DNA of 64,000 nucleotides, taken from Xanthomarina maritima (lineage in GTDB: Bacteria > Bacteroidota > Bacteroidia > Flavobacteriales > Flavobacteriaceae). A program made the position numbers and the translations under genes. Shown one piece after another: positions 1-64,000 of the stretch; position 1 is the first letter of the stretch; every line of letters begins with the position of its first letter. The stretch is taken from positions 95,912 through 159,911 of the forward strand of contig NZ_VSFC01000002.1 of assembly GCF_008084905.1 (NCBI RefSeq). The letters are read 5' to 3'. Below the pieces are notes generated by a model. It was not told where the DNA came from. It made no database searches and saw only the letters and a list, made by a program, of their open reading frames with translations.

Positions 1-549
1 CGTATTCAGGTTTATTTTATAGATAACGACGAATATTTTAAAAGAAAAGCAACTTTAACAGATGAAGATGGCACCTTATTTCCTGATAATGATGAACGTG
101 CTATTTTCTTTGCAAAAGGGGTTATTGAAACTGTTAAAAAATTAAATTGGTCGCCAGATATTATTCATGTTCATGGTTGGTTGGCATCTTTATTGCCAAT
201 ATACCTAAAACAATATTATAGAGATGAGCCGTTATTTAATGAAAGTAAAATAGTTACCTCTATTTACAATCAAAGTTTCGATGGTTCGTTAAATAAGGAT
301 ATGATTAATAAAGTGAAGTTTGATAATATTGAAGAAGATCTTATCAAAGAATTAGAAAAGCCAACTTATAACAGTTTAATGAAAATTGCTATTGATCATT
401 CAGACGCGTTAATTATTGGTTCTGAAGAGATTCCAGATGAATTAAACAAACATTTAGAAAATTCCAAAAAACCTGTTTTAGATTTTAAATCAAAAGATGA
501 ATTTGGAGAAGCTTATGTTGAATTTTATAATACTCAAGTTTTAGGCTAA
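1..549 (+). CDS. Glycogen/starch synthase, GT5 catalytic domain only (5' end cut off)
   Basis: The frame is open from base 1, so the start lies outside the window; 182 residues are visible, ending at TAA 547-549. The block DIIHVHGW (about residues 54-61) is the ADP-glucose-dependent GT5 synthase signature around the sugar-binding histidines. Such enzymes extend alpha-1,4-glucan chains from ADP-glucose. The protein stops after the N-terminal GT5 domain: no GT1-like C-terminal Rossmann domain follows, which fits the short (roughly 270-residue) versions known in Flavobacteriia rather than a frameshift. Only 24 bases separate it from the DUF4270 gene, so the two are probably co-transcribed. Whether this short form makes glycogen is unproven. 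Confidence 0.8.
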   Translation, partial: RIQVYFIDNDEYFKRKATLTDEDGTLFPDNDERAIFFAKGVIETVKKLNWSPDIIHVHGWLASLLPIYLKQYYRDEPLFNESKIVTSIYNQSFDGSLNKDMINKVKFDNIEEDLIKELEKPTYNSLMKIAIDHSDALIIGSEEIPDELNKHLENSKKPVLDFKSKDEFGEAYVEFYNTQVLG

Positions 550-573
550 ATCCTAAATCATCCTAATTAAATT

Positions 574-2166
574 ATGAAAAGAAAAATTGAAGCCTTAAAA
601 TTTATAGGCGTTTTAACACTTGCTTTACTTACTTTTATTGCTTGCGATAATGACTATAATTCACTAGAGAGTGACATTCAAGGTATTGAAAATTTCCATA
701 CAGATAATGATGTATTTCCAATTGTAGCATATAACAAAAAAGTAAACCCAGTACAAACAAATAATTTACCATCAAACTTTTTAGGTGTTTATACTGACCC
801 TATTTACGGACAATCTGTAACAAATATTATAACACAAGCATTTCCTTCTTCCTCAAATGCATATGACCCAGATTTTGGTACAAATCCGGAATTTACATAT
901 GCTTATTTAACTATTCCATATTATTCTAAACAAATAGGTGAAGAAATATATACGTTAGATTCTCTTTATGGAGATGCTCCAGTTAAACTATCTATTTATA
1001 GATCAAACTATTTCTTAAGAGATTACAATCCTGATACAGATGATGCTATTGCACAATTATATTACTCTAACAATTATGAATACGATAATTTTTTAGGTGA
1101 ATTACTTTATCAAGAAGAAACATTTTTCCCTAGTGCTTCTGAGCAGATTATTGAAGAGGAAGATGAAGAAGGGCAATTAGTTGAAGTTGATAAAATTGCT
1201 CCAGCTCTTAGGGTTCCACTTTTAAATCCAGGTGGAAATTTTTGGGAATCTTTATTGTTTGACAAACAAGGAATGCCTGAGTTAAGTAATTCTAACAATT
1301 TTAAAGATTATTTTAGAGGATTGTATATTAAAACAGAACCCGTAAATGGAGATGGTAATACTATCATGCTTAATTTACTAAGTTCAGCCGCTAATTTAAC
1401 AGTATATTATAACAATGAAGTTGAAAATGAAGATGGTGAGGTTGAAATAGTTAGAAATAATAAATTTATTATGACTTTCAGAGGTAATCGAGCAAATGTT
1501 ATCTATAATGACCCAACAAATACAATAATTGATGATGCCAACAACAATGCTGATGAAGTTAATGGAGACCAAAATTTATATTTAAAAGGAGGTGAAGGAT
1601 CTATTGCTGTAGTAAATTTATTTGAGGACCCTACTGTTCTAGATGATTTTAATTTACTTTACAAAGATAGCGAAGGCAACCCAACTCGTTTAATCAATGA
1701 AGCTAATTTAATATTTTATGTAGATCAATCTGCAACAGTTAACATGTTAGAAGATCAAGAGCCAAATAGAGTAATTCTTTATGATATGAAAAACAATGTT
1801 CCAATTGTGGATTATTTTTTCGATTTAACTACTAATACTACTGATCCTATTAATTCTAAATTAAATTACTCTTCTATTTTAGAAAGAGATGCAAGTGGAA
1901 GAGGGGTTAAATATAAAATTAGATTGACAGAACATTTGAACAATATTTTATTAAGAGATTCAACAAATTTTGAATTAGGGTTGTATCTTACTACTAATAT
2001 TAATGAAATTAGTAATTCTGATGTATTAAATGAAGAAGATTTAATAGGTATTCCTATGGGAACTGTTCTTGCTCCTAAAGGAACCGTCCTTTATGGCAGT
2101 AATTTAAATGTTCCTGAAGATAAAAGAGTACAATTAGAGATTTATTATACAGAACCTGATAATTAA
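574..2166 (+). CDS. DUF4270 domain-containing lipoprotein
   Basis: The 530-residue protein starts with a basic-hydrophobic signal ending in a lipobox (FIAC, Cys24), followed by DNDYN, an acidic stretch often seen on exported Bacteroidota lipoproteins. The body is Asn/Asp/Tyr-rich and beta-like, matching the DUF4270 family, which is largely confined to Bacteroidota and has no established function. An acidic insert lies near residues 190-200 (EEEDEEGQ). The gene sits between the short starch synthase and glmS, 6 bases before the glmS start, so it is part of that operon. This arrangement is familiar in Flavobacteriia. Family assignment is from sequence character; role unknown. Confidence 0.78.
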   Translation: MKRKIEALKFIGVLTLALLTFIACDNDYNSLESDIQGIENFHTDNDVFPIVAYNKKVNPVQTNNLPSNFLGVYTDPIYGQSVTNIITQAFPSSSNAYDPDFGTNPEFTYAYLTIPYYSKQIGEEIYTLDSLYGDAPVKLSIYRSNYFLRDYNPDTDDAIAQLYYSNNYEYDNFLGELLYQEETFFPSASEQIIEEEDEEGQLVEVDKIAPALRVPLLNPGGNFWESLLFDKQGMPELSNSNNFKDYFRGLYIKTEPVNGDGNTIMLNLLSSAANLTVYYNNEVENEDGEVEIVRNNKFIMTFRGNRANVIYNDPTNTIIDDANNNADEVNGDQNLYLKGGEGSIAVVNLFEDPTVLDDFNLLYKDSEGNPTRLINEANLIFYVDQSATVNMLEDQEPNRVILYDMKNNVPIVDYFFDLTTNTTDPINSKLNYSSILERDASGRGVKYKIRLTEHLNNILLRDSTNFELGLYLTTNINEISNSDVLNEEDLIGIPMGTVLAPKGTVLYGSNLNVPEDKRVQLEIYYTEPDN

Positions 2167-2172
2167 CAAACT

Positions 2173-4020
2173 ATGTGTGGAATTGTAGGATACATTGGTC
2201 ATCGTGATGCCTTCCCTATTATTATTGAAGGACTTAAAAGATTAGAATATCGTGGTTATGATAGTGCTGGAATTGCACTATTTGACGGAACTGATCTTAA
2301 AGTTACTAAAACTAAAGGTAAGGTTGTCGATCTTGAAGATCGAATTAAAAATGAAATCACAACTAATGGAACTCTTGGAATAGGACACACACGTTGGGCA
2401 ACACATGGGGTTCCAAACGATGTTAATGCCCATCCTCATTATTCAAATTCTGGCAATTTAGTAATCATTCATAATGGTATTATTGAAAATTACGAATCAC
2501 TTAAAAAAGAACTTTCAAAAAGAGGTTATACATTTAAATCTGACACAGATACCGAAGTGCTTATAAACTTAATTGAAGACGTAAAAATAAAAGAGAACGT
2601 CAAATTAGGAAAAGCTGTTCAAGTTGCATTAAATCAAGTTGTAGGAGCATATTCTATAGCTGTTTTTGATAAAAATAAGCCAGATGAGATTGTTATAGCT
2701 AGATTAGGTAGTCCTTTAGCTGTAGGAATTGGAGAAAACGAATTTTTTATTGCTAGTGATGCATCTCCTTTCTTAGAATACACCAAAAATGCTATTTATT
2801 TAGAAGACGAAGAAATGGCAATTATTAGAGCTAATAAAGAAATAAAAATTCGAAAAATTAAAGACGATTCTTTAGTAGATCCATATGTTCAGGAATTACA
2901 AATGAATCTAGAGCAAATTGAAAAAGGTGGTTACGACCATTTTATGCTTAAAGAAATCTTCGAACAACCTAATGCTATAAAAGACACTTATAGAGGCCGT
3001 ATGCTTGTTAAAGAAGGCATAATTAAAATGGCTGGTGTAGATGATAATATTGAAAAGTTTTTAAATGCTAACAGAGTTATCATTGTAGCATGTGGAACGT
3101 CTTGGCATGCAGGTCTTGTTGCTGAATATATTTTTGAAGATTTAGCAAGAATCCCTGTAGAAGTTGAATATGCTTCAGAATTCAGATATAGAAATCCTGT
3201 AATAACAAATAAAGATGTAGTTATTGCTATATCACAATCTGGTGAAACTGCAGACACATTAGCCGCTATCAAACTAGCCAAAGCAAATGGTGCATTTGTT
3301 TTTGGAGTTTGTAATGTAGTTGGCTCTTCTATTGCTAGAGAAACTCATGCTGGTGCATATACTCATGCTGGTCCTGAAATTGGAGTAGCTTCAACAAAAG
3401 CCTTTACAACCCAAATTACGCTTTTAACTTTAATTGCTTTAAAATTAGCTAAAGTAAAAGGAGAAATTTCAAATACTAATTATAGATATCATCTACAAGA
3501 ATTAGAATTAATTCCTGAAAAAGTTCAAAAAGCTCTTGAATCAGACGAGCATATAAAAGCAGTTGCATCTATTTACAAAGATGCTAGAAATTGTTTGTAC
3601 TTAGGGAGAGGTTATAATTTTCCTGTAGCTCTTGAAGGTGCTCTTAAACTTAAAGAAATATCTTATATACATGCAGAAGGATATCCTGCTGCAGAAATGA
3701 AACATGGACCTATTGCATTAATAGATGAGAACATGCCAATTGTTGTAATTGCAACTAAAAAAGGGCACTACGAAAAAGTAGTTAGTAACATAGAAGAAAT
3801 TAAAGCTAGACAAGGGAAAATTATTGGTATTGTAACAGAAGGCGATACCAATGTTAAAAAATTAGCCGATCATGTTATAGAAGTTCCAGAAACCTTAGAG
3901 TCTTTATCTCCTTTACTTACTACTATTCCATTACAGCTTTTATCTTATCACATTGCTGTCATGTTAGGTAAGAATGTTGATCAACCAAGAAATTTAGCAA
4001 AATCAGTAACTGTAGAATAA
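2173..4020 (+). CDS. glmS: Glutamine--fructose-6-phosphate aminotransferase (isomerizing)
   Basis: GlmS makes glucosamine-6-phosphate from fructose-6-phosphate and glutamine, the first step toward UDP-GlcNAc for peptidoglycan and lipid A. The protein begins MCGIVGYIG, so Cys2 is the N-terminal nucleophile of the glutaminase domain (about 2-220). HTRWATHG and the HNGIIEN block are visible. Two SIS sugar-phosphate isomerase domains follow (about 290-430 and 460-600), with CGTSWHAG and SQSGETADT in the first. The C-terminus PRNLAKSVTVE is the canonical end. The 615-residue length is normal. It ends 4 bases from the convergent sulfotransferase gene with no strong terminator between them. Confidence 0.97.
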   Translation: MCGIVGYIGHRDAFPIIIEGLKRLEYRGYDSAGIALFDGTDLKVTKTKGKVVDLEDRIKNEITTNGTLGIGHTRWATHGVPNDVNAHPHYSNSGNLVIIHNGIIENYESLKKELSKRGYTFKSDTDTEVLINLIEDVKIKENVKLGKAVQVALNQVVGAYSIAVFDKNKPDEIVIARLGSPLAVGIGENEFFIASDASPFLEYTKNAIYLEDEEMAIIRANKEIKIRKIKDDSLVDPYVQELQMNLEQIEKGGYDHFMLKEIFEQPNAIKDTYRGRMLVKEGIIKMAGVDDNIEKFLNANRVIIVACGTSWHAGLVAEYIFEDLARIPVEVEYASEFRYRNPVITNKDVVIAISQSGETADTLAAIKLAKANGAFVFGVCNVVGSSIARETHAGAYTHAGPEIGVASTKAFTTQITLLTLIALKLAKVKGEISNTNYRYHLQELELIPEKVQKALESDEHIKAVASIYKDARNCLYLGRGYNFPVALEGALKLKEISYIHAEGYPAAEMKHGPIALIDENMPIVVIATKKGHYEKVVSNIEEIKARQGKIIGIVTEGDTNVKKLADHVIEVPETLESLSPLLTTIPLQLLSYHIAVMLGKNVDQPRNLAKSVTVE

Positions 4021-4024
4021 GGAA

Positions 4025-5413
4025 TTAAACCTTTAATTTTCTAAGTTTTAATTTTTGATAAATACTATCTGTTGCTTCCAATAGTTTTGGATCACAATTT
4101 GAAGTGTCAATTTTTCTTGTATTTGTAAATGGTTCTATATTAGAAAAATCAAAAGTCATATTCATGTATTTTTCAATAAACTGTAGTACTTCTTTAGGTT
4201 TATTTAAATAGTCTTCATATTCTATTAGAAGGTAATTTTCATCAACTAAATTTATTAAATAACTATAATAATTCAGCCAAATACTTAACCAATAGTTTAA
4301 AGTGTTTTTATCGTATAAAATAATTGGTTCATCATCACCAAACTTAAATACTTTTTGGTTTTGTCCAAATTCATGATGTCCTAACCAATTTAAATAGGTT
4401 TGTATAAACTCATCTTCATTTTGAAATTCTGAAAAACGTTTATGTTGATTCAATAAAGAATAGGCATGCTCTTCAGGTTTTCTAAATAAATAAATGATCT
4501 TAAAATCTTTATTAAATTTTCGCAAAGATTCATATCTTAAAATAATATTATTGTTTTTTGAAAGATATGTTGATTCGTTGTCCTGACGTACTAATGATTG
4601 ATACTTGATGTAATTCTTATAAACTTCTTCAGAAATATCATGTCTTTCTAAATAATAGTTAGAAATAAAACTATCATTCAGAAACACTTTAAAAAAATAT
4701 TCTTCAAGTGCTTCAATAGTGTTTAAACCAAATAACATTTTATCCCCATGTTTACGTTCTTTTAGGGTTACCTTTTTGGGATCATACATCTTTTTCCAAA
4801 GATTTGGCGCTAGCAATAATGGCATGTTAGAATAATCTAAAGAACTAAAAGCAGCAGCTTTAAATAACTGATCTGTTAGACTTGTTGTACCAGCTCTTGC
4901 TAATCCCGAAACAATTAAAAAAGTGTCTTTATCTTGTATTTTTTCACCTTTTTTAAATCTATTATCAAAAGAGAATAACATTCTAGATAGATTATAGTTG
5001 TTTAAAATTAGCTTATGAAAAAGAATGGATGCCTCAGAATAATCTTCAGTTGGTTTTTTTCTTTTTATAAGAAATGGAATAATAGTACCTATAGAAAAAC
5101 TTATTATAACCCAAATAGAGCTTAAATCTAATTCTTGAGAATTCATATTCTTAATTAGCTTAAAAATATAAACTGGTAAACAAGTTAATACAACTATTAC
5201 TCCAATTAAGCCAATAGTTATTCCTAAAGAAATTAACATGGCTTTTAAAGCCGCTATTAGTTTTTTCTGTTTAATTGTTTCGTCCTCCTTAGATAATACA
5301 GCATTAGATAAAAACAGTGTGACTTCTAATGCCGTAAAAAAATGTTTTCGGAAATAAATAAGTAGACTAGAAAAAATAACTCCTGAAAAACCTACTAATA
5401 TGAAATAAATCAT
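4025..5413 (-). CDS. Membrane-anchored sulfotransferase family protein
   Basis: The 462-residue protein has three hydrophobic segments near residues 2-20, 55-80 and 97-115, then a cytosolic-looking sulfotransferase domain. The 5'-phosphosulfate loop reads SGLARAGTTSL (about 169-179), a variant of the usual RSGTT, and the 3'-phosphate region reads FRKPEEHAYSLLNQ. Both are hallmarks of PAPS-dependent sulfotransferases, which transfer sulfate to sugars, lipids or small molecules. The acceptor cannot be read from sequence. Its start overlaps by one base (TAATG) the stop of the 47-residue membrane protein upstream, suggesting translational coupling. The N-terminal membrane part is unusual for this fold. 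Confidence 0.75.
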   Translation of the reverse strand: MIYFILVGFSGVIFSSLLIYFRKHFFTALEVTLFLSNAVLSKEDETIKQKKLIAALKAMLISLGITIGLIGVIVVLTCLPVYIFKLIKNMNSQELDLSSIWVIISFSIGTIIPFLIKRKKPTEDYSEASILFHKLILNNYNLSRMLFSFDNRFKKGEKIQDKDTFLIVSGLARAGTTSLTDQLFKAAAFSSLDYSNMPLLLAPNLWKKMYDPKKVTLKERKHGDKMLFGLNTIEALEEYFFKVFLNDSFISNYYLERHDISEEVYKNYIKYQSLVRQDNESTYLSKNNNIILRYESLRKFNKDFKIIYLFRKPEEHAYSLLNQHKRFSEFQNEDEFIQTYLNWLGHHEFGQNQKVFKFGDDEPIILYDKNTLNYWLSIWLNYYSYLINLVDENYLLIEYEDYLNKPKEVLQFIEKYMNMTFDFSNIEPFTNTRKIDTSNCDPKLLEATDSIYQKLKLRKLKV

Positions 5414-5556
5414 TAATTTTTTCTAAATATTTTTCTAAAAAATTGCTTGATTGGAATCCATAAAACAACACCAAAAGCAAAAAGCACCAATAATATAATA
5501 AAGACAATTATTAAAAGTGTGCCGAGACCTATTCCAGGACCAATGTATAATGTCAT
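5413..5556 (-). CDS. Small membrane protein (47 aa) between two sulfotransferase genes
   Basis: This short frame starts with ATG at 5556 and encodes 47 residues: a glycine-rich start (MTLYIGPGIGLG), one hydrophobic helix at about 13-33, and a basic tail ending FRKIFRKN. Its TAA shares one base with the ATG of the sulfotransferase, and its start lies 6 bases after the stop of the arylsulfotransferase-like gene. The tight packing on both sides and the clean helix-plus-basic-tail layout support a real gene. I do not recognise a family. A partner or anchor role for the flanking enzymes is inference only. Confidence 0.65.
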   Translation of the reverse strand: MTLYIGPGIGLGTLLIIVFIILLVLFAFGVVLWIPIKQFFRKIFRKN

Positions 5557-5562
5557 AATTTT

Positions 5563-6876
5563 TTATTTTAAAGATTTCAACTCATCATCTAAATAAGTTG
5601 TTGTCCAATTAGGTAAATAATGGTAGCCTTCTATATCACTTTTTATCGTAGTTTTTAAAACCACACCAGAATGATTTACAACCCATAAAATGCCTGACCC
5701 TTGTTCTTCGAAAAACAAGTCTCCATTTGGTAGTATGCGATATAAACCTTCGGCTCCAGTGAAAATATGATGTTTTTTAAACTGTTCTTCATACAGAGGA
5801 CTATAAGTATCTTCCTCAAAGTTATAAATTAGAACATTCGAATGGTTTATTTTTCGTTTAACAGATTGATTTGCTTGTTTAAATTCAATTTCATTATAAA
5901 TTATTTGAGTTACAATAGTATTATTATTTAAAATGCCAATGGAATTTGGTGATATAATATCTACATCATGTTGAAAAGTAAATGGTCCTTCAATTACTTT
6001 AATTACTTTATTTGTTGAAGGTCGAAATTGAATAATAATTGAGTTACTTCTAAAACTTAAAAATAAATCTCCTTCATTAAAAAATTCTGAACTTTCTAAA
6101 ACTGGCTCGATATCATTTAAATGAAAAGGATCATTAACATAAGGGCTTTTATTTATTAAATGATCTAGACTATTTTCAAGAAAAATTTCAGTAATCGATT
6201 TACTATAAAGTGTTTTTCCAGAATTAGCATCTACTTTTACTATTAAATCATCACGATAATTAGTTATTTGTTCTTCAACAGAAACCTTCATTGGTACAAT
6301 TATTCCATTATCGTGTTTCACAGCAGGAATCCACATATTTCCAATTGAATCTAAATTCATAGCATGATGAAATATAAAATCATTATTAAACCACTTTTCT
6401 TTAGAATTAGAATCCATTCTAAGTAATCCTGGTCTTTCATTACAAGATATTATAATATCAAAATTATGCATTAGTGTTGCTGGATATAATCTATCGTTTC
6501 CATCTACTTTATAAGCCTCAGAAAGTCTATTAACAGGTACATCCCATTCGTGTTTAATTGTATTATCTCTAAAGTTTTTTAATTCAATTTTAAAGGCATC
6601 ACCTTGTCTATAAGAATACAATCCATATAAATTATAATTTAAATTATTAACATCTAAAAGGTCTGTTTCTTTTGTTTTAATATAATAATCTGGAGCTCTA
6701 AAAATATATGTATATGTTTTTTTAATATTTGATAAAACTTCAGAAAATGATTTTATTGGATTAGTAAAAGGTCCTAAACTACGTTCACCTAAACTTACAT
6801 TTCTAATTATACCACTCCAAACCATCAAGAAAAAAAGAATGATTATAACTATAGCAATTTTCTTAACTACTTTCAT
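5563..6876 (-). CDS. Arylsulfotransferase (ASST)-like propeller protein
   Basis: The 437-residue protein has one N-terminal membrane/signal segment (residues 4-22) and then a repeat-rich beta-propeller body. Histidine-containing blocks FHHAMNLD, DPFHLNDIEPV, SFRSNSIIIQF and FQHDVDI occur in the order seen in the arylsulfotransferase (Arylsulfotran_2) family. That family includes PAPS-independent enzymes that move sulfate between phenolic compounds through a histidine. I chose ATG 6876; an upstream in-frame TTG at 6900 is less likely because it overlaps a TATATTTG promoter box. It is the first gene of a three-gene minus-strand unit with the 47-residue protein and the sulfotransferase. Catalytic activity is not provable from sequence. 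Confidence 0.6.
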   Translation of the reverse strand: MKVVKKIAIVIIILFFLMVWSGIIRNVSLGERSLGPFTNPIKSFSEVLSNIKKTYTYIFRAPDYYIKTKETDLLDVNNLNYNLYGLYSYRQGDAFKIELKNFRDNTIKHEWDVPVNRLSEAYKVDGNDRLYPATLMHNFDIIISCNERPGLLRMDSNSKEKWFNNDFIFHHAMNLDSIGNMWIPAVKHDNGIIVPMKVSVEEQITNYRDDLIVKVDANSGKTLYSKSITEIFLENSLDHLINKSPYVNDPFHLNDIEPVLESSEFFNEGDLFLSFRSNSIIIQFRPSTNKVIKVIEGPFTFQHDVDIISPNSIGILNNNTIVTQIIYNEIEFKQANQSVKRKINHSNVLIYNFEEDTYSPLYEEQFKKHHIFTGAEGLYRILPNGDLFFEEQGSGILWVVNHSGVVLKTTIKSDIEGYHYLPNWTTTYLDDELKSLK

Positions 6877-6897
6877 ATTAATACATCTAAATTCTAA

Positions 6898-6905
6898 CAA
6901 ATATA
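6898..6905 (-). promoter_or_regulatory. Candidate -7 box TATATTTG for the arylsulfotransferase-like operon
   Basis: TATATTTG matches the Bacteroidota TAnnTTTG -7 box and lies 21 bases before ATG 6876. A TTG lies upstream at a 15-base spacing, shorter than the usual 17-23. Confidence 0.4.
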
Positions 6906-7026
6906 AAATAAAAATTAACTCAACTAATTATGTAATAAAATTCATAACATGAATGAAACTTCATTAAAACATTAAGATTTTGTAAGAAATTAGTTCATTT
7001 TAATTATAATCAAAATAAATTATTTG

Positions 7027-7071
7027 TTATGCGTGCATAATTTTAAAAAAACTGCATTATGTTTTCATAAT
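7027..7071. promoter_or_regulatory. Two inverted repeats upstream of the TonB receptor gene
   Basis: TTATGC-GT-GCATAA (7027-7040) and ATTATG-TTTT-CATAAT (7056-7071) are two perfect inverted repeats with related half-sites, 57 bases or more before the receptor ATG. Together they resemble a double operator. The regulator is unknown. The rest of the 6906-7127 gap shows no gene. Confidence 0.35.
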
Positions 7072-7127
7072 ATTAATTATATTGCCTTTTATAATTAACT
7101 AAATTAATAATTAACTAAAACTATAAA

Positions 7128-9878
7128 ATGAAATCAATCCTTTCACTTTTATTGTTGTTTTACTGTGGATTAACATTTTCACAAACAACAATTTCAGGAA
7201 TAGTTACAGATGAGAATAGTCAACCAATTCCTGGAGCAAACGTCATTATAGTAGGAACATCGAGTGGTACAGTTACCGATTTCGATGGAAACTACTTCTT
7301 AACTGTTAGTCAAGAGCCACCTTTTACATTACAAGCAAGCAATATTGGGTTTAGTACAGAATCTCAAGACGTAACAGCTAATAACCAAGAAATAAACTTT
7401 ATTCTAAAAGAAGGAACTTCATTAGATGAAGTTGTAATTTCTGCTTCTAGAACTCCAGAAAGAATTTTCGAATCACCTGTAACTGTTGAAAGATTTGGTC
7501 TTAAAGAAATTAAAAATACCGCTTCTGCAGATTTTTATAATGGATTAGAAAACTTAAAAGGTGTAGACATCAACACAAACAGTTTAACATTTAATTCTAT
7601 TAACACTAGAGGTTTTGCCACTTTTGCTAATACGCGTTTTATGCAGTTAGTAGATGGTATGGACAACTCTACACCAGCCTTAAACTTCCCTATAGGAAAT
7701 TTAGTTGGTATGATAGAGACAGATGTTCAAAGTGTGGAGTTACTTCCAGGTGCTGCCTCTGCTTTATATGGTGCAAATGCCTTTAACGGAATTCTTTTCA
7801 TGAGAAGTAAAAATCCATTTGATGTACAAGGAATCAGTGGTTATTATAAACAAGGAATTACCTCCCAAGATGCTGCTGGTGATAACACTTATAGAGATTT
7901 AGGAATAAGAATTGCGCATAAGTTTAGCGATAAATTTGCTGCTAAAGTGAACTTTGGTTGGTTAAAAGGAACTGACTGGGTTGCTAACAATTATCAAGGA
8001 AAACCAGGTACTGGAAATACTAGAGCAAGCTTAAATTACGATGGATATAACATCTATGGAGATGAAGTATCAGCTAATATAAGAGCAGCTTCTGGTGGAT
8101 TAGGAATAATACCAGATGTTGTAGTAAGTAGAACTGGATATGAAGAGTCTGATTTAACAGATTACAATGCTGAAAGTGTAAAAGCAGATTGGGGACTTTA
8201 CTATCGTCCTTGGGCAAACGATTTTGAAATTGCCTATGTTGGTAAGGTTGGTACAGGTTCTACCATTTATCAGGGCTCTAATAGATATAGTATTGATGGA
8301 TTTTTCCAACAACAACATAAAATTGAATTAAGAAATGACAATTTTTTTGTTAGAGGTTATGTTGTAGCTGATAAAGCAGGAGATTCTTACGATATGACAG
8401 TAACTGGTATTCAAATAAATAGAGCTTGGAAAAGTGATGAAGCTTGGTTTGGAGATTATATAAATGCCTTTGCTGGTGCTACTTTAGGAGGAGCAACTGA
8501 AGACGAATCCCATGCAATAGCTAGAGCTACAGCTGAAACTGGACGTTTTGAACCTGGTTCATCCCAATTTAATGAAGCTTTTAATAGAAGTATTAATGAC
8601 CCAGAATTAGCTACTGGTTCTAAATTTCAAGATGAATCTAAATATTATCATGGAGATGCTAATTATAACTTTAGTCACCTTTGGGATGTTGCCGAAGTTC
8701 AAGCTGGTGGTTCATTTAGACAATATGATTTAAATTCGTCTGGAACAATCTATACAGATTACGATGGTTCTATTCCTTATTCTGAATATGGAATCTATGC
8801 ACAAATTCAAAAACAATTTGACTTAAACGAAAGTTTAGAGTTAAAACTTACAGGTTCTGCTCGTTATGATAAATCCGAATTTTTTGATGGCTTTGTTTCA
8901 CCTAGAATTTCTGCTGGTTTAACTGTAAACCAACACCATAATATTAGAGCCTCATTCCAAACAGGATTTAGAAACCCAACGACTCAGGATTTATTTATTG
9001 GTTTAGATGCTGGTCCTTATGTCCTTCTTGGTAGTGCTGCAGATAATTTAGATAGATATTCTGATGATTATCCTGTTAGTGCTGCTGGTCAAATTGGTTT
9101 AGGGCAACCAGCTTCAATTACTCAAACAGGTGCAGCTGCATATACAAATTCTTACTCTCGCTCTTCTGTTGAAAATTTTGCAAATTCTACAAATCCAGCA
9201 GATTTAGAAATTGGAAATCCTGATTTAGTTAAACCTGAACAAGTAACATCATTCGAGGTTGGTTATAGAGGCAAATTAGATATCATTACAGTAGATTTAA
9301 GCGTGTATTACAATAAATATCAAGACTTTATTTCTAACGAGTATGTAATTGCTCCTTTATATGGTACAGTTGGAGACAACTCATTATCACTTGCAGCACT
9401 TGCTAATGATGATTACCAAGTGTATCAAACATATACAAATTCACCAGCAGATGTAAAATCTTATGGTGGTTCTATAGGTGTTGCACTTAAAGTGTTTGGT
9501 GATTTCGATTTAGATGGAAGCTATACCTATGCTAAACAAGATTTTGATCAAGCTGCTTATCCAGATTTCAGAACAAGTTTTAATACTCCAGAACATAAAG
9601 TTAAAGCTTCATTTGGCCATACTGAAGTAGTTAAAAATTTAGGTTTTAATGTGGCTTGGAAATGGAGTGATTCTTATTATTGGGAAGCTACTTTTGGAGA
9701 TGGAGACATTCCTTCTTACCACACTTTAGATGCTCAAGTTAACTATAGAGTTCCTAAAATTAAATCTACTTTTAAATTAGGTGCTTCAAATGCTTTAGGA
9801 CAAGAATACTACACTGCTATTGGTACTGGAAGTATTGGTTCTATTTATTATGCATCATGGACAATTAATAACTTATAA
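7128..9878 (+). CDS. TonB-dependent outer-membrane receptor with carboxypeptidase-regulatory-like domain
   Basis: The 916-residue protein has a signal peptide (about 1-19, ending TFSQ) and a CarboxypepD_reg-like beta-sandwich (about 22-105, ISGIVTDENSQPIPGANV). A plug domain follows (about 115-230, with VVISASRTPERI and QSVELLPGAASALYGANAF) and then a 22-strand-type barrel. It imports a ligand across the outer membrane using TonB energy. There is no SusD partner; instead an SGNH/GDSL lipoprotein follows after 4 bases, a pairing seen elsewhere in Flavobacteriia. The substrate is therefore probably lipid- or ester-related, but this is inference. Inverted repeats upstream may regulate it. Confidence 0.9.
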   Translation: MKSILSLLLLFYCGLTFSQTTISGIVTDENSQPIPGANVIIVGTSSGTVTDFDGNYFLTVSQEPPFTLQASNIGFSTESQDVTANNQEINFILKEGTSLDEVVISASRTPERIFESPVTVERFGLKEIKNTASADFYNGLENLKGVDINTNSLTFNSINTRGFATFANTRFMQLVDGMDNSTPALNFPIGNLVGMIETDVQSVELLPGAASALYGANAFNGILFMRSKNPFDVQGISGYYKQGITSQDAAGDNTYRDLGIRIAHKFSDKFAAKVNFGWLKGTDWVANNYQGKPGTGNTRASLNYDGYNIYGDEVSANIRAASGGLGIIPDVVVSRTGYEESDLTDYNAESVKADWGLYYRPWANDFEIAYVGKVGTGSTIYQGSNRYSIDGFFQQQHKIELRNDNFFVRGYVVADKAGDSYDMTVTGIQINRAWKSDEAWFGDYINAFAGATLGGATEDESHAIARATAETGRFEPGSSQFNEAFNRSINDPELATGSKFQDESKYYHGDANYNFSHLWDVAEVQAGGSFRQYDLNSSGTIYTDYDGSIPYSEYGIYAQIQKQFDLNESLELKLTGSARYDKSEFFDGFVSPRISAGLTVNQHHNIRASFQTGFRNPTTQDLFIGLDAGPYVLLGSAADNLDRYSDDYPVSAAGQIGLGQPASITQTGAAAYTNSYSRSSVENFANSTNPADLEIGNPDLVKPEQVTSFEVGYRGKLDIITVDLSVYYNKYQDFISNEYVIAPLYGTVGDNSLSLAALANDDYQVYQTYTNSPADVKSYGGSIGVALKVFGDFDLDGSYTYAKQDFDQAAYPDFRTSFNTPEHKVKASFGHTEVVKNLGFNVAWKWSDSYYWEATFGDGDIPSYHTLDAQVNYRVPKIKSTFKLGASNALGQEYYTAIGTGSIGSIYYASWTINNL

Positions 9879-9882
9879 TAAC

Positions 9883-11412
9883 ATGAAACAAATTATTATG
9901 AAAACAAAATATATATGGTTACTTGCTGTTCTTTTAAGTTTTGCAGCTTGTAATAACGATGATGATTCATCTTCAACAACAGAAACCTTACCTCCATTAA
10001 CTGCTGGAGATGCAGATTTTTCTAATTACGTAGCTGTTGGAGCATCTTTTACTGCTGGTTTTTCAGACAATGCCTTATTTATTGCTACACAAGAAAATTC
10101 TTTTCCAAATATTTTATCGCAAAAATTTGACATGTTAGGTGGTGGAAGTTTTACACAACCACTTATGAATGATAATATAGGTGGACTACTATTTAATGGG
10201 ATGCAAATGCCTGATGGTAGTTATGCACCAAGATTATATTTTAATGGCTCAGGACCTGCTGGTTTACCAGCAACTCCAACAACTGAAGCAACTACTGTAT
10301 TGGGTGGTACTTTTAATAACATGGGTGTTCCTGGAGCAAAAAGTTTTCATTTAGGTGTTGAAGGATATGGATTTGCAAACCCTTATTTTGGGCGTATGGC
10401 ATCTAACCCAATGGCCAGTGTAATGGTAGATGCAGTAGCTCAAAACCCAACATTTTTCACTTTATCTGAAATAGGTGGAAACGACGTATTATCTTATGCA
10501 ACTTCTGGTGGAACTGGTGTTGACCAAACAGGTAATTATAATCCAGCTACCTATGGAGTTAATGATATTACAGACCCGATAGTATTTGCTACTGCATTTA
10601 ATGCTGCAGTTGATGCCTTAGTGCTAAATGGTGCTAAAGGAGTTGTAACAAATGTTCCTTACATTACTAGTTTACCTCATTTTACAACTGTTACATATAA
10701 TCCTATTCCTTTAGATGCTGGGACTGCTGCTGTAGTAAATGGTGCTTATGCTGCTTATAATGGTGGAATTGTTCAAGCATTTGCCTATTTAGTTGGGATT
10801 GGAGCAATCTCTCAAGAAGATGCTGATGCAGAAATTGCACAAAGAACTATTATGTTTGAAGCATCTGAAACGAATGCTGCTGTAATTTTGGATGAAGATT
10901 TAACAGATTTAACTGGAATCAATCCACAATTAGTAAGCATGAGACAAGCAACTGCTGATGATTTAATTGTATTACCTGCAATGAATTTTATAGGAACAGA
11001 AGCTGTGCCTGGAAACCCACTTACAGTTAATGGGGTAGCAATTCCTTTAGCAGACAAATGGGTGTTAACCCCAGAAGAACAACAGGCTATAAGAATAGCT
11101 ACAGATGCATATAATGCAACTATAGAATCTGTTGCTACAGCAAATGGATTGGCTTTAGTTGATTTTAAAGGAATCTTACAACAAGCATCTACTACTGGTA
11201 TTGAATCTGGAAATTATATATTAAATACTGTTCTAGTTAGGGGTGGTTTAGTTAGTTTAGATGGTATCCATCTTACTTCTAGAGGTTATTCAGTTATGGC
11301 TAACGAGATGATGAGAGCAATTGATGCCACTTATGGTTCTAACTTTGAAGCTTCGGGTAATTTTGTAGATTGTGGGGAATATCCAACAAATTACAGTCCT
11401 ACACTTCAATAA
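9883..11412 (+). CDS. SGNH/GDSL hydrolase-like lipoprotein
   Basis: The 509-residue lipoprotein has a signal peptide with lipobox LSFAAC (Cys23) and an Asn/Asp/Ser-rich linker. It carries SGNH blocks: block I VGASFTAG with the catalytic Ser near residue 55, block III EIGGNDV with Asn near 200, and block V DGIHLT with Asp and His near 460-463. Such enzymes are esterases or lipases on the cell surface. I chose ATG 9883; ATG 9898 is also possible, and longer upstream frames run back into the receptor gene. The 4-base gap indicates one operon with the receptor. A strong terminator closes the unit. Confidence 0.82.
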   Translation: MKQIIMKTKYIWLLAVLLSFAACNNDDDSSSTTETLPPLTAGDADFSNYVAVGASFTAGFSDNALFIATQENSFPNILSQKFDMLGGGSFTQPLMNDNIGGLLFNGMQMPDGSYAPRLYFNGSGPAGLPATPTTEATTVLGGTFNNMGVPGAKSFHLGVEGYGFANPYFGRMASNPMASVMVDAVAQNPTFFTLSEIGGNDVLSYATSGGTGVDQTGNYNPATYGVNDITDPIVFATAFNAAVDALVLNGAKGVVTNVPYITSLPHFTTVTYNPIPLDAGTAAVVNGAYAAYNGGIVQAFAYLVGIGAISQEDADAEIAQRTIMFEASETNAAVILDEDLTDLTGINPQLVSMRQATADDLIVLPAMNFIGTEAVPGNPLTVNGVAIPLADKWVLTPEEQQAIRIATDAYNATIESVATANGLALVDFKGILQQASTTGIESGNYILNTVLVRGGLVSLDGIHLTSRGYSVMANEMMRAIDATYGSNFEASGNFVDCGEYPTNYSPTLQ

Positions 11413-11435
11413 TATAGATTAAAATACAATTATTC

Positions 11436-11474
11436 AACGCCTTCTTCCAACACTTTGGAAGAAGGCGTTTTTTA
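11436..11474 (+). terminator. Rho-independent terminator after the SGNH lipoprotein gene
   Basis: A 15-base-pair stem (11436-11450 with 11455-11469) with a CACT loop is followed by a T run. Confidence 0.9.
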
Positions 11475-11522
11475 TGAATAAAAAAGGCGAAAAAATAGCT
11501 ATTATTTTTAAATTAAAACTCA

Positions 11523-11530
11523 TATATTTG
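11523..11530 (+). promoter_or_regulatory. -7 box TATATTTG of atpD
   Basis: TATATTTG followed by GCAGC matches the Bacteroidota TAnnTTTG box. It lies 63 bases before the atpD start and just after the preceding terminator. The -33 TTG element is not obvious. Confidence 0.55.
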
Positions 11531-11578
11531 CAGCGCGAAAAACTAGGTGTTTTTCTTAATAAAAAATTTAGCAAATAA

Positions 11579-13102
<1,524 letters not shown>

Positions 13103-13138
13103 TTCAATTAATAATTATCAATTGACAATTATCAAATT

Positions 13139-13432
13139 ATGTATTTAGAAATTGTATCACCAGAAGCAACCCTATTTAGTTCAGAAGTAGATTCTGTAGT
13201 TGTGCCTGGAGTTAATGGTGAGTTTGAAATGTTAAAAGATCACGCTCCTATTGTATCTCTTTTAAAAGAAGGAACTGTAAAAATTCATACTCATACTCAA
13301 AGTCATTTAGTATTTGATGAATTACATGCAGAAGTTATTCCTCATAATGACGACGATAAAATCTTAACTCTAAAGATTAAATCTGGTACAATTGAAATGA
13401 AAGATAATAAAGTAATTGTACTAGCTGACTAA
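13139..13432 (+). CDS. atpC: F1F0 ATP synthase subunit epsilon (short form)
   Basis: The 97-residue protein matches the N-terminal beta-sandwich of subunit epsilon (MYLEIVSPEATLFSSEVDS and VVPGVNGEFEMLKDHAP). It ends where the C-terminal helical hairpin would begin. In other bacteria that helical domain inhibits ATP hydrolysis, so this short form probably lacks that brake. Short epsilon subunits are usual in Bacteroidota, so this is not a truncation event. It follows atpD by 36 bases and is followed by a terminator. Confidence 0.93.
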   Translation: MYLEIVSPEATLFSSEVDSVVVPGVNGEFEMLKDHAPIVSLLKEGTVKIHTHTQSHLVFDELHAEVIPHNDDDKILTLKIKSGTIEMKDNKVIVLAD

Positions 13433-13461
13433 ACAGTTAATACTCTACATATTAAATAATT

Positions 13462-13495
13462 ATAAACTCTGCAATTTGCAGAGTTTATTTTTTTA
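13462..13495 (+). terminator. Terminator after atpC
   Basis: The inverted repeat AAACTCTGC / GCAGAGTTT with a short AATTT-type loop is followed by a T-rich run. Confidence 0.85.
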
Positions 13496-13531
13496 TATCA
13501 TATTTGTTTTATTCTAACCAAATCAAAATCT

Positions 13532-16500
13532 ATGAAAAATAAACTACTTGCTTTAATATTATTACTTTCCTTTTGCTCTTTTTCTCAAGAAAATTGGCAA
13601 AACATGATGTTTGATAGAAATGCTAATTTCAATGACATAAAAAAGGATTTTCAAAAATATTATCAAAAAAATGTTATTAATACCAATAAAATTCCAAAAG
13701 GAAGAGGAATTAAACAATTTAAAAGATGGGAGTACTATTGGGAAAACAGAGTAGATGAAAATGGAAATTTTCCAAGTGAAGGTCATGTTTTAAATGAAAT
13801 AACACGTTATAAAAATTCACAATCAAATACTTTAAATAGAGGTTATTCAACAAATTCTGGGAATTGGGAACTAGTAGGGCCAATAGTTTTACCAGATAAT
13901 GGAACTGGACAATTAAATGGAAATGGTCGAGTAAGTTGTATTGCATTTCACCCAACAGAATCAAATACAATATTCGTTGGTGCACCTTCTGGAGGATTCT
14001 GGAAATCCACAGATGGAGGAATTACTTGGGAAGAATTCTCTAATGGTCTTGTTCGTTTAGGTATTTCTAGCATTGTAATTCATCCAACAAATCCTGATAT
14101 TATATATCTTGGAACTGGAGATAAAGATGGTGGAGATGCTCCAGGTTATGGTGTTTACAAAAGTACAGATGGAGGACTTACCTGGACTAGTAGTAATACT
14201 GGAATGGGAAATAGAACAGTTTATGAAATTCTTATGAATCCTTCTAATTCAGATATTCTAGTTGCTTCAACAAATGGTTCTCGAATTTATAAAAGTATAG
14301 ATGCTGGTTTAAATTGGACATTTACTTCTACTAGTTCTTCAATGAAAGATATTGCATTTAAACCTGGTGATTCTAATACTATTTATGCATCTGGAACTAC
14401 TGTTGATATCTCAACAAATGGAGGGGTTTCATTCTCTCAAGTTACGAATGGTGTACCCAATAATGCGCAAAGAATTGCTTTAGCTGTATCACCTAATCAA
14501 TCAAATTGGGTTTACTTAATTGCAGGGAATGGTAATGGTTTAATGGGAGTATATCGTTCTATAGATAGTGGTGTAAGTTATTCAACTAGGACAGCTACTC
14601 CAAATATTTTAGGTTATGAAACAGATGGTTCTGACTCTAACAGCCAGGCTTGGTACGATTTAGTTATCGCTGCCGATCCAACAAATGCTAATATTATTTA
14701 TACAGGAGGAATTAATATATGGAAATCTGTAGATGGTGGAGCTAATATGACAATAAGTTCTTATTGGGTAGGTCCTAGTGGACCAACAGATGGTGTCCAT
14801 GCTGATCAACATGTATTAGAATTTTCACCTTACACTAACGAAATATATAGTGGAAATGATGGTGGAATATATTATTCGTCAGATAATGGTATTATCTGGA
14901 ATGACATTAGTAGTGGTTTAGCAATTGCTCAAGTGTATAAAATTGGTGTATCTCAAATGACAGAAGGTACAGTAATTAATGGATACCAAGATAATGGGAC
15001 AGCTATAAATAGAGGTTCTATTTTCAGTACTGAAATAGGTGGAGATGGTATGGAATGTATTATAGATCCTACAGATGATGCTTTTATGTATGGAGCATTA
15101 TATTATGGTGATATTCGACGTTCAACAAATGGAGGGTTATCATTTTCTACCATTGCTGAAGATGGCGTAAATGGTATAAACGAAACTGGTGCTTGGGTAA
15201 CTCCATATAAACTAGATCCAAACAATTCTGCTAGAATGTTTGCTGGATATGACAATGTTTGGCGTTCAGACGATGTTAAATCTCCTGCAACAAACGCAAT
15301 AGTTTGGACACGAATTTCAAATTTTGGAGGCACTTCAAATATGGTCGATTTAGCCATTGCTCCTTCTAATAGTAATGTCATGTACGTTTCAAGAAATGGA
15401 ACTAATAAATTCTATTTTTCAAACAATGCTTTATCAGCAACACCAACATGGACAAACTTAACTGCAAACTTGCCTTCAAATTCTGAAGCAAAAGATATTG
15501 AGATTGATCCTACAGACGAAAATCATTTATTTATTGCCTTAGGAAATAACATTTACGAATCTATAGACGCTGGAAATAGCTGGACAGATGTATCAGGAAC
15601 TTTACCAAATATTTCATTAAATACGATTGTTATTGATGCTTCAAGTCCTATTGAAGCTATGTATGTAGGAATGGATGTTGGTGTTTATTATAAAGATAAC
15701 ACCCTTTCAGATTGGACTCCTTTTTATACTGGCTTATCAAATTTAGAGATTACAGAGTTAGAAATTCATTCAAATACTACAGATTGTAATAGCAAGTTAT
15801 ATGCTGCTACGTATGGACAAGGACTTTGGATAAGTGATTTAAAAGATCCTGGAAATGTAGCTCCAACAGCATGTTTTAATATAAGCTCTATAGAAGGATG
15901 TGTTGACTCAGATTTTATATTAACGGATAATTCAGATTACAACCCAACATCTTGGAATTGGAGTATTACTCCAGAAACTTATAATTTTATAAATGCTACA
16001 TCAGCAACTTCACAAAACCCTGAAGTATCTTTTACAGATTCAGGAACATATACTGTTGAATTAACAGCTACAAATGTCAATGGTTCAAACACAACTACAA
16101 AAGTAGATTATATTAATATATATCCTGGAGCTGGAGCTACAAGTTTTAATATAGATTTTGAAGCTGAAGCCTTATGTGGAACTGCATCAGATTGTGAAAC
16201 AACTTCTTGTACATTGTCTTCAAACTTCTGGACTAATTTATCAAACGGAAATGAGGATAATATTGATTGGAGAGTAGATGAAGGAGGCACTCCCTCTATT
16301 GGTACTGGTCCAACTGTTGATTATAATCCTGGAACTTCTATTGGTAATTATGCCTATTTAGAAGCATCTAGTTGTTTTGGTCAAACTGGAATCTTAGAAA
16401 GCTCTTGTATGATAATTGATCAGATTTATGATTTAACATTTGCCTACTATATGTTAGGAGAAAATATGGGTAGTTTACATCTAGACGCTTTTGTAGATGG

Positions 16501-16936
16501 AATTTGGCAAGAAGATATTATTACAGCTATTTCAGGAGAACAAGGAAATCAATGGCTTATTGCAACTGCAGATTTAACACCATATAATGGAAAAACCATT
16601 AAATTACGTTTTAGAGGAATTACTGGTTCTGGTTTTGAATCTGATATTGCTTTAGATGATATCCAGTTAATATCTGATCCCCTCTCCATAATAGAGAATC
16701 AAGAAAGTACAAATGGTATCACTATTCAAGGTAATGAATATATAGAAGTCCATTCTAAAAAAGAATCTATTAAAAGCATTGTTGTTTATGATATTTTAGG
16801 AAGACAATTATTCGAAGAAGACAATATTAATAACAATACATTTAATATCAAGTCTATTAAGAAATCGAATGCTATATTAATAATGAAAATTACTTTAAAT
16901 AATAATTCTATTGAGAATAGAAAGATTTTATTTTAA
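13532..16936 (+). CDS. T9SS-exported Asp-box propeller protein with PKD and MAM-like domains
   Basis: The 1134-residue secreted protein starts with a signal peptide (about 1-19, ending FSQ). Residues about 115-760 carry some nine Asp-box motifs of the STDGGITW / SIDAGNSW type, typical of sialidase/VPS10-like beta-propellers. A PKD domain follows (about 775-865, with SFTDSGTYTVELTATN), then a cysteine-containing MAM-like jelly roll (about 875-1050). The last 75 residues (about 1060-1134, with VVYDILGRQLF) are a T9SS type A sorting domain. It is probably exported by the type IX system and either surface-bound or released. No catalytic residues can be assigned; it may bind or degrade a polymer. 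It is transcribed alone. Confidence 0.82.
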   Translation: MKNKLLALILLLSFCSFSQENWQNMMFDRNANFNDIKKDFQKYYQKNVINTNKIPKGRGIKQFKRWEYYWENRVDENGNFPSEGHVLNEITRYKNSQSNTLNRGYSTNSGNWELVGPIVLPDNGTGQLNGNGRVSCIAFHPTESNTIFVGAPSGGFWKSTDGGITWEEFSNGLVRLGISSIVIHPTNPDIIYLGTGDKDGGDAPGYGVYKSTDGGLTWTSSNTGMGNRTVYEILMNPSNSDILVASTNGSRIYKSIDAGLNWTFTSTSSSMKDIAFKPGDSNTIYASGTTVDISTNGGVSFSQVTNGVPNNAQRIALAVSPNQSNWVYLIAGNGNGLMGVYRSIDSGVSYSTRTATPNILGYETDGSDSNSQAWYDLVIAADPTNANIIYTGGINIWKSVDGGANMTISSYWVGPSGPTDGVHADQHVLEFSPYTNEIYSGNDGGIYYSSDNGIIWNDISSGLAIAQVYKIGVSQMTEGTVINGYQDNGTAINRGSIFSTEIGGDGMECIIDPTDDAFMYGALYYGDIRRSTNGGLSFSTIAEDGVNGINETGAWVTPYKLDPNNSARMFAGYDNVWRSDDVKSPATNAIVWTRISNFGGTSNMVDLAIAPSNSNVMYVSRNGTNKFYFSNNALSATPTWTNLTANLPSNSEAKDIEIDPTDENHLFIALGNNIYESIDAGNSWTDVSGTLPNISLNTIVIDASSPIEAMYVGMDVGVYYKDNTLSDWTPFYTGLSNLEITELEIHSNTTDCNSKLYAATYGQGLWISDLKDPGNVAPTACFNISSIEGCVDSDFILTDNSDYNPTSWNWSITPETYNFINATSATSQNPEVSFTDSGTYTVELTATNVNGSNTTTKVDYINIYPGAGATSFNIDFEAEALCGTASDCETTSCTLSSNFWTNLSNGNEDNIDWRVDEGGTPSIGTGPTVDYNPGTSIGNYAYLEASSCFGQTGILESSCMIIDQIYDLTFAYYMLGENMGSLHLDAFVDGIWQEDIITAISGEQGNQWLIATADLTPYNGKTIKLRFRGITGSGFESDIALDDIQLISDPLSIIENQESTNGITIQGNEYIEVHSKKESIKSIVVYDILGRQLFEEDNINNNTFNIKSIKKSNAILIMKITLNNNSIENRKILF

Positions 16937-16956
16937 TGGAAGAATTTAATCTAAAC

Positions 16957-16988
16957 AAAAAAGCCATACAAAAAGTATGGCTTTTTTT
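16957..16988. terminator. Bidirectional terminator between convergent genes
   Basis: The stem AAAAGCCATAC / GTATGGCTTTT is flanked by A on the left and T on the right, so it can stop both the T9SS gene and the symporter gene. Confidence 0.88.
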
Positions 16989-18798
16989 ATAAGACATTTA
17001 CTTTAATCTTTTTCCAGAGTTTTATAAGTAAAAATCCAAAAATTATAGCAGATCCAGTTAATAAAAATGCATTTATGTATTCGCCATAAATAAAATAACC
17101 TGTTGCAAACATCGCACTATAGATTAGAGCACAACCAACCAGCATTGCTAAAATTCCAGAAGGCACAGACCATCCTTCTTTGTTATTTACCAATTCAATA
17201 TTTTCCTCTCTAGCTTCCGAAACAATTTTTTGCCAACCTGGACCACCTGGTTGTATCTTTTTATAGAACTTCTGTAAAACCAATTTGCTTTCAGCTTGAG
17301 TTAAAAACGTTACAGATACCCAAACAATAGTCGTAAATAATACAATTATTGGAAATTTTGCCCAAGACGGTAAAAGTCCATCCGTTCCAAAAAAGTAAGT
17401 TCCTAATTCAGTAAAATTTAATAGTATTGAAACTATTCCGGAAACAAACATGGCTGATATTTCACTCCAAGCATTAATACGCCACCAAAACCAACGCAAA
17501 ATAAAAATCAAGCCTGTTCCAGCTCCAAACATTAAGATAATATCAAATAGCTGTAAAGCATTTGTAAGGACTAAAGCTAATAAAGCACTACAAACCATTA
17601 AAACTACAGTAGCCATTCTTCCTACTGCAACTAACTGCTTTTCTGATGCATTTCTGTTGATCTGTTGATTGTAGAAATCGTTTACTATATAAGATGCTCC
17701 CCAATTTAAATGTGTGGAAATGGTACTCATATAAGCAGCTACTAGTGAAGCCAAAACCAATCCCAGCAAACCACTTGGTAATTTAGTCAACATAGCTGAA
17801 TATGCTAAATCATGGCCTAATTTATCTTCTGCCACTAAAGGAAAAGCTTCATGAATACTTGCTATATCTGGAAAAACAACTAACGAAGCTAAAGCCACTA
17901 TAATCCATGGCCATGGACGTAAGGCATAATGCATGATGTTAAAAAAGAACGTTGCGCCTATGGCATGATTTTCGTTTTTTGCTGCCAACATACGTTGCGC
18001 TATATAACCTCCACCTCCAGGCTCTGCTCCAGGATACCACGAACTCCACCATTGTACAGCCAATGGAATAATCAATAAAGTAATAAGCGCTTCGGTATTG
18101 CTGAAATCTGGTAAAATGTTTAGTTTATCTACTACGTTTTCATGTTGAAGTAATGCGTCTAATCCACCTACTTCTGGCAAGCCTACTAAGTAATAAGCAG
18201 CACCTAAAGCTCCAGCCATAGCTGTAAAAAACAAAATAAAGTCTGTATAAACAACACCTTTAAAACCTCCTAAAGCACTAAATATAACAGTTATAGTTCC
18301 TGCATAAATAACCGTTTCCCATGGCTGTAAGCCTAACATAATGGCGCCAATTTTTATTGCAGCTAATGTAACAGCAGACATAGCAAGAATGTTAAATATA
18401 ATCCCTAAATAAATGGCACGAAAACCCCTTAAAAAACGTGCAGGAGCTCCACCATAACGCAATTCATAGAATTCTATATCTGTATTAACATTAGATTTTC
18501 GCCATAACTTAGCATACACAAAAACGGTTAAAAGTCCTGTCAACAAAAAAGCCCACCAAACCCAGTTTCCTGATACACCATTGGTTCTTACAATGTCTGT
18601 TACCAAGTTAGGTGTATCAGTAGAAAAAGTAGTTGCTACCATAGAAACGCCTAATAACCACCAAGGCATATTTCTTCCAGAAAGAAAATATTCGGCTGCA
18701 CTTTTCCCAGATTGTTTAGAAACGTAAACACCTATAAATAGTGTTATAGCAAAAAATACAATAATTAAAATAACATCAAGCGAAGATAATTCTACCAT
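16987..18798 (-). CDS. Sodium:solute symporter family transporter
   Basis: The 603-residue inner-membrane protein has about 14 hydrophobic helices and belongs to the SSS family, which imports sugars, sialic acid or other solutes with Na+. The N-terminal block SAAEYFLSGRNMPWWLLG, followed by SMVATTFSTDTP (TM2, sodium-site region), is typical. The segment YPGAEPGGGGYIAQRM near the middle resembles long SSS members of Bacteroidota. The substrate cannot be read. It lies 33 bases beyond umuD but is probably a separate function, and it ends in a shared terminator. Confidence 0.9.
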   Translation of the reverse strand: MVELSSLDVILIIVFFAITLFIGVYVSKQSGKSAAEYFLSGRNMPWWLLGVSMVATTFSTDTPNLVTDIVRTNGVSGNWVWWAFLLTGLLTVFVYAKLWRKSNVNTDIEFYELRYGGAPARFLRGFRAIYLGIIFNILAMSAVTLAAIKIGAIMLGLQPWETVIYAGTITVIFSALGGFKGVVYTDFILFFTAMAGALGAAYYLVGLPEVGGLDALLQHENVVDKLNILPDFSNTEALITLLIIPLAVQWWSSWYPGAEPGGGGYIAQRMLAAKNENHAIGATFFFNIMHYALRPWPWIIVALASLVVFPDIASIHEAFPLVAEDKLGHDLAYSAMLTKLPSGLLGLVLASLVAAYMSTISTHLNWGASYIVNDFYNQQINRNASEKQLVAVGRMATVVLMVCSALLALVLTNALQLFDIILMFGAGTGLIFILRWFWWRINAWSEISAMFVSGIVSILLNFTELGTYFFGTDGLLPSWAKFPIIVLFTTIVWVSVTFLTQAESKLVLQKFYKKIQPGGPGWQKIVSEAREENIELVNNKEGWSVPSGILAMLVGCALIYSAMFATGYFIYGEYINAFLLTGSAIIFGFLLIKLWKKIKVNVL

Positions 18799-18831
18799 AA
18801 GTTTGTAGTGTTTCCTTTTTAGATTTCTAAG

Positions 18832-19272
18832 TTATACTTTTTTAATGACATTGGTTACTATGCCCCAAATAACAAAATCGTTTTCTTCGGTAATTTGTAT
18901 AGGCTCGTAGTTAGGGTTTTCTGGTTGTAACCAGACACCATCTTTTTCGACACGTAAACGTTTTACGGTAAATTCTCCATCCAAGAAACATACAGCTATT
19001 CTATTGTGTGCTGGCTCTAGACTTCTATCGATTACTAATAAATCGTTATCGTCTAATCCTGCATCTATCATACTTTGTCCACTAACACGAGCATAGAATG
19101 TGGCTAATTTATTTTTTACCAAGATGTTATCTAAAGAAAGACGTTCTTCTTTAAAATCTTCAGCTGGTGAAGGAAATCCAGCAGAAATCCCTGTGTCGAA
19201 AAAAACGGTTTCAGAATGCTCTGAAAAATCAGGAGTGAAAAAGGTTAGGGTTTTATTTATATGTCGTATCAT
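18832..19272 (-). CDS. umuD: UmuD-like self-cleaving LexA-fold protein
   Basis: The 146-residue protein is an S24 peptidase relative that processes itself and serves as the accessory subunit of the translesion polymerase. The Ala31-Gly32 cleavage site (GISAGFPSP), catalytic Ser67 (SGQSM) and Lys104 (FTVKRLR) are visible. It starts 7 bases after the stop of umuC, so the pair is one operon, but in the order umuC-umuD, the reverse of the Escherichia coli arrangement. RecA-stimulated cleavage is known for the family. No LexA box could be recognised upstream. Confidence 0.9.
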   Translation of the reverse strand: MIRHINKTLTFFTPDFSEHSETVFFDTGISAGFPSPAEDFKEERLSLDNILVKNKLATFYARVSGQSMIDAGLDDNDLLVIDRSLEPAHNRIAVCFLDGEFTVKRLRVEKDGVWLQPENPNYEPIQITEENDFVIWGIVTNVIKKV

Positions 19273-19279
19273 GGTATGT

Positions 19280-20536
19280 TTATTTCACTTTTAGAATCTC
19301 ATTTATATTGGTTGTATATCTTGGCGATAATCGTTCCTGACGCATTTTCCAAGTACGCTTTAAGTCTTGGTTTGCTAGTTTCAATTTGTAATCGCCATAC
19401 TTTGTATTAAGTTTATCTATTGTATCCATTAAAGGTTTGTGCTTTGGGTTTTCGTGTTGAAATAAATGAAGTTGATGATTAAAAGTAGGAACTAATCCCA
19501 TCACTATAACACCAGCACGTTTGTATTTTATACCTTTTTTAAATATAGTGTTTACTGATTTTACTGCTTCAGTGCTTATAACAAGTGAAGAATCTGTTGC
19601 AAAGGGTAACTTTATCATTCTACTTGCACGATGTTGTGGTTGCTCTTTTCTATGGGTATCACTACTTAAAGTTATTAAAATAACATGGCAACTACTTTTC
19701 TGTTTTCGTAATTTCTCTGCACAACTGGTTGCAAAGGTTGACACACGTTCTTTAATATTATCGATATCTGAAAAAGTATATTCAAAACTTCTTGTAGTTG
19801 CAATGGCCTTTTTAGATGCTATTTCATCTAATTGCAAAGTTGGAATACCTTCTAGATCTTTCTTTAAACGCCACTCGGTTATAGAGAAATTTTTTCTAAC
19901 CCACTCATCGGAAAGCTCTGTAAACTGATAGGCTGTATTAATGTGCTTTTGTTTCAAGCGTTTTTGTAAGGCTCTACCAATTCCCCAAACATCTTCAATT
20001 TTAAGCCATTTAAGTGCTTTGATTCGTTTTTTATCTGAATCTATAACATAAACACCTCTTGTTTCATCTGGAAATTTACGCGCTATTTTATTGGCTACTT
20101 TGCTTAAGGCTTTTGTTGGTGCTATACCTACACAAGTTGGAATGCCTGTCCATTTTAAAATGCGTTTTCTAATTTGAGTTCCGTAATCTTTAAAATTATA
20201 ATTATCGAACCCTTTAAATTGCAAGAAAGCTTCGTCTATACTATACACTTCCATATCTGGAGTAAACTGCATTAAAATACTCATCACACGACTACTCATG
20301 TCTCCATAAAGAGGATAATTTGAAGAGAAGACCTGAATGTTGTGGTCTTCAAAAAACTTTTTATGTTTAAAAGCTGGTGCTCCCATTGGTAAGCCAAGTG
20401 TTTTAGCTTCGTCACTTCGCGCAATCACACAACCATCGTTATTACTTAAAATAGCAATGGGTTTATTGCGTAAACTTGGATTAAAAACACGTTCGCAAGA
20501 GGCATAAAAGTTATTGCAATCTACAAGAGCATACAT
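19280..20536 (-). CDS. umuC: Y-family DNA polymerase (Pol V catalytic subunit)
   Basis: The 418-residue protein copies across DNA lesions with low fidelity. The N-terminus MYALVDCNNFYASCERVF holds the first catalytic Asp, YSIDEAFLQ the acidic pair, and SNNDGCVIARSDEAK and VGIAPTKALSKVANK further palm/fingers motifs. The little-finger and UmuC-specific C-terminal regions are present, and the length is normal. It is the first gene of the umuC-umuD pair. Confidence 0.94.
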   Translation of the reverse strand: MYALVDCNNFYASCERVFNPSLRNKPIAILSNNDGCVIARSDEAKTLGLPMGAPAFKHKKFFEDHNIQVFSSNYPLYGDMSSRVMSILMQFTPDMEVYSIDEAFLQFKGFDNYNFKDYGTQIRKRILKWTGIPTCVGIAPTKALSKVANKIARKFPDETRGVYVIDSDKKRIKALKWLKIEDVWGIGRALQKRLKQKHINTAYQFTELSDEWVRKNFSITEWRLKKDLEGIPTLQLDEIASKKAIATTRSFEYTFSDIDNIKERVSTFATSCAEKLRKQKSSCHVILITLSSDTHRKEQPQHRASRMIKLPFATDSSLVISTEAVKSVNTIFKKGIKYKRAGVIVMGLVPTFNHQLHLFQHENPKHKPLMDTIDKLNTKYGDYKLKLANQDLKRTWKMRQERLSPRYTTNINEILKVK

Positions 20537-20606
20537 GGTTTTAAAGATATTGAATATTCCATTTTATTTTTAATGGATTCCAACAACTTTTAAACATTCT
20601 TTTTTG

Positions 20607-22049
20607 TTATAAGCTACAGCTAGTAATTTCAGTTACTCGCAAAGTATTTACCATCCCTTTTGCTTGAATTGGCATAGCTGCTAAACTAACAAGCATATCT
20701 CCAGTTTCTAAATATCCTTTTTTACAGGCTATGGCATTTACATCTTCAATGGTTTCGTCTGTACTTACAAACTTGTCGTAATAAAATGCCTTTACTCCCC
20801 AAAGAAGATTTAATTGTGTTAATATACGTCTATTAGAAGTAAACACTAAAATATGTGCACTTGGTCTCCAAGCAGAAATTTGGAAAGCTGTATAACCACT
20901 ATTAGTTAAAGTTGAAATAGCTTTAGCGTCAATTTCATTTGCCATATTTGCAGCATGATAACAAATAGATTTTGTGATGTACCTTTTAGTACGAATATGT
21001 GGAGGTATCTGTGGTACTTTTATTAAAGATGAATCTTCAACACTTTTAATAATATTAGACATTTGTCTAATAACTTGAACTGGATAACTACCAACGGAAG
21101 TTTCTCCAGATAACATAACCGCATCTGCTCCGTCCATAACTGAATTGGCTACATCGTTTACTTCTGCACGTGTTGGTGTTAAGCTAGAAATCATGGTTTC
21201 CATCATTTGTGTAGCAATAATTACCGGAATTCTTGCTTGTTTGGCTCTTAACACTAATTTCTTTTGAATTAACGGAACTTCTTCTGCAGGAATTTCCACA
21301 CCTAAATCGCCTCGAGCTACCATTAATCCATCGCAATAAGCTACAATTTTATCAATATTTTCTACAGCTTCTGGCTTTTCAATTTTAGCAATAATTGGAA
21401 TTTTATGATCGCTATGTGTTTTAATTAACTCCTCTAATTGCATTAAATCTTCAGCGTGTCTTACAAAAGACAAGGCCATCCAATCTACTTTTTGCTCTAT
21501 TGCAAATAATGCATCTTCAATATCTTTTTCTGTAAGTGCAGGTTGCGAAATATTTGTGTTTGGTAAGTTTACTCCTTTTTTAGAACGCAAAGGACCTCCT
21601 TGTATTACTTTTGCTTTTACCTCGCTTTTTTTATCTGTAGATATAACTTCAAAAATTAATTTTCCATCATCTAATAGGATCGTTTCTCCTGGTTTTGCAT
21701 CTTGAGGGAATCTATCATAGGTCATGTAAACTCTTTGTTTAGTTCCTTCAAAACGTTTTCCTGTTGCAAAAACAATTTCATCGCCTTCATTAACAAAAAC
21801 CTCTCCTTTCATGGTTCCAACTCGAAGTTTTGGCCCTTGTAAATCGGCTAGAATAGCAGCATTGTAATCAAATTCTTCATTTAATTCGCGAATTATTTTA
21901 ATTCGCTCTTTAACATCGTTATAATCTGCATGAGAAAAGTTTATTCTAAACACATTTACTCCCTCATCTAGCATACCTTTTAATATTTCTTTTGTGCTAG
22001 TTGCTGGTCCTAAAGTGGCAACAATTTTGGTTTTTTTTCTTTTTAACAT
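20607..22049 (-). CDS. pyk: Pyruvate kinase
   Basis: The 480-residue glycolytic enzyme converts phosphoenolpyruvate and ADP to pyruvate and ATP. The N-terminal KIVATLGPATS, the catalytic block IIAKIEKPEAVENID, the Mg-binding MVARGDLGVEIP, and MLSGETSVGSYP are intact. The C-terminal allosteric domain is present (about 350-480). Its ATG overlaps the upstream stop by one base (TAATG), so it is translationally linked to the IPExxxVDY protein. Confidence 0.97.
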   Translation of the reverse strand: MLKRKKTKIVATLGPATSTKEILKGMLDEGVNVFRINFSHADYNDVKERIKIIRELNEEFDYNAAILADLQGPKLRVGTMKGEVFVNEGDEIVFATGKRFEGTKQRVYMTYDRFPQDAKPGETILLDDGKLIFEVISTDKKSEVKAKVIQGGPLRSKKGVNLPNTNISQPALTEKDIEDALFAIEQKVDWMALSFVRHAEDLMQLEELIKTHSDHKIPIIAKIEKPEAVENIDKIVAYCDGLMVARGDLGVEIPAEEVPLIQKKLVLRAKQARIPVIIATQMMETMISSLTPTRAEVNDVANSVMDGADAVMLSGETSVGSYPVQVIRQMSNIIKSVEDSSLIKVPQIPPHIRTKRYITKSICYHAANMANEIDAKAISTLTNSGYTAFQISAWRPSAHILVFTSNRRILTQLNLLWGVKAFYYDKFVSTDETIEDVNAIACKKGYLETGDMLVSLAAMPIQAKGMVNTLRVTEITSCSL

Positions 22050-22534
22050 TAATTAAAAATTAAATTGTTTTTTGATTTAAGTTGATCTATATCTACTTGA
22101 TAAGCTGTAACAATATGTGCAATATCTTGAATATTATTTATAATTCTATGACTTCTTTTTGGACTTAATTGTTCGTCGTTTATTTTAAGTAAAAAGTTTA
22201 TTTTTTTATGTTCTGGCAGTAAGTAAAAAGTTTCTGTTAACTTACTATTGTCTTTAAACAAGCTATTTCCTATTGCCTTATTTGTTGTTTCTATTTTACA
22301 AATATTAGAAACCAAATTCCAGGTTACTAGTTGTTTATTATCCTCCCATTCAAATATTGAATAGTAGGAATTATTATTAAAATCTAAATCTTTTCTTCTT
22401 CGTTTTAAATTGATATTTAGTTTAGAATTTATTAAATAAGCAAGTCTGTAGTCTTCAATAGATGTGTGTATGCCTATAAGAGTGAAGCTTGCTTCTTCAA
22501 AAAAATCTTCTAAACTAAGTTTCTTAATTGCCAT
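22049..22534 (-). CDS. IPExxxVDY family protein
   Basis: The 161-residue protein belongs to a small Bacteroidota family named for a motif that here reads LPEHKKINFLLKI (about residues 107-119). Its recurrent position is next to rnc and pyk, as here. It appears soluble, without signal peptide or membrane segments. The function is unknown. It lies 99 bases after rnc and overlaps pyk by one base. The 99-base gap contains TATATTTA on the minus strand (22551-22558), a near match to a -7 box, so this gene and pyk may have their own promoter. Confidence 0.75.
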   Translation of the reverse strand: MAIKKLSLEDFFEEASFTLIGIHTSIEDYRLAYLINSKLNINLKRRRKDLDFNNNSYYSIFEWEDNKQLVTWNLVSNICKIETTNKAIGNSLFKDNSKLTETFYLLPEHKKINFLLKINDEQLSPKRSHRIINNIQDIAHIVTAYQVDIDQLKSKNNLIFN

Positions 22535-22633
22535 AAATTACATTGTTTTGTAAATATAAGACATATCCTTTTTATTAATATTAGGTTTTATTTAATCTTA
22601 ACAGTAATGTAATTTTTAAGTAATATGAAAAAA

Positions 22634-23374
22634 CTAGAAATCTTTAGAGATTTGTTTTTGAAACACAAAAAAAGCACGTTTTGATGCTTTCTCTTCTGCT
22701 TTCTTTTTTGAAGTTGCTCTAGCTTTAGAAACTACCTTGTCATTGATGGATAGTTTTACTGAAAAATGCCTAACATCATCGTTTCCAGTATCCTCATAAA
22801 CATTATAGTCGAAGGTTTTCTTTTCTTTTTGACACCATTCAATAAGTAAGCTTTTATAGCTTATAACTTTTCCTTCCAACTGCTCTATATCTACATAAGG
22901 GATAATAACTTTTTTGTAGATAAATTTCTCGCAATATTTATATCCTTTATCAAGAAAAATAGCACCTATTAATGCTTCAAATAGATTGCCATGAATATTA
23001 TCTCCAAATTGTCCCTTTGGAATTTTACTTTCAACTAAACTTATTAGATTTAAATCTCTACCTAACTCGTTTAAATGTTCTCTACTTACAATTTTAGAGC
23101 GCATTTTGGTTAGATATCCTTCATCACCACTTGGTACTTCAATGTATAAGTGAGAAGCAATAACAGCACCTAACATGGCATCTCCTAAAAACTCTAGTCT
23201 TTCGTAATTTATAGTATTACCTTGACTATCTTTAATATTCATAGAACGATGTGTAAATGCCGTTTTATAAAATTTTAAAGATTTAGGTTTGAAGCCTAGA
23301 ATTTTATTCATTGACACAAAAAAATTCCCGTCAATTTTTGAACGGGAATTTAATATGTTTCGAATGTTTTTCAT
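22634..23374 (-). CDS. rnc: Ribonuclease III
   Basis: The 246-residue endonuclease cuts double-stranded RNA, for example in rRNA maturation. The signature NYERLEFLGDAMLG (about 56-69) carries catalytic acidic residues, and a second acidic cluster sits in GNLFEALIGAIFLDKGY. The double-stranded RNA-binding domain spans about 170-240 (KARATSKKKAEEKASKRAF). It lies 8 bases after fabF in the acpP-fabF-rnc operon, a conserved order. Confidence 0.96.
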   Translation of the reverse strand: MKNIRNILNSRSKIDGNFFVSMNKILGFKPKSLKFYKTAFTHRSMNIKDSQGNTINYERLEFLGDAMLGAVIASHLYIEVPSGDEGYLTKMRSKIVSREHLNELGRDLNLISLVESKIPKGQFGDNIHGNLFEALIGAIFLDKGYKYCEKFIYKKVIIPYVDIEQLEGKVISYKSLLIEWCQKEKKTFDYNVYEDTGNDDVRHFSVKLSINDKVVSKARATSKKKAEEKASKRAFFVFQKQISKDF

Positions 23375-23382
23375 TCGCTAGT

Positions 23383-24633
23383 TTAATCTAATTTTTTGAA
23401 TAATACGCAGGCATTGTGTCCACCAAAACCAAAGGTATTACTCATGGCAACTTTAACGTTTCTTTTTTGAGCTTTGTTTAATGTTAAATTTAGTTCAGGA
23501 TCAATATTTTCATCAACAAATTCATGGTTAATTGTAGGTGGAACCATACCATGTTCCATAGCTAATATAGCAGCAATAGACTCTATTGCTCCTGCAGCTC
23601 CTAACAAATGACCAGTCATAGATTTTGTTGAGTTAATATTGATGTTTTTTGCATGATCTCCAAACACTTCAGAAATAGCTTTTAATTCAGCAACATCTCC
23701 TAAAGGTGTTGAAGTACCATGAGTGTTGATATGATCAACCTCTTCTGGTTTTACACCTGCATTTTCTAAACAATTTTTCATTACAGCAATAACTCCAATA
23801 CCATCTGGATGAGGAGCTGTCATATGATAAGCATCAGAAGATAATCCTCCTCCAAGCACTTCTGCATATATTTTTGCGCCTCTTGCTTTAGCATGTTCGT
23901 AATCTTCAAGAATAATAGCTCCTGCTCCTTCTCCTAAGACAAAACCATCTCTGGTTGCGTCAAAAGGTCTAGAAGCTGTTTCTGGGCTTTCGTTTCTTGT
24001 CGATAAGGCATGCATGGCATTGAATCCACCCATTCCAGCAATGGTTACAGCTGCTTCACTTCCACCAGTAACAACAACATCACAATGCCCTAAACGTATA
24101 TAGTTTAAAGCATCAATCATAGCGTTAGCAGATGAAGCACACGCAGATACAGTTGTATAATTTGGTCCCATAAACCCATGCTTAATAGATATGTTACCAG
24201 GCGCAATATCTGCAATCATTTTAGGAATAAAGAACGGATTAAATCTTGGTGTTCCATCTCCTTCAGCAAAGTTTAAAACTTCTTCTTGAAATGTTTCCAG
24301 ACCTCCAATTCCTGCTCCCCAAATAACTCCTACTCTTAATTTATTAATAGCATCTAAATCTAATTTAGCATCTGCAATGGCTTCATCAGAAGCGACCATA
24401 GCATACTGCGTAAATCGATCCATTTTACGTGCTTCTTTTCTATCAAGAAAATCGGTTGCGTTAAAGTTTTTTAATTCACAAGCGAATTTCGTTTTGAACT
24501 TTTCAGTATCAAAATAGGTTATTGGTGCAGCTCCACTTTTTCCACTTATTAGAGCTTCCCAATATTCGTCTTTGGTATTGCCTATAGGTGTTAGTGCGCC
24601 TAAACCAGTAATTACAACTCGCTTTAATTCCAT
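23383..24633 (-). CDS. fabF: 3-oxoacyl-ACP synthase II
   Basis: The 416-residue condensing enzyme elongates acyl-ACP with malonyl-ACP in fatty acid synthesis. The catalytic triad is visible: Cys in TVSACASSANAM, His in NTHGTSTPLGD and His in KSMTGHLLGAAG. The C-terminal SNTFGFGGHNACVLF is typical. It starts 13 bases after acpP, whose product is its substrate carrier. Confidence 0.97.
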   Translation of the reverse strand: MELKRVVITGLGALTPIGNTKDEYWEALISGKSGAAPITYFDTEKFKTKFACELKNFNATDFLDRKEARKMDRFTQYAMVASDEAIADAKLDLDAINKLRVGVIWGAGIGGLETFQEEVLNFAEGDGTPRFNPFFIPKMIADIAPGNISIKHGFMGPNYTTVSACASSANAMIDALNYIRLGHCDVVVTGGSEAAVTIAGMGGFNAMHALSTRNESPETASRPFDATRDGFVLGEGAGAIILEDYEHAKARGAKIYAEVLGGGLSSDAYHMTAPHPDGIGVIAVMKNCLENAGVKPEEVDHINTHGTSTPLGDVAELKAISEVFGDHAKNININSTKSMTGHLLGAAGAIESIAAILAMEHGMVPPTINHEFVDENIDPELNLTLNKAQKRNVKVAMSNTFGFGGHNACVLFKKLD

Positions 24634-24646
24634 AAATTTGTGTGAA

Positions 24647-24880
24647 TTATTTTGCTGCTTCTATATAAGAGATAGCTTGACCAACTGTCGCAATATTTTC
24701 AGCTTGATCATCTGGAATTTGGATATCAAATTCTTTTTCGAATTCCATTATTAATTCTACAGTGTCTAATGAATCTGCTCCTAAATCGTTTGTGAAGCTA
24801 GCTTCAATAACAACTTCGTTTTCATCAACACCTAATTTGTCTACGATAATCGCTTTTACTCTTGATGCAATGTCTGACAT
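24647..24880 (-). CDS. acpP: Acyl carrier protein
   Basis: The 77-residue acidic helical protein carries growing acyl chains on a 4'-phosphopantetheine group attached to the Ser in [13 protein letters not shown] (about residue 38). It is first in the acpP-fabF-rnc operon. Confidence 0.97.
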
Positions 24881-24911
24881 AATCTTTTAATTTTAAGTTT
24901 TAATTAGTTGG

Positions 24912-24919
24912 CAAAAATA
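24912..24919 (-). promoter_or_regulatory. Candidate -7 box TATTTTTG of acpP
   Basis: TATTTTTG on the minus strand fits TAnnTTTG and lies 31 bases before the acpP ATG. Confidence 0.4.
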
Positions 24920-25067
24920 AAAAACTTTATTTTTAAAACACACCTTTAATCTAAAAATGTGTTGGTAATTTACTAAAATAACCTTGAAGTATTTCAATTT
25001 TGACTTCTAATTGTTAATTTTTATTCTTTTTTTTGTCTGAATAATCTATAAACATCTTAGTCTGTAA

Positions 25068-25634
25068 ATGAAACGTATTGTAATTTTTGCGTCCGGAAGT
25101 GGAACTAATGCTGAAAATTTAATTAAGTTTTTTCACAACAGAGATCATGCTTCTGTTATTCAGGTATTGACCAACAATCCTCATGCCAAAGTTTTGGATC
25201 GAGCAAAAAAACTAAACGTTAGCGCTTTATCTTTCAATAAAATAGCTTTTACAAAAACTAAAGATGTCTTAAACTTACTAAAATCTAATAATCCAGATTT
25301 AATAATATTAGCTGGGTTTTTATGGAAATTTCCAGAATTCATTTTAAAAGAATTTCCAAATAAGGTCATTAATATACATCCTGCGTTATTACCAAAATAT
25401 GGTGGAAAAGGCATGTATGGACATTTTGTTCATGAAGCTGTAGTGGCTAACAAAGAAGTAGAGACTGGTATTACCATACATTTTGTGAATGAGAATTATG
25501 ATGAAGGAGCTATTATATTTCAAGCTACTTGTGAAGTTTCACATACAGATACTGCTGAAAATGTTGCTGCAAAAATTCATGAATTAGAAATGGAGCACTT
25601 CCCAAAAGTGGTAGATAGGTTACTAAAAAATTAA
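25068..25634 (+). CDS. purN: Phosphoribosylglycinamide formyltransferase
   Basis: The 188-residue enzyme transfers a formyl group from 10-formyltetrahydrofolate to GAR in purine synthesis. ASGSGTNAENLI binds the phosphate, and the catalytic Asn-His-Asp set is present in VINIHPALLPKYGGKGMYG and NYDEGAIIFQ. It is divergent from acpP across a 187-base gap with no further gene. Confidence 0.95.
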   Translation: MKRIVIFASGSGTNAENLIKFFHNRDHASVIQVLTNNPHAKVLDRAKKLNVSALSFNKIAFTKTKDVLNLLKSNNPDLIILAGFLWKFPEFILKEFPNKVINIHPALLPKYGGKGMYGHFVHEAVVANKEVETGITIHFVNENYDEGAIIFQATCEVSHTDTAENVAAKIHELEMEHFPKVVDRLLKN

Positions 25635-25640
25635 TTGAAT

Positions 25641-25697
25641 GTCATGCTGAGCTTGTCGAAGCATCTTCTATAGATTCTTCATTTTATTCAGAATGAG
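25641..25697. repeat. Dispersed intergenic inverted repeat, family A copy 1
   Basis: The element begins GTCATGCTGAGCTTGTCGAA and ends TTCAGAATGAG, so its ends form an imperfect inverted repeat. Inside, ATGCT and AGCAT pair around GAGCTTGTCGA. The core recurs at 51101. Confidence 0.7.
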
Positions 25698-25729
25698 AAA
25701 AAAGATTTCTAATTACGCACAAACTAAAG

Positions 25730-26371
25730 ATGTCAAAAAAAAAGAAAAAATATTACACCGTTTGGAAAGGCAAACATACAGGAGTTTTTGAAACTTGGGA
25801 TGATTGTAAGGCACAAATAAAAGACTTTGAAGGTGCGCAATACAAATCTTTTGAAACTTTTGATGCTGCTAAAAAAGCTTTAAAAGGTAATTATAAAGAT
25901 TATATTGGGAAATCTAAAAAATTCACTTCTAGCCTATCAGAAGAGCAACTTAAAAAAATAGGTCAGCCTAATTATCATTCTATTTCAGTGGATGCAGCTT
26001 CTAGTGGTAATCCTGGGATAATGGAATATCGAGGTGTGGATACAAAATCCAAAAAGCAACTCTTTATTCAAGGGCCTTTTGCTGAAGGAACTAATAATTT
26101 AGGAGAATTCTTAGCTTTAGTTCATGGATTAAGCTTTCTAAAAAAACACGATAGTGATCGAATTATTTACACAGATTCTAAAACTGCCATGAGTTGGGTA
26201 CGTAAAAAAACATGCAATTCTAAATTAGAACGTAACGAAAAAAACAAACCTGTTTATGATTTAGTTGATCGAGCAGTAAACTGGCTTAATACAAATAGTT
26301 ATAAAACAACCATAGTAAAGTGGGAAACCAAAGCATGGGGAGAAATTCCAGCTGATTTTGGAAGAAAATAA
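25730..26371 (+). CDS. rnhA: Ribonuclease HI with N-terminal viroplasmin domain
   Basis: The 213-residue protein has a caulimovirus viroplasmin-type RNA-DNA hybrid-binding domain (about 6-52, YYTVWKGKHTGVFETWDDC) and an RNase H domain (about 83-213). Predicted catalytic residues are Asp88 (SVDAASSG), Glu126 (NLGEFLA), Asp149 (YTDSKTA) and Asp209 (PADFGRK). It removes RNA from RNA-DNA hybrids. Its stop overlaps by one base (TAATG) the start of the flavin monooxygenase gene. Confidence 0.9.
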   Translation: MSKKKKKYYTVWKGKHTGVFETWDDCKAQIKDFEGAQYKSFETFDAAKKALKGNYKDYIGKSKKFTSSLSEEQLKKIGQPNYHSISVDAASSGNPGIMEYRGVDTKSKKQLFIQGPFAEGTNNLGEFLALVHGLSFLKKHDSDRIIYTDSKTAMSWVRKKTCNSKLERNEKNKPVYDLVDRAVNWLNTNSYKTTIVKWETKAWGEIPADFGRK

Positions 26372-27819
26372 TGCATAATAAATTCACAGACATCATAATA
26401 GTTGGCGCTGGATTATCAGGCATTGGCGCAGCTTGTCACCTTACAAGAAAAAATCCAAATAAGTCTTACGTCATTCTTGAATCAAGAAAAGCCCTTGGAG
26501 GCACTTGGGACTTATTCAAGTATCCAGGGATTCGTTCAGATTCAGATATGTACACTTTTGGCTACTCATTTAAGACTTGGGATGCAGCAAAATCTTTTGC
26601 AGACGCTCCTTCCATTTTAAATTACTTAAATGAAGCCGTTAATGAGTACAATGTTAAAGATCATATTGTTTATGATAAAAAAGTAATCTCTTACAACTTT
26701 AATTCTAAATTAAAAATTTGGACAGTAACTGCTTTAGATACGTCAACTAATCAGGAGATTATATATCAATCGCAATTTATTTTTAACTGTAGTGGATACT
26801 ATAATTATGACCATGGTTATACACCAAAATACAAAGGCATTGAAAACTTTACAGGTAAGTTTGTACACCCTCAAAAATGGCCAAAAGATTTTGATTATAA
26901 AAATAAGAATGTGGTGGTTATAGGAAGTGGAGCAACTGCAGTAACCATTGTTCCAGAAATTGCCGAAGATGTAGCTCATGTTACAATGCTTCAGAGGTCT
27001 CCTACTTATATTGGTGCTTTACCAAATAAGGATGGTGTAGCAAGGTTTATTAAATTTGTATTTCCAAAAAAAACAGCACATAAATTAATTCGTTTTAAAA
27101 ACGTGTTGTTAGATATGTTGTTTTTCAACTCTTGCAGAAAATGGCCTAAAACCATGAAGAATTTCCTTGTCAAGAAAGCCAAAAAAGCCTTAGGTGATTT
27201 TCCAGTTTCTCCTCATTTTACACCTAACTATAACCCATGGGAACAACGCTTTTGCTTAGCTCCAGATGGTGATTTATTTAAGGTTATTAGAGAAGGAAAA
27301 GCTTCCGTTGAAACAGAACATATTGAACATTTTACCAAAGAAGGTATTTTGTTAAAATCTGGGAAAACACTTAAAGCAGATATCATAATTAGCGCTACAG
27401 GCCTTAAAATTTTACCTTTTGGTGGTGTTAAAATGTATTTAGATGACCAATCCATTGACTTTTCAAAATCATTTGTTTACAAAGGGTGCATGCTTAGCAA
27501 CATTCCTAACCTATTTATCTTTGTAGGATATACAAATGCTTCTTGGACGCTAAAAAGCGACCTGACCAGTGAATATATCTCAAGAGTTTTAATGTACATG
27601 GATAAAAACGATTATCAAATTATTGAGCCTGTTGTTAAAAACAAAAATTTGAAATCAACACCCTTGCTCAATTTGAATTCAGGATACATCCATAGGGCAA
27701 AAAATGAATTACCAAGTCAAGGTGATAAGGCTCCATGGCGCGTATATCAAAACTATATTTTAGATTACAATATGTTGCGAATTGACAAAGTCAATCATAA
27801 GCAAACTCATTTTTACTAA
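26371..27819 (+). CDS. Flavin-containing monooxygenase, Baeyer-Villiger type
   Basis: The 482-residue protein has an FAD-binding GAGLSGIGAA near the N-terminus and a second Rossmann motif VVIGSGATAVT for NADPH at about residues 185-195. Between them is FTGKFVHPQKWP, which fits the Baeyer-Villiger fingerprint FxGxxxHxxxWP. Such enzymes insert oxygen next to a ketone or oxidise N or S atoms; the substrate is unknown. One-base coupling to RNase HI is probably an operon economy rather than a shared pathway. Confidence 0.85.
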   Translation: MHNKFTDIIIVGAGLSGIGAACHLTRKNPNKSYVILESRKALGGTWDLFKYPGIRSDSDMYTFGYSFKTWDAAKSFADAPSILNYLNEAVNEYNVKDHIVYDKKVISYNFNSKLKIWTVTALDTSTNQEIIYQSQFIFNCSGYYNYDHGYTPKYKGIENFTGKFVHPQKWPKDFDYKNKNVVVIGSGATAVTIVPEIAEDVAHVTMLQRSPTYIGALPNKDGVARFIKFVFPKKTAHKLIRFKNVLLDMLFFNSCRKWPKTMKNFLVKKAKKALGDFPVSPHFTPNYNPWEQRFCLAPDGDLFKVIREGKASVETEHIEHFTKEGILLKSGKTLKADIIISATGLKILPFGGVKMYLDDQSIDFSKSFVYKGCMLSNIPNLFIFVGYTNASWTLKSDLTSEYISRVLMYMDKNDYQIIEPVVKNKNLKSTPLLNLNSGYIHRAKNELPSQGDKAPWRVYQNYILDYNMLRIDKVNHKQTHFY

Positions 27820-27854
27820 ACAAAATATATTGCTGAATTTGTATCTAAAAGACT

Positions 27855-27862
27855 TATATTTG
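27855..27862 (+). promoter_or_regulatory. Promoter -7 box TATATTTG of the PfkB kinase gene
   Basis: TATATTTG followed by GCAGC lies 21 bases before the start at 27884. A TTG at 27830-27832 gives a 22-base spacing, within the Bacteroidota range. Confidence 0.6.
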
Positions 27863-27883
27863 CAGCAAATTTTATAACGCTTT

Positions 27884-28810
27884 ATGAGCAAATTAGTTAT
27901 TGTTGGTACCGTAGCCTTTGATGCTATTGAAACACCTTTCGGGAAAACCGATAAAATTCTTGGTGGCGCAGCTACCTTTATTGGTTTAGCAGCATCACAA
28001 TTTAATGTTGATGCAGCAGTTGTATCTGTTGTTGGAGGAGATTTTCCTCAGGAATATTTAGACTTGCTTTCAAATAAAAACATTGATATTTCTGGAGTAG
28101 AAATAATTAAAGAAGGTAAAACATTTTTTTGGAGTGGAAAGTATCATAACGATATGAACACTCGCGATACTTTAGCAACAGAACTAAATGTTTTAGCCGA
28201 TTTTAATCCAGTAGTCCCTTCAGATTATAAAAATGCTGAAGTAGTTATGTTAGGAAATTTACATCCTATCGTCCAATTGGGTGTATTAGAACAAATGGAG
28301 ACAAAACCAAAGCTCGTTATTTTAGACACTATGAACTTTTGGATGGATTGTGCACTGGAAGAACTTCATAATGTTATTAAAAAAGTTGATGTTATAACCA
28401 TAAATGATGAAGAAGCTAGACAATTAACTCATGAATATTCATTAGTAGTTGCTGCAAGAAAAATTCATGAAATGGGTCCAAAATATGTGGTGATTAAGAA
28501 GGGAGAACATGGTGCCTTATTATTTCATGATGACAACGTGTTTTATGCACCTGCTTTACCATTAGAAGAAGTTTTTGATCCAACTGGAGCTGGAGATACC
28601 TTTGCTGGTGGGTTTGCAGGATATTTAGCAAAAACTGAAGACGTTTCTTTTGAAAACATGAAGAATGCTGTAATTTACGGATCAACTTTAGCCTCCTTTT
28701 GTGTAGAAAAATTTGGTACAGAACGTATGACTGATTTGAAAAGTAATGAAGTACATCAACGCTTAGAGCAATTTAAGAGTTTAACACAATTCGATATAGA
28801 ATTAACATAA
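27884..28810 (+). CDS. PfkB family carbohydrate/nucleoside kinase
   Basis: The 308-residue protein has the ribokinase-fold signatures GGAATFIGLAASQF near the N-terminus and DPTGAGDTFAGGFAGYL (about 230-246), the anion hole with the catalytic Asp. It phosphorylates a sugar or nucleoside with ATP. It lies directly before purF with a terminator between, a neighbourhood seen across Flavobacteriia. A purine-related substrate is possible but unproven. Confidence 0.85.
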   Translation: MSKLVIVGTVAFDAIETPFGKTDKILGGAATFIGLAASQFNVDAAVVSVVGGDFPQEYLDLLSNKNIDISGVEIIKEGKTFFWSGKYHNDMNTRDTLATELNVLADFNPVVPSDYKNAEVVMLGNLHPIVQLGVLEQMETKPKLVILDTMNFWMDCALEELHNVIKKVDVITINDEEARQLTHEYSLVVAARKIHEMGPKYVVIKKGEHGALLFHDDNVFYAPALPLEEVFDPTGAGDTFAGGFAGYLAKTEDVSFENMKNAVIYGSTLASFCVEKFGTERMTDLKSNEVHQRLEQFKSLTQFDIELT

Positions 28811-28813
28811 ACC

Positions 28814-28841
28814 AACGCGCTCTAAATTGAGCGCGTTTTTT
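28814..28841 (+). terminator. Terminator after the PfkB kinase gene
   Basis: The stem AACGCGCTC / GAGCGCGTT with a TAAATT loop is followed by TTTT. Confidence 0.9.
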
Positions 28842-28882
28842 GATTTTTAAAACAACAACTACAACAAACAATATAACTTACA

Positions 28883-30781
28883 ATGAGCGACGCTTTAAAA
28901 CACGAATGTGGTATTGCACAAATTAGACTTTTAAAACCTCTAGAGTTTTATAAGGAAAAATATGGCACAGCTTTTTACGGAGTGAATAAAATGTATTTAA
29001 TGATGGAAAAACAGCACAATCGAGGTCAAGATGGTGCAGGTTTTGCCAGTATTAAATTAGACACCAATCCTGGAGATCGTTATATAAGTCGAGTACGCTC
29101 TATTGCTCAACAACCTATTCAGGATATTTTTGCCCAAATAAACGACAGAATTAATAAAGAAATGTTAGAACATCCTGAATTTAAAGAGGATGTAGCTCTT
29201 CAAAAAAAGCATCTTCCTTATATTGGTGAAGTCCTTCTTGGCCATGTTAGGTATGGAACATTTGGCAAAAACAGCGTAGAAAATGTTCATCCTTTTTTAA
29301 GGCAAAATAATTGGATGCACAGAAATTTAATAGTTGCCGGAAACTTTAACATGACTAATGTTAATGAGTTATTTGATGGTTTGGTAAGAATTGGGCAACA
29401 TCCTAAAGAAAAGGCTGATACTATAACCATTATGGAAAAAATTGGTCATTTTTTAGATGATGCAGTAGCAAAAAAATATAAACAATTAAAAAAAGAAGGT
29501 TATAGTAAAAATGAATGCTCTCCTTTAATTGCAGACCGCCTTAATGTGGCAAAAATATTAAAACGTGCATCAAAAAACTGGGATGGAGGTTATGCTATGG
29601 CTGGGCTTTTAGGTCATGGAGATGCTTTTGTTTTAAGAGATCCAGCAGGTATTAGACCAGCATATTATTACAAAGATGATGAAGTTGTAGTAGTAGCTTC
29701 AGAACGTCCAGTAATTCAAACTGTATTTAATGTAGATTTTGATGATGTAAAAGAACTAGAACCTGGACACGCTATTATCACAAAAAAATCTGGAGAAGTT
29801 TCAATTAAAAAAATCATTGAACCCTTAGAGCGTAAAGCGTGTTCTTTTGAACGTATTTATTTTTCAAGAGGAAGTGATGCAGAAATTTATCAAGAAAGAA
29901 AAAAACTGGGCAAATTACTTATGCCAAAAGTTCTAGAAGCTATTGAAAATGACACTAAAAATACCGTGTTTTCTTATATTCCAAATACAGCTGAAACTTC
30001 ATTTTTTGGAATGATAGAAACTGTTGAAGATTTTCTTAATAAAAGAAAAACACAAGCTATTTTGGATGGCAAAGGAGGCTTATCTGCAGAAAGAGTTAAA
30101 GACATATTAAACGAAAGACCTAGAATTGAAAAAATAGCCATTAAAGATGTTAAACTAAGAACTTTTATTACTGAAGATAGTAGTAGAGATGATTTAGTTG
30201 CACATGTTTATGATGTGACTTATGGAGTAATTAAACCAACCGATAATCTAGTTATTATTGACGATAGTATTGTAAGAGGAACAACTCTAAAAAAGAGTAT
30301 TATTAAAATGATGGATAGATTACATCCTAAAAAAATAATTGTAGTTTCATCTGCTCCTCAAATTCGTTATCCAGATTGTTATGGAATTGATATGGCTAGA
30401 CTGGAAGATTTAATTGCTTTTCGTGCTATGTTAGAATTATTAGAAGAGAACAATAAGTATCATTTAGTTAGAGAAGTTTACGAAAAATGTAAAGCACAAG
30501 AAAATCTAGAAGATAAAGATGTAAGGAATTTTGTTAAAGAATTATATTCAGAATTTACTGCTGATGCTATTTCAAACAAAATTGCAGAATTAATTTGTGA
30601 TGAAACTGTAAACGCTAAAGTAGAAACTATTTTCCAACCCATAGATAATTTACATAAAGCTTGTCCGAAAAATTTAGGCGATTGGTATTTTACTGGTAAC
30701 TATCCAACCGTTGGAGGTAACAGAGTTGTAAACAGAGCTTTTATTAATTTTTACGAAGGAAATAAAGAACGAGCATATTAG
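28883..30781 (+). CDS. purF: Amidophosphoribosyltransferase
   Basis: The 632-residue enzyme makes phosphoribosylamine from PRPP and glutamine, the first committed purine step. The N-terminal nucleophile is Cys9 (KHECGIAQ), implying removal of an eight-residue propeptide. The PRPP site NLVIIDDSIVRGTTLKKS is clear (about 455-472). It is longer than the roughly 500-residue enterobacterial enzyme, mainly through inserts in the glutaminase half and a C-terminal extension, as is usual in Bacteroidota. A PurR-like control site was not recognised. Confidence 0.95.
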   Translation: MSDALKHECGIAQIRLLKPLEFYKEKYGTAFYGVNKMYLMMEKQHNRGQDGAGFASIKLDTNPGDRYISRVRSIAQQPIQDIFAQINDRINKEMLEHPEFKEDVALQKKHLPYIGEVLLGHVRYGTFGKNSVENVHPFLRQNNWMHRNLIVAGNFNMTNVNELFDGLVRIGQHPKEKADTITIMEKIGHFLDDAVAKKYKQLKKEGYSKNECSPLIADRLNVAKILKRASKNWDGGYAMAGLLGHGDAFVLRDPAGIRPAYYYKDDEVVVVASERPVIQTVFNVDFDDVKELEPGHAIITKKSGEVSIKKIIEPLERKACSFERIYFSRGSDAEIYQERKKLGKLLMPKVLEAIENDTKNTVFSYIPNTAETSFFGMIETVEDFLNKRKTQAILDGKGGLSAERVKDILNERPRIEKIAIKDVKLRTFITEDSSRDDLVAHVYDVTYGVIKPTDNLVIIDDSIVRGTTLKKSIIKMMDRLHPKKIIVVSSAPQIRYPDCYGIDMARLEDLIAFRAMLELLEENNKYHLVREVYEKCKAQENLEDKDVRNFVKELYSEFTADAISNKIAELICDETVNAKVETIFQPIDNLHKACPKNLGDWYFTGNYPTVGGNRVVNRAFINFYEGNKERAY

Positions 30782-30802
30782 ATAAGATCTTAATTTTTAA
30801 CG

Positions 30803-30853
30803 TTTTATCTAACAAATACGTGCTTTTATCTGAAATATTTGCATTTCATCTAA
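30803..30853. repeat. Three phased direct repeats upstream of the small RNA pair
   Basis: TTTTATCTAA (30803), TTTTATCTGA (30824) and TTTCATCTAA (30844) occur at spacings of 21 and 20 bases, about two helical turns. They lie just upstream of the first small RNA candidate and could be a regulator-binding array. Low sequence complexity makes chance similarity possible. Confidence 0.3.
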
Positions 30854-30893
30854 TATATAAAAAAAATAAATAAAATAAAACTACTTTAGACTC

Positions 30894-30966
30894 ACCATAA
30901 CATAAGTAGGTTAAGTTCATGGTAGATTTGGGGCAAAAAAAGGTGAACTCTCGTTCGCCTTTTTTT
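30894..30966 (+). ncRNA. Candidate small RNA, copy 1
   Basis: The element starts ACCATAAC, which pairs with GTTCATGGT (one bulged base) around a 13-base loop ATAAGTAGGTTAA. A single-stranded GATTTGGGGC-A7 linker follows, then a terminator hairpin AGGTGAAC-TCTC-GTTCGCCT with a T run. TACTTTAG at 30882-30889 is a one-mismatch -7 box placed for a start at about 30894. A second copy 203 bases on is the same in all but three positions. A reading frame ATGGTAGATTTG exists inside but is not conserved between copies, so this looks non-coding. Role unknown. Confidence 0.72.
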
Positions 30967-31083
30967 ATTTTTATATTTCTACTTCAATAACAAAAGTTTT
31001 ACTTAATCTCTTATTAATAACTCTTTTAGACTAATATTTAAGTAGTTTATCTATTAATTTTCTTTAATCTAAAATAACAATCA

Positions 31084-31091
31084 TATATTTG
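31084..31091 (+). promoter_or_regulatory. -7 box TATATTTG of small RNA copy 2
   Basis: TATATTTG ends 5 bases before the first base of the repeated element, the right place for its transcription start. No clear TTG -33 element is present. Confidence 0.55.
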
Positions 31092-31096
31092 TTGTT

Positions 31097-31167
31097 ACCA
31101 TAACATAAGTAGGTTAAGTTTATGGTAGATTTGGGGCAAAAAAGGTGAACTCTCGTTCACCTTTTTT
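31097..31167 (+). ncRNA. Candidate small RNA, copy 2
   Basis: The layout is the same as copy 1: ACCATAAC / GTTTATGGT stem with the identical 13-base loop, GATTTGGGGC-A6 linker, and terminator AGGTGAAC-TCTC-GTTCACCT plus T run. Compared with copy 1 there is a C-to-T change at the bulge, one A fewer in the linker, and a G-to-A change that turns a wobble pair into a Watson-Crick pair in the terminator. The flanks are unrelated outside the element. This pattern supports a duplicated RNA gene of about 71 nucleotides. Confidence 0.75.
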
Positions 31168-31177
31168 CATTTTCAAA

Positions 31178-31206
31178 CAAAAAAAAGCAAACCTAAAAGT
31201 TTGCTT
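31178..31206 (-). terminator. Terminator of sodA
   Basis: On the minus strand the stem AAGCAAAC / GTTTGCTT is followed by a T run. Confidence 0.82.
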
Positions 31207-31232
31207 CTCAAATTCATTTTATAAGTTTTAAC

Positions 31233-31841
31233 TTATTTTGCTTCAGCATATCTTCTTTCAACTTCATTCCAATTAATTACATTAAAAAATGCATTAATAT
31301 AATCTGGTCTTCTATTTTGATAATTTAAATAATATGCATGTTCCCAAACATCTAACCCTAAAATTGGAGTTCCTCCACAAGTAACTCCAGGCATTAATGG
31401 ATTGTCTTGATTAGGTGTAGAGCAAACTTCTACTTTTCCTCCTTTATGCACACATAACCATGCCCAACCAGAACCAAATTGTGTTGCTGCAGCTTTACTA
31501 AATGCATCTTTAAAAGCATCTACTGAACCATAAGCTGCAATAATAGCATCTTTTAGTTCTCCAGATAAATAACCTTTCCCTTCTGGATTCATTACGTCCC
31601 AAAATAAAGAATGATTATAAAACCCTCCACCATTATTTCTAACAGCTTTATTGTTCATATCTAAATTAGTAAGTATGTTCTCTATAGATTTTCCTTCTAA
31701 ATCAGAACCTGCTATCGCATTATTTAAATTATTTGTATATCCTTGGTGGTGTTTTGAATGATGTATTTCCATTGTACGAGCATCTATATGAGGCTCTAAA
31801 GCATCATATGCATATTTTAATTTCGGTAATTCGAAAGCCAT
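31233..31841 (-). CDS. sodA: Superoxide dismutase (Fe/Mn type)
   Basis: The 202-residue cytosolic enzyme converts superoxide to oxygen and hydrogen peroxide. Metal ligands are the His in [12 protein letters not shown], the His in FYNHSLFW, and Asp and His in [11 protein letters not shown]. The start at 31841 ([12 protein letters not shown]) is chosen because the longer frame to 31880 adds a non-homologous leader that overlaps the promoter box. Iron or manganese preference is not clear from sequence. Confidence 0.95.
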
Positions 31842-31877
31842 AATATTTAATTTTTTAGTGTTAATAATTAATTCTTT

Positions 31878-31885
31878 CAAATTTA
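31878..31885 (-). promoter_or_regulatory. -7 box TAAATTTG of sodA
   Basis: TAAATTTG on the minus strand fits TAnnTTTG and lies 36 bases before ATG 31841. A TTG occurs 14 bases upstream of it, closer than usual. Confidence 0.45.
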
Positions 31886-31964
31886 CGGATAAATCATAGC
31901 AATTAAAAATAATAAATACCTATCAAATCATCGATAGTTTTTATCTTGTGTAAAATTTTACTTC

Positions 31965-34900
31965 ATGAATGGTCAGAGTTCTTTTTTAGTCTATAATGCT
32001 TCAGCAGGTAGTGGAAAAACATTTTCGCTAGTTAAAGAATATCTAAAGATTATTATCAAGTCTCCTTTTAACGACAAATTTAAACACATACTTGCTATTA
32101 CCTTTACTAACAAGGCTGCTAGTGAGATGAAAGATCGTATTATAGATACGTTAAAATCTTTTTCGTCTCAAACTATTTTAGAACATCCTAATGATATGTT
32201 CCAAATGATTTGTAGCGAATTACAAATGACTCCTTTAGCGGTTCATGAAAAATCGAAAACTTTATTAAACACCATTGTTTATAATTATGCTTTTTTTGAT
32301 ATTTCTACCATTGATGGATTTACTCATAAAATAATAAGAACATTTGCATACGATTTAAAATTACCATTAAATTTTGAAGTAGAATTAGATCAAGAAGTCC
32401 TATTAACTGAAGCTGTAGATAGATTAATTGCAAAAGCTGGAACAGATAAAGAACTAACTAAAGTTTTAATTGATTTTGCAATTGAAAAAACAGATGATGA
32501 TAAAAGTTGGGATGTTTCTTACGACTTTTATAAAGTTTCTAAACTACTTATAAATGAAAATGAAATTCCATTTATAAATGCTATAAAAAACAAAACACTT
32601 GAAGATTTTAAGAGTTTTAAAATATTTTTAAAACAAGAAATTGTTCAAACTGAAAATTCTATAGTTAAAATTGCTCAAAAAACATTAACATTAATTGATG
32701 AAGCAGGTCTCGAATTTAAAGACTTTTCAAGAAGCACACTTCCAAACCATTTTAAAAAGGCTTCAAATTTAGAATTAAATAGTCTTTATGATAATAAACT
32801 TGAGGAGAATATCTCTAACAGAACTGGCATCTACAATAAAACTTTAGAAGCGTCTATAGCTAATACAATTGAACAAATATTGCCAGAAATTGAAGTTTTT
32901 TATAAAACTATAAAAGCACAAGTTTATAATTTAAAATTTCTAAAAGCATGTTATAGAAACATCACTCCACTTTCTGTTTTAAATGCCATAAACAAAGAAT
33001 TAAATACCCTTAAAATAGAACAGAATAAAGTTTTAATATCTGAATTCAATAATCTAATAAGTAATGAAATAAAAGAACAACCAACGCCTTTTATTTACGA
33101 ACGTTTGGGTGAAAAATTCAGTCATTATTTTATTGACGAATTCCAAGACACATCTGTTCTACAATGGGAAAATTTAATCCCATTAATAGACAATAAATTA
33201 TCACAAGAAAATTTAAATACAGAAAAAGGATCCTTAATGATTGTTGGTGATGCCAAACAGGCAATTTATAGATGGCGTGGAGGAAAAGCAGAACAATTTA
33301 TAGATTTATTTAATAATACTAACCCTTTTCAAATAAAAAAAACAATTGTTAATCTACCACAAAATTTTAGAAGCTATCAGGAGATTATAAATTTCAACAA
33401 TAGCTTTTTTAAATTTTTGGCTGAATCTATTTTTAGCGAAGAAATTCATCAGAATATATACAATAATGCTAAACAAACAATTACCAAAAATCATAACGGT
33501 TTTGTTAGCATAGATTTTTTAGATATCAATAGAGAAGATGATATTGATACCATTTATACTGAAAAAACACTTGAAACCATTAATTTTTGTTTACAAAACG
33601 GATTTGTGTTAAGTGATATTTGTATTCTAGTTAGAAAAAACAAACAAGGTGTAGCAATTGCTGATTATTTAAACGAACATAAAATTCCTCTTATTTCATC
33701 TGAAACTTTATTGTTAAAAAACTCTCCTGATGTTGAATTTGCCATTCATTTTCTGAAACTATTATTACAACCAAAAAATAATGAAATAAAAATTCAGGTT
33801 CTTAATTATCTTGCAGAAACTCTTCAAATTGAAGCAAAGCATGCGTTTTTCGAAAAACACATAAATTTAAACTTAAATGTGTTATTTGCTTCTCTTCAAG
33901 AATACAATATCTATATACAGCTTAATAATTTATTACAATTGTCTTTATTTGAATTGGTTGAATCAATTATTAGATCCTTTAATTTAGTAGAAACATCCAA
34001 TGCTTATATTCAATATTTATTAGACTTAGTTTTTGAATATACCCAAAAAACCCAGCCAGATTTATTAGGATTTATTGAATACTATGAAAAAAAGAAAGAC
34101 AAATTAAGTATTGTTTTACCACCTGGACAAGAAGCAGTTCAAATAATGACTATCCACAAATCTAAAGGATTGGAGTTTCCTGTAGTTATTTTTCCTTATG
34201 CTGATTTAGATATTTATAAAGAAAATGAACCAAAAGAATGGTTCCCATTGAATCCTGAAAATTTTCAAGGTTTCAATTATTCGCTTCTAAATTTTTCAGG
34301 AGATTTTGAGAATTTTGGCGAAATAGGAAATCAAATCTATAATAGAAGACGTGCTAATCTTGAATTAGACAACATTAATATCTTGTATGTAGCATTAACC
34401 AGAGCAGTAGAACAACTATTTGTTATTTCTAAAAAAGATGTAAATAATAAAGGTGAAATTAAAACTCAAACATATTCCGGTTTCTTAATCAATTATTTAA
34501 TTCAATTAAATCTTTGGAATAACAATCAATCCTATTATACTTTTGGAAAACCAGAGAAAAGTTCTGAAAAGAAGTCTTTATCAAAAAATACAATAGAACA
34601 AAAAGTATTTATTTCTTCTCCAAAACACGAACATAATATTAAAATAGTCACTAATTCTGGTTTATTATGGGATACGCATCAAAAAGAAGCTATTGAAAAA
34701 GGGAATCTCATACACGAAATTATGTCTCAGATTAAAACAGAAACTGATATAGATTTTGTGATAAATGAGTTTATATTTTCAAATATCATCAATAAAGAAC
34801 AAGCTTTAATTTTAAAAGAAATAGTGCTTCAAATAGTATTACACAAAGATTTAACTCTTTATTTTTCTGATAATGTAATTATATATAATGAAAGAGATAT

Positions 34901-35114
34901 TATATCTAAATCTGGAGAGATAATTCGTTTAGATAGATTAGTGATAAACAACAAAAATCAAGCAATTATAATAGATTACAAAACAGGAATCGAAGATCCT
35001 AAACATTTAATTCAATTAAATAAATATGAAAATATTCTATTAGAAATGAATATAAAAACAATAAAAAAGATACTTGTATATATAAATGAAGGAATTCAAA
35101 TAAAAGAATTTTAA
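31965..35114 (+). CDS. AddA-like UvrD-family helicase/exonuclease
   Basis: The 1049-residue protein is the helicase-nuclease half of an AddAB-type double-strand break repair enzyme. Walker A is ASAGSGKTF (about 12-20), Walker B is FIDEFQDT, motif [17 protein letters not shown], motif [14 protein letters not shown] and motif [10 protein letters not shown]. The C-terminal RecB-type nuclease shows LIHEIMSQ and DRLVINN...IDYKTG. Its likely AddB partner starts at 37884, separated by kbl and an OmpA gene. The enzyme trims DNA ends for RecA loading. Confidence 0.88.
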
Positions 35115-35119
35115 ATTTG
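35112..35119 (+). promoter_or_regulatory. -7 box TAAATTTG of kbl
   Basis: The box overlaps the TAA stop codon of the AddA-like gene and lies 18 bases before the kbl ATG. Confidence 0.5.
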
Positions 35120-35136
35120 CAAAAAACAACCAAGTC

Positions 35137-36330
35137 ATGTACGGAAAATTAAAAGAACACTTAGAAAACGAAATTCAAGAGATAAAAGATAATGGCCTGT
35201 TTAAATCTGAACGTATTATTACTTCGGCTCAAGGAGCAGAGATTACCCTAAATACAGGTGAAACAGTTTTAAATTTTTGTGCCAATAATTATTTAGGTCT
35301 TTCTTCTCACCCAGAAGTTATTCAAGCAGCTAAAGATGTCATGGATACTCATGGATTTGGCATGTCTTCTGTTCGATTTATATGTGGAACACAAGACATT
35401 CACAAAGAATTAGAACATAAAATTGCTGAATTTTATGATACAGAAGACACTATTTTATATGCTGCAGCATTTGATGCAAATGGTGGTGTTTTTGAACCTT
35501 TATTTGGTGTAGAAGATGCCATTATTTCAGATTCTTTAAATCATGCCTCTATTATAGATGGAGTAAGATTATGTAAAGCTGCAAGATATCGATACCAAAA
35601 TAACGATATGGCAGATTTAGAAAATCAACTAATTGAAGCCAACAAAAATGGAGCACGTTTTAAAATTATAGTTACTGATGGTGTATTCTCAATGGATGGA
35701 TTGGTAGCGCCTTTAGATAAAATTTGTGATTTAGCAGATAAGTATGATGCTTTAGTAATGATTGATGAATGTCATGCAGCAGGATTTATAGGTAAAACAG
35801 GTCGTGGCACACTTGAAGAGAAAGGAGTTTTAGACAGAATAGACATTATTACTGGAACTTTAGGTAAAGCATTAGGCGGTGCCATGGGTGGATATACAAC
35901 AGGCAAAAAAGAAATCATTGAAATTTTACGTCAACGGTCAAGACCCTATTTATTTTCAAACTCTTTAGCACCTGCAATTGTTGGTGCATCAATTAAAGTG
36001 TTCGACATGTTGAGGAATGATACCACTCTAAGAGATAAATTGGAATGGAACGCTGAATACTTTAAAAAAGGCATGAAAGGTGCAGGTTTTGATATTATTG
36101 ATGGTGATTCTGCAATTGTTCCAGTTATGTTATATGATGCAAAATTAGCCCAAACTATGGCTAATTTACTTTTAAAAGAAGGGATTTATGTTATAGGATT
36201 CTTTTTTCCAGTTGTACCTAAAGAAAAAGCTAGAATAAGAGTTCAGCTTTCAGCAGCACACGAAAAAGAACATCTTGATATAGCAATAAAATCTTTTATA
36301 AAAGTTGGAAAACAACTTGAAATTATTTAA
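35137..36330 (+). CDS. kbl: Glycine C-acetyltransferase (2-amino-3-ketobutyrate CoA ligase)
   Basis: The 397-residue PLP enzyme cleaves 2-amino-3-oxobutyrate with CoA to glycine and acetyl-CoA in threonine breakdown. The alpha-oxoamine synthase motifs [24 protein letters not shown] and [14 protein letters not shown] (PLP lysine) are present. Closely related 8-amino-7-oxononanoate synthase is less likely given the high similarity to Kbl, such as [14 protein letters not shown]. No tdh gene lies nearby. Confidence 0.93.
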
Positions 36331-36379
36331 AATTTTTAGACAATTGAGCAGATTTTAGGTAAAATATTCAATATTTTTC

Positions 36380-36387
36380 TATATTTG
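36380..36387 (+). promoter_or_regulatory. -7 box TATATTTG of the OmpA-family gene
   Basis: TATATTTG fits TAnnTTTG and gives a leader of about 60 bases before ATG 36456. No TTG is found at normal spacing. Confidence 0.45.
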
Positions 36388-36455
36388 TCTTTGTTAATAA
36401 TATTTAACAACTTACTTTTGCTTACAATTAACACTTAAAAATTAAATTTTTGAAT

Positions 36456-37817
36456 ATGAAAAATCTTAGCAGATTATTGTTCGCAATGTTGCTTATGTTA
36501 AGTTATAGCAGCATTAATGCACAAGATGAAAACAATCCATGGGCTATTAACGTTGGAGTAAACGCCGTTGATTTCTATCCAACAGGTGAAGACGCTCCAC
36601 TTGGAGATTTCTTTGATGAGTACTTTAATGCTCGTGATCATTGGAATATTTTACCTTCTTTATCTAGTGTCACCGTTTCAAGGTATTTTAGTAATGGTTT
36701 CTCTTTTGGAGTAACTGGTTCTATGAATAAAATTGAAAAATTTGGTGATTCAGATGTAAAAAACTTATCTTATTATGGAGCAGATGGAACTGTAAGTTAT
36801 AGTTTCATGGAATTAATTAATTCAAATGTAGTTGAGCCTTACCTTGGAGTAGGTGGTGGTTACACTTGGGTAGACAAGATTGGAGCTGGTACTTTAAATG
36901 GAGCTATAGGTCTTAATTTATGGTTTACAGAAAATATTGGCTTTTCTTTCCAAAGTACTTACAAACATGCTTTCGAAGATTATTTATCTTCACATTTCCA
37001 ACATTATGCAGGTTTGAAGTTTAAATTTGGAGGAAAAGATACTGACAGTGATGGAATCTACGATATTGATGATGCTTGTCCAGAAGTTCCTGGTTTAGCT
37101 GAATTTAATGGTTGTCCAGACTCAGATGGTGATGGTATTGAAGATAGTAAAGACGATTGTCCAAACGAAGCTGGTTTAGCTGAGTTTAATGGATGTCCTG
37201 ATACAGATGGTGATGGTCTTGCTGATCCTAATGATGACTGTCCAACAGTTGCTGGTTCAAAAGAATTAAACGGTTGTCCAGATGCTGATGGTGATGGAAT
37301 TGCTGATAAAGATGACAAATGTCCAAATGAAGCAGGACCTGCTGCAAACAATGGATGCCCTTGGCCAGATAGAGATGGTGATGGTGTAGCTGATAAAGAT
37401 GATTTATGTCCAGATATAGTTGGTACTGTTGCTAACGATGGATGCCCAGAAGTAACTGAAGCTGTTAAAAAGGCTTTAAATGCTTATGCTAAAACTATCT
37501 TATTCGATACTGGTAAAGCGTCAATTAAAGATCAGTCTGCTGGTGTATTAGATAATATAATAGGTATTTTAAATGAGTACCCTAATGCTAAATTCAACAT
37601 TGAAGGACATACTGATAGTGTTGGTAGTGAAGCGTTAAATCAAAAATTATCTCAAGAAAGAGCTAGTTCTGTAATGAACTACTTAATTTCTAATGGAGTT
37701 GCTTCTAACAGATTAAATGCTCATGGTTATGGAGAATCTAGACCATTAGATTCTAATAAAACGGCAGCTGGAAGAGCTAACAATAGAAGAGTAGAAATTA
37801 ACTTACATAAAGATTAA
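36456..37817 (+). CDS. OmpA-family outer-membrane protein with thrombospondin type 3 repeats
   Basis: The 453-residue protein has a signal peptide (about 1-23, ending SINAQ), an eight-strand-type barrel (to about 190), and five calcium-binding thrombospondin type 3 repeats of the DSDGDGI..DDCP..NGCP type (about 195-325). A C-terminal OmpA domain follows (about 345-453), with [11 protein letters not shown] and [11 protein letters not shown] for peptidoglycan binding. It links the outer membrane to the cell wall. The in-frame TTG at 36450 is rejected in favour of ATG 36456. It is probably a major outer-membrane protein. Confidence 0.93.
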
Positions 37818-37842
37818 TTAGAACTCTTTTAAATTATATAAA

Positions 37843-37873
37843 AAAACGCCTCGAAATATCGAGGCGTTTTTTA
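37843..37873 (+). terminator. Terminator after the OmpA-family gene
   Basis: A 12-base-pair stem (37843-37854 with 37859-37870) with an AATA loop is followed by T residues. Confidence 0.92.
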
Positions 37874-37883
37874 TTTTTATATT

Positions 37884-40643
37884 ATGACAACATTTATTTA
37901 CGAGGTATTAAAAGAGCTGTATGATAAAAATGAAAATCTTTCAAATATTACTTTTATATTACCTAGTAAGAGAGCTGGTGTATTTCTTAAACATCAAATA
38001 AAAAATGTTTCTAATAAAACTATATTTTCACCTAAAATTATAAGTATTGAAGAGTTCACTAAAGAACTTTCGCAATTAAAACTTATTTCCAATACTGAAT
38101 TACTTTTTGAATTTTATAGCATTTATATTGATTTAACGAAAGAATCTAACCAAGATAATTTTGAAACCTTTTCTAAATGGGCACAAATTATTCTGCAAGA
38201 TTTTAATGAAATTGATCGTTATCTAATTCCCCCAAAGCAAATATTTTATTATTTAAATGCTATTCAAGAAATAAATCATTGGTCTAAACAAGAAAACAAA
38301 ACCGAATTAATACAAAACTATTTATCCTTTTGGAATCAACTTTTTGACTATTATACTCAGTTTTCAGAACATTTAATAAATAAACATATTGGTTATCAAG
38401 GTCTAATATATAAAGAAGCAGTTTCAAACATCGAATCATATATTCAAAACAATTCAGATGTTAAAATAATTTTTTTAGGCTTTAATGCTTTGAATAAAGC
38501 AGAAGAAACCATCTTTCAAGAATTGCTACAAAGTGGATTAGCAGAAATCTATTGGGATTTAGAACAAACTTTTTATGAAAACCCAATACACGATGCTAGT
38601 TTGTTTATAAGAAACTATTATCAAAACTGGTCTTATTATAAATCAAATCAACTCAAATGGATTTCAAATAATTATATCCAAAAAAAAAATATTTCAATTT
38701 ATGGTATTCCTAAACATATCGGGCAAGCTAAACAAATTGGTTCCATATTAAAAGACCTAACAAATACAAAACTAAATTTAAGTCATACAGCTATTGTTTT
38801 AAGTGAAGAAACATTATTACTTCCTGTTTTAAATTCATTACCATCTTCAATAGATGCTTTAAACATAACTATGGGAATGCCTTTAAAATCGGCTCCAATT
38901 GCATCCCTTTTTGAAAAACTATTTTATTTACATAAAACATCCTATAAATCTTTTTATTATAAAGATGTTATAAGTATTCTTTCTCATCAAAATATAAGTT
39001 GTTTGTTTGAAACTGATGATAAATCTAAAGTTTCAGAAATAATAGAAACCATTCAGATTAATAATTTAGTTTATCTAAATAAAGAGCAATTAAATACTCT
39101 CTGTAAGCCATTTGAAGAAATTATAGATATTCTGTTCTCCAGTTGGGAGAATAATGCTGAAAAAGCTTTAAATCAAACCATAAATCTAGTATATAAAATT
39201 AAAAGCTGTTTAGAAAAAAACAAAAAAGAACAGATTTTAACTTTGGAATATCTTTTTAGATTTAATGAATTATTTAACGAACTAATAAGGTTGAATTCTA
39301 TCTATTCACATTTGAATAGTATTAATACACTATTCGAAGTTTATAAAAATTTATTAAGTACTGAAACCCTTGATTTTAAAGGAGAACCATTAGAGGGCTT
39401 ACAAATTATGGGTATGCTAGAATCCCGAGTTTTAGATTTTGAAACTGTTATCATTTCATCAGTAAATGAAGGTATTCTACCATCAGGAAAAAATCATAAT
39501 TCCTTTATCCCTTTTGATGTGAAATTACAGTATAACCTACCAACTTTTAAAGAAAAAGATGCTGTTTATTCATATCATTTTTACCGATTAATTCAACGTG
39601 CTAAAAATATTCATATTTTATATAATACGGAATCTGATGCACTTAATGGTGGAGAAAAAAGTAGATTTATTACGCAATTAGAGTTAGAGGGACTACATAA
39701 TATTTCTCATTATTTAGTGCTACCTAATGCAAATCCTACTATTAAAAAACTAAATCAAATTAAAAAGGATGATCTTGTTTTAGCTCGATTGAAAGAAATT
39801 GCTGAAAAAGGATTTTCACCTTCATCTTTAACCAATTACATTAGAAATCCAATTGATTTTTATAATCAGAAGATTCTAAAAATTAGAGAATATGACGAGG
39901 TTGAAGAAAACATTGCGGCAAATACTTTAGGAAATGTTATACATAATACCTTAGAAGATTTTTATAAACCTTTAGAAGGCAAACAACTTTCAATTGAGAA
40001 TATTAATCAAATGAAAAAAATGGTAGATGCTAAGGTTACGAATCATTTTAAAGAATTTTATAAAGAAGGTGATATTACTAAAGGTAAAAACCTTATTGTT
40101 TTTGAAATTGCCAAACGATATATAAATAATTTTTTAAACCTAGAAATTGAAGAATTAAATAATGGAAACCAAATATCTATTGTTGCTATTGAAAGTGATA
40201 ATAGAATTTTAGTAGAAATAGAGGAATTAAATTTCCCTGTTTATATAACAGGAAAAGTAGATCGTGTAGATCTATACAATGGCATGACCAGAATTATGGA
40301 TTATAAAACTGGAAAAGTCCTTCAAAATCAAGTGGAAGTTATAGATTGGGAAGAATTGACAACAGAATATAACAAATATAGCAAATCGTTTCAGGTGTTA
40401 TGTTACGCCTTTGCCATGTTTAAAGACCACAAAGTCCAATTACCTATAGAAGCAGGTGTTATGTCATTTAAAAATTTAAGCTCAGGTTTTTTAAAATTCG
40501 CTAAAAAAGAAAGCCCTTACGACAGGAATAAGAACACACTTATTACTGAAGAAACATTACAGTGTTTTGAAATAGAATTAAAAAAACTCATACTTGAAAT
40601 CTGTAATCCTGAAATAGCTTTTATAGAAAAAGAAATAAAATGA
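37884..40643 (+). CDS. AddB-like PD-(D/E)XK nuclease
   Basis: The 919-residue protein begins ITFILPSKRAGVFLKHQI, the N-terminal signature of AddB. It contains an inactive-helicase-like middle and ends in a RecB-type nuclease: GNVIHNTLEDFY supplies the His, and VDRVDLYNGMTRIMDYKTGK the Asp and Lys. The segment where AddB proteins carry the first iron-sulfur cysteine reads NYIRNPIDFY here, and the C-terminal CxxC group is absent, so the iron staple appears lost. It should pair with the AddA-like protein at 31965. It overlaps the next gene by 4 bases. Confidence 0.82.
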   Translation: MTTFIYEVLKELYDKNENLSNITFILPSKRAGVFLKHQIKNVSNKTIFSPKIISIEEFTKELSQLKLISNTELLFEFYSIYIDLTKESNQDNFETFSKWAQIILQDFNEIDRYLIPPKQIFYYLNAIQEINHWSKQENKTELIQNYLSFWNQLFDYYTQFSEHLINKHIGYQGLIYKEAVSNIESYIQNNSDVKIIFLGFNALNKAEETIFQELLQSGLAEIYWDLEQTFYENPIHDASLFIRNYYQNWSYYKSNQLKWISNNYIQKKNISIYGIPKHIGQAKQIGSILKDLTNTKLNLSHTAIVLSEETLLLPVLNSLPSSIDALNITMGMPLKSAPIASLFEKLFYLHKTSYKSFYYKDVISILSHQNISCLFETDDKSKVSEIIETIQINNLVYLNKEQLNTLCKPFEEIIDILFSSWENNAEKALNQTINLVYKIKSCLEKNKKEQILTLEYLFRFNELFNELIRLNSIYSHLNSINTLFEVYKNLLSTETLDFKGEPLEGLQIMGMLESRVLDFETVIISSVNEGILPSGKNHNSFIPFDVKLQYNLPTFKEKDAVYSYHFYRLIQRAKNIHILYNTESDALNGGEKSRFITQLELEGLHNISHYLVLPNANPTIKKLNQIKKDDLVLARLKEIAEKGFSPSSLTNYIRNPIDFYNQKILKIREYDEVEENIAANTLGNVIHNTLEDFYKPLEGKQLSIENINQMKKMVDAKVTNHFKEFYKEGDITKGKNLIVFEIAKRYINNFLNLEIEELNNGNQISIVAIESDNRILVEIEELNFPVYITGKVDRVDLYNGMTRIMDYKTGKVLQNQVEVIDWEELTTEYNKYSKSFQVLCYAFAMFKDHKVQLPIEAGVMSFKNLSSGFLKFAKKESPYDRNKNTLITEETLQCFEIELKKLILEICNPEIAFIEKEIK

Positions 40644-41479
40644 CACAAAGAAATCTTATACTATACAGGGAAACTCAAAAACCCATTGTTTGGGATGCTA
40701 ATTATAACGAAACAGGAGAACCTAAAACTTTAGTTATTTTTTGCCATGGTTATAAAGGGTTCAAAGATTGGGGAAGTTGGGATTTAGTAGCAGACTATTT
40801 TAAGAAAGAAAATTTCTTTTTTGTGAAATTTAATTTTTCACATAATGGAGGAACAGTCGAAGACCCTATAGATTTTCCTGATTTAGATGCATTTTCTGAA
40901 AACAATTACACCAAAGAACTCCAAGATTTAGAAGACATATTAAATTACTTGTTATCTGATGACAATCCGTTTAAAAATGAAATAAATATCAATCATATTG
41001 TTTTAATTGGCCACTCTCGAGGTGGAGGTATTGCAACTATTTATGCTTCGGAAGATTCAAGAATCACAGATTTAATTACATGGGCAAGTGTATGCGATTT
41101 TGCTAAAAGAACTACAACAATTGGCAATTTAGATCAATGGAAAAAAGATGGAGTAAAGTATGTATTAAACGGAAGAACCAAACAACAATTGCCACATAAG
41201 TATCAGTTTTATGAAGATTTTAAAGTCAATGAAACTCGTTTAAACATTGAATTGGCAACCAAAAAATTAAAAATTCCACATCTTATTGTTCATGGAGATT
41301 CAGATTCATCTGTTTCTTATGATGAAGCCAAAATGTTGCACACTTGGAACCCAAAGAGCAAGTTAGTTATTATAGAAAATGCCAATCATGTTTTTGGTTC
41401 AAAACATCCTTGGGAAAACAAAACACTCCCAAATGAATTAAAGGAAGTTGTTAAAAAAAGCATTTCTTTTATAAAATAA
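40640..41479 (+). CDS. Alpha/beta hydrolase family protein
   Basis: The 279-residue soluble protein shows LVIFCHGYKGFKDWG (oxyanion region), the nucleophile elbow GHSRGGG, the acid in VHGDSDSSVSYDEAK and the final His in NANHVFGSKHPW. It resembles prolyl oligopeptidase/dienelactone hydrolase-type esterases; the substrate is unknown. Its ATG overlaps the AddB-like stop (ATGA), so the two are co-translated, though a repair role is not implied. Confidence 0.82.
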   Translation: MTQRNLILYRETQKPIVWDANYNETGEPKTLVIFCHGYKGFKDWGSWDLVADYFKKENFFFVKFNFSHNGGTVEDPIDFPDLDAFSENNYTKELQDLEDILNYLLSDDNPFKNEININHIVLIGHSRGGGIATIYASEDSRITDLITWASVCDFAKRTTTIGNLDQWKKDGVKYVLNGRTKQQLPHKYQFYEDFKVNETRLNIELATKKLKIPHLIVHGDSDSSVSYDEAKMLHTWNPKSKLVIIENANHVFGSKHPWENKTLPNELKEVVKKSISFIK

Positions 41480-41480
41480 A

Positions 41481-41510
41481 AAAAGTCTTAATAAACATTA
41501 AGACTTTTTA
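41481..41510. terminator. Terminator between the hydrolase gene and tRNA-Ala
   Basis: The stem AAAAGTCTTAAT / ATTAAGACTTTT with an AAAC loop is flanked by A and T runs, so it may serve both strands. Confidence 0.88.
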
Positions 41511-41514
41511 TTCG

Positions 41515-41588
41515 TGGAGAATATCGGATTCGAACCGATGGCCTCTACGCTGCCAGCGTAGCGCTCTAGCCAACTGAGCTAATCCCCC
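41515..41588 (-). tRNA. tRNA-Ala (anticodon GGC)
   Basis: Read on the minus strand, the 74-base gene folds as a cloverleaf. The acceptor is GGGGGAT / ATTCTCC with two G-T pairs, the D arm is GCTC...GAGC, and the anticodon stem CTACG / CGTAG encloses CTGGCAG, giving GGC. The T arm is ATCGG-TTCGAAT-CCGAT. The discriminator is A and the 3' CCA is not encoded. It reads GCC and GCU codons. Confidence 0.96.
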
Positions 41589-41596
41589 AAATTATT

Positions 41597-42394
41597 TTAT
41601 TTCATCCCACTTAAAACTAAAACTGGTAACGTTGTACTCTGAAAATCTTTTTTCAATATGGTATTGTTCTCCCAAAGCTTTGTAAAAAATCCTCGTTTAC
41701 GTCTAACTACGCATAACAAATCTGGATTGTTGTCTTTGTAATGTTCTAATACACCTTGAAAAGTAGTCGCATTTTCTGAGTAAGTTGTATTTGTAATTAA
41801 CTTAGATAAACTTTCATTAATTTCAAAATCTCCTTCGTTATGATATGGCGTTTTAACCAATAATAAGTTTACTATAGATTTATATTGTTGTTTAATGCGA
41901 ATTAAAGGTATTAAAGCTTCATCCTTTTTAATAATTGCCGATTTTAAAGCCATTAAAATATAAATTATAGGTCTGTATTTATAACCTTCAGGAACTATTA
42001 ATGCAGGAATATTGGTTTGTTTTATTATTTTTCCAGAGGTTTTACCTAAATACACTTCTTCTCTTACAGAGTTTGTTCTAGGTTCGATTAAAATTAAATC
42101 AATTTCTAAAGATTTACATACTAATTCTAAAGTATCAACTAATTTCCCTTTAAAAGTTTTTATTTTAACTTCAACATCTTTAGTATCTACTTTTGCAACA
42201 TGCGATTTTAAAAACTCTAAACTTTCACGCTCTAAAATATGGTCTATTTTAATCATTGTTCCAGCTTTTGTATACACATTATAAACTTGTACAACATATA
42301 ATTTTGCGCCAAATGCTTTAGCAAAATCTACTGCATATTGTAAATGACTTACGGCATTTTTAGACGATCCAACTGGAACTAAAATATTCTTCAT
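41597..42394 (-). CDS. Universal stress protein, tandem domain
   Basis: The 265-residue soluble protein contains two UspA-like domains. The first starts MKNILVPVGSSKNAVSHLQYAVDFA and spans about residues 1-140. The second is more divergent and ends LPVLVLSG. The typical ATP loop G-x2-G-x9-G is only partly visible (LGKTSGKIIKQTNIPALIVP). ATG 42394 is preferred over TTG 42400. It lies 8 bases beyond tRNA-Ala. The role in stress is inferred from the family. Confidence 0.85.
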   Translation of the reverse strand: MKNILVPVGSSKNAVSHLQYAVDFAKAFGAKLYVVQVYNVYTKAGTMIKIDHILERESLEFLKSHVAKVDTKDVEVKIKTFKGKLVDTLELVCKSLEIDLILIEPRTNSVREEVYLGKTSGKIIKQTNIPALIVPEGYKYRPIIYILMALKSAIIKKDEALIPLIRIKQQYKSIVNLLLVKTPYHNEGDFEINESLSKLITNTTYSENATTFQGVLEHYKDNNPDLLCVVRRKRGFFTKLWENNTILKKDFQSTTLPVLVLSGMK

Positions 42395-42451
42395 AATCAA
42401 TAATTAAAAACTAAATTTACACGATAATTTATGCAAAAGTAAACATTAAAA

Positions 42452-42952
42452 ATGATTCGGAAAGCTACTTATAAAGATATTGATAGCATTTTAGATATTA
42501 CAAAAGCTTGTGCTGCATTTATGATAGAAAATGACATTTACTAATGGAATGAATTATATCCTAACAAATTAGCTTTCGAAAATGATATATTAAGAGATGA
42601 ATTATTCGTATTGGAAAATAAAAACATGATTATTGGCTGTATTGTTATTTCAACATTTATGGATGAAGAATATATTCCTATTAAATGGTTTACACCTAAT
42701 AAAAACAATCTATATATTCATAGATTGGCAATTCATCCAAAAGTTCAAGGAAAAGGGTTTGCGCAAGAGCTTATGGATTTTGCTGAAACATTAGCTATAA
42801 AAAACAAAATAGTCTCAATTAGATTGGATACCTTTTCTCAAAACAAACGAAACCAAAAATTTTACGAACTTCGCAATTATAAACGTCTAGGAAATATTTA
42901 CTTTCCAAAGCAAAGTGAACATCCTTTTTACTGTTATGAATTAGTCTTGTGA
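42452..42952 (+). pseudogene. GNAT N-acetyltransferase gene interrupted by an in-frame TAA
   Basis: The frame starts at ATG 42452 (MIRKATYKDIDSILDITKAC) and runs for 30 codons to TAA at 42542-42544, then continues in the same frame to TGA 42950-42952. After the stop it reads WNELYP..., where relatives usually have QWNExYP, so the stop most simply comes from one CAA-to-TAA change. The downstream part keeps the acetyl-CoA motif RLAIHPKVQGKGFAQELM. The full product would be about 166 residues. Its final codons overlap the MATE gene start (GTGA). It may be a recent pseudogene, a sequencing error, or restarted downstream. Confidence 0.8.
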
Positions 42953-44283
42953 GCACAAACATCAGTTTAAAACATATTAACAAATTAGCCATTCCAGCAT
43001 TAATTTCTGGCGTGTCTGAACCTATTTTATCTATTACAGATACTGCCATAGTTGGTAATATGGACTTCAATGCAACCGAATCTTTAGCAGCTGTTGGCAT
43101 AGTTGGAGCTTTTATTTCGATGCTTATTTGGGTTTTAGGACAAACTAGAAGTGCTATTTCTTCTATCATGTCTCAATATGTTGGAGCAAATAATCTAGAT
43201 AAAGTTAAAAATTTACCTGCTCAGGCTATTTTCATTATTACTTCATTAAGTATCTTAATTATTTTAGTGACTTACCCTTTTGCTGAACAAATTTTTAAAC
43301 TTTATAATGCTTCAAATGTTATTTTAGACTATAGTGTTATTTACTATAAAATTCGTGTGTTTGGTTTTCCATTTACATTATTTACCATTGCTGTTTTTGG
43401 CACATTTAGAGGACTACAAAACACCTATTATCCAATGATAATTGCCATTGTTGGCGCAGCTTCAAACATTATTTTAGACATTATTTTAGTTTATGGAATT
43501 GATGGTGTTATTCCAGCCATGCACATTCAAGGAGCTGCTTACGCAAGTGTTATTGCACAGTTTATTATGGCCACGTTATCCATTTATTATCTGCTTAAAA
43601 AAACACCAATTACCCTAAGACTAAGTTTCCCTTTTAACAAAGAAATCAATCGATTCATTATCATGATTCTTAATTTATTTGTTAGAACATTGGCTTTAAA
43701 TGTTACTTTATATTTTGCTACAAGTTTTGCAACTGGCTATGGGAAAAACTATATTGCTGCTTATACCATAGCAATTAATTTATGGTTTTTAGGTGCATTT
43801 GTAATTGATGGCTATGCTAGTGCAGGAAATATTCTTTCAGGAAAATTGTTAGGAGCAAAAGATTATAAATCCTTAATTTTATTGAGTAATAAGCTCATTC
43901 GTTATGGCGTTTATTTAGGAGTTACTATGGCAATTATTGGAGGTGTCTTTTATTCTTCAATTGGTAATATTTTTACTAAAGATCCTGAGGTTTTAAATCA
44001 ATTTGAAAATGTATTTTGGATCGTTCTAGCCATGCAGCCTATATGTGCAATTGCTTTTATTTTTGATGGCATGTTTAAGGGTTTAGGTAAAATGAAAGAC
44101 TTAAGAAACCTTTTATTACTTTCTACTTTCTTGGTTTTTGTGCCTTTTCTATTCTGGTTAGACTCTTTAGATTTAAAGTTATATGCCATTTTTATTGCTC
44201 TAACTTTTTGGATTATAGCTAGAGGCTTTCCATTGGTTATAAAATTTAGAAAAGAATTTTTACCACAATCACAAAACCATTAA
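42949..44283 (+). CDS. MATE family multidrug/Na+ efflux transporter
   Basis: The 444-residue membrane protein has 12 hydrophobic helices in two related halves (KLAIPALISGVSEPILSITDTAIVG at the start is the typical first helix). MATE pumps export drugs or metabolites using Na+ or H+. The start is GTG 42949, overlapping the GNAT stop codon; no ATG lies nearby that keeps the first helix. It probably shares an operon with the broken GNAT gene and the two tiny membrane genes downstream. Confidence 0.9.
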   Translation: MSTNISLKHINKLAIPALISGVSEPILSITDTAIVGNMDFNATESLAAVGIVGAFISMLIWVLGQTRSAISSIMSQYVGANNLDKVKNLPAQAIFIITSLSILIILVTYPFAEQIFKLYNASNVILDYSVIYYKIRVFGFPFTLFTIAVFGTFRGLQNTYYPMIIAIVGAASNIILDIILVYGIDGVIPAMHIQGAAYASVIAQFIMATLSIYYLLKKTPITLRLSFPFNKEINRFIIMILNLFVRTLALNVTLYFATSFATGYGKNYIAAYTIAINLWFLGAFVIDGYASAGNILSGKLLGAKDYKSLILLSNKLIRYGVYLGVTMAIIGGVFYSSIGNIFTKDPEVLNQFENVFWIVLAMQPICAIAFIFDGMFKGLGKMKDLRNLLLLSTFLVFVPFLFWLDSLDLKLYAIFIALTFWIIARGFPLVIKFRKEFLPQSQNH

Positions 44284-44301
44284 CTTTAACAAAAAATAAA
44301 A

Positions 44302-44478
44302 ATGTTCTCTATAATAAGCTTACTTCAAGAAGTAGATATCAATGAAAAAATAAAAGAAGCTCCAAATGACTCTTATGAAATTGGTGTTTTTATAGGAAGT
44401 ATGTTACCTTTTGTGACCCTTGTAATTATAGCTTATTTGCTATTTAGGTATAATAAAAATAGAAAAAATAACGAATAA
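44302..44478 (+). CDS. Small membrane protein (58 aa), unrecognised
   Basis: ATG 44302 opens a 58-residue frame with an amphipathic, acidic first half (SLLQEVDINEKIKEAPNDS) and one hydrophobic helix (about residues 29-48). It ends in a basic tail YNKNRKNNE. It lies 18 bases after the MATE gene and is separated by one base from the next tiny frame. No family recognised. Confidence 0.5.
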   Translation: MFSIISLLQEVDINEKIKEAPNDSYEIGVFIGSMLPFVTLVIIAYLLFRYNKNRKNNE

Positions 44479-44479
44479 T

Positions 44480-44578
44480 ATGGATTTTTTAAACTTTTTA
44501 GGAGGAAACGGATTGTTTCTAGTTTTGGCAGTAGTACTCATAATTATTTATGTGTATAACCGAAGAAAAAATCGTTAA
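44480..44578 (+). CDS. Tiny membrane protein (32 aa), unrecognised
   Basis: ATG 44480 opens a 32-residue frame: MDFLNFLGGNGLF, a hydrophobic helix (about 12-26) and the basic tail NRRKNR. It follows the 58-residue frame by one base and ends one base before the convergent oxygenase gene. The single-helix, positive-tail layout matches its neighbour. No family recognised; it could be chance. Confidence 0.42.
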   Translation: MDFLNFLGGNGLFLVLAVVLIIIYVYNRRKNR

Positions 44579-44579
44579 T

Positions 44580-45221
44580 CTAGCGCGTTTTTAACCAACC
44601 TGTAATACTCATTCTTTCAACATTTACAGGTTTTACTTCGTGTTCTATAATCTGACTTTCAAAAATAACGAGACGACCAGGAAACGGATAAATTACTTTT
44701 TCGACTTCTTTACCATTTTCATCTAAATACAACACCAATTCACCTCCATTCTCTGGCAACCAACCATCTTCATTTAAATAACATACAATGGAAAGTTTTC
44801 GTCTATCGTCGTTTTGAAACGTATCTATATGTCTTTTATAAAAAGTGCCTTCTGGATATAAAGCATAATGAAACTCTTTATGTAGAATACCTAAAAAGCA
44901 GGTTTTATTTAAATAATTTATCAAATTGTTAATCTTATTAAAGAATATCATTTCAGCCTCATTGGCTTTCAATTCATCTATCCATAAAATAACATCTCCT
45001 CTAATAGATTTTACAATAACTTCGTTCACTCGATTACCTATAGCAGCTTTTTTAAAAGCATCTTCTTCATGTTTTTCAATTAAAGATTGTCTTAAAATAG
45101 ATACGTCTTCAACCGTAAAAAAATCTTCTACAATACAATATTGTTGTGTTAAAATATTTTCAATAATACGCTCATATTGAGGGTTTTCAACAAAGTCAAT
45201 GTCTTCAAAAAGCTGATTCAT
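44580..45221 (-). CDS. 2OG-Fe(II) oxygenase family protein
   Basis: The 213-residue protein has the prolyl 4-hydroxylase-like double-stranded helix. HYALYPEGTFYKRHIDTF holds the HxD iron ligands, IIEHEV the distal His, and RMSITGWLKTR the 2-oxoglutarate arginine. Such enzymes hydroxylate proteins or small molecules; the substrate is unknown. It is divergent from queD. Confidence 0.85.
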   Translation of the reverse strand: MNQLFEDIDFVENPQYERIIENILTQQYCIVEDFFTVEDVSILRQSLIEKHEEDAFKKAAIGNRVNEVIVKSIRGDVILWIDELKANEAEMIFFNKINNLINYLNKTCFLGILHKEFHYALYPEGTFYKRHIDTFQNDDRRKLSIVCYLNEDGWLPENGGELVLYLDENGKEVEKVIYPFPGRLVIFESQIIEHEVKPVNVERMSITGWLKTR

Positions 45222-45286
45222 TTTAAATAAAAATTTTAAAAAGTGCGCAAATGTAGACTAAAATCTAATTGCTTTTACAAAACAAC

Positions 45287-45294
45287 TATCTTTG
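45287..45294 (+). promoter_or_regulatory. -7 box TATCTTTG of queD
   Basis: TATCTTTG followed by CA fits TAnnTTTG. A TTG sits upstream at 45269-45271 with a 15-base spacing. The box supports the ATG at 45315, since a start much upstream would be untranscribed. Confidence 0.55.
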
Positions 45295-45314
45295 CATTAA
45301 TAATAATGTTTACA

Positions 45315-45764
45315 ATGAGTAAAATTAGAATCACCAAACAATTCTCTTTCGAAACTGGTCACGCACTATATGGCTACGATGGAAAATGTAAAAATGTTCA
45401 TGGACATAGCTATAAACTATCTGTAACAGTAATAGGAAAACCAATCTCTGATACACATAACGTAAAATATGGAATGGTTATAGATTTTAGTGATCTTAAA
45501 AAAATAGTTAAAGACGAAATAGTAGACGTCTTTGATCATGCTACTGTTTTTAATAAAAACACACCACATGTGGAGTTGGCTAAAGAACTTGAAGATAGAG
45601 GTCACAATGTACTATTGGTAAATTATCAACCAACCAGTGAAATGATGGTGATTGATTTTGCTGAAAAAATTAAAAACCAGTTACCTGGCCATATTACTTT
45701 ACATTCTTTAAAGCTTCAAGAAACAGACACCAGTTTTGCGGAATGGTATGCGAGTGACAACTAG
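45315..45764 (+). CDS. queD: 6-carboxytetrahydropterin synthase / 6-pyruvoyltetrahydropterin synthase-like
   Basis: The 149-residue enzyme acts in queuosine (preQ0) synthesis. Zinc-binding histidines are in FETGHALYGYD and VHGHSY, with the catalytic Cys in GKCKNVHGH. The ATG at 45306 is possible, adding three residues; longer versions back to 45243 run through the promoter. Other que genes are not nearby. A biopterin role is the alternative. Confidence 0.88.
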   Translation: MSKIRITKQFSFETGHALYGYDGKCKNVHGHSYKLSVTVIGKPISDTHNVKYGMVIDFSDLKKIVKDEIVDVFDHATVFNKNTPHVELAKELEDRGHNVLLVNYQPTSEMMVIDFAEKIKNQLPGHITLHSLKLQETDTSFAEWYASDN

Positions 45765-45844
45765 TTTGCAGTCTCAATTTACAACAAACTCACATTACAA
45801 TTAGTCATTCGTGAATTCGTGGCGAATTTATTTATATTTACATC

Positions 45845-46603
45845 ATGCAAATTCAAATTCCAGAAGGAAAAAAAATTTATTTCGCTTCAGACAATCATCT
45901 TGGAGCTCCAACACAAGAAGCATCACGTCCTCGTGAACAAAAATTTGTTGCTTGGTTAGATGAAGTAAAGCATGATGCGGCTGCAATTTTTTTAATTGGT
46001 GATTTATTCGATTTTTGGTTTGAATACAAAACCGTAGTACCAAAAGGTTTTACTAGAACTCTTGGGAAACTTGCTGAAATAAGCGATTCAGGAGTTCCTG
46101 TTTATTACTTTGTTGGTAATCATGATCTTTGGATGAATGGTTATTTTGAAGAGGAATTAAACATTCCTGTTTATCATGAACCAAAAGAATTCACTTTTAA
46201 CAATAATACATTTTTAATTGGTCATGGAGATGGTTTAGGACCTGGAGATAAAGGTTATAAACGTATGAAAAAAGTGTTTACCAATCCATTTAGCAAATGG
46301 CTATTCCGTTGGTTGCATCCAGATTTAGGTGTGAAATTAGCACAATACATGTCTGTTAAAAACAAACTGATTTCAGGTGATGAAGACGCTAAGTTTTTAG
46401 GCGAAGACAACGAATGGCTTGTGCAATACTGCAAGAAAAAACAAGAGGAAAATCACAGAGATTATTATGTGTTTGGACACAGACATTTGCCTTTAAATAT
46501 AGACCTAAACGAAACCTCTAAATACATCAATCTTGGCGATTGGATAAGCTATTATACTTATGGTGTTTTTGATGGAGAAGTTATGGAGTTGAAAGAATAT
46601 TAA
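45845..46603 (+). CDS. lpxH: UDP-2,3-diacylglucosamine diphosphatase
   Basis: The 252-residue metallophosphatase makes lipid X in lipid A synthesis. The metal motifs FASDNHLG, GDLFDFWFEY, VGNHDLW, GHGDGLG and VFGHRHLPL are visible in order. It is a peripheral inner-membrane enzyme. Its stop codon overlaps the stop codon of nrtS on the other strand. Confidence 0.9.
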   Translation: MQIQIPEGKKIYFASDNHLGAPTQEASRPREQKFVAWLDEVKHDAAAIFLIGDLFDFWFEYKTVVPKGFTRTLGKLAEISDSGVPVYYFVGNHDLWMNGYFEEELNIPVYHEPKEFTFNNNTFLIGHGDGLGPGDKGYKRMKKVFTNPFSKWLFRWLHPDLGVKLAQYMSVKNKLISGDEDAKFLGEDNEWLVQYCKKKQEENHRDYYVFGHRHLPLNIDLNETSKYINLGDWISYYTYGVFDGEVMELKEY

Positions 46604-46830
46604 TCTATTCTTTGTTCATTTAATTTAACTTTTACTGAAGCATAAGTTGAAACTAAATAAGGTACAGTAAAAGTGATAAAAAACTTTAACAAGTTAAGAT
46701 GTTTAAAGTCTAAAGTGATCAAGTTTTCACCTTGATTAATTAAATTTAAAATCAAACCAACAACAAGCGCTACTTTTATAGAGGAAATTACAATTTCTTT
46801 CTCAATCGCAATATCAACAGCTCTTTTCAT
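46600..46830 (-). CDS. nrtS: NrtS-like small nitrate/nitrite transport protein
   Basis: The 76-residue protein has two membrane helices (about 17-33 and 47-64). The pattern KVALVVGLILNLINQG...FFITFTVPYLVSTYASV matches the NrtS family of small nitrate/nitrite transporters known from marine bacteria. Oligomerisation is presumed. No nitrate reductase gene lies in the window, so the substrate is not confirmed by context. Confidence 0.75.
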   Translation of the reverse strand: MKRAVDIAIEKEIVISSIKVALVVGLILNLINQGENLITLDFKHLNLLKFFITFTVPYLVSTYASVKVKLNEQRID

Positions 46831-46859
46831 TCTATTAATTCTTTACTTTTATTATTCTG

Positions 46860-46867
46860 CAAAGATA
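46860..46867 (-). promoter_or_regulatory. -7 box TATCTTTG of nrtS
   Basis: TATCTTTG followed by GCAG on the minus strand lies 29 bases before the nrtS ATG. Confidence 0.5.
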
Positions 46868-46925
46868 TAGAACATTATGAAAGGGATTCCTAATAAAACC
46901 TTAAGACTTGTTTTATAAGTTTCAT

Positions 46926-48194
46926 TTAATCATCCTTCTCATGTTCCTCAATATCTTTTCTTAAATCCAGCTTTCTAAACGCAGGAGACACAATTCCAGT
47001 TGTAATTACTGTAAGAAGTGTCATGGTTCCTCCAAAAACAACAGCTGTAACGGTTCCCATAAGTTTGGCAGTAACACCACTTTCAAAAGCACCAAGCTCG
47101 TTTGAAGAACCAACAAACATAGAATTAACCGAAGACACACGACCTCTCATGTGATCAGGTGTTTTAATTTGTAAAATGGTTTGTCTAATAACCATAGAAA
47201 CGCCATCTGTTACACCACTAAAGAAAAGTGCAACTACCGAAATCCAAAAAATTGATGATAACCCAAAAACGATAATACAAACCCCAAAGCCAAAAATAGC
47301 ACCAAGTAATTTCATTCCAGCATTTTTACTAATTGGTAGATATGCTGTAGCTAGCATGGTTAAAAAAGCTCCAACTGCTGGAGCAGCTCGTAACACTCCA
47401 AAACCTTCACTTCCAACTTTTAAAATATCTTGAGCAAAAACTGGAAGTAAAGCTACTGCGCCACCAAAAAGTACGGCAACCATATCTAAAGTTATGGCTC
47501 CTAAAATAGCTTTTGTTTTAAATACAAATCGGACACCTTCTTTTAAACTCTGCATGACAGGTTCGCCAATTTTAGGGTTTAAAATAGGTTTCTTTTTAAT
47601 TCTGAATAATACTATTAATGAAAACATTACTAATCCAAAAACAATACATAAAGACCAATGTACACCAATAATACTTATTAAAACACCAGCAGTTGCAGGA
47701 CCCAAAACGGAAGCCATTTGCCAAGTCGAGCTACTCCAAGTAGCAGCATTTGGATAAATTTTCTTCGGAACAATTAATGCGACTAAAGAGAAAATAGTTG
47801 GTCCAAAAAACGATCTCAAAAATCCTCCAAAAAAGACCAAGGCATAAATGCCATATAAAATGGTTTTTGTAGACCAATCTGCAACAATCCTAGGCCACGT
47901 TAATAGGAAAAGCCCTAAGCTTATTAGTGAAAATAAGGAAATACACAAAGCCAATAAATTTCGTTTCTCTTTTTGATCCACAATATGTCCTGCGAACAAA
48001 GCCATAGATAAGGCTGGAATAATTTCCATAAGACCAATAATCCCAAGAGACAATGGATCTTTAGTTAAACTATACACTTGCCATTCTATGACGATAAATT
48101 GCATAGACCAGGCAAAAACCAAAGCAAAACGCAACACTAAAAAAATGTTGAATTCTTTAATTCGTAAGGCTGCGTAAGGATCTTTTTTTGCCAT
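46926..48194 (-). CDS. MFS transporter
   Basis: The 422-residue protein has 12 hydrophobic helices and resembles the MFS_3/enterobactin-exporter-like group (QVYSLTKDPLSLGIIGLMEIIP; DHMRGRVSSVNSMFVG). The loop between helices 2 and 3 (AGHIVDQKEKRNLL) corresponds to MFS motif A. It likely exports a small molecule. ATG 48194 is preferred over GTG 48200. A family B hairpin lies directly upstream. Confidence 0.88.
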   Translation of the reverse strand: MAKKDPYAALRIKEFNIFLVLRFALVFAWSMQFIVIEWQVYSLTKDPLSLGIIGLMEIIPALSMALFAGHIVDQKEKRNLLALCISLFSLISLGLFLLTWPRIVADWSTKTILYGIYALVFFGGFLRSFFGPTIFSLVALIVPKKIYPNAATWSSSTWQMASVLGPATAGVLISIIGVHWSLCIVFGLVMFSLIVLFRIKKKPILNPKIGEPVMQSLKEGVRFVFKTKAILGAITLDMVAVLFGGAVALLPVFAQDILKVGSEGFGVLRAAPAVGAFLTMLATAYLPISKNAGMKLLGAIFGFGVCIIVFGLSSIFWISVVALFFSGVTDGVSMVIRQTILQIKTPDHMRGRVSSVNSMFVGSSNELGAFESGVTAKLMGTVTAVVFGGTMTLLTVITTGIVSPAFRKLDLRKDIEEHEKDD

Positions 48195-48200
48195 GTACAC

Positions 48201-48218
48201 TTCCTGCGAAGGCAGGAA
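48201..48218. repeat. Dispersed hairpin repeat, family B copy 1
   Basis: TTCCTGC-GAAG-GCAGGAA is a perfect hairpin just upstream of the MFS start, followed by TCT. It recurs in similar form at 52317. Confidence 0.55.
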
Positions 48219-48267
48219 TCTTTTTATTTAAATATTATACAAATGTATATTAGAATAAAGTCTAATT

Positions 48268-49356
48268 TTAGTTTTTTGTTAGTTTAAAGGCAACTCGCCT
48301 ATTTAAAGCACGACCCTCTTCAGTATTATTTGTGGTTATAGGGAATCTATTTCCAAAACCTTGAGCTGTTATTCGTTCAGGTTTTAAGCCTTTTGAAATT
48401 AAATATAAAGCAACTGTTTTTGCTCGAAGCAGCGATAATTCATCATTTCTTTCTTGAGTACCAACTTGATCTGTGTGTCCAAAAATTTCAATTTTTAAAT
48501 TTTTATGACATTCAAGATAATTATACAATTGATTCAGTTCTTTTTTGGATGATTCTAATAAATCAGATTTATCGAAATCAAACAACACGTTTTTAAGTGT
48601 ATAAACCTTATTTCTCTCTATTTGTTGATTTTCTTCAATACCAATTATTGAAACAGGCTTTGGATTTTCAATTTCAAAAGAGGTTACACTTATGTCATCA
48701 ATATAATAATAAGCTGCATCCGGATTTTTTGATTCTTGTATTTTTATGGATGTTACTTTTTTGTTTTTATCGAAATTACCAATGATAAAAAACTGCTCAA
48801 AACCATTAGCTACATATTCGAAAGTTACTTTTTCCCATTGTTCTTTTTCTATATAATATTCGATGCTATGTATTAAAATGAAATGACTTTTTTCAACTTC
48901 TATTAAAACTTCATTTATATCAATGGTTTTGTCTATTTGATTATTTAATGATTCATTTAAAAACAAAACTCCTAAATCTTTAATAGCGTGGCTTGAATTT
49001 TCAGCTAAACTTAGATAAAATGATACGGTATATTTTTTGTCTTTTATTAATGTTTCAGTAAATTCTCCTTGAATATATTCACGATAATCTTCAGGAGCCA
49101 TAACATATATTCCTGCATAAGCTTCTCCAGTCATTGGTTTTTGGTTTCCAAAGAAATTTACAAAACCAACAGCCTCACTGCAAGAATGAAAATAATCTGT
49201 GGAACCAAAATTTGGAATTGACCAGCCTAAGACATTATTATCGAAATTCCCTAAAAGTTCTGAACAATATTTAGAATCTTCAAAACTTGGATTTAGAACT
49301 AGGTTTTGAGAATGACATATAATAAAATTGAAAAACAGGATGTAAATTGTTCTCAT
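48268..49356 (-). CDS. OmpA-family protein with N-terminal carbohydrate-binding-like domain
   Basis: The 362-residue protein has a signal peptide (about 1-17, ending CHSQ). A jelly-roll-like region beginning LVLNPSFED and ending with YYIDDISVTSFE spans about 18-225. A C-terminal OmpA domain spans about 245-362 (VLFDFDKSDLL, IEIFGHTDQVGTQERND, LNRRVAFKL). There is no barrel, so it is probably periplasmic or outer-membrane associated through peptidoglycan. ATG 49356 is preferred over TTG 49368. It follows recJ by 23 bases. Confidence 0.85.
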   Translation of the reverse strand: MRTIYILFFNFIICHSQNLVLNPSFEDSKYCSELLGNFDNNVLGWSIPNFGSTDYFHSCSEAVGFVNFFGNQKPMTGEAYAGIYVMAPEDYREYIQGEFTETLIKDKKYTVSFYLSLAENSSHAIKDLGVLFLNESLNNQIDKTIDINEVLIEVEKSHFILIHSIEYYIEKEQWEKVTFEYVANGFEQFFIIGNFDKNKKVTSIKIQESKNPDAAYYYIDDISVTSFEIENPKPVSIIGIEENQQIERNKVYTLKNVLFDFDKSDLLESSKKELNQLYNYLECHKNLKIEIFGHTDQVGTQERNDELSLLRAKTVALYLISKGLKPERITAQGFGNRFPITTNNTEEGRALNRRVAFKLTKN

Positions 49357-49379
49357 AATTTCTAACAATTCAAGACATA

Positions 49380-51071
49380 TTAACCTCTAATATCTCTCAA
49401 TTTTAATTGAAGCGATGTGTTGCCTTGCCAATGGTTTTCATCAATTGAATAGACAGCTTTAAAAGGTTTTTTGTTTTCAATTAGACTTAGTTTGTCTCCA
49501 AGATTAAAACCAATGCAGACTATTTTTTCTCTTCCAGTTTGAGTAACTGTCATACGTAAATGCTTGTCGTCTTCTCCTACACATTTGCCATAACCTGTGT
49601 CTTTTAAATTTTCTGACATGAAAATAGGCGTCATATTTCCTGGTCCAAAAGGCGCAAATTGACTAATAATGCGCCATAATTTATCATTTACATCAACTAA
49701 ATCTATTTGCATATCCACTTTAATCTCAGGAACAAGCAGATGTTTGTCAATGGTTCGCGAGACTTCATCTTCAAAAGCTTGTTTAAAGGCTTCATAGTTT
49801 TCTTCTTTCAACGTTAGACCTGCTGCATATTTATGACCTCCAAATTGTTCGATATGTTCTGCACAAGCCTCCAAAGCATTATACACATCAAAACCAGAAA
49901 CTGAACGTGCTGAAGCGGCTAATTTATCTCCACTTCTTGTAAACACTAAAGTTGGTCTATAATAAGTTTCTATAAGTCGAGAAGCCACAATACCAATAAC
50001 ACCTTTGTGCCAAGTTTCATGATACACAACGGTTGTAAAACCTTTTTGTTCTTTATTGTTGTCTATTTGTTGAAGTGCTTCGTTAGTAATACGTTGGTCT
50101 GCTTCTCGTCTGTCTGTGTTAAAAGCTTCTATTTCTTCAGCATAAGTTTCAGCCAAATCAAAATTGGTTTCACTTAATAAAGTCACAGCATAATTACCGT
50201 GTTTCATACGACCTGCTGCATTGATTCTAGGAGCCACAATAAAAACAACATCTGTAATAGTAAGTTCTTCTTTTTTTACTTGATTAATTATCGCTTTAAT
50301 TCCAGGTCGTGGATTATTATTTATTACTTGTAATCCAAAATAAGACAATACTCTGTTTTCTCCAACAATTGGCACAATATCTGCACCAATGGCTGTTGCA
50401 ACCAAATCTAGATATTGAACTAAGTCTTCAACAGATTTATCTTTTTTTGAAGCCAATGCCTGAATAAGTTTAAATCCAACACCACAACCACAAAGTTCTT
50501 TGAACGGATAGTTACAATCGTCTCTTTTCGGGTCTAAAACTGCAACAGCATCTGGAAGGTCTTTTCCTGGTCTGTGATGATCGCAAATAATAAAATCGAT
50601 GCCTTTTTCTTTCGCATAGGCTACTTTATCTATTGCTTTCACACCACAATCTAAAGCGATAATCAAGGAAAAATCATTATCATGTGCAAAGTCAATACCG
50701 TTTATGGACACACCATAGCCTTCGTCGTATCTATCTGGAATGTAAGTAGCAACATGAGTTGTTCTTGTTTTTAAATAGGTAGACATTAACGCAACCGAAG
50801 ATGTTCCATCTACATCGTAATCGCCAAAAACTAAGATGTTTTCATTATTAGACAAGGCCATTTCGATGCGTAAAACTGCCTTGTCCATATCTTTCATTAA
50901 AAACGGATCATGCAAATCGTCTAAACTTGGTCTGAAAAATGTTTTAGCATCTTCATAAGTTTCAATACCACGTTGCAAAAGTAAAGTAGCCACAATGGCA
51001 TCAACTTGAAGTGATTTTTGTAGGGAAGCTAATTTTTCAGCCTCAGATTTTGGTTTAAGAGTCCAACGCAT
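49380..51071 (-). CDS. recJ: Single-stranded-DNA-specific exonuclease RecJ
   Basis: The 563-residue DHH-family 5'-3' exonuclease acts in recombination and mismatch repair. GDYDVDGTSS (about 83-92) and CDHHRPGK (Asp164-His165-His166) carry the metal ligands; the DHHA1 motif EQFGGHKYAAGLTL and a C-terminal OB fold follow. It is complete and of normal length. Confidence 0.96.
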   Translation of the reverse strand: MRWTLKPKSEAEKLASLQKSLQVDAIVATLLLQRGIETYEDAKTFFRPSLDDLHDPFLMKDMDKAVLRIEMALSNNENILVFGDYDVDGTSSVALMSTYLKTRTTHVATYIPDRYDEGYGVSINGIDFAHDNDFSLIIALDCGVKAIDKVAYAKEKGIDFIICDHHRPGKDLPDAVAVLDPKRDDCNYPFKELCGCGVGFKLIQALASKKDKSVEDLVQYLDLVATAIGADIVPIVGENRVLSYFGLQVINNNPRPGIKAIINQVKKEELTITDVVFIVAPRINAAGRMKHGNYAVTLLSETNFDLAETYAEEIEAFNTDRREADQRITNEALQQIDNNKEQKGFTTVVYHETWHKGVIGIVASRLIETYYRPTLVFTRSGDKLAASARSVSGFDVYNALEACAEHIEQFGGHKYAAGLTLKEENYEAFKQAFEDEVSRTIDKHLLVPEIKVDMQIDLVDVNDKLWRIISQFAPFGPGNMTPIFMSENLKDTGYGKCVGEDDKHLRMTVTQTGREKIVCIGFNLGDKLSLIENKKPFKAVYSIDENHWQGNTSLQLKLRDIRG

Positions 51072-51099
51072 TTTTTATAAATTGTAAAAGAATTAAAGT

Positions 51100-51155
51100 G
51101 TTATGCTGAGCTTGTCGAAGCATAAAATAACGATTCTTCAATGCTTTCTGAATGA
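51100..51155. repeat. Dispersed intergenic inverted repeat, family A copy 2
   Basis: The core TATGCTGAGCTTGTCGAAGC is shared with the copy at 25641, and the end TTCTGAATGAC gives imperfect terminal inverted repeats. It fills the recJ-OsmC gap. Confidence 0.7.
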
Positions 51156-51161
51156 CAAAAT

Positions 51162-51584
51162 CTACTTATTATGATAATGAATTGAGGTTTTTACTGTTGA
51201 AAACTTGCGAAACATTTCCATAACACCACAGTATTTTTCAATAGATAAATCCACTGCTTTTTGTATTTTACTCTCTTCTAAATTTTCGCCATAAAAATGA
51301 TATTCTACTGAAACTGCATAGTAATATTTTGGATGGTCTTCTGTCAATTTCCCATAAGTATCCATTCTAAAATCTGAAATATTTACTTTCATTTTATCTA
51401 AAATAGAAACCACATCCAGACCAGAACATCCTGCTAATGCTGAAAGCATCATAGCTTTTGGGCTTAAACCAGAATTATGTCCACCATGCTCTGGTTTAGT
51501 ATCCATTAATACGGTTTTACCATTTGGGTTATCGGATTCAAATTGTAAGTTTCCTTTCCAGTGAGTTGTTACTTTATTTGTCAT
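51162..51584 (-). CDS. OsmC family protein
   Basis: The 140-residue protein has the OsmC fold with conserved Cys in ALAGCSGLDVVSIL and a second Cys in KYCGVMEMFRKFS. In relatives this pair reduces organic hydroperoxides. It may instead be a YhfA-like member of unknown role. It is divergent from the decarboxylase-like gene across a 122-base gap. Confidence 0.87.
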   Translation of the reverse strand: MTNKVTTHWKGNLQFESDNPNGKTVLMDTKPEHGGHNSGLSPKAMMLSALAGCSGLDVVSILDKMKVNISDFRMDTYGKLTEDHPKYYYAVSVEYHFYGENLEESKIQKAVDLSIEKYCGVMEMFRKFSTVKTSIHYHNK

Positions 51585-51706
51585 TTTAATAGTTTTAAGT
51601 TAGGAGTGCCTAAATTACTTAAAGTAGTTGTTTAAGACTTTAATTACTTATAACTTTAGCAAACTTTAAGAACTCTTTTATCAAAAATACCAATAAAAAT
51701 TAGACT

Positions 51707-52309
51707 ATGCCATTAGTAACGCCATTATCAGCAGAACATGATTTAGAAACCAAAGAATTAGCAGAATTCTTTAATGAAACTCTAGGATTTTGTCCGAATT
51801 CGGTTTTAACCATGCAACGAAGACCAGCCATTTCTAAAGCCTTTATTAACCTCAACAAGGCTGTTATGGCAAATGAAGGCAGAGTCACTTCTGCTTTAAA
51901 ACGTATGATTGCCTGGGTTTCTAGTAACGCAACAGGTTGTAGATATTGCCAAGCACATGCCATTCGTGCTGCCGAAAGTTATGGTGCAGAACAAGAACAA
52001 CTAGATAATATTTGGGAATACAGAACACATCCAGCTTTTAATGTAGCCGAACGTGCTGCTTTAGATTTTAGTTTGGCTGCCAGTCAGGTCCCAAACGACG
52101 TGAATGCTGATATTAAAAAACGTTTATACGAGCATTGGGATGAAGGCGAAATTGTAGAAATGCTAGGCGTTATTTCACTTTTTGGCTATTTAAACAGATG
52201 GAACGATTCTATGGGAACAAGTATTGAAGAAGGTGCTGTAGAAAGTGGTTATAAATACTTAGGAAAGCATGGTTACAATGTTGGAAAACACGATGGCTCA
52301 CAATATTAG
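51707..52309 (+). CDS. Carboxymuconolactone decarboxylase / AhpD-like protein
   Basis: The 200-residue helical protein carries GCRYCQAHAIRAAESYG, the CxxC-x2-H motif of the AhpD-like branch, which acts as a disulfide reductase or peroxidase. It is not a decarboxylase by motif. A redox role shared with the divergent OsmC gene is plausible but inferred. Confidence 0.85.
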   Translation: MPLVTPLSAEHDLETKELAEFFNETLGFCPNSVLTMQRRPAISKAFINLNKAVMANEGRVTSALKRMIAWVSSNATGCRYCQAHAIRAAESYGAEQEQLDNIWEYRTHPAFNVAERAALDFSLAASQVPNDVNADIKKRLYEHWDEGEIVEMLGVISLFGYLNRWNDSMGTSIEEGAVESGYKYLGKHGYNVGKHDGSQY

Positions 52310-52316
52310 ATTCTTA

Positions 52317-52336
52317 ATTCCTGTGTAGGCAGGAAT
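52317..52336. repeat. Dispersed hairpin repeat, family B copy 2
   Basis: ATTCCTG-TGTAGG-CAGGAAT forms a 7-base-pair hairpin followed by CTAGATTC. It resembles the copy at 48201. Confidence 0.55.
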
Positions 52337-52388
52337 CTAGATTCATTAAAAATATTAAATAAAACCTTATTTGAGATAGTGAGACTTT

Positions 52389-52958
52389 TTAAATCAATGT
52401 CTTTACTCTTTCCTGCAACTCAGGAATAACCTCCTCCTTGAACCAAGGATTCTTAATCATCCAAAACCGGTTTCGAGGACTTGGATGTGGCAAAGGCAAA
52501 TAGCTTGGTAAATAGGTTTTGTATTCGGCAACCGTTTCAGTTAATGTTCGTTTTGCTTTTTCTTTTAAATAGTATTTTTGAGAGTACATGCCAATAAGAA
52601 TAACCAATTCCAAGTTAGGCATTTGGTCTAATAATTTTTGATGCCATTGTGGTGCACATTCTGGCCTTGGAGGTAAATCGCCACTCTTGCCCTTTCCTGG
52701 ATAACAAAATCCCATAGGAACTAGTGCTATTTTAGACTCATCGTAAAATACTTCTTCGGTTATATTAAGCCATTTTCTTAATTGTTTACCACTTGGATCA
52801 TCCCAAGGAATCCCAGTTTTATGAACACTTGCTCCTGGAGCTTGGCCTATAATAATGATTTTAGAATATGAATTTGCAGAGACAATAGGTCTTGGATCTA
52901 AAGGCAAATGCGCTTTACAAATGGTGCATTGACTGATGTCTTTTAGTAATTCCTTCAT
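52389..52958 (-). CDS. Uracil-DNA glycosylase family protein
   Basis: The 189-residue protein shows UDG-superfamily motifs: GQAPG (about 38-42), a GIPWDDPSGKQLRKWL block and the C-terminal HPSPRN. Cysteines at 11, 14, 85 and 101 could bind an iron-sulfur cluster as in family 4 enzymes, but spacing differs. Excision activity is unproven. The start at 52958 (MKELLKDI) is chosen; the ATG at 52979 lies inside a dispersed repeat. Confidence 0.8.
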   Translation of the reverse strand: MKELLKDISQCTICKAHLPLDPRPIVSANSYSKIIIIGQAPGASVHKTGIPWDDPSGKQLRKWLNITEEVFYDESKIALVPMGFCYPGKGKSGDLPPRPECAPQWHQKLLDQMPNLELVILIGMYSQKYYLKEKAKRTLTETVAEYKTYLPSYLPLPHPSPRNRFWMIKNPWFKEEVIPELQERVKTLI

Positions 52959-52974
52959 TTTGATAAAACTGAGC

Positions 52975-53033
52975 GTCATTCTGAATTTATTTCAGGATCT
53001 CTTTATGTGAAACATAAACAAATTCAGTTTGAC
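52975..53033. repeat. Dispersed inverted repeat, family A-like
   Basis: GTCATTCTGAATTT (from 52975) and AAATTCAGTTTGAC (to 53033) form an inverted repeat with two mismatches around TATTTCAGGATC... The ends match family A, but the core differs. It separates rsmI from the UDG-family gene. Confidence 0.6.
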
Positions 53034-53040
53034 GAGTACA

Positions 53041-53712
53041 TCACTTCTTCCCTCCAACCACAACAACAATTTCTCCTTTAGGTGGTTTGTTTGTATAGTG
53101 TTCCAGGACTTCCTTAGCTGTTCCTCGAATAGTTTCTTCGTAGAGCTTGGTTAGTTCGCGAGAGACAGAAACAGGTCTTTCTTCCCCAAAATACTCACAA
53201 AAATGTGTAAGGGTTTTAATGAGTTTGTGTGGGCTTTCGTAAAAAATAATGGTTCTGGTTTCTTCAGCTAAAAGCAAGAGTCTTGTTTGTCTGCCTTTTT
53301 TAACTGGTAAAAACCCTTCGAATACAAATTTATCGTTTGGCAATCCACTATTTACTAATGCTGGAACAAAAGCTGTGGCTCCAGGAAGGCAATCTACTTC
53401 AATGTTATTTTCAATACAAGCTCTAGTAAGTAAAAACCCAGGATCTGAAATGGCTGGCGTTCCAGCATCACTAATTAATGCCATAGTGACACCACTTTTA
53501 ATTTTATTAATCAACCCTTCAACTGTTTTATGCTCGTTATGCATATGATGCGATTGCGATGGTGTAGAAATTTCAAAATGTTTTAATAATTTTCCTGAAG
53601 TACGTGTGTCTTCTGCCAAGATTAAATCGACTTCTTTTAAAACTTCAATAGCTCTAAAAGTCATGTCTTTTAAATTTCCTATTGGTGTTGGAACGATAAA
53701 AAGTTTACTCAT
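53041..53712 (-). CDS. rsmI: 16S rRNA (cytidine1402-2'-O)-methyltransferase
   Basis: The 223-residue SAM enzyme methylates C1402 in the decoding centre. MSKLFIVPTPIGNLKDMTFRA, ILAEDTRTSGKLLKH and LISDAGTPAISDPG are diagnostic. ATG 53712 starts at the conserved N-terminus; the longer frame to 53739 reads through a repeat. Confidence 0.95.
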   Translation of the reverse strand: MSKLFIVPTPIGNLKDMTFRAIEVLKEVDLILAEDTRTSGKLLKHFEISTPSQSHHMHNEHKTVEGLINKIKSGVTMALISDAGTPAISDPGFLLTRACIENNIEVDCLPGATAFVPALVNSGLPNDKFVFEGFLPVKKGRQTRLLLLAEETRTIIFYESPHKLIKTLTHFCEYFGEERPVSVSRELTKLYEETIRGTAKEVLEHYTNKPPKGEIVVVVGGKK

Positions 53713-53729
53713 AATATTTTCAGTGAACC

Positions 53730-53749
53730 TTTCTGCCAAATGGCAGAAA
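53730..53749. repeat. Hairpin repeat related to family B
   Basis: TTTCTGCCA-AA-TGGCAGAAA is a perfect 9-base-pair hairpin in the gap between rsmI and the preceding gene, followed by TGAGAATC. It may be a third family B member or a separate attenuator. Confidence 0.4.
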
Positions 53750-53756
53750 TGAGAAT

Positions 53757-54497
53757 CTAGTTAAATTTACTTTCAAGAATTTCCATAAAACGAGTTTCAA
53801 ATTCCTCTTTATCTTTCCAGTTATTATAATCTGGTTTTACCACATTTTGAATTAAATTTTCTGCTTCATTAAAAGATCTAGACGTGTTAATTTGTGAAAG
53901 TACACGATCGTAATCTGCAGCTTTTCCATCGAATAAATGTTTTATAAACGCCAACTTATCATTTAACCCAATATGTAATCCACCACTTTTAAGTTTATCG
54001 TTTAAAGATTTTTTAACTTCATCTTTTGTTTGAACTTTATCAACTGGGTCGAATTCTGGAATCTCATTAAATCCAGCAGTTAGTTCTTCAAAATCGTTTT
54101 TATGGTTTTGTTTATTAGGAATGGCTTTTTCAAAAATGGCATCTACATGTTGTGCTTCAAGTGGCATTTGTGCAACCATATCTTTAATTTTTTCAATAGC
54201 AGGCTCCATAATATCATCTTCTTCAACTTCATCTAAATTAATATAGGTTTTATTTTCAAACTCTATATTATCACTTACTTTATTATTAAAAGCAGCGTCT
54301 AGCATACCAAAGAAAGAAGAATCGCTACCTATGGTTGGTAAATCGTTATCAAAATTCTCTTTAGCGAATTTTAAAACGGTTAGTTTTTCATAAAGTGCAG
54401 CAACTTCTTTGTGCATTAAGTCTACATCATCTTTTCCTTTTAACTTCAAAATTCTATGAGCAATGCTCATTAATTCTGCCTCCAGTTTCTTCTTCAT
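53757..54497 (-). CDS. Conserved-looking hypothetical protein (246 aa)
   Basis: No named family recognised. The protein is acidic, soluble and mostly helical. An N-terminal coiled coil (about 1-45, MKKKLEAELMSIAHRILKLK) is followed by an acidic linker (YINLDEVEEDDIMEP). A C-terminal half from about 160 reads GGLHIGLNDKLAFIKHLFDG...LSQINTSRSFNEAENLI. The latter looks like a conserved globular domain. It is divergent from tdk and upstream of rsmI. There is no signal peptide. Confidence 0.75.
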   Translation of the reverse strand: MKKKLEAELMSIAHRILKLKGKDDVDLMHKEVAALYEKLTVLKFAKENFDNDLPTIGSDSSFFGMLDAAFNNKVSDNIEFENKTYINLDEVEEDDIMEPAIEKIKDMVAQMPLEAQHVDAIFEKAIPNKQNHKNDFEELTAGFNEIPEFDPVDKVQTKDEVKKSLNDKLKSGGLHIGLNDKLAFIKHLFDGKAADYDRVLSQINTSRSFNEAENLIQNVVKPDYNNWKDKEEFETRFMEILESKFN

Positions 54498-54600
54498 AAC
54501 TTTTAAAATTTAATCTATTTTATGCTTTTGATTTTTAATAAATTTACGCCACCTTTATACAAAACGAAATTTTACTTTGTTTTAGTGTTAAAATTACAAA

Positions 54601-55239
54601 ATGTTTCTCGAAAATACAGTAAATCATAAAGAACAATTTGGTTGGATTGAAGTAATCTGTGGTTCTATGTTCTCTGGAAAGACAGAAGAATTGATTCGTA
54701 GGTTAAAGCGTGCCCAATTTGCAAGACAAAAAGTTGAGATTTTTAAACCTGCTATAGATGTTCGATACGATGAAGATATGGTAGTGTCTCATGATTCCAA
54801 CGAAATTCGTTCTACACCAGTTCCAGCAGCTGCCAATATTCCTATATTAGCTGATGGTTGTGATGTGGTAGGTATTGATGAAGCGCAGTTTTTCGACGAT
54901 GAGATTGTTCGAGTTTGTAACGACTTAGCAAATAAAGGAGTTCGTGTTATTGTTGCAGGATTAGATATGGATTTTAAAGGCAACCCGTTTGGTCCTATGC
55001 CAAATCTAATGGCAACTGCAGAATATGTTACAAAAGTACATGCTATTTGTACCAGAACAGGAAATTTAGCGCAATATAGTTATAGAAAATCTAAAAACGA
55101 TAATTTGGTGTTGTTAGGAGAAGTAGATGAATACGAACCTTTAAGCAGAGCTGCATTTTATAAAGCTATGATGAGAGATAAAGTTAGAAACATGAAGGTA
55201 AATGATGCCGAGGAAATCTCTCCAAAATCTGATAAATAG
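54601..55239 (+). CDS. tdk: Thymidine kinase
   Basis: The 212-residue enzyme phosphorylates thymidine for dTMP salvage. P-loop GSMFSGKT (21-28), Walker [11 protein letters not shown] and the lid/zinc region [16 protein letters not shown] are visible, though the usual CxxC zinc cysteines are reduced to one Cys at AICTRTG. It is one base from the alr start, so the two are coupled. Confidence 0.94.
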
Positions 55240-55240
55240 C

Positions 55241-56347
55241 ATGTCAAAAACACAAGAAACAGTCCTTGAAATAGATTTAAAAGCACTGAAACATAATTTT
55301 GATTATCTAAAATCCAGAATTTTAAAAGATACTAAATTTTTAGTTGTAGTTAAAGCTTATGCTTATGGTAGCGATGCGAGAGAAATTGCTGCTTATTTGG
55401 AAAATCTTAATGTAGATTACTTTGCAGTAGCCTATACAAATGAAGGTGTGGCCTTGAGAGATGCTGGTATTATAAAACCTATTCTGGTACTACATCCACA
55501 ACCCATAAATTACAAAACAATAATTGACCGTTGCTTAGAACCAAGTTTATATAATTTTAATAGTTTTAATAAATTTATTGCTGTTGCTTCTGAAGAAAAT
55601 CAGAAAAATTATCCCGTTCATATCAAGTTTAACACTGGTTTAAATAGATTGGGTTTTAAAGCATTAGATATTGAAGAAATTCATAACAAATTAAAAACCA
55701 CATCAGCTGTTAAAGTAAAATCTATTTTTTCTCATCTAGCTGCAAGTGAAGACTTAACCGAAAAAAAATTTACATTAAATCAAATTCAAATTTTTAAAAC
55801 TATTTCTGACAAATTTATAAGCAAGGTTGGCTACAAACCCATGCTTCATTTATGTAATACATCAGGAATTTTAAACTATCCAGAAGCACATTTGGATATG
55901 GTTAGATCTGGTATTGGGATTTATGGTTTTGGAAACTCAGAAAAAGAAAACAAACATTTTTCACCAGTTGTCACCTTAAAATCTGTTATCTCACAAATTC
56001 ATAGCATAGAAAAAGGTGAGACAGTTGGTTATAATAGAGCTTTTAAAAGCGATAATTTAATTAAAACTGCAACTATTCCCATTGGTCATGCAGATGGTAT
56101 TGGTAGACAATATGGCAATGGCAAAGGCTTTGTAACCATTCATGGAAAACGTGCTTATATTGTTGGAAACGTTTGTATGGATATGATTATGGTTAATGTT
56201 GCAGACATAGACTGTAAAGAAGGAGACGAAGTAATTATCTTTGGGGAAAATCCAAACGCTTCAGAATTTGCTGAAAGAGCAAATACCATTTCATACGAAA
56301 TAATTACAGCTATTTCACAACGTGTTAAACGATTGATTATTAAATAA
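55241..56347 (+). CDS. alr: Alanine racemase
   Basis: The 368-residue PLP enzyme makes D-alanine for peptidoglycan. Lys38 in VVKAYAYGSD binds PLP, and Tyr in VGYNRAF is the second catalytic base. NTGLNRLGF and MVRSGIGIYG are typical. ATG 55241, one base after the tdk stop, is chosen over a longer frame inside tdk. Confidence 0.95.
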   Translation: MSKTQETVLEIDLKALKHNFDYLKSRILKDTKFLVVVKAYAYGSDAREIAAYLENLNVDYFAVAYTNEGVALRDAGIIKPILVLHPQPINYKTIIDRCLEPSLYNFNSFNKFIAVASEENQKNYPVHIKFNTGLNRLGFKALDIEEIHNKLKTTSAVKVKSIFSHLAASEDLTEKKFTLNQIQIFKTISDKFISKVGYKPMLHLCNTSGILNYPEAHLDMVRSGIGIYGFGNSEKENKHFSPVVTLKSVISQIHSIEKGETVGYNRAFKSDNLIKTATIPIGHADGIGRQYGNGKGFVTIHGKRAYIVGNVCMDMIMVNVADIDCKEGDEVIIFGENPNASEFAERANTISYEIITAISQRVKRLIIK

Positions 56348-56409
56348 TTTCAATTTTGATTTTTTTTATCTAAATTAGTCACTTACACTAACTATATAAA
56401 AAACTAATT

Positions 56410-56811
56410 ATGTTAAAAGAATTTAAAGAATTTGCCATGAAAGGCAATTTGGTTGACATTGCTGTAGGTTTCGTCATGGGAGCTGCTTTCAACAAAGTTG
56501 TTGCTTCTTTTACAGGAGGCATTGTTTCTCCACTAATAGGATTGATATTCAATTCAGATTTTAAAGATTTAAAATATAAATTACAAGACGGCACTTTAAA
56601 TGATGCTGGAGAAATGGTAGGAGAAGTTTACTTGGAATATGGAACGTTTCTAACCAATGTTATCGATTTTATTATAGTAGCTTTTGTCATGTTTATGGTA
56701 ATAAAAGGTATTAATAAAATGAAGAAAAAAGAAGAACCTGCTCCTGCTCCACCTGCTGGACCATCAGACAATGATCTTTTAAAAGAAATTAGAGATGCAT
56801 TGAAAAAATAG
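56410..56811 (+). CDS. mscL: Large-conductance mechanosensitive channel
   Basis: The 133-residue protein opens a non-selective pore under membrane tension. The N-terminal helix FKEFAMKGNLVDIAVGFVMG, the TM1 segment AAFNKVVASFTGGIVSPLIG, TM2 (VIDFIIVAFVMFMVIKGINK) and a charged C-terminal helix are present. Confidence 0.96.
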   Translation: MLKEFKEFAMKGNLVDIAVGFVMGAAFNKVVASFTGGIVSPLIGLIFNSDFKDLKYKLQDGTLNDAGEMVGEVYLEYGTFLTNVIDFIIVAFVMFMVIKGINKMKKKEEPAPAPPAGPSDNDLLKEIRDALKK

Positions 56812-56835
56812 GTTTAGAAATTAACTAGATTTAAA

Positions 56836-56867
56836 AAAAACAGCTTCAATTTGAAGCTGTTTTTTTA
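56836..56867 (+). terminator. Terminator after mscL
   Basis: The inverted repeat ACAGCTTC / GAAGCTGT with an AATTT-type loop is followed by seven T residues. Confidence 0.9.
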
Positions 56868-56901
56868 TGCTTTTTTTAGAAATACTACCTAAATTAATTT
56901 A

Positions 56902-56909
56902 TAAATTTG
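56902..56909 (+). promoter_or_regulatory. -7 box TAAATTTG of asd
   Basis: TAAATTTG fits TAnnTTTG and lies 18 bases before ATG 56928. It also argues against the longer start at 56907. Confidence 0.5.
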
Positions 56910-56927
56910 CAAGCAAATATATTAAAT

Positions 56928-57917
56928 ATGAAAGTAGCATTAGTAGGTGTAACAGGAATGGTTGGAGAAGTGATGTTGGAAGTTTTAAAGGAAAGGAATT
57001 TTCCTGTAACGGAATTAATACCAGTCGCTTCAGAAAAATCTGTTGGTAAAATTATTTCTTTTAAAGATAAAGATTACAAAGTGGTTTCATTAGATACTGC
57101 TATTTCTATGCAACCTGACATTGCTTTATTTTCTGCAGGTGGAGAAACTTCCTTAGAATGGGCTCCAAAATTTGCTAAAGTTGGAACTACTGTCATCGAC
57201 AATTCTTCTGCTTGGCGAATGGACTTAAACAAAAAATTGATTGTTCCTGAAATTAACGCTAGCTCTCTTACTAAAGAAGATAAAATTATTGCTAACCCTA
57301 ATTGTTCGACTATACAAATGGTCATGGTATTAGCTCCATTACATAAAAAATACAAAATAAAACGTATAGTTGTTTCTACCTATCAGTCAATTTCTGGAAC
57401 AGGAATGAAAGCTATTAAGCAATTAGAAAACGAACTTGCTGGCGTAAAAGGAGATATGGCCTATCCCTACCCAATTCACAAAAATGCTTTGCCACATTGC
57501 GATGTGTTTGAAGATAATGGGTATACCAAAGAAGAAATGAAACTGGTTAGAGAAACTCAAAAAATCCTTGACGATAAAAGCATTTCAGTAACAGCTACAG
57601 CTGTTCGTATACCAACTTCTGGTGGACATAGTGAAGCTGTAAATGTAGAGTTTGAAAACAATTTTGAAGTATCTGAAATTCGTTCTATTCTAAACAATAC
57701 ATCTGGAGTCGTGGTACAAGATAATATTGATGTTAATATATATCCCATGCCAATTTATGCCAATGGAAAAGACGATGTATTTGTTGGAAGAATCCGTAGA
57801 GACGAGTCTCAGTCAAACACTTTAAATTTATGGATTGTAAGCGATAATTTAAGAAAAGGAGCTGCAACTAACACCATACAAATTGCTGAATATTTAGTTA
57901 ATAATAAATTGATTTAA
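56928..57917 (+). CDS. asd: Aspartate-semialdehyde dehydrogenase
   Basis: The 329-residue enzyme reduces aspartyl phosphate on the way to lysine, diaminopimelate, threonine and methionine. NADP-binding GVTGMVGEVML, catalytic Cys126 in NPNCSTIQ and the His in RIPTSGGHSEAV are present. ATG 56928 gives the conserved MKVALVGVTGM start. Confidence 0.96.
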   Translation: MKVALVGVTGMVGEVMLEVLKERNFPVTELIPVASEKSVGKIISFKDKDYKVVSLDTAISMQPDIALFSAGGETSLEWAPKFAKVGTTVIDNSSAWRMDLNKKLIVPEINASSLTKEDKIIANPNCSTIQMVMVLAPLHKKYKIKRIVVSTYQSISGTGMKAIKQLENELAGVKGDMAYPYPIHKNALPHCDVFEDNGYTKEEMKLVRETQKILDDKSISVTATAVRIPTSGGHSEAVNVEFENNFEVSEIRSILNNTSGVVVQDNIDVNIYPMPIYANGKDDVFVGRIRRDESQSNTLNLWIVSDNLRKGAATNTIQIAEYLVNNKLI

Positions 57918-57957
57918 CAATAATTCATAGCATTTATTAAATTTTCTCACTATTTAT

Positions 57958-57989
57958 AACTGATTTATATCGAATCAGTTGTGTTTTTT
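57958..57989 (+). terminator. Likely terminator after asd
   Basis: The stem AACTGATT / AATCAGTT with a seven-base loop is followed by GTG and six T residues. Confidence 0.7.
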
Positions 57990-58020
57990 ACTATATTAGA
58001 AGCCTCTTTTATTATAGCTG

Positions 58021-59127
58021 GTGAAAAATTACTTAAAACTTCTTTTATTTTTATTTGTTAGCATTGGAATTTATTCATGTGCATCAGATGATGACTATGT
58101 TTCAAATCCAGAACCAACTCCTATTCCAGTGCCAACATCTCCTGTTAACTTTAACATAGACGAAGTGCCTTATCAAACACTTTCAGAATATAATTTTTAT
58201 GAAGGTGAGATGAAATATTTGACTCCTGTCTATGGAGTAATTCCTTATGAGCTTAGCTCTCCATTATTTTCAGATTACGCACATAAGCAAAGATTTCTTT
58301 GGATGCCTAATGATGTTAGTGCAAGTTATGTAAGTGATAGTGACATTTTCGATTTCCCAATTGGGACTATTTTAATAAAGAATTTTTATTACGATAAAGT
58401 ACTGCCTAACTATAATACTAAAATTATTGAAACCCGATTAATGATTAAAAAAGCAGAAGGTTGGGTTTTTGCTGAATATATATGGAATGAAAATCAAACG
58501 GAAGCAGATTTAGATCTAAACGGAAGAGATGTTTATATTCAATGGGATGAAAACAGCGTAACAAATAGTGTAAATTTTAGAGTCCCTTCAGAAGCCGAAT
58601 GCCATACTTGCCATAAAACTGGTGATGTTTCCATACCAATTGGTCCAAAACCTAGAAATATAAATATGCTTTTTAACTATGGAGATGGAACTAAAAATCA
58701 ATTACAAAAATGGACTGAAATAGGTTATTTAGAAGATACTTATCCAGACAATATAGAATCTTTAATAAGCTGGGAAGATACATCACAATCTTTAAATTTA
58801 AGAGCAAGGTCTTACTTAGATATTAATTGTGCTCATTGCCATTCAGAAGAAGCACATTGCGCATACAGACCTGTAAGATTCGATTTTGAATCTACTTCTA
58901 ACCCCATTAATTTAGGAATTTGTGTAGAGCCAGATACAGAAATAGTTGGGGCAGGTTTAACACATATAGTAAATCCTGGATCTCATGATAGATCTGTTTT
59001 ATATTATCGATTAAATTCAATTGAAGAATCCGAAAGGATGCCTCTTTTAGGCAGATCACTTAAACATGAAGAAGGTGTTCAATTAATAAGAGAATGGATT
59101 AACTCATTAACAACACAATGCAATTAA
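58021..59127 (+). CDS. Diheme c-type cytochrome lipoprotein (SO2930/HNE_0200 family)
   Basis: The 368-residue protein starts at GTG 58021, since the first ATG lies beyond the signal peptide. The lipobox is IYSC (Cys20), followed by a Pro-rich linker. Two c-type heme sites are CHTCH (194-198) and CAHCH (270-274), with a possible Met ligand in SERMPLLGR. The block GWVFAEYIWNENQTEAD is typical of the HNE_0200-like family, whose role is unknown. It is 11 bases from the T9SS gene downstream, so they form an operon. Confidence 0.82.
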   Translation: MKNYLKLLLFLFVSIGIYSCASDDDYVSNPEPTPIPVPTSPVNFNIDEVPYQTLSEYNFYEGEMKYLTPVYGVIPYELSSPLFSDYAHKQRFLWMPNDVSASYVSDSDIFDFPIGTILIKNFYYDKVLPNYNTKIIETRLMIKKAEGWVFAEYIWNENQTEADLDLNGRDVYIQWDENSVTNSVNFRVPSEAECHTCHKTGDVSIPIGPKPRNINMLFNYGDGTKNQLQKWTEIGYLEDTYPDNIESLISWEDTSQSLNLRARSYLDINCAHCHSEEAHCAYRPVRFDFESTSNPINLGICVEPDTEIVGAGLTHIVNPGSHDRSVLYYRLNSIEESERMPLLGRSLKHEEGVQLIREWINSLTTQCN

Positions 59128-59138
59128 ATAATTAAACC

Positions 59139-61583
59139 ATGAAAAAAATTATCTTTTTATTAGCTATACTTTTAAGCGGCTTTTGCTCAATAGCACAAGT
59201 TTTAAATCAAAATGCTAATTGGCCCAATTCTAACTGGACATTAGCAGGATCTTATGATTCTGATCCTTCAATTTTTACAGGAGATCCTACAGATTCATCT
59301 ACTCATTTTTCTTATGATGATGATGAAGCTGGTTCTGGTTCAGTAAATAATGTGGCTGTTCAATCTCCTATCATTAATTTAACTAACGCATTTAATGCAG
59401 GAGAAACTACTATAAAAGTCACTTCAACTTATGTTTTAAATGTCTATCAAACAGAAACCATTACTTTACAATATTGGGATGCAGATGCAAATAATTGGTT
59501 GAATTGGGGAACTCCTTATGGAACCGATACAACAAATCCTCCTAATGTAAATTTTTGTTCAGGTACCTTCGACCCATTTAATAGTGTTGATTTAAATATA
59601 TCTTCGTTTACAAGCACGCAATTATCCGGTTTTAGATATCGTATTTTTTATAATGATAATGGTTCTTTTGGTTGGGGAATGTGTTATGCATCTCCTACTA
59701 TAACATCTTCCACTCCACCAGCTTGTATGCAGGTTTCAAACTTAAATGTAAGTGGTGTAACTTATAATTCTGCAAATATTAGTTGGCAGGCTGGAGATAT
59801 TGAGACGTCTTGGCAAATAGTAGTTCAACTTGCTGGAGCAACTCCACCAACGTCTGGAATAGGAACAAATTTAAACAACCCTTTTCCTGCAACAGGATTA
59901 AATCCAAATACAAATTATAAAGCTTATGTTAGAGCTAATTGTGTAAGCGATGGTTTTAGTGAATGGGTATCCATTAGTTTCACAACTAACGATCCTCCTC
60001 CAAGTCCTGGAGATTTTGTATTTATTATAGATAATAATATTTCTATGAGTGGAACTAGTTATGCTGTTGTTGATATGAATAATGATGGTCTAGACGATTT
60101 AATTGCTGCCACATCATCAGGTATTAATATTAACCATCAAACGGTAGGAGGCTTCACTCTAACAAATTATAATGCAAGTGCATCTTATGGTCCTTCTTGG
60201 AGTATTGCTTCAGGAGATTTAGATGGCAATGGTTATAACGATTTATTATATGGAGCAGGAAGTGGTGTTTCAATTATAATGGCTAATAACAATGGCACAT
60301 CTTATTCAGAATCTCAAACTTCAACTTCTTACGTGTTTTCTCAACGTTCAAATTTTGTAGATATTAATAACGATGGAGACTTAGATGCATTTGTTTGTCA
60401 TGATGTACAACCTAATGTGTATTTTATTAATAAAGGTGCAAGTCAGGGATATAATTTAGATTTTTATCAAGGTCCATCTACAATTGTTCCAAATGGATTA
60501 GGAACACATCCAAATGGTGGAAATTATGGAACTGTTTGGATTGATTATGATAATGATAGAGATATTGATATGTTTATTGCAAAATGTCGTGGTGGAAATG
60601 TAACTCATAAAATTAACGAATTATGGAGAAACGATAGAAATGGAATGTTTGTAAATGTTGCAACTGATGCCAATCTTGCTGATCCTATACAAACATGGTC
60701 CTCTGCTTGGGCAGATTTTGATAATGATGGAGATATGGATGTCTATGTTGGTGCAAGTTCTGGATCAGATGGAGCTCATAAATACATGCTAAATGATGGA
60801 GATGGAACATTTACAGATGCTACTGCAAGTGCAAATGTTGGTAGCGCTCCATATGGAATTGAAAATGCTCCTGGTGATTTTAATAACGATGGCTATGTAG
60901 ATATTCTTTCAAATGGAAGAATCTTATTAAATAATGGTGATAATTCGTTTACAGTAATATCAACAGACATGCCACCAAGTGGTGCTATTGGAGATATTGA
61001 TGGAGATGGTTTCTTAGATGTTTTTAATGGTAATCTTTATAAAAACAATGGTGGAAATGGAAATAACTACATAAAGATTCGTACGCAAGGTGTACAAAGT
61101 AATTATAATGGAATTGGAGCTAGAATAGAGATTCATACAGATTCTGGAACTCAAATTAGAGATGTTAGAAGTGGTGAAGGTTTTGAATATATGAGCTCTC
61201 TAAGTGTTCATTTTGGATTAGGAACTGATACTTCTATTAATAATATGGTTATTTATTGGCCTTCTGGAACTGTAGATAATATATTAAGTCCTAATATTAA
61301 CATGCTTCATACAATTATTGAGGGGCAATCTTTAACTGTTATTGATGAAACGCTTTCAGACTTAGTAATGTACCCAAACCCAACTGAAAACTCAATTAAC
61401 TTTAAAGCTTCAGTTGATCTTTCTAATAAGGTTGTAACTGTATTTGATATTACCGGAAAGAAAATATTTAGCTCAAAACTATTAAATAATTCTATAGATG
61501 TTTCTCAACTTAATAGTGGTATGTACATTATTAGATTAGAAGAAAAAGGAAAAGTAGTTAACTTGAAATTTATTAAAAAATAA
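59139..61583 (+). CDS. T9SS-exported FG-GAP/ASPIC-UnbV protein
   Basis: The 814-residue secreted protein has a signal peptide (about 1-19), an N-terminal jelly-roll-like region (about 20-185) and a fibronectin type III domain (about 190-282). Calcium-binding FG-GAP/VCBS repeats span about 290-640, with DINNDGDLDAFV, DYDNDRDIDMFI and DFDNDGDMDVYVG. An ASPIC/UnbV domain follows (about 640-715, GARIEIHTDSG...VIYWPSG), and a T9SS type A sorting signal ends the protein (about 735-814, MYPNPTENSINF...GMYIIRLEEKGK). It probably acts outside the cell. Ligand unknown. Confidence 0.85.
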   Translation: MKKIIFLLAILLSGFCSIAQVLNQNANWPNSNWTLAGSYDSDPSIFTGDPTDSSTHFSYDDDEAGSGSVNNVAVQSPIINLTNAFNAGETTIKVTSTYVLNVYQTETITLQYWDADANNWLNWGTPYGTDTTNPPNVNFCSGTFDPFNSVDLNISSFTSTQLSGFRYRIFYNDNGSFGWGMCYASPTITSSTPPACMQVSNLNVSGVTYNSANISWQAGDIETSWQIVVQLAGATPPTSGIGTNLNNPFPATGLNPNTNYKAYVRANCVSDGFSEWVSISFTTNDPPPSPGDFVFIIDNNISMSGTSYAVVDMNNDGLDDLIAATSSGININHQTVGGFTLTNYNASASYGPSWSIASGDLDGNGYNDLLYGAGSGVSIIMANNNGTSYSESQTSTSYVFSQRSNFVDINNDGDLDAFVCHDVQPNVYFINKGASQGYNLDFYQGPSTIVPNGLGTHPNGGNYGTVWIDYDNDRDIDMFIAKCRGGNVTHKINELWRNDRNGMFVNVATDANLADPIQTWSSAWADFDNDGDMDVYVGASSGSDGAHKYMLNDGDGTFTDATASANVGSAPYGIENAPGDFNNDGYVDILSNGRILLNNGDNSFTVISTDMPPSGAIGDIDGDGFLDVFNGNLYKNNGGNGNNYIKIRTQGVQSNYNGIGARIEIHTDSGTQIRDVRSGEGFEYMSSLSVHFGLGTDTSINNMVIYWPSGTVDNILSPNINMLHTIIEGQSLTVIDETLSDLVMYPNPTENSINFKASVDLSNKVVTVFDITGKKIFSSKLLNNSIDVSQLNSGMYIIRLEEKGKVVNLKFIKK

Positions 61584-61599
61584 TCTAAATAATATGATT

Positions 61600-61631
61600 T
61601 AAAAAGTCACTTAATTGAGTGGCTTTTTTTT
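61600..61631 (+). terminator. Terminator after the FG-GAP T9SS gene
   Basis: The imperfect stem AAAAAGTCACT / AGTGGCTTTTT with one wobble pair is followed by T residues. Confidence 0.85.
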
Positions 61632-61700
61632 ATTTTATACTCTTTGGAAGGGTTTTTGCGAATGTATTAATAAATCTACGTATATTATTTAATTAGGTTT

Positions 61701-63074
61701 ATGACTATAAAACACATACAACATTTATATTGGCGAGCAGGATTTGGAATCAATCCAAATCAGCTTCAATTGCTTTCTATTAAAAATAGAGAACAAAATA
61801 TAGATGAGTTATTTAGACAATCAAACAGTTACAATCCTTTATTTATAAACACTTCAGAATTCGACACTCTAACTTTTGAGGAATTTACTAAAACCAACAA
61901 AATCCATAGAGCTTATATAGAAAAAAGCAAACTAAAAGTTAAAGAGCTTAATCATGCATGGATTGATAAAATTTCAAATTCTAAAGAAATTCTTCGCGAG
62001 AAAATGACTTTATTTTGGGCAAATCATTTTGTATGCCAAGACAGATTCATTTTATATATTCAGAAGTATAACAACACACTTAGATATCATGCTCTTGGGA
62101 ATTTTAAAGATTTTATTAAAGACATCTCTAAAGAACCTTCCATGATTAATTATCTGGATTTAAAACAAAACAAAATAGGAAGACCAAACGAAAATTTTGC
62201 AAGAGAACTTTTAGAATTATTTACGCTTGGAGTTGGTAATTATTCAGAAGATGATATCAAAGAAATAGCAAAAGCATTTACAGGTTATAATTATGATTTT
62301 GAAGGAGATTTTGTTTTTAAAGAAAATCAACATAACAATGATTTTAAGTATGTATTTGGCAAATCAGGCCATTATGATGGAGACGATATCATTGACATTA
62401 TTTTAGAACAAAAACAATGTGCTCGATTTATTTGTACAAAACTGTATCAATATTTTGTAAACACAACCTTAAATGAAAATTATATTGAAGATATGACGAA
62501 TATATTTTACCCAAATTATAATATCGAATCTGTTTTGCGTTATATGTTTACTCAAGATTGGTTTTATTATTCAAAAAACATTGGAAATAAAATAAAATCG
62601 CCAATTGAATTAATTGCTGGATTATCTCATACAATTCCAGTTACATTTAAAGAAACAGACCAGATAATTAACATTCAAAGAATGCTAGGGCAAATGCTAT
62701 TATATCCACCAAATGTAGCTGGATGGAAAGGTGGAAAAAGTTGGATAGATAGTAATACCCTGATGATTCGGTTAAAACTACCTTCAGCTTTGTTATCAAA
62801 TGCAAAAATTTCAACAAAAGAGGAAGGTGATTTTTATGATACATATAGCAAGTATTACGAAAACAGAAAAGGTGACACCAAAATTAAAGTTTCAGCAAAT
62901 TGGGATGTTTTCAAGAAGAATTTTCAACATGTTAAAGTTGAAGAACTACAGGGTTATTTATTACAGTGTTCAATAAACTTAGGTACTCAAGACTATTTAA
63001 ATCGTTTAAGTAAAAAAAGTAAAGAAGCATATTGTGTGCAACTCATGTCATTGCCAGAATATCAAATGTGTTAA
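61701..63074 (+). CDS. DUF1800 family protein
   Basis: The 457-residue protein has the typical start HIQHLYWRAGFGINPNQL, the block REKMTLFWANHFVCQDRF, and NFARELLELFTLGVGNYSEDDIKE and PPNVAGWKGGKSWIDSNTL further on. DUF1800 proteins are widespread and have no settled function. No signal peptide is visible. The DUF1501 gene begins 2 bases later, a recurrent pairing. Confidence 0.88.
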   Translation: MTIKHIQHLYWRAGFGINPNQLQLLSIKNREQNIDELFRQSNSYNPLFINTSEFDTLTFEEFTKTNKIHRAYIEKSKLKVKELNHAWIDKISNSKEILREKMTLFWANHFVCQDRFILYIQKYNNTLRYHALGNFKDFIKDISKEPSMINYLDLKQNKIGRPNENFARELLELFTLGVGNYSEDDIKEIAKAFTGYNYDFEGDFVFKENQHNNDFKYVFGKSGHYDGDDIIDIILEQKQCARFICTKLYQYFVNTTLNENYIEDMTNIFYPNYNIESVLRYMFTQDWFYYSKNIGNKIKSPIELIAGLSHTIPVTFKETDQIINIQRMLGQMLLYPPNVAGWKGGKSWIDSNTLMIRLKLPSALLSNAKISTKEEGDFYDTYSKYYENRKGDTKIKVSANWDVFKKNFQHVKVEELQGYLLQCSINLGTQDYLNRLSKKSKEAYCVQLMSLPEYQMC

Positions 63075-63075
63075 A

Positions 63076-64000
63076 ATGAACAGAAGAAAATTCATAAAAA
63101 ATTCATCACTTGCTAGTAGTTTACTCCTAATACCTAGCTTTGTAAAAGTTTTTAGCAATTATATTACTCAAGAAACTAGTTATAAACGCTTAGTAATTAT
63201 CCAACTTTCTGGTGGAAATGATGGCTTAAATACACTTATTCCTTTTAGAAACGACAATTATTATAGAGCAAGACCTACAATAGGGTTAAAAAAAGAAAAC
63301 ATTATAAATTTAGACAACGAACTGGGTTTTCACTCGAGTTTAATGCCACTTAAAAAACTATACGATAATGGTTACTTGTCAATAATTAATAATGTAGGTT
63401 ATCCAAATCCAAATAGATCACATTTTAGAGCTACAGATATCTGGCAAACAGCTAGTCATTCCAATCAATATTTACAAAGTGGTTGGATAGGCAGATATTT
63501 AGATAGCTTCAATCAGAATCCGTATGCTGCAATAGAAATAGACGAAAGTCTATCCTTAGCCTTAAAGGGAGAAGTTCAAAATGGAATGGCTATTAAAAAT
63601 CGTTTTATTTTATATAAATCAACTCAAGACCCATATTTAAAAAACATTACAAAACATTATGATGAATCCCATTTAAACGAGCATAATCTAGGATATTTAT
63701 ACAAAACCATGATAGACACGGAATCTTCTGCTAAATATATTTTTGAGACAAGTAAAACCATTGCTCCTTCAAAAGAGTATCCGAATCATCCATTTTCTAA
63801 TCAATTAAAAACAACAGCTCAATTTATTAATTCTGGCTTGAAAACTCGAGTTTTTTATGGTTCTTTAAATGGTTTCGACACGCATGTTAATCAAATAAAT
63901 ACACATAAAAGGCTTTTAAAAGTTTATGCAGATAGTATAGAAGCATTTGTAAAAGATTTACAATCTAAAAACACTTTTAAAGACACCTTAATTTTAACTT
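63076..64000 (+). CDS. DUF1501 family protein with Tat signal (3' end cut off)
   Basis: ATG 63076 opens a frame that runs past the window end, giving 308 residues. The N-terminus MNRRKFIKNSSLASSLLLIP resembles a twin-arginine signal. The block VIIQLSGGNDGLNTLIPF and later FYGSLNGFDTHVNQINTHKR are typical of DUF1501, a sulfatase/alkaline phosphatase-like fold family. It is coupled to DUF1800 by a 1-base gap. Function unknown. Confidence 0.88.
   Translation, partial: MNRRKFIKNSSLASSLLLIPSFVKVFSNYITQETSYKRLVIIQLSGGNDGLNTLIPFRNDNYYRARPTIGLKKENIINLDNELGFHSSLMPLKKLYDNGYLSIINNVGYPNPNRSHFRATDIWQTASHSNQYLQSGWIGRYLDSFNQNPYAAIEIDESLSLALKGEVQNGMAIKNRFILYKSTQDPYLKNITKHYDESHLNEHNLGYLYKTMIDTESSAKYIFETSKTIAPSKEYPNHPFSNQLKTTAQFINSGLKTRVFYGSLNGFDTHVNQINTHKRLLKVYADSIEAFVKDLQSKNTFKDTLILT

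Follow-up and report, generated by a model that had tools for sequence, protein, structure and literature searches.

A tandem small RNA family of Flavobacteriaceae and its likely partner, the mRNA of a small protein

Two near-identical elements that lie in tandem between a purF-like and a sodA-like gene belong to an uncatalogued RNA family that is common in Flavobacteriaceae. The elements are likely to be paralogous small regulatory RNAs (sRNAs) of about 71 nt, a reading in which their expression is inferred. An sRNA family with a multi-site partner in a small-protein mRNA is likely to be new to the literature; the pairing of the two is inferred. The most likely explanation for these observations, held with moderate confidence, is trans-acting repression of a co-regulated small-protein mRNA, with the direction of the effect, the toxicity of the protein and the identity of a regulator all resting on inference.

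The two elements between purF and sodA

The window, i.e. the whole 64-kb stretch of DNA that was analysed, carries the two copies with starts at 30894 and 31097, 203 nt apart (Table 1). A sequence-only reading had proposed two near-identical elements at these places, and this was confirmed. Its further claims held on re-reading of the sequence: the identity of the copies begins 4-5 nt past a -7 box and stops in the terminator T-run, the flanks appear unrelated, and there are three differences, C/T at nt 25, one A in an A-run and G/A in the terminator stem. The proposed fold of a 5' hairpin, a G-rich linker and a terminator was also supported, with folding energies at z -4.0 and -4.2 relative to dinucleotide shuffles, none of the 200 shuffles equalling either copy. 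The claim of a 13-base loop held only in part, since the predicted 5' hairpin contains an inner three-pair stem closing a 5-nt loop, and the larger loop is valid only with this stem open. Similar -7 boxes at the same distance precede the copies of relatives, as judged by eye without a count.

Table 1. Features of the sRNA locus in the window and of the partner locus on contig C27 of the same genome
Feature	Position	Strand	Basis or remark
purF-like gene (amidophosphoribosyltransferase family)	28883..30781	+	conserved upstream neighbour; context, outside the mechanism
Three direct repeats TTTTATCTA / TTTTATCTG / TTTCATCTA	30803..30852	+	candidate operator of copy 1; repeats start at 30803, 30824 and 30844
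-7 box of copy 1, TACTTTAG	30882..30889	+	
sRNA copy 1, C25 subtype	30894..30967	+	sequence, fold, alignment of relatives
5' hairpin of copy 1	30894-30923	+	
G-rich linker of copy 1	about 30924-30934	+	
Terminator hairpin of copy 1	about 30935-30966	+	
Operator-like TTTATCTA	31046..31053	+	about -50 of copy 2
-7 box of copy 2, TATATTTG	31084..31091	+	
sRNA copy 2, T25 subtype	31097..31167	+	anatomy as in copy 1
sodA-like superoxide dismutase gene	31233..31880	-	conserved convergent neighbour; context
Small ORF	C27:167635-167763		downstream of scoB
Complementary sites	C27: about 167570-167599; 167609-167637; 167640-167677		

The best NCBIfam models of the two neighbouring genes were TIGR01134 for the purF-like gene and Mn superoxide dismutase for the sodA-like gene, each under the curated cut-off. 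A known Rfam RNA was rejected for lack of any match at the gathering threshold. Rfam 15 placed no family at the sRNA locus when run on the whole window, where the sole match was a tRNA at 41515-41588, and a search of six loci at a relaxed E-value, Flavo-1 included as the sequence-only reading had advised, returned nothing reaching the gathering score. An sRNA-encoded peptide, held to be unlikely in the same reading, was rejected because the A-run indels between the copies disrupt the reading frame.

Distribution, synteny and conservation

A first DNA search of 99 relatives returned strong copies across much of family f1, and matches outside f1 had E values of 0.009 or weaker, except for one 24-nt match at 1.3e-5. 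Partial nhmmer matches were removed before the alignment set was assembled; it comprised 109 sense copies, the window's two included, which were read from 50 loci and represent 90 distinct sequences. A covariance model detected the family in 163 of 199 genomes of the same family (Flavobacteriaceae) at 1-6 copies: one in 37 of the sRNA-positive genomes, two in 74 and three or more in 52. Given 109 copies in 50 loci and this presence in the 163 genomes, the two elements are not a product of chance, and the refutation by absence of conservation beyond this genome, which the sequence-only reading had allowed for, failed.

Strong covariance-model matches were confined to Flavobacteriaceae in a sample of 296 genomes of the phylum. 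Weak matches (E 6e-4 to 8e-3) occurred in 14 genomes outside the family, 11 of which were fetched; in the six alignments read they cover chiefly the terminator hairpin, and no homology is therefore claimed outside the family. The exact 24-nt core was present in at least 118 stretches of genome_contigs; 80 of these stretches we take to be from Flavobacteriaceae genera, or from broader Flavobacteriaceae/Bacteroidetes MAGs. The viral_contigs held no exact match to the core, and a spread of the sRNA by phages was rejected on this ground.

The genomic position is stable. The genes purF and/or sodA adjoin 47 of the 50 sRNA loci, the remaining three being additional to a copy at the purF/sodA position of the same genome, and one or both genes were found in 114 of the 118 exact-core stretches. 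Mostly, tandem copies are arranged between purF and sodA. Split arrays were observed in two genomes: at L061/L062 (G014:C24) one sRNA lies by purF and another about 18 kb off by sodA in opposite orientation, and at L029/L069 (G021:C1) about 219 kb separate the copy on the purF side from that on the sodA side.

Among the 90 distinct sequences, nt 1-41 vary at few positions, the main 5' variants being A/G at nt 1 and 7, C/T at nt 25, an extra A after nt 31 and, in some, a change of GGGG to GGGA. Helix 1 is 99.7% paired with six of its 11 pairs invariant, and the terminator shows changes on both sides in nine of its 11 pairs. The covariation check proposed in the sequence-only reading was run with this outcome: the terminator covaries and the 5' part is nearly constant. 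Because the 5' part is the most constant region, the element is not a terminator-only repeat, the other refutation foreseen there.

In many genomes the first copy is of the C25 subtype and a later one of the T25 subtype, each with its own upstream sequence (by eye, and with exceptions); this suggests that the copies are old and under separate regulation. One clade (L051-L054 and L056-L058) appears by eye to have position-linked array subtypes, often with GCC...GGGGC first, ACC...GGGGA or GGGA in the middle and GCC...GGGACG last; the last copy has a conserved but different upstream sequence. A divergent copy at L044 (G022:C72) keeps an ACCATAA/TTATGGT stem and the GATTTGGGGC linker with a different loop.

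A conserved small-protein gene as partner

Minus-strand partial matches in the DNA search of 99 relatives pointed to one locus in the window's own genome and in 12 relatives. On its complementary strand this locus carries up to three GCCCCAAATCTACCATAAACTTAACCTACTTATG-type sites and an ORF of 40-42 codons. The gene upstream of the small ORF in the window's own genome is scoB (NCBIfam TIGR02428), and the 500 nt upstream contained a scoB-like C-terminal pattern in 29 of 37 ORF loci and, with a looser pattern, in 16 of 20 further loci. Of the 37 loci, 13 were first noticed through antisense matches and 24 through a protein profile. Thirteen weak profile matches were fetched; G037, G018, G008, G039, G056, G033, G048 and G034 were kept, and G049, G065, G040, G086 and G060 were left out by eye as unlike the protein. 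Twelve of the 37 loci, with diverged, frameshifted or extended ORFs, were excluded from the pN/pS, promoter and ORF-operator tests.

The small ORF is conserved at the protein level and is under purifying selection at that level, with a pN/pS of 0.25 within the genus (8 genomes) and 0.47 across 25 genomes, compared with 0.59-1.27 in shifted frames. Conceivably, the opposite strand of the scoB-side locus could be the one transcribed, giving a third repeat-bearing RNA that shares the sRNA motif; up to three copies of this motif lie there in reverse orientation. This reading is all but excluded, as the selection on the ORF, the start codon, a conserved operator-like block and a -7-like box are all found on the complementary strand.

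No match was obtained in Pfam and NCBIfam for the three small proteins searched. AlphaFold predicted a single helix at residues 12-41 (mean pLDDT 76.9, pTM 0.37). The 18-residue hydrophobic moment was about 0.6 in three proteins and 0.28 in an EEIQVY-type protein, so that three of the four proteins computed have an amphipathic helix and the EEIQVY-type one is not strongly amphipathic. A single-helix protein of 40-42 aa without a Pfam or NCBIfam match, and without a description in the open-access literature searched, is likely to be previously undescribed. We infer that it probably acts on membranes through its amphipathic helix; toxicity is a guess from the helix.

Some loci depart from the common form. 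At L100 (G012:C12) the small ORF is apparently frameshifted in a T-run and all three complementary sites are intact, possibly a sequencing error or a site-only remnant. Shorter ORFs of the ..KKVFL type at L111 (G034), L097 (G019) and L098 (G045) have a CCCAAATCTG-like stretch past the stop codon, and only that of G034 reaches the site threshold.

Complementarity between the sRNAs and the small-protein mRNA

The complementarity spans sRNA nt ~8-44, and the sites are located in the leader, across the start codon and in codons ~3-10. In the 37 ORF loci 68 sites were counted, compared with 0.4 in shuffles and 1 with the reversed sRNA, and 30 of the loci had at least one; for two genomes of this set (G022, G057) a consensus sRNA was used. 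Twenty further loci that had been found by protein profile alone contained 36 sites in 18 loci, compared with 0.37 in shuffles and 0 with the reversed sRNA. The other seven of the 37 loci were without a site that reached the main threshold. Sites are weak in the EEIQVY-type clade, where a lower threshold gave P<0.05 in seven of ten leaders and not in the other three. The shuffle controls ignore common descent, and neither the sites nor the co-occurrence described below were corrected for phylogeny.

Since one site codes for conserved PNLP residues, the sites were recounted by place. Of the 68 sites, 27 precede the ATG, 16 overlap it, 24 fall within the CDS and 1 lies past the stop codon; for the 36 sites the numbers were 13, 7, 15 and 1. 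Protein conservation cannot explain the 44 of 68 sites (28 of 37 loci; 15 of the 24 loci not found by antisense) and the 21 of 36 sites (16 of 20 loci) that lie outside the CDS. It may be what conserves site 3, which falls in the codons of the PNLP motif. Duplexes within the window's own genome reached -29 to -48 kcal/mol per site, and shuffled means were about -11 to -14.5.

The insertions in the sRNA and in its sites were compared as well. A site with an extra T was found in 3 of 11 genomes with an extra-A sRNA versus 0 of 26 without it (one pattern), and the plain site in 21 of 26 genomes without the extra A versus 0 of 11 with it. Two of the three extra-T genomes are congeneric (G226, G327), eight of the 11 extra-A genomes had neither site form by the pattern used, and two genomes without read sRNAs were left out. 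Altogether, sRNA-mRNA pairing is strongly supported by sequence and energy and is likely, the pairing itself being an inference made without binding data. The suggestion in the sequence-only reading of duplicated sRNAs with a shared C-rich target has held, as the complement of the GGGG linker and the loop recurs in the small-ORF mRNA; the target mRNA itself, the operator and the co-occurrence with the small protein were absent from that reading.

An activating role has been considered, in which pairing at the upstream site would remodel the leader and the start-codon match would be secondary. One site does lie upstream in the leader, and the predicted leader fold of the window's own genome pairs parts of it. 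Ribosomes, however, are normally blocked by long pairing across the ATG and first codons, and activation is considered very unlikely.

Searches with short patterns addressed other complementary places. In eight congeneric genomes GCCCCAAATCTACCAT gave 42 matches with up to 2 mismatches, compared with 5 for the reversed pattern. Of the 42, sRNA copies account for 16, the small-ORF mRNA for 15 and the 3' UTR of one gene for 3, which leaves 8 others. Exact CCCCAAATCTRYCAT had 55 matches in 58 genomes and 1 in the reversed control. Fourteen of the 55 were outside canonical sRNA copies, namely 6 in small-ORF mRNAs, 3 in one gene's 3' UTR, 2 in a repeat of G014, 2 antisense in unrelated CDSs, which are likely due to chance, and 1 at L044. 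A hit at L005 was rejected as a sense-strand coincidence inside a CDS.

At L209 (G000:C28), L208 (G002:C6) and L160 (G007:C99), GCCCCAAATCTATCATAAATTC lies just past the stop codon and before a terminator-like hairpin. The gene encodes a large protein that reads as a secreted surface protein, and the place is a possible 3' UTR sRNA site. In G014, L205 and L206 are two copies of a repeat of about 100 bp with a stretch of about 20 nt nearly identical to the sRNA core; by eye, they adjoin small genes that look like those of mobile elements.

The start-codon pattern AACTTAACCTACTTATG, again with up to 2 mismatches, matched 25 places in the eight congeneric genomes, of which 16 belong to sRNA copies, 1 to a small-ORF mRNA and 8 to neither; the reversed pattern matched 20. 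A second candidate target mRNA was observed at L404, L405 and L406 (G001, G003, G004), where a probably secreted protein of 264-269 aa (MNKLTYLCLI...) without a convincing Pfam match is encoded. By eye, its gene has a similar direct-repeat block, a TATATTAGCAGTCCCAAATC-like start and a complementary site in the first codons. As the AACTTAACCTACTTATG counts are close to the reversed control, this candidate rests on orthology and the operator.

Co-occurrence and copy number

The sRNA and the ORF were searched for separately in 199 genomes of the family, nearly one genome per genus (198 genera). Both searches are taken as the same draw because every ORF-positive handle was also sRNA-positive. The ORF was detected in 116 of the 199 genomes, all 116 of which have the sRNA; 47 genomes have the sRNA alone, 36 have neither and none has the ORF alone (Fisher P 8e-17, without tree correction), the ORF being found in 0 of the 36 sRNA-negative genomes. 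A single sRNA copy was present in 7 of 116 ORF genomes versus 30 of 47 ORF-less genomes (P 2e-14). Some ORF-less genomes are small and MAG-sized; among those of at least 2.5 Mb, a single copy was present in 14 of 26 (P 7e-8).

In 17 genomes of genus g78 the ORF was not detected, the best match (E 0.018) having an inner stop, and the sRNA is kept there. A search of the same 17 genomes for the 24-nt complement with up to 3 mismatches yielded 33 matches in 15 genomes; by position, every match is an sRNA copy, and there was no other site. Since 47 of the 163 sRNA-positive genomes, and all 17 of g78, retain the sRNA with no ORF detected, the sRNA must have other functions.

One might suppose that the 5' domain is mainly bound by a protein, e.g. 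an RNA-binding protein of the RRM type, and that the complementarity is secondary. The greater conservation of nt 1-41 than the varying sites require, the invariant pairs of helix 1 and the maintenance of the sRNA where the ORF was not found would agree with this. The one-way co-occurrence with the ORF and the coupled A/T insertions argue against it, and we regard it as very unlikely.

A candidate operator common to both genes

The three direct repeats upstream of copy 1 are spaced by 21 and 20 bp and share the register of the relatives (about -90/-70/-50). With the pattern used, they are the only pairs spaced 19-22 bp on either strand of the window. Of the 109 copies, 39 had the motif T[TC]NATC[TG]N at -49/-50 and 20 had it at -69/-70. 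A TTTNATCTA-like motif in register (about -50, -70 or -90) was found in at least one place in 52 of 109 copies and in at least two in 16, so that about half of the copies are without a recognisable element. The strict form TTTCATC[TG]A occurred in 17 of 109 sRNA upstream regions (0.2 in shuffles, 2 reversed, 3 on the other strand) and a looser form in 36 (3.4, 9 and 9, respectively).

The strict motif also precedes the small ORF, in 13 of 25 upstream regions compared with 0.04 in shuffles. The ORF promoter contains GTATTTCATCGATT, followed about 20 bp on by GTATTTTAACTGA and then by a CATATTAGC box; a gapped form of this block was found once per genome in the eight congeneric genomes, with no match for the reversed control. 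Related direct-repeat operators thus precede the sRNA and the ORF genes, as shown by sequence similarity; a common regulator that binds them is inferred.

Proposed mechanism

In the repression that we favour, the small-ORF mRNA would be the main sRNA partner in the window's own genome. Nucleotides ~8-44 of the sRNA would pair with the mRNA sites, opening the sRNA's own 5' hairpin, and a duplex over the ATG and first codons would block the initiation of translation. Several sites together with several sRNA copies may result in tight, dose-dependent silencing. A common transcription factor is envisaged to drive the sRNA and the small-ORF mRNA alike; with such a regulator of both partners, protein would be made only when the mRNA outnumbers the sRNAs, and the circuit would act as an incoherent feed-forward or threshold switch. 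The leader sites distant from the ATG speak against this reading in that a simple start-codon blocker has no need of them. The repression resembles that by type I antitoxins in form and suggests a dedicated RNA switch, an inference from sequence without expression, binding or phenotype data.

The main rival holds that the small-ORF mRNA, along with some 3' UTRs, is a sponge or decoy that titrates the sRNAs, the real targets being other mRNAs, to which the sRNAs would bind through short seeds. Once the shared regulator induces the small-ORF mRNA, these other targets would be released. This reading is supported by the two or three redundant sites in many of the mRNAs, by the sites wholly in the leader before the ATG (27 of 68 and 13 of 36), by post-stop sites in G034 and G414, by the sites in the 3' UTR of the large protein gene (G000, G002, G007) and by the retention of the sRNA in the 47 genomes without the ORF. 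The ORF itself is nevertheless under purifying selection, and few other complementary places were seen in the eight congeneric genomes (the 8 remaining GCCCCAAATCTACCAT matches, with 5 for the reversed pattern). We consider the sponge unlikely.

Repression of the small-protein mRNA therefore remains the preferred reading. A bolder version is no more than possible: a trans-encoded module like a type I antitoxin, in which a membrane-active protein would be silenced by a dedicated array, the mRNA would be both target and sponge, one regulator binding the direct repeats would drive both sides, and the number of sRNA genes would set the threshold.

Relation to known systems

The paralogous FopS/GibS sRNAs of Bacteroides are multicopy RNAs of ~65-70 nt with a conserved 5' seed and a diverse 3' part (PMC11697453). 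The 14 FopS copies, classed as intergenic, antisense or 3'-UTR-derived, have housekeeping-type promoters, act at start codons and repress SusC-type mRNAs (PMC11697453). The present family is similar in its occurrence in Bacteroidota, its multiple copies, its size, its conserved 5' part and more variable 3' part, its promoter-like boxes and, by inference, its action at start codons, but its copies lie mostly in one syntenic array and are accompanied by a multi-site small-protein mRNA. Regarding homology to the FopS R1' seed, an R1 model gave nothing convincing outside the family in the 296 phylum genomes; no direct comparison with FopS was made.

In E. coli, dinQ-agrA/agrB involves the mRNA of a small membrane peptide (PMC3567139). 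Its two small RNAs are antisense-complementary to the peptide mRNA. Small RNAs complementary to a small-protein mRNA are common to both systems, whereas the present sRNAs are unlinked to their target, which has up to three sites, and toxicity is only inferred. The likeness to FopS and dinQ-agrAB is one of form, and membership in either is not claimed.

Conserved sRNAs of Flavobacteriaceae have been described as Rfp RNAs in Flavobacterium psychrophilum, among which Rfp18 is said to pair via its third stem-loop and to affect metalloprotease mRNAs (PMC9723704). The present family shares the conservation in Flavobacteriaceae, but its complementarity, in contrast to Rfp18, is at nt ~8-44; purF and sodA are unnamed in the main text of that paper, and one of the Rfp RNAs may still correspond to the present locus. 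LhrC1-7 of Listeria and the Neisseria sibling sRNAs are named as further multicopy sRNAs (PMC11697453). These have overlapping targets and belong to other phyla, and to our knowledge neither has a dedicated small-ORF partner of such kind.

Compared with type I toxin-antitoxin systems, extended complementarity at the translation-initiation region is present here, as far as sequence and energy indicate. The partner is in the size range (40-42 aa, below about 60 aa), and its one predicted helix is amphipathic in three of the four proteins computed, membrane activity being inferred from the helix alone. The usual, but not universal, adjacency is absent: the sRNAs are on C26 by purF-sodA and the ORF is on C27 by scoB. 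In G031 and G046, which are single large contigs, the sRNA and the ORF are more than 200 kb apart. The features of a tandem paralogous sRNA family are met, with several near-identical genes that each have a promoter-like box (by eye) and a terminator, transcription being inferred. The open-access literature searched, supplements excluded, contained no description of the array or of the small protein.

Few sRNAs of Bacteroidota are understood. With a likely target, binding sites and promoter elements identified, and natural variants available, the pairing can be tested immediately. Because copy number is linked to whether the ORF is present, these genomes also allow a natural test of why multicopy sRNAs are maintained. 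Should the protein turn out to be toxic or membrane-active, it would count as an RNA-controlled protein of type-I-like form outside the phyla that one 2025 abstract lists (PMC12390103).
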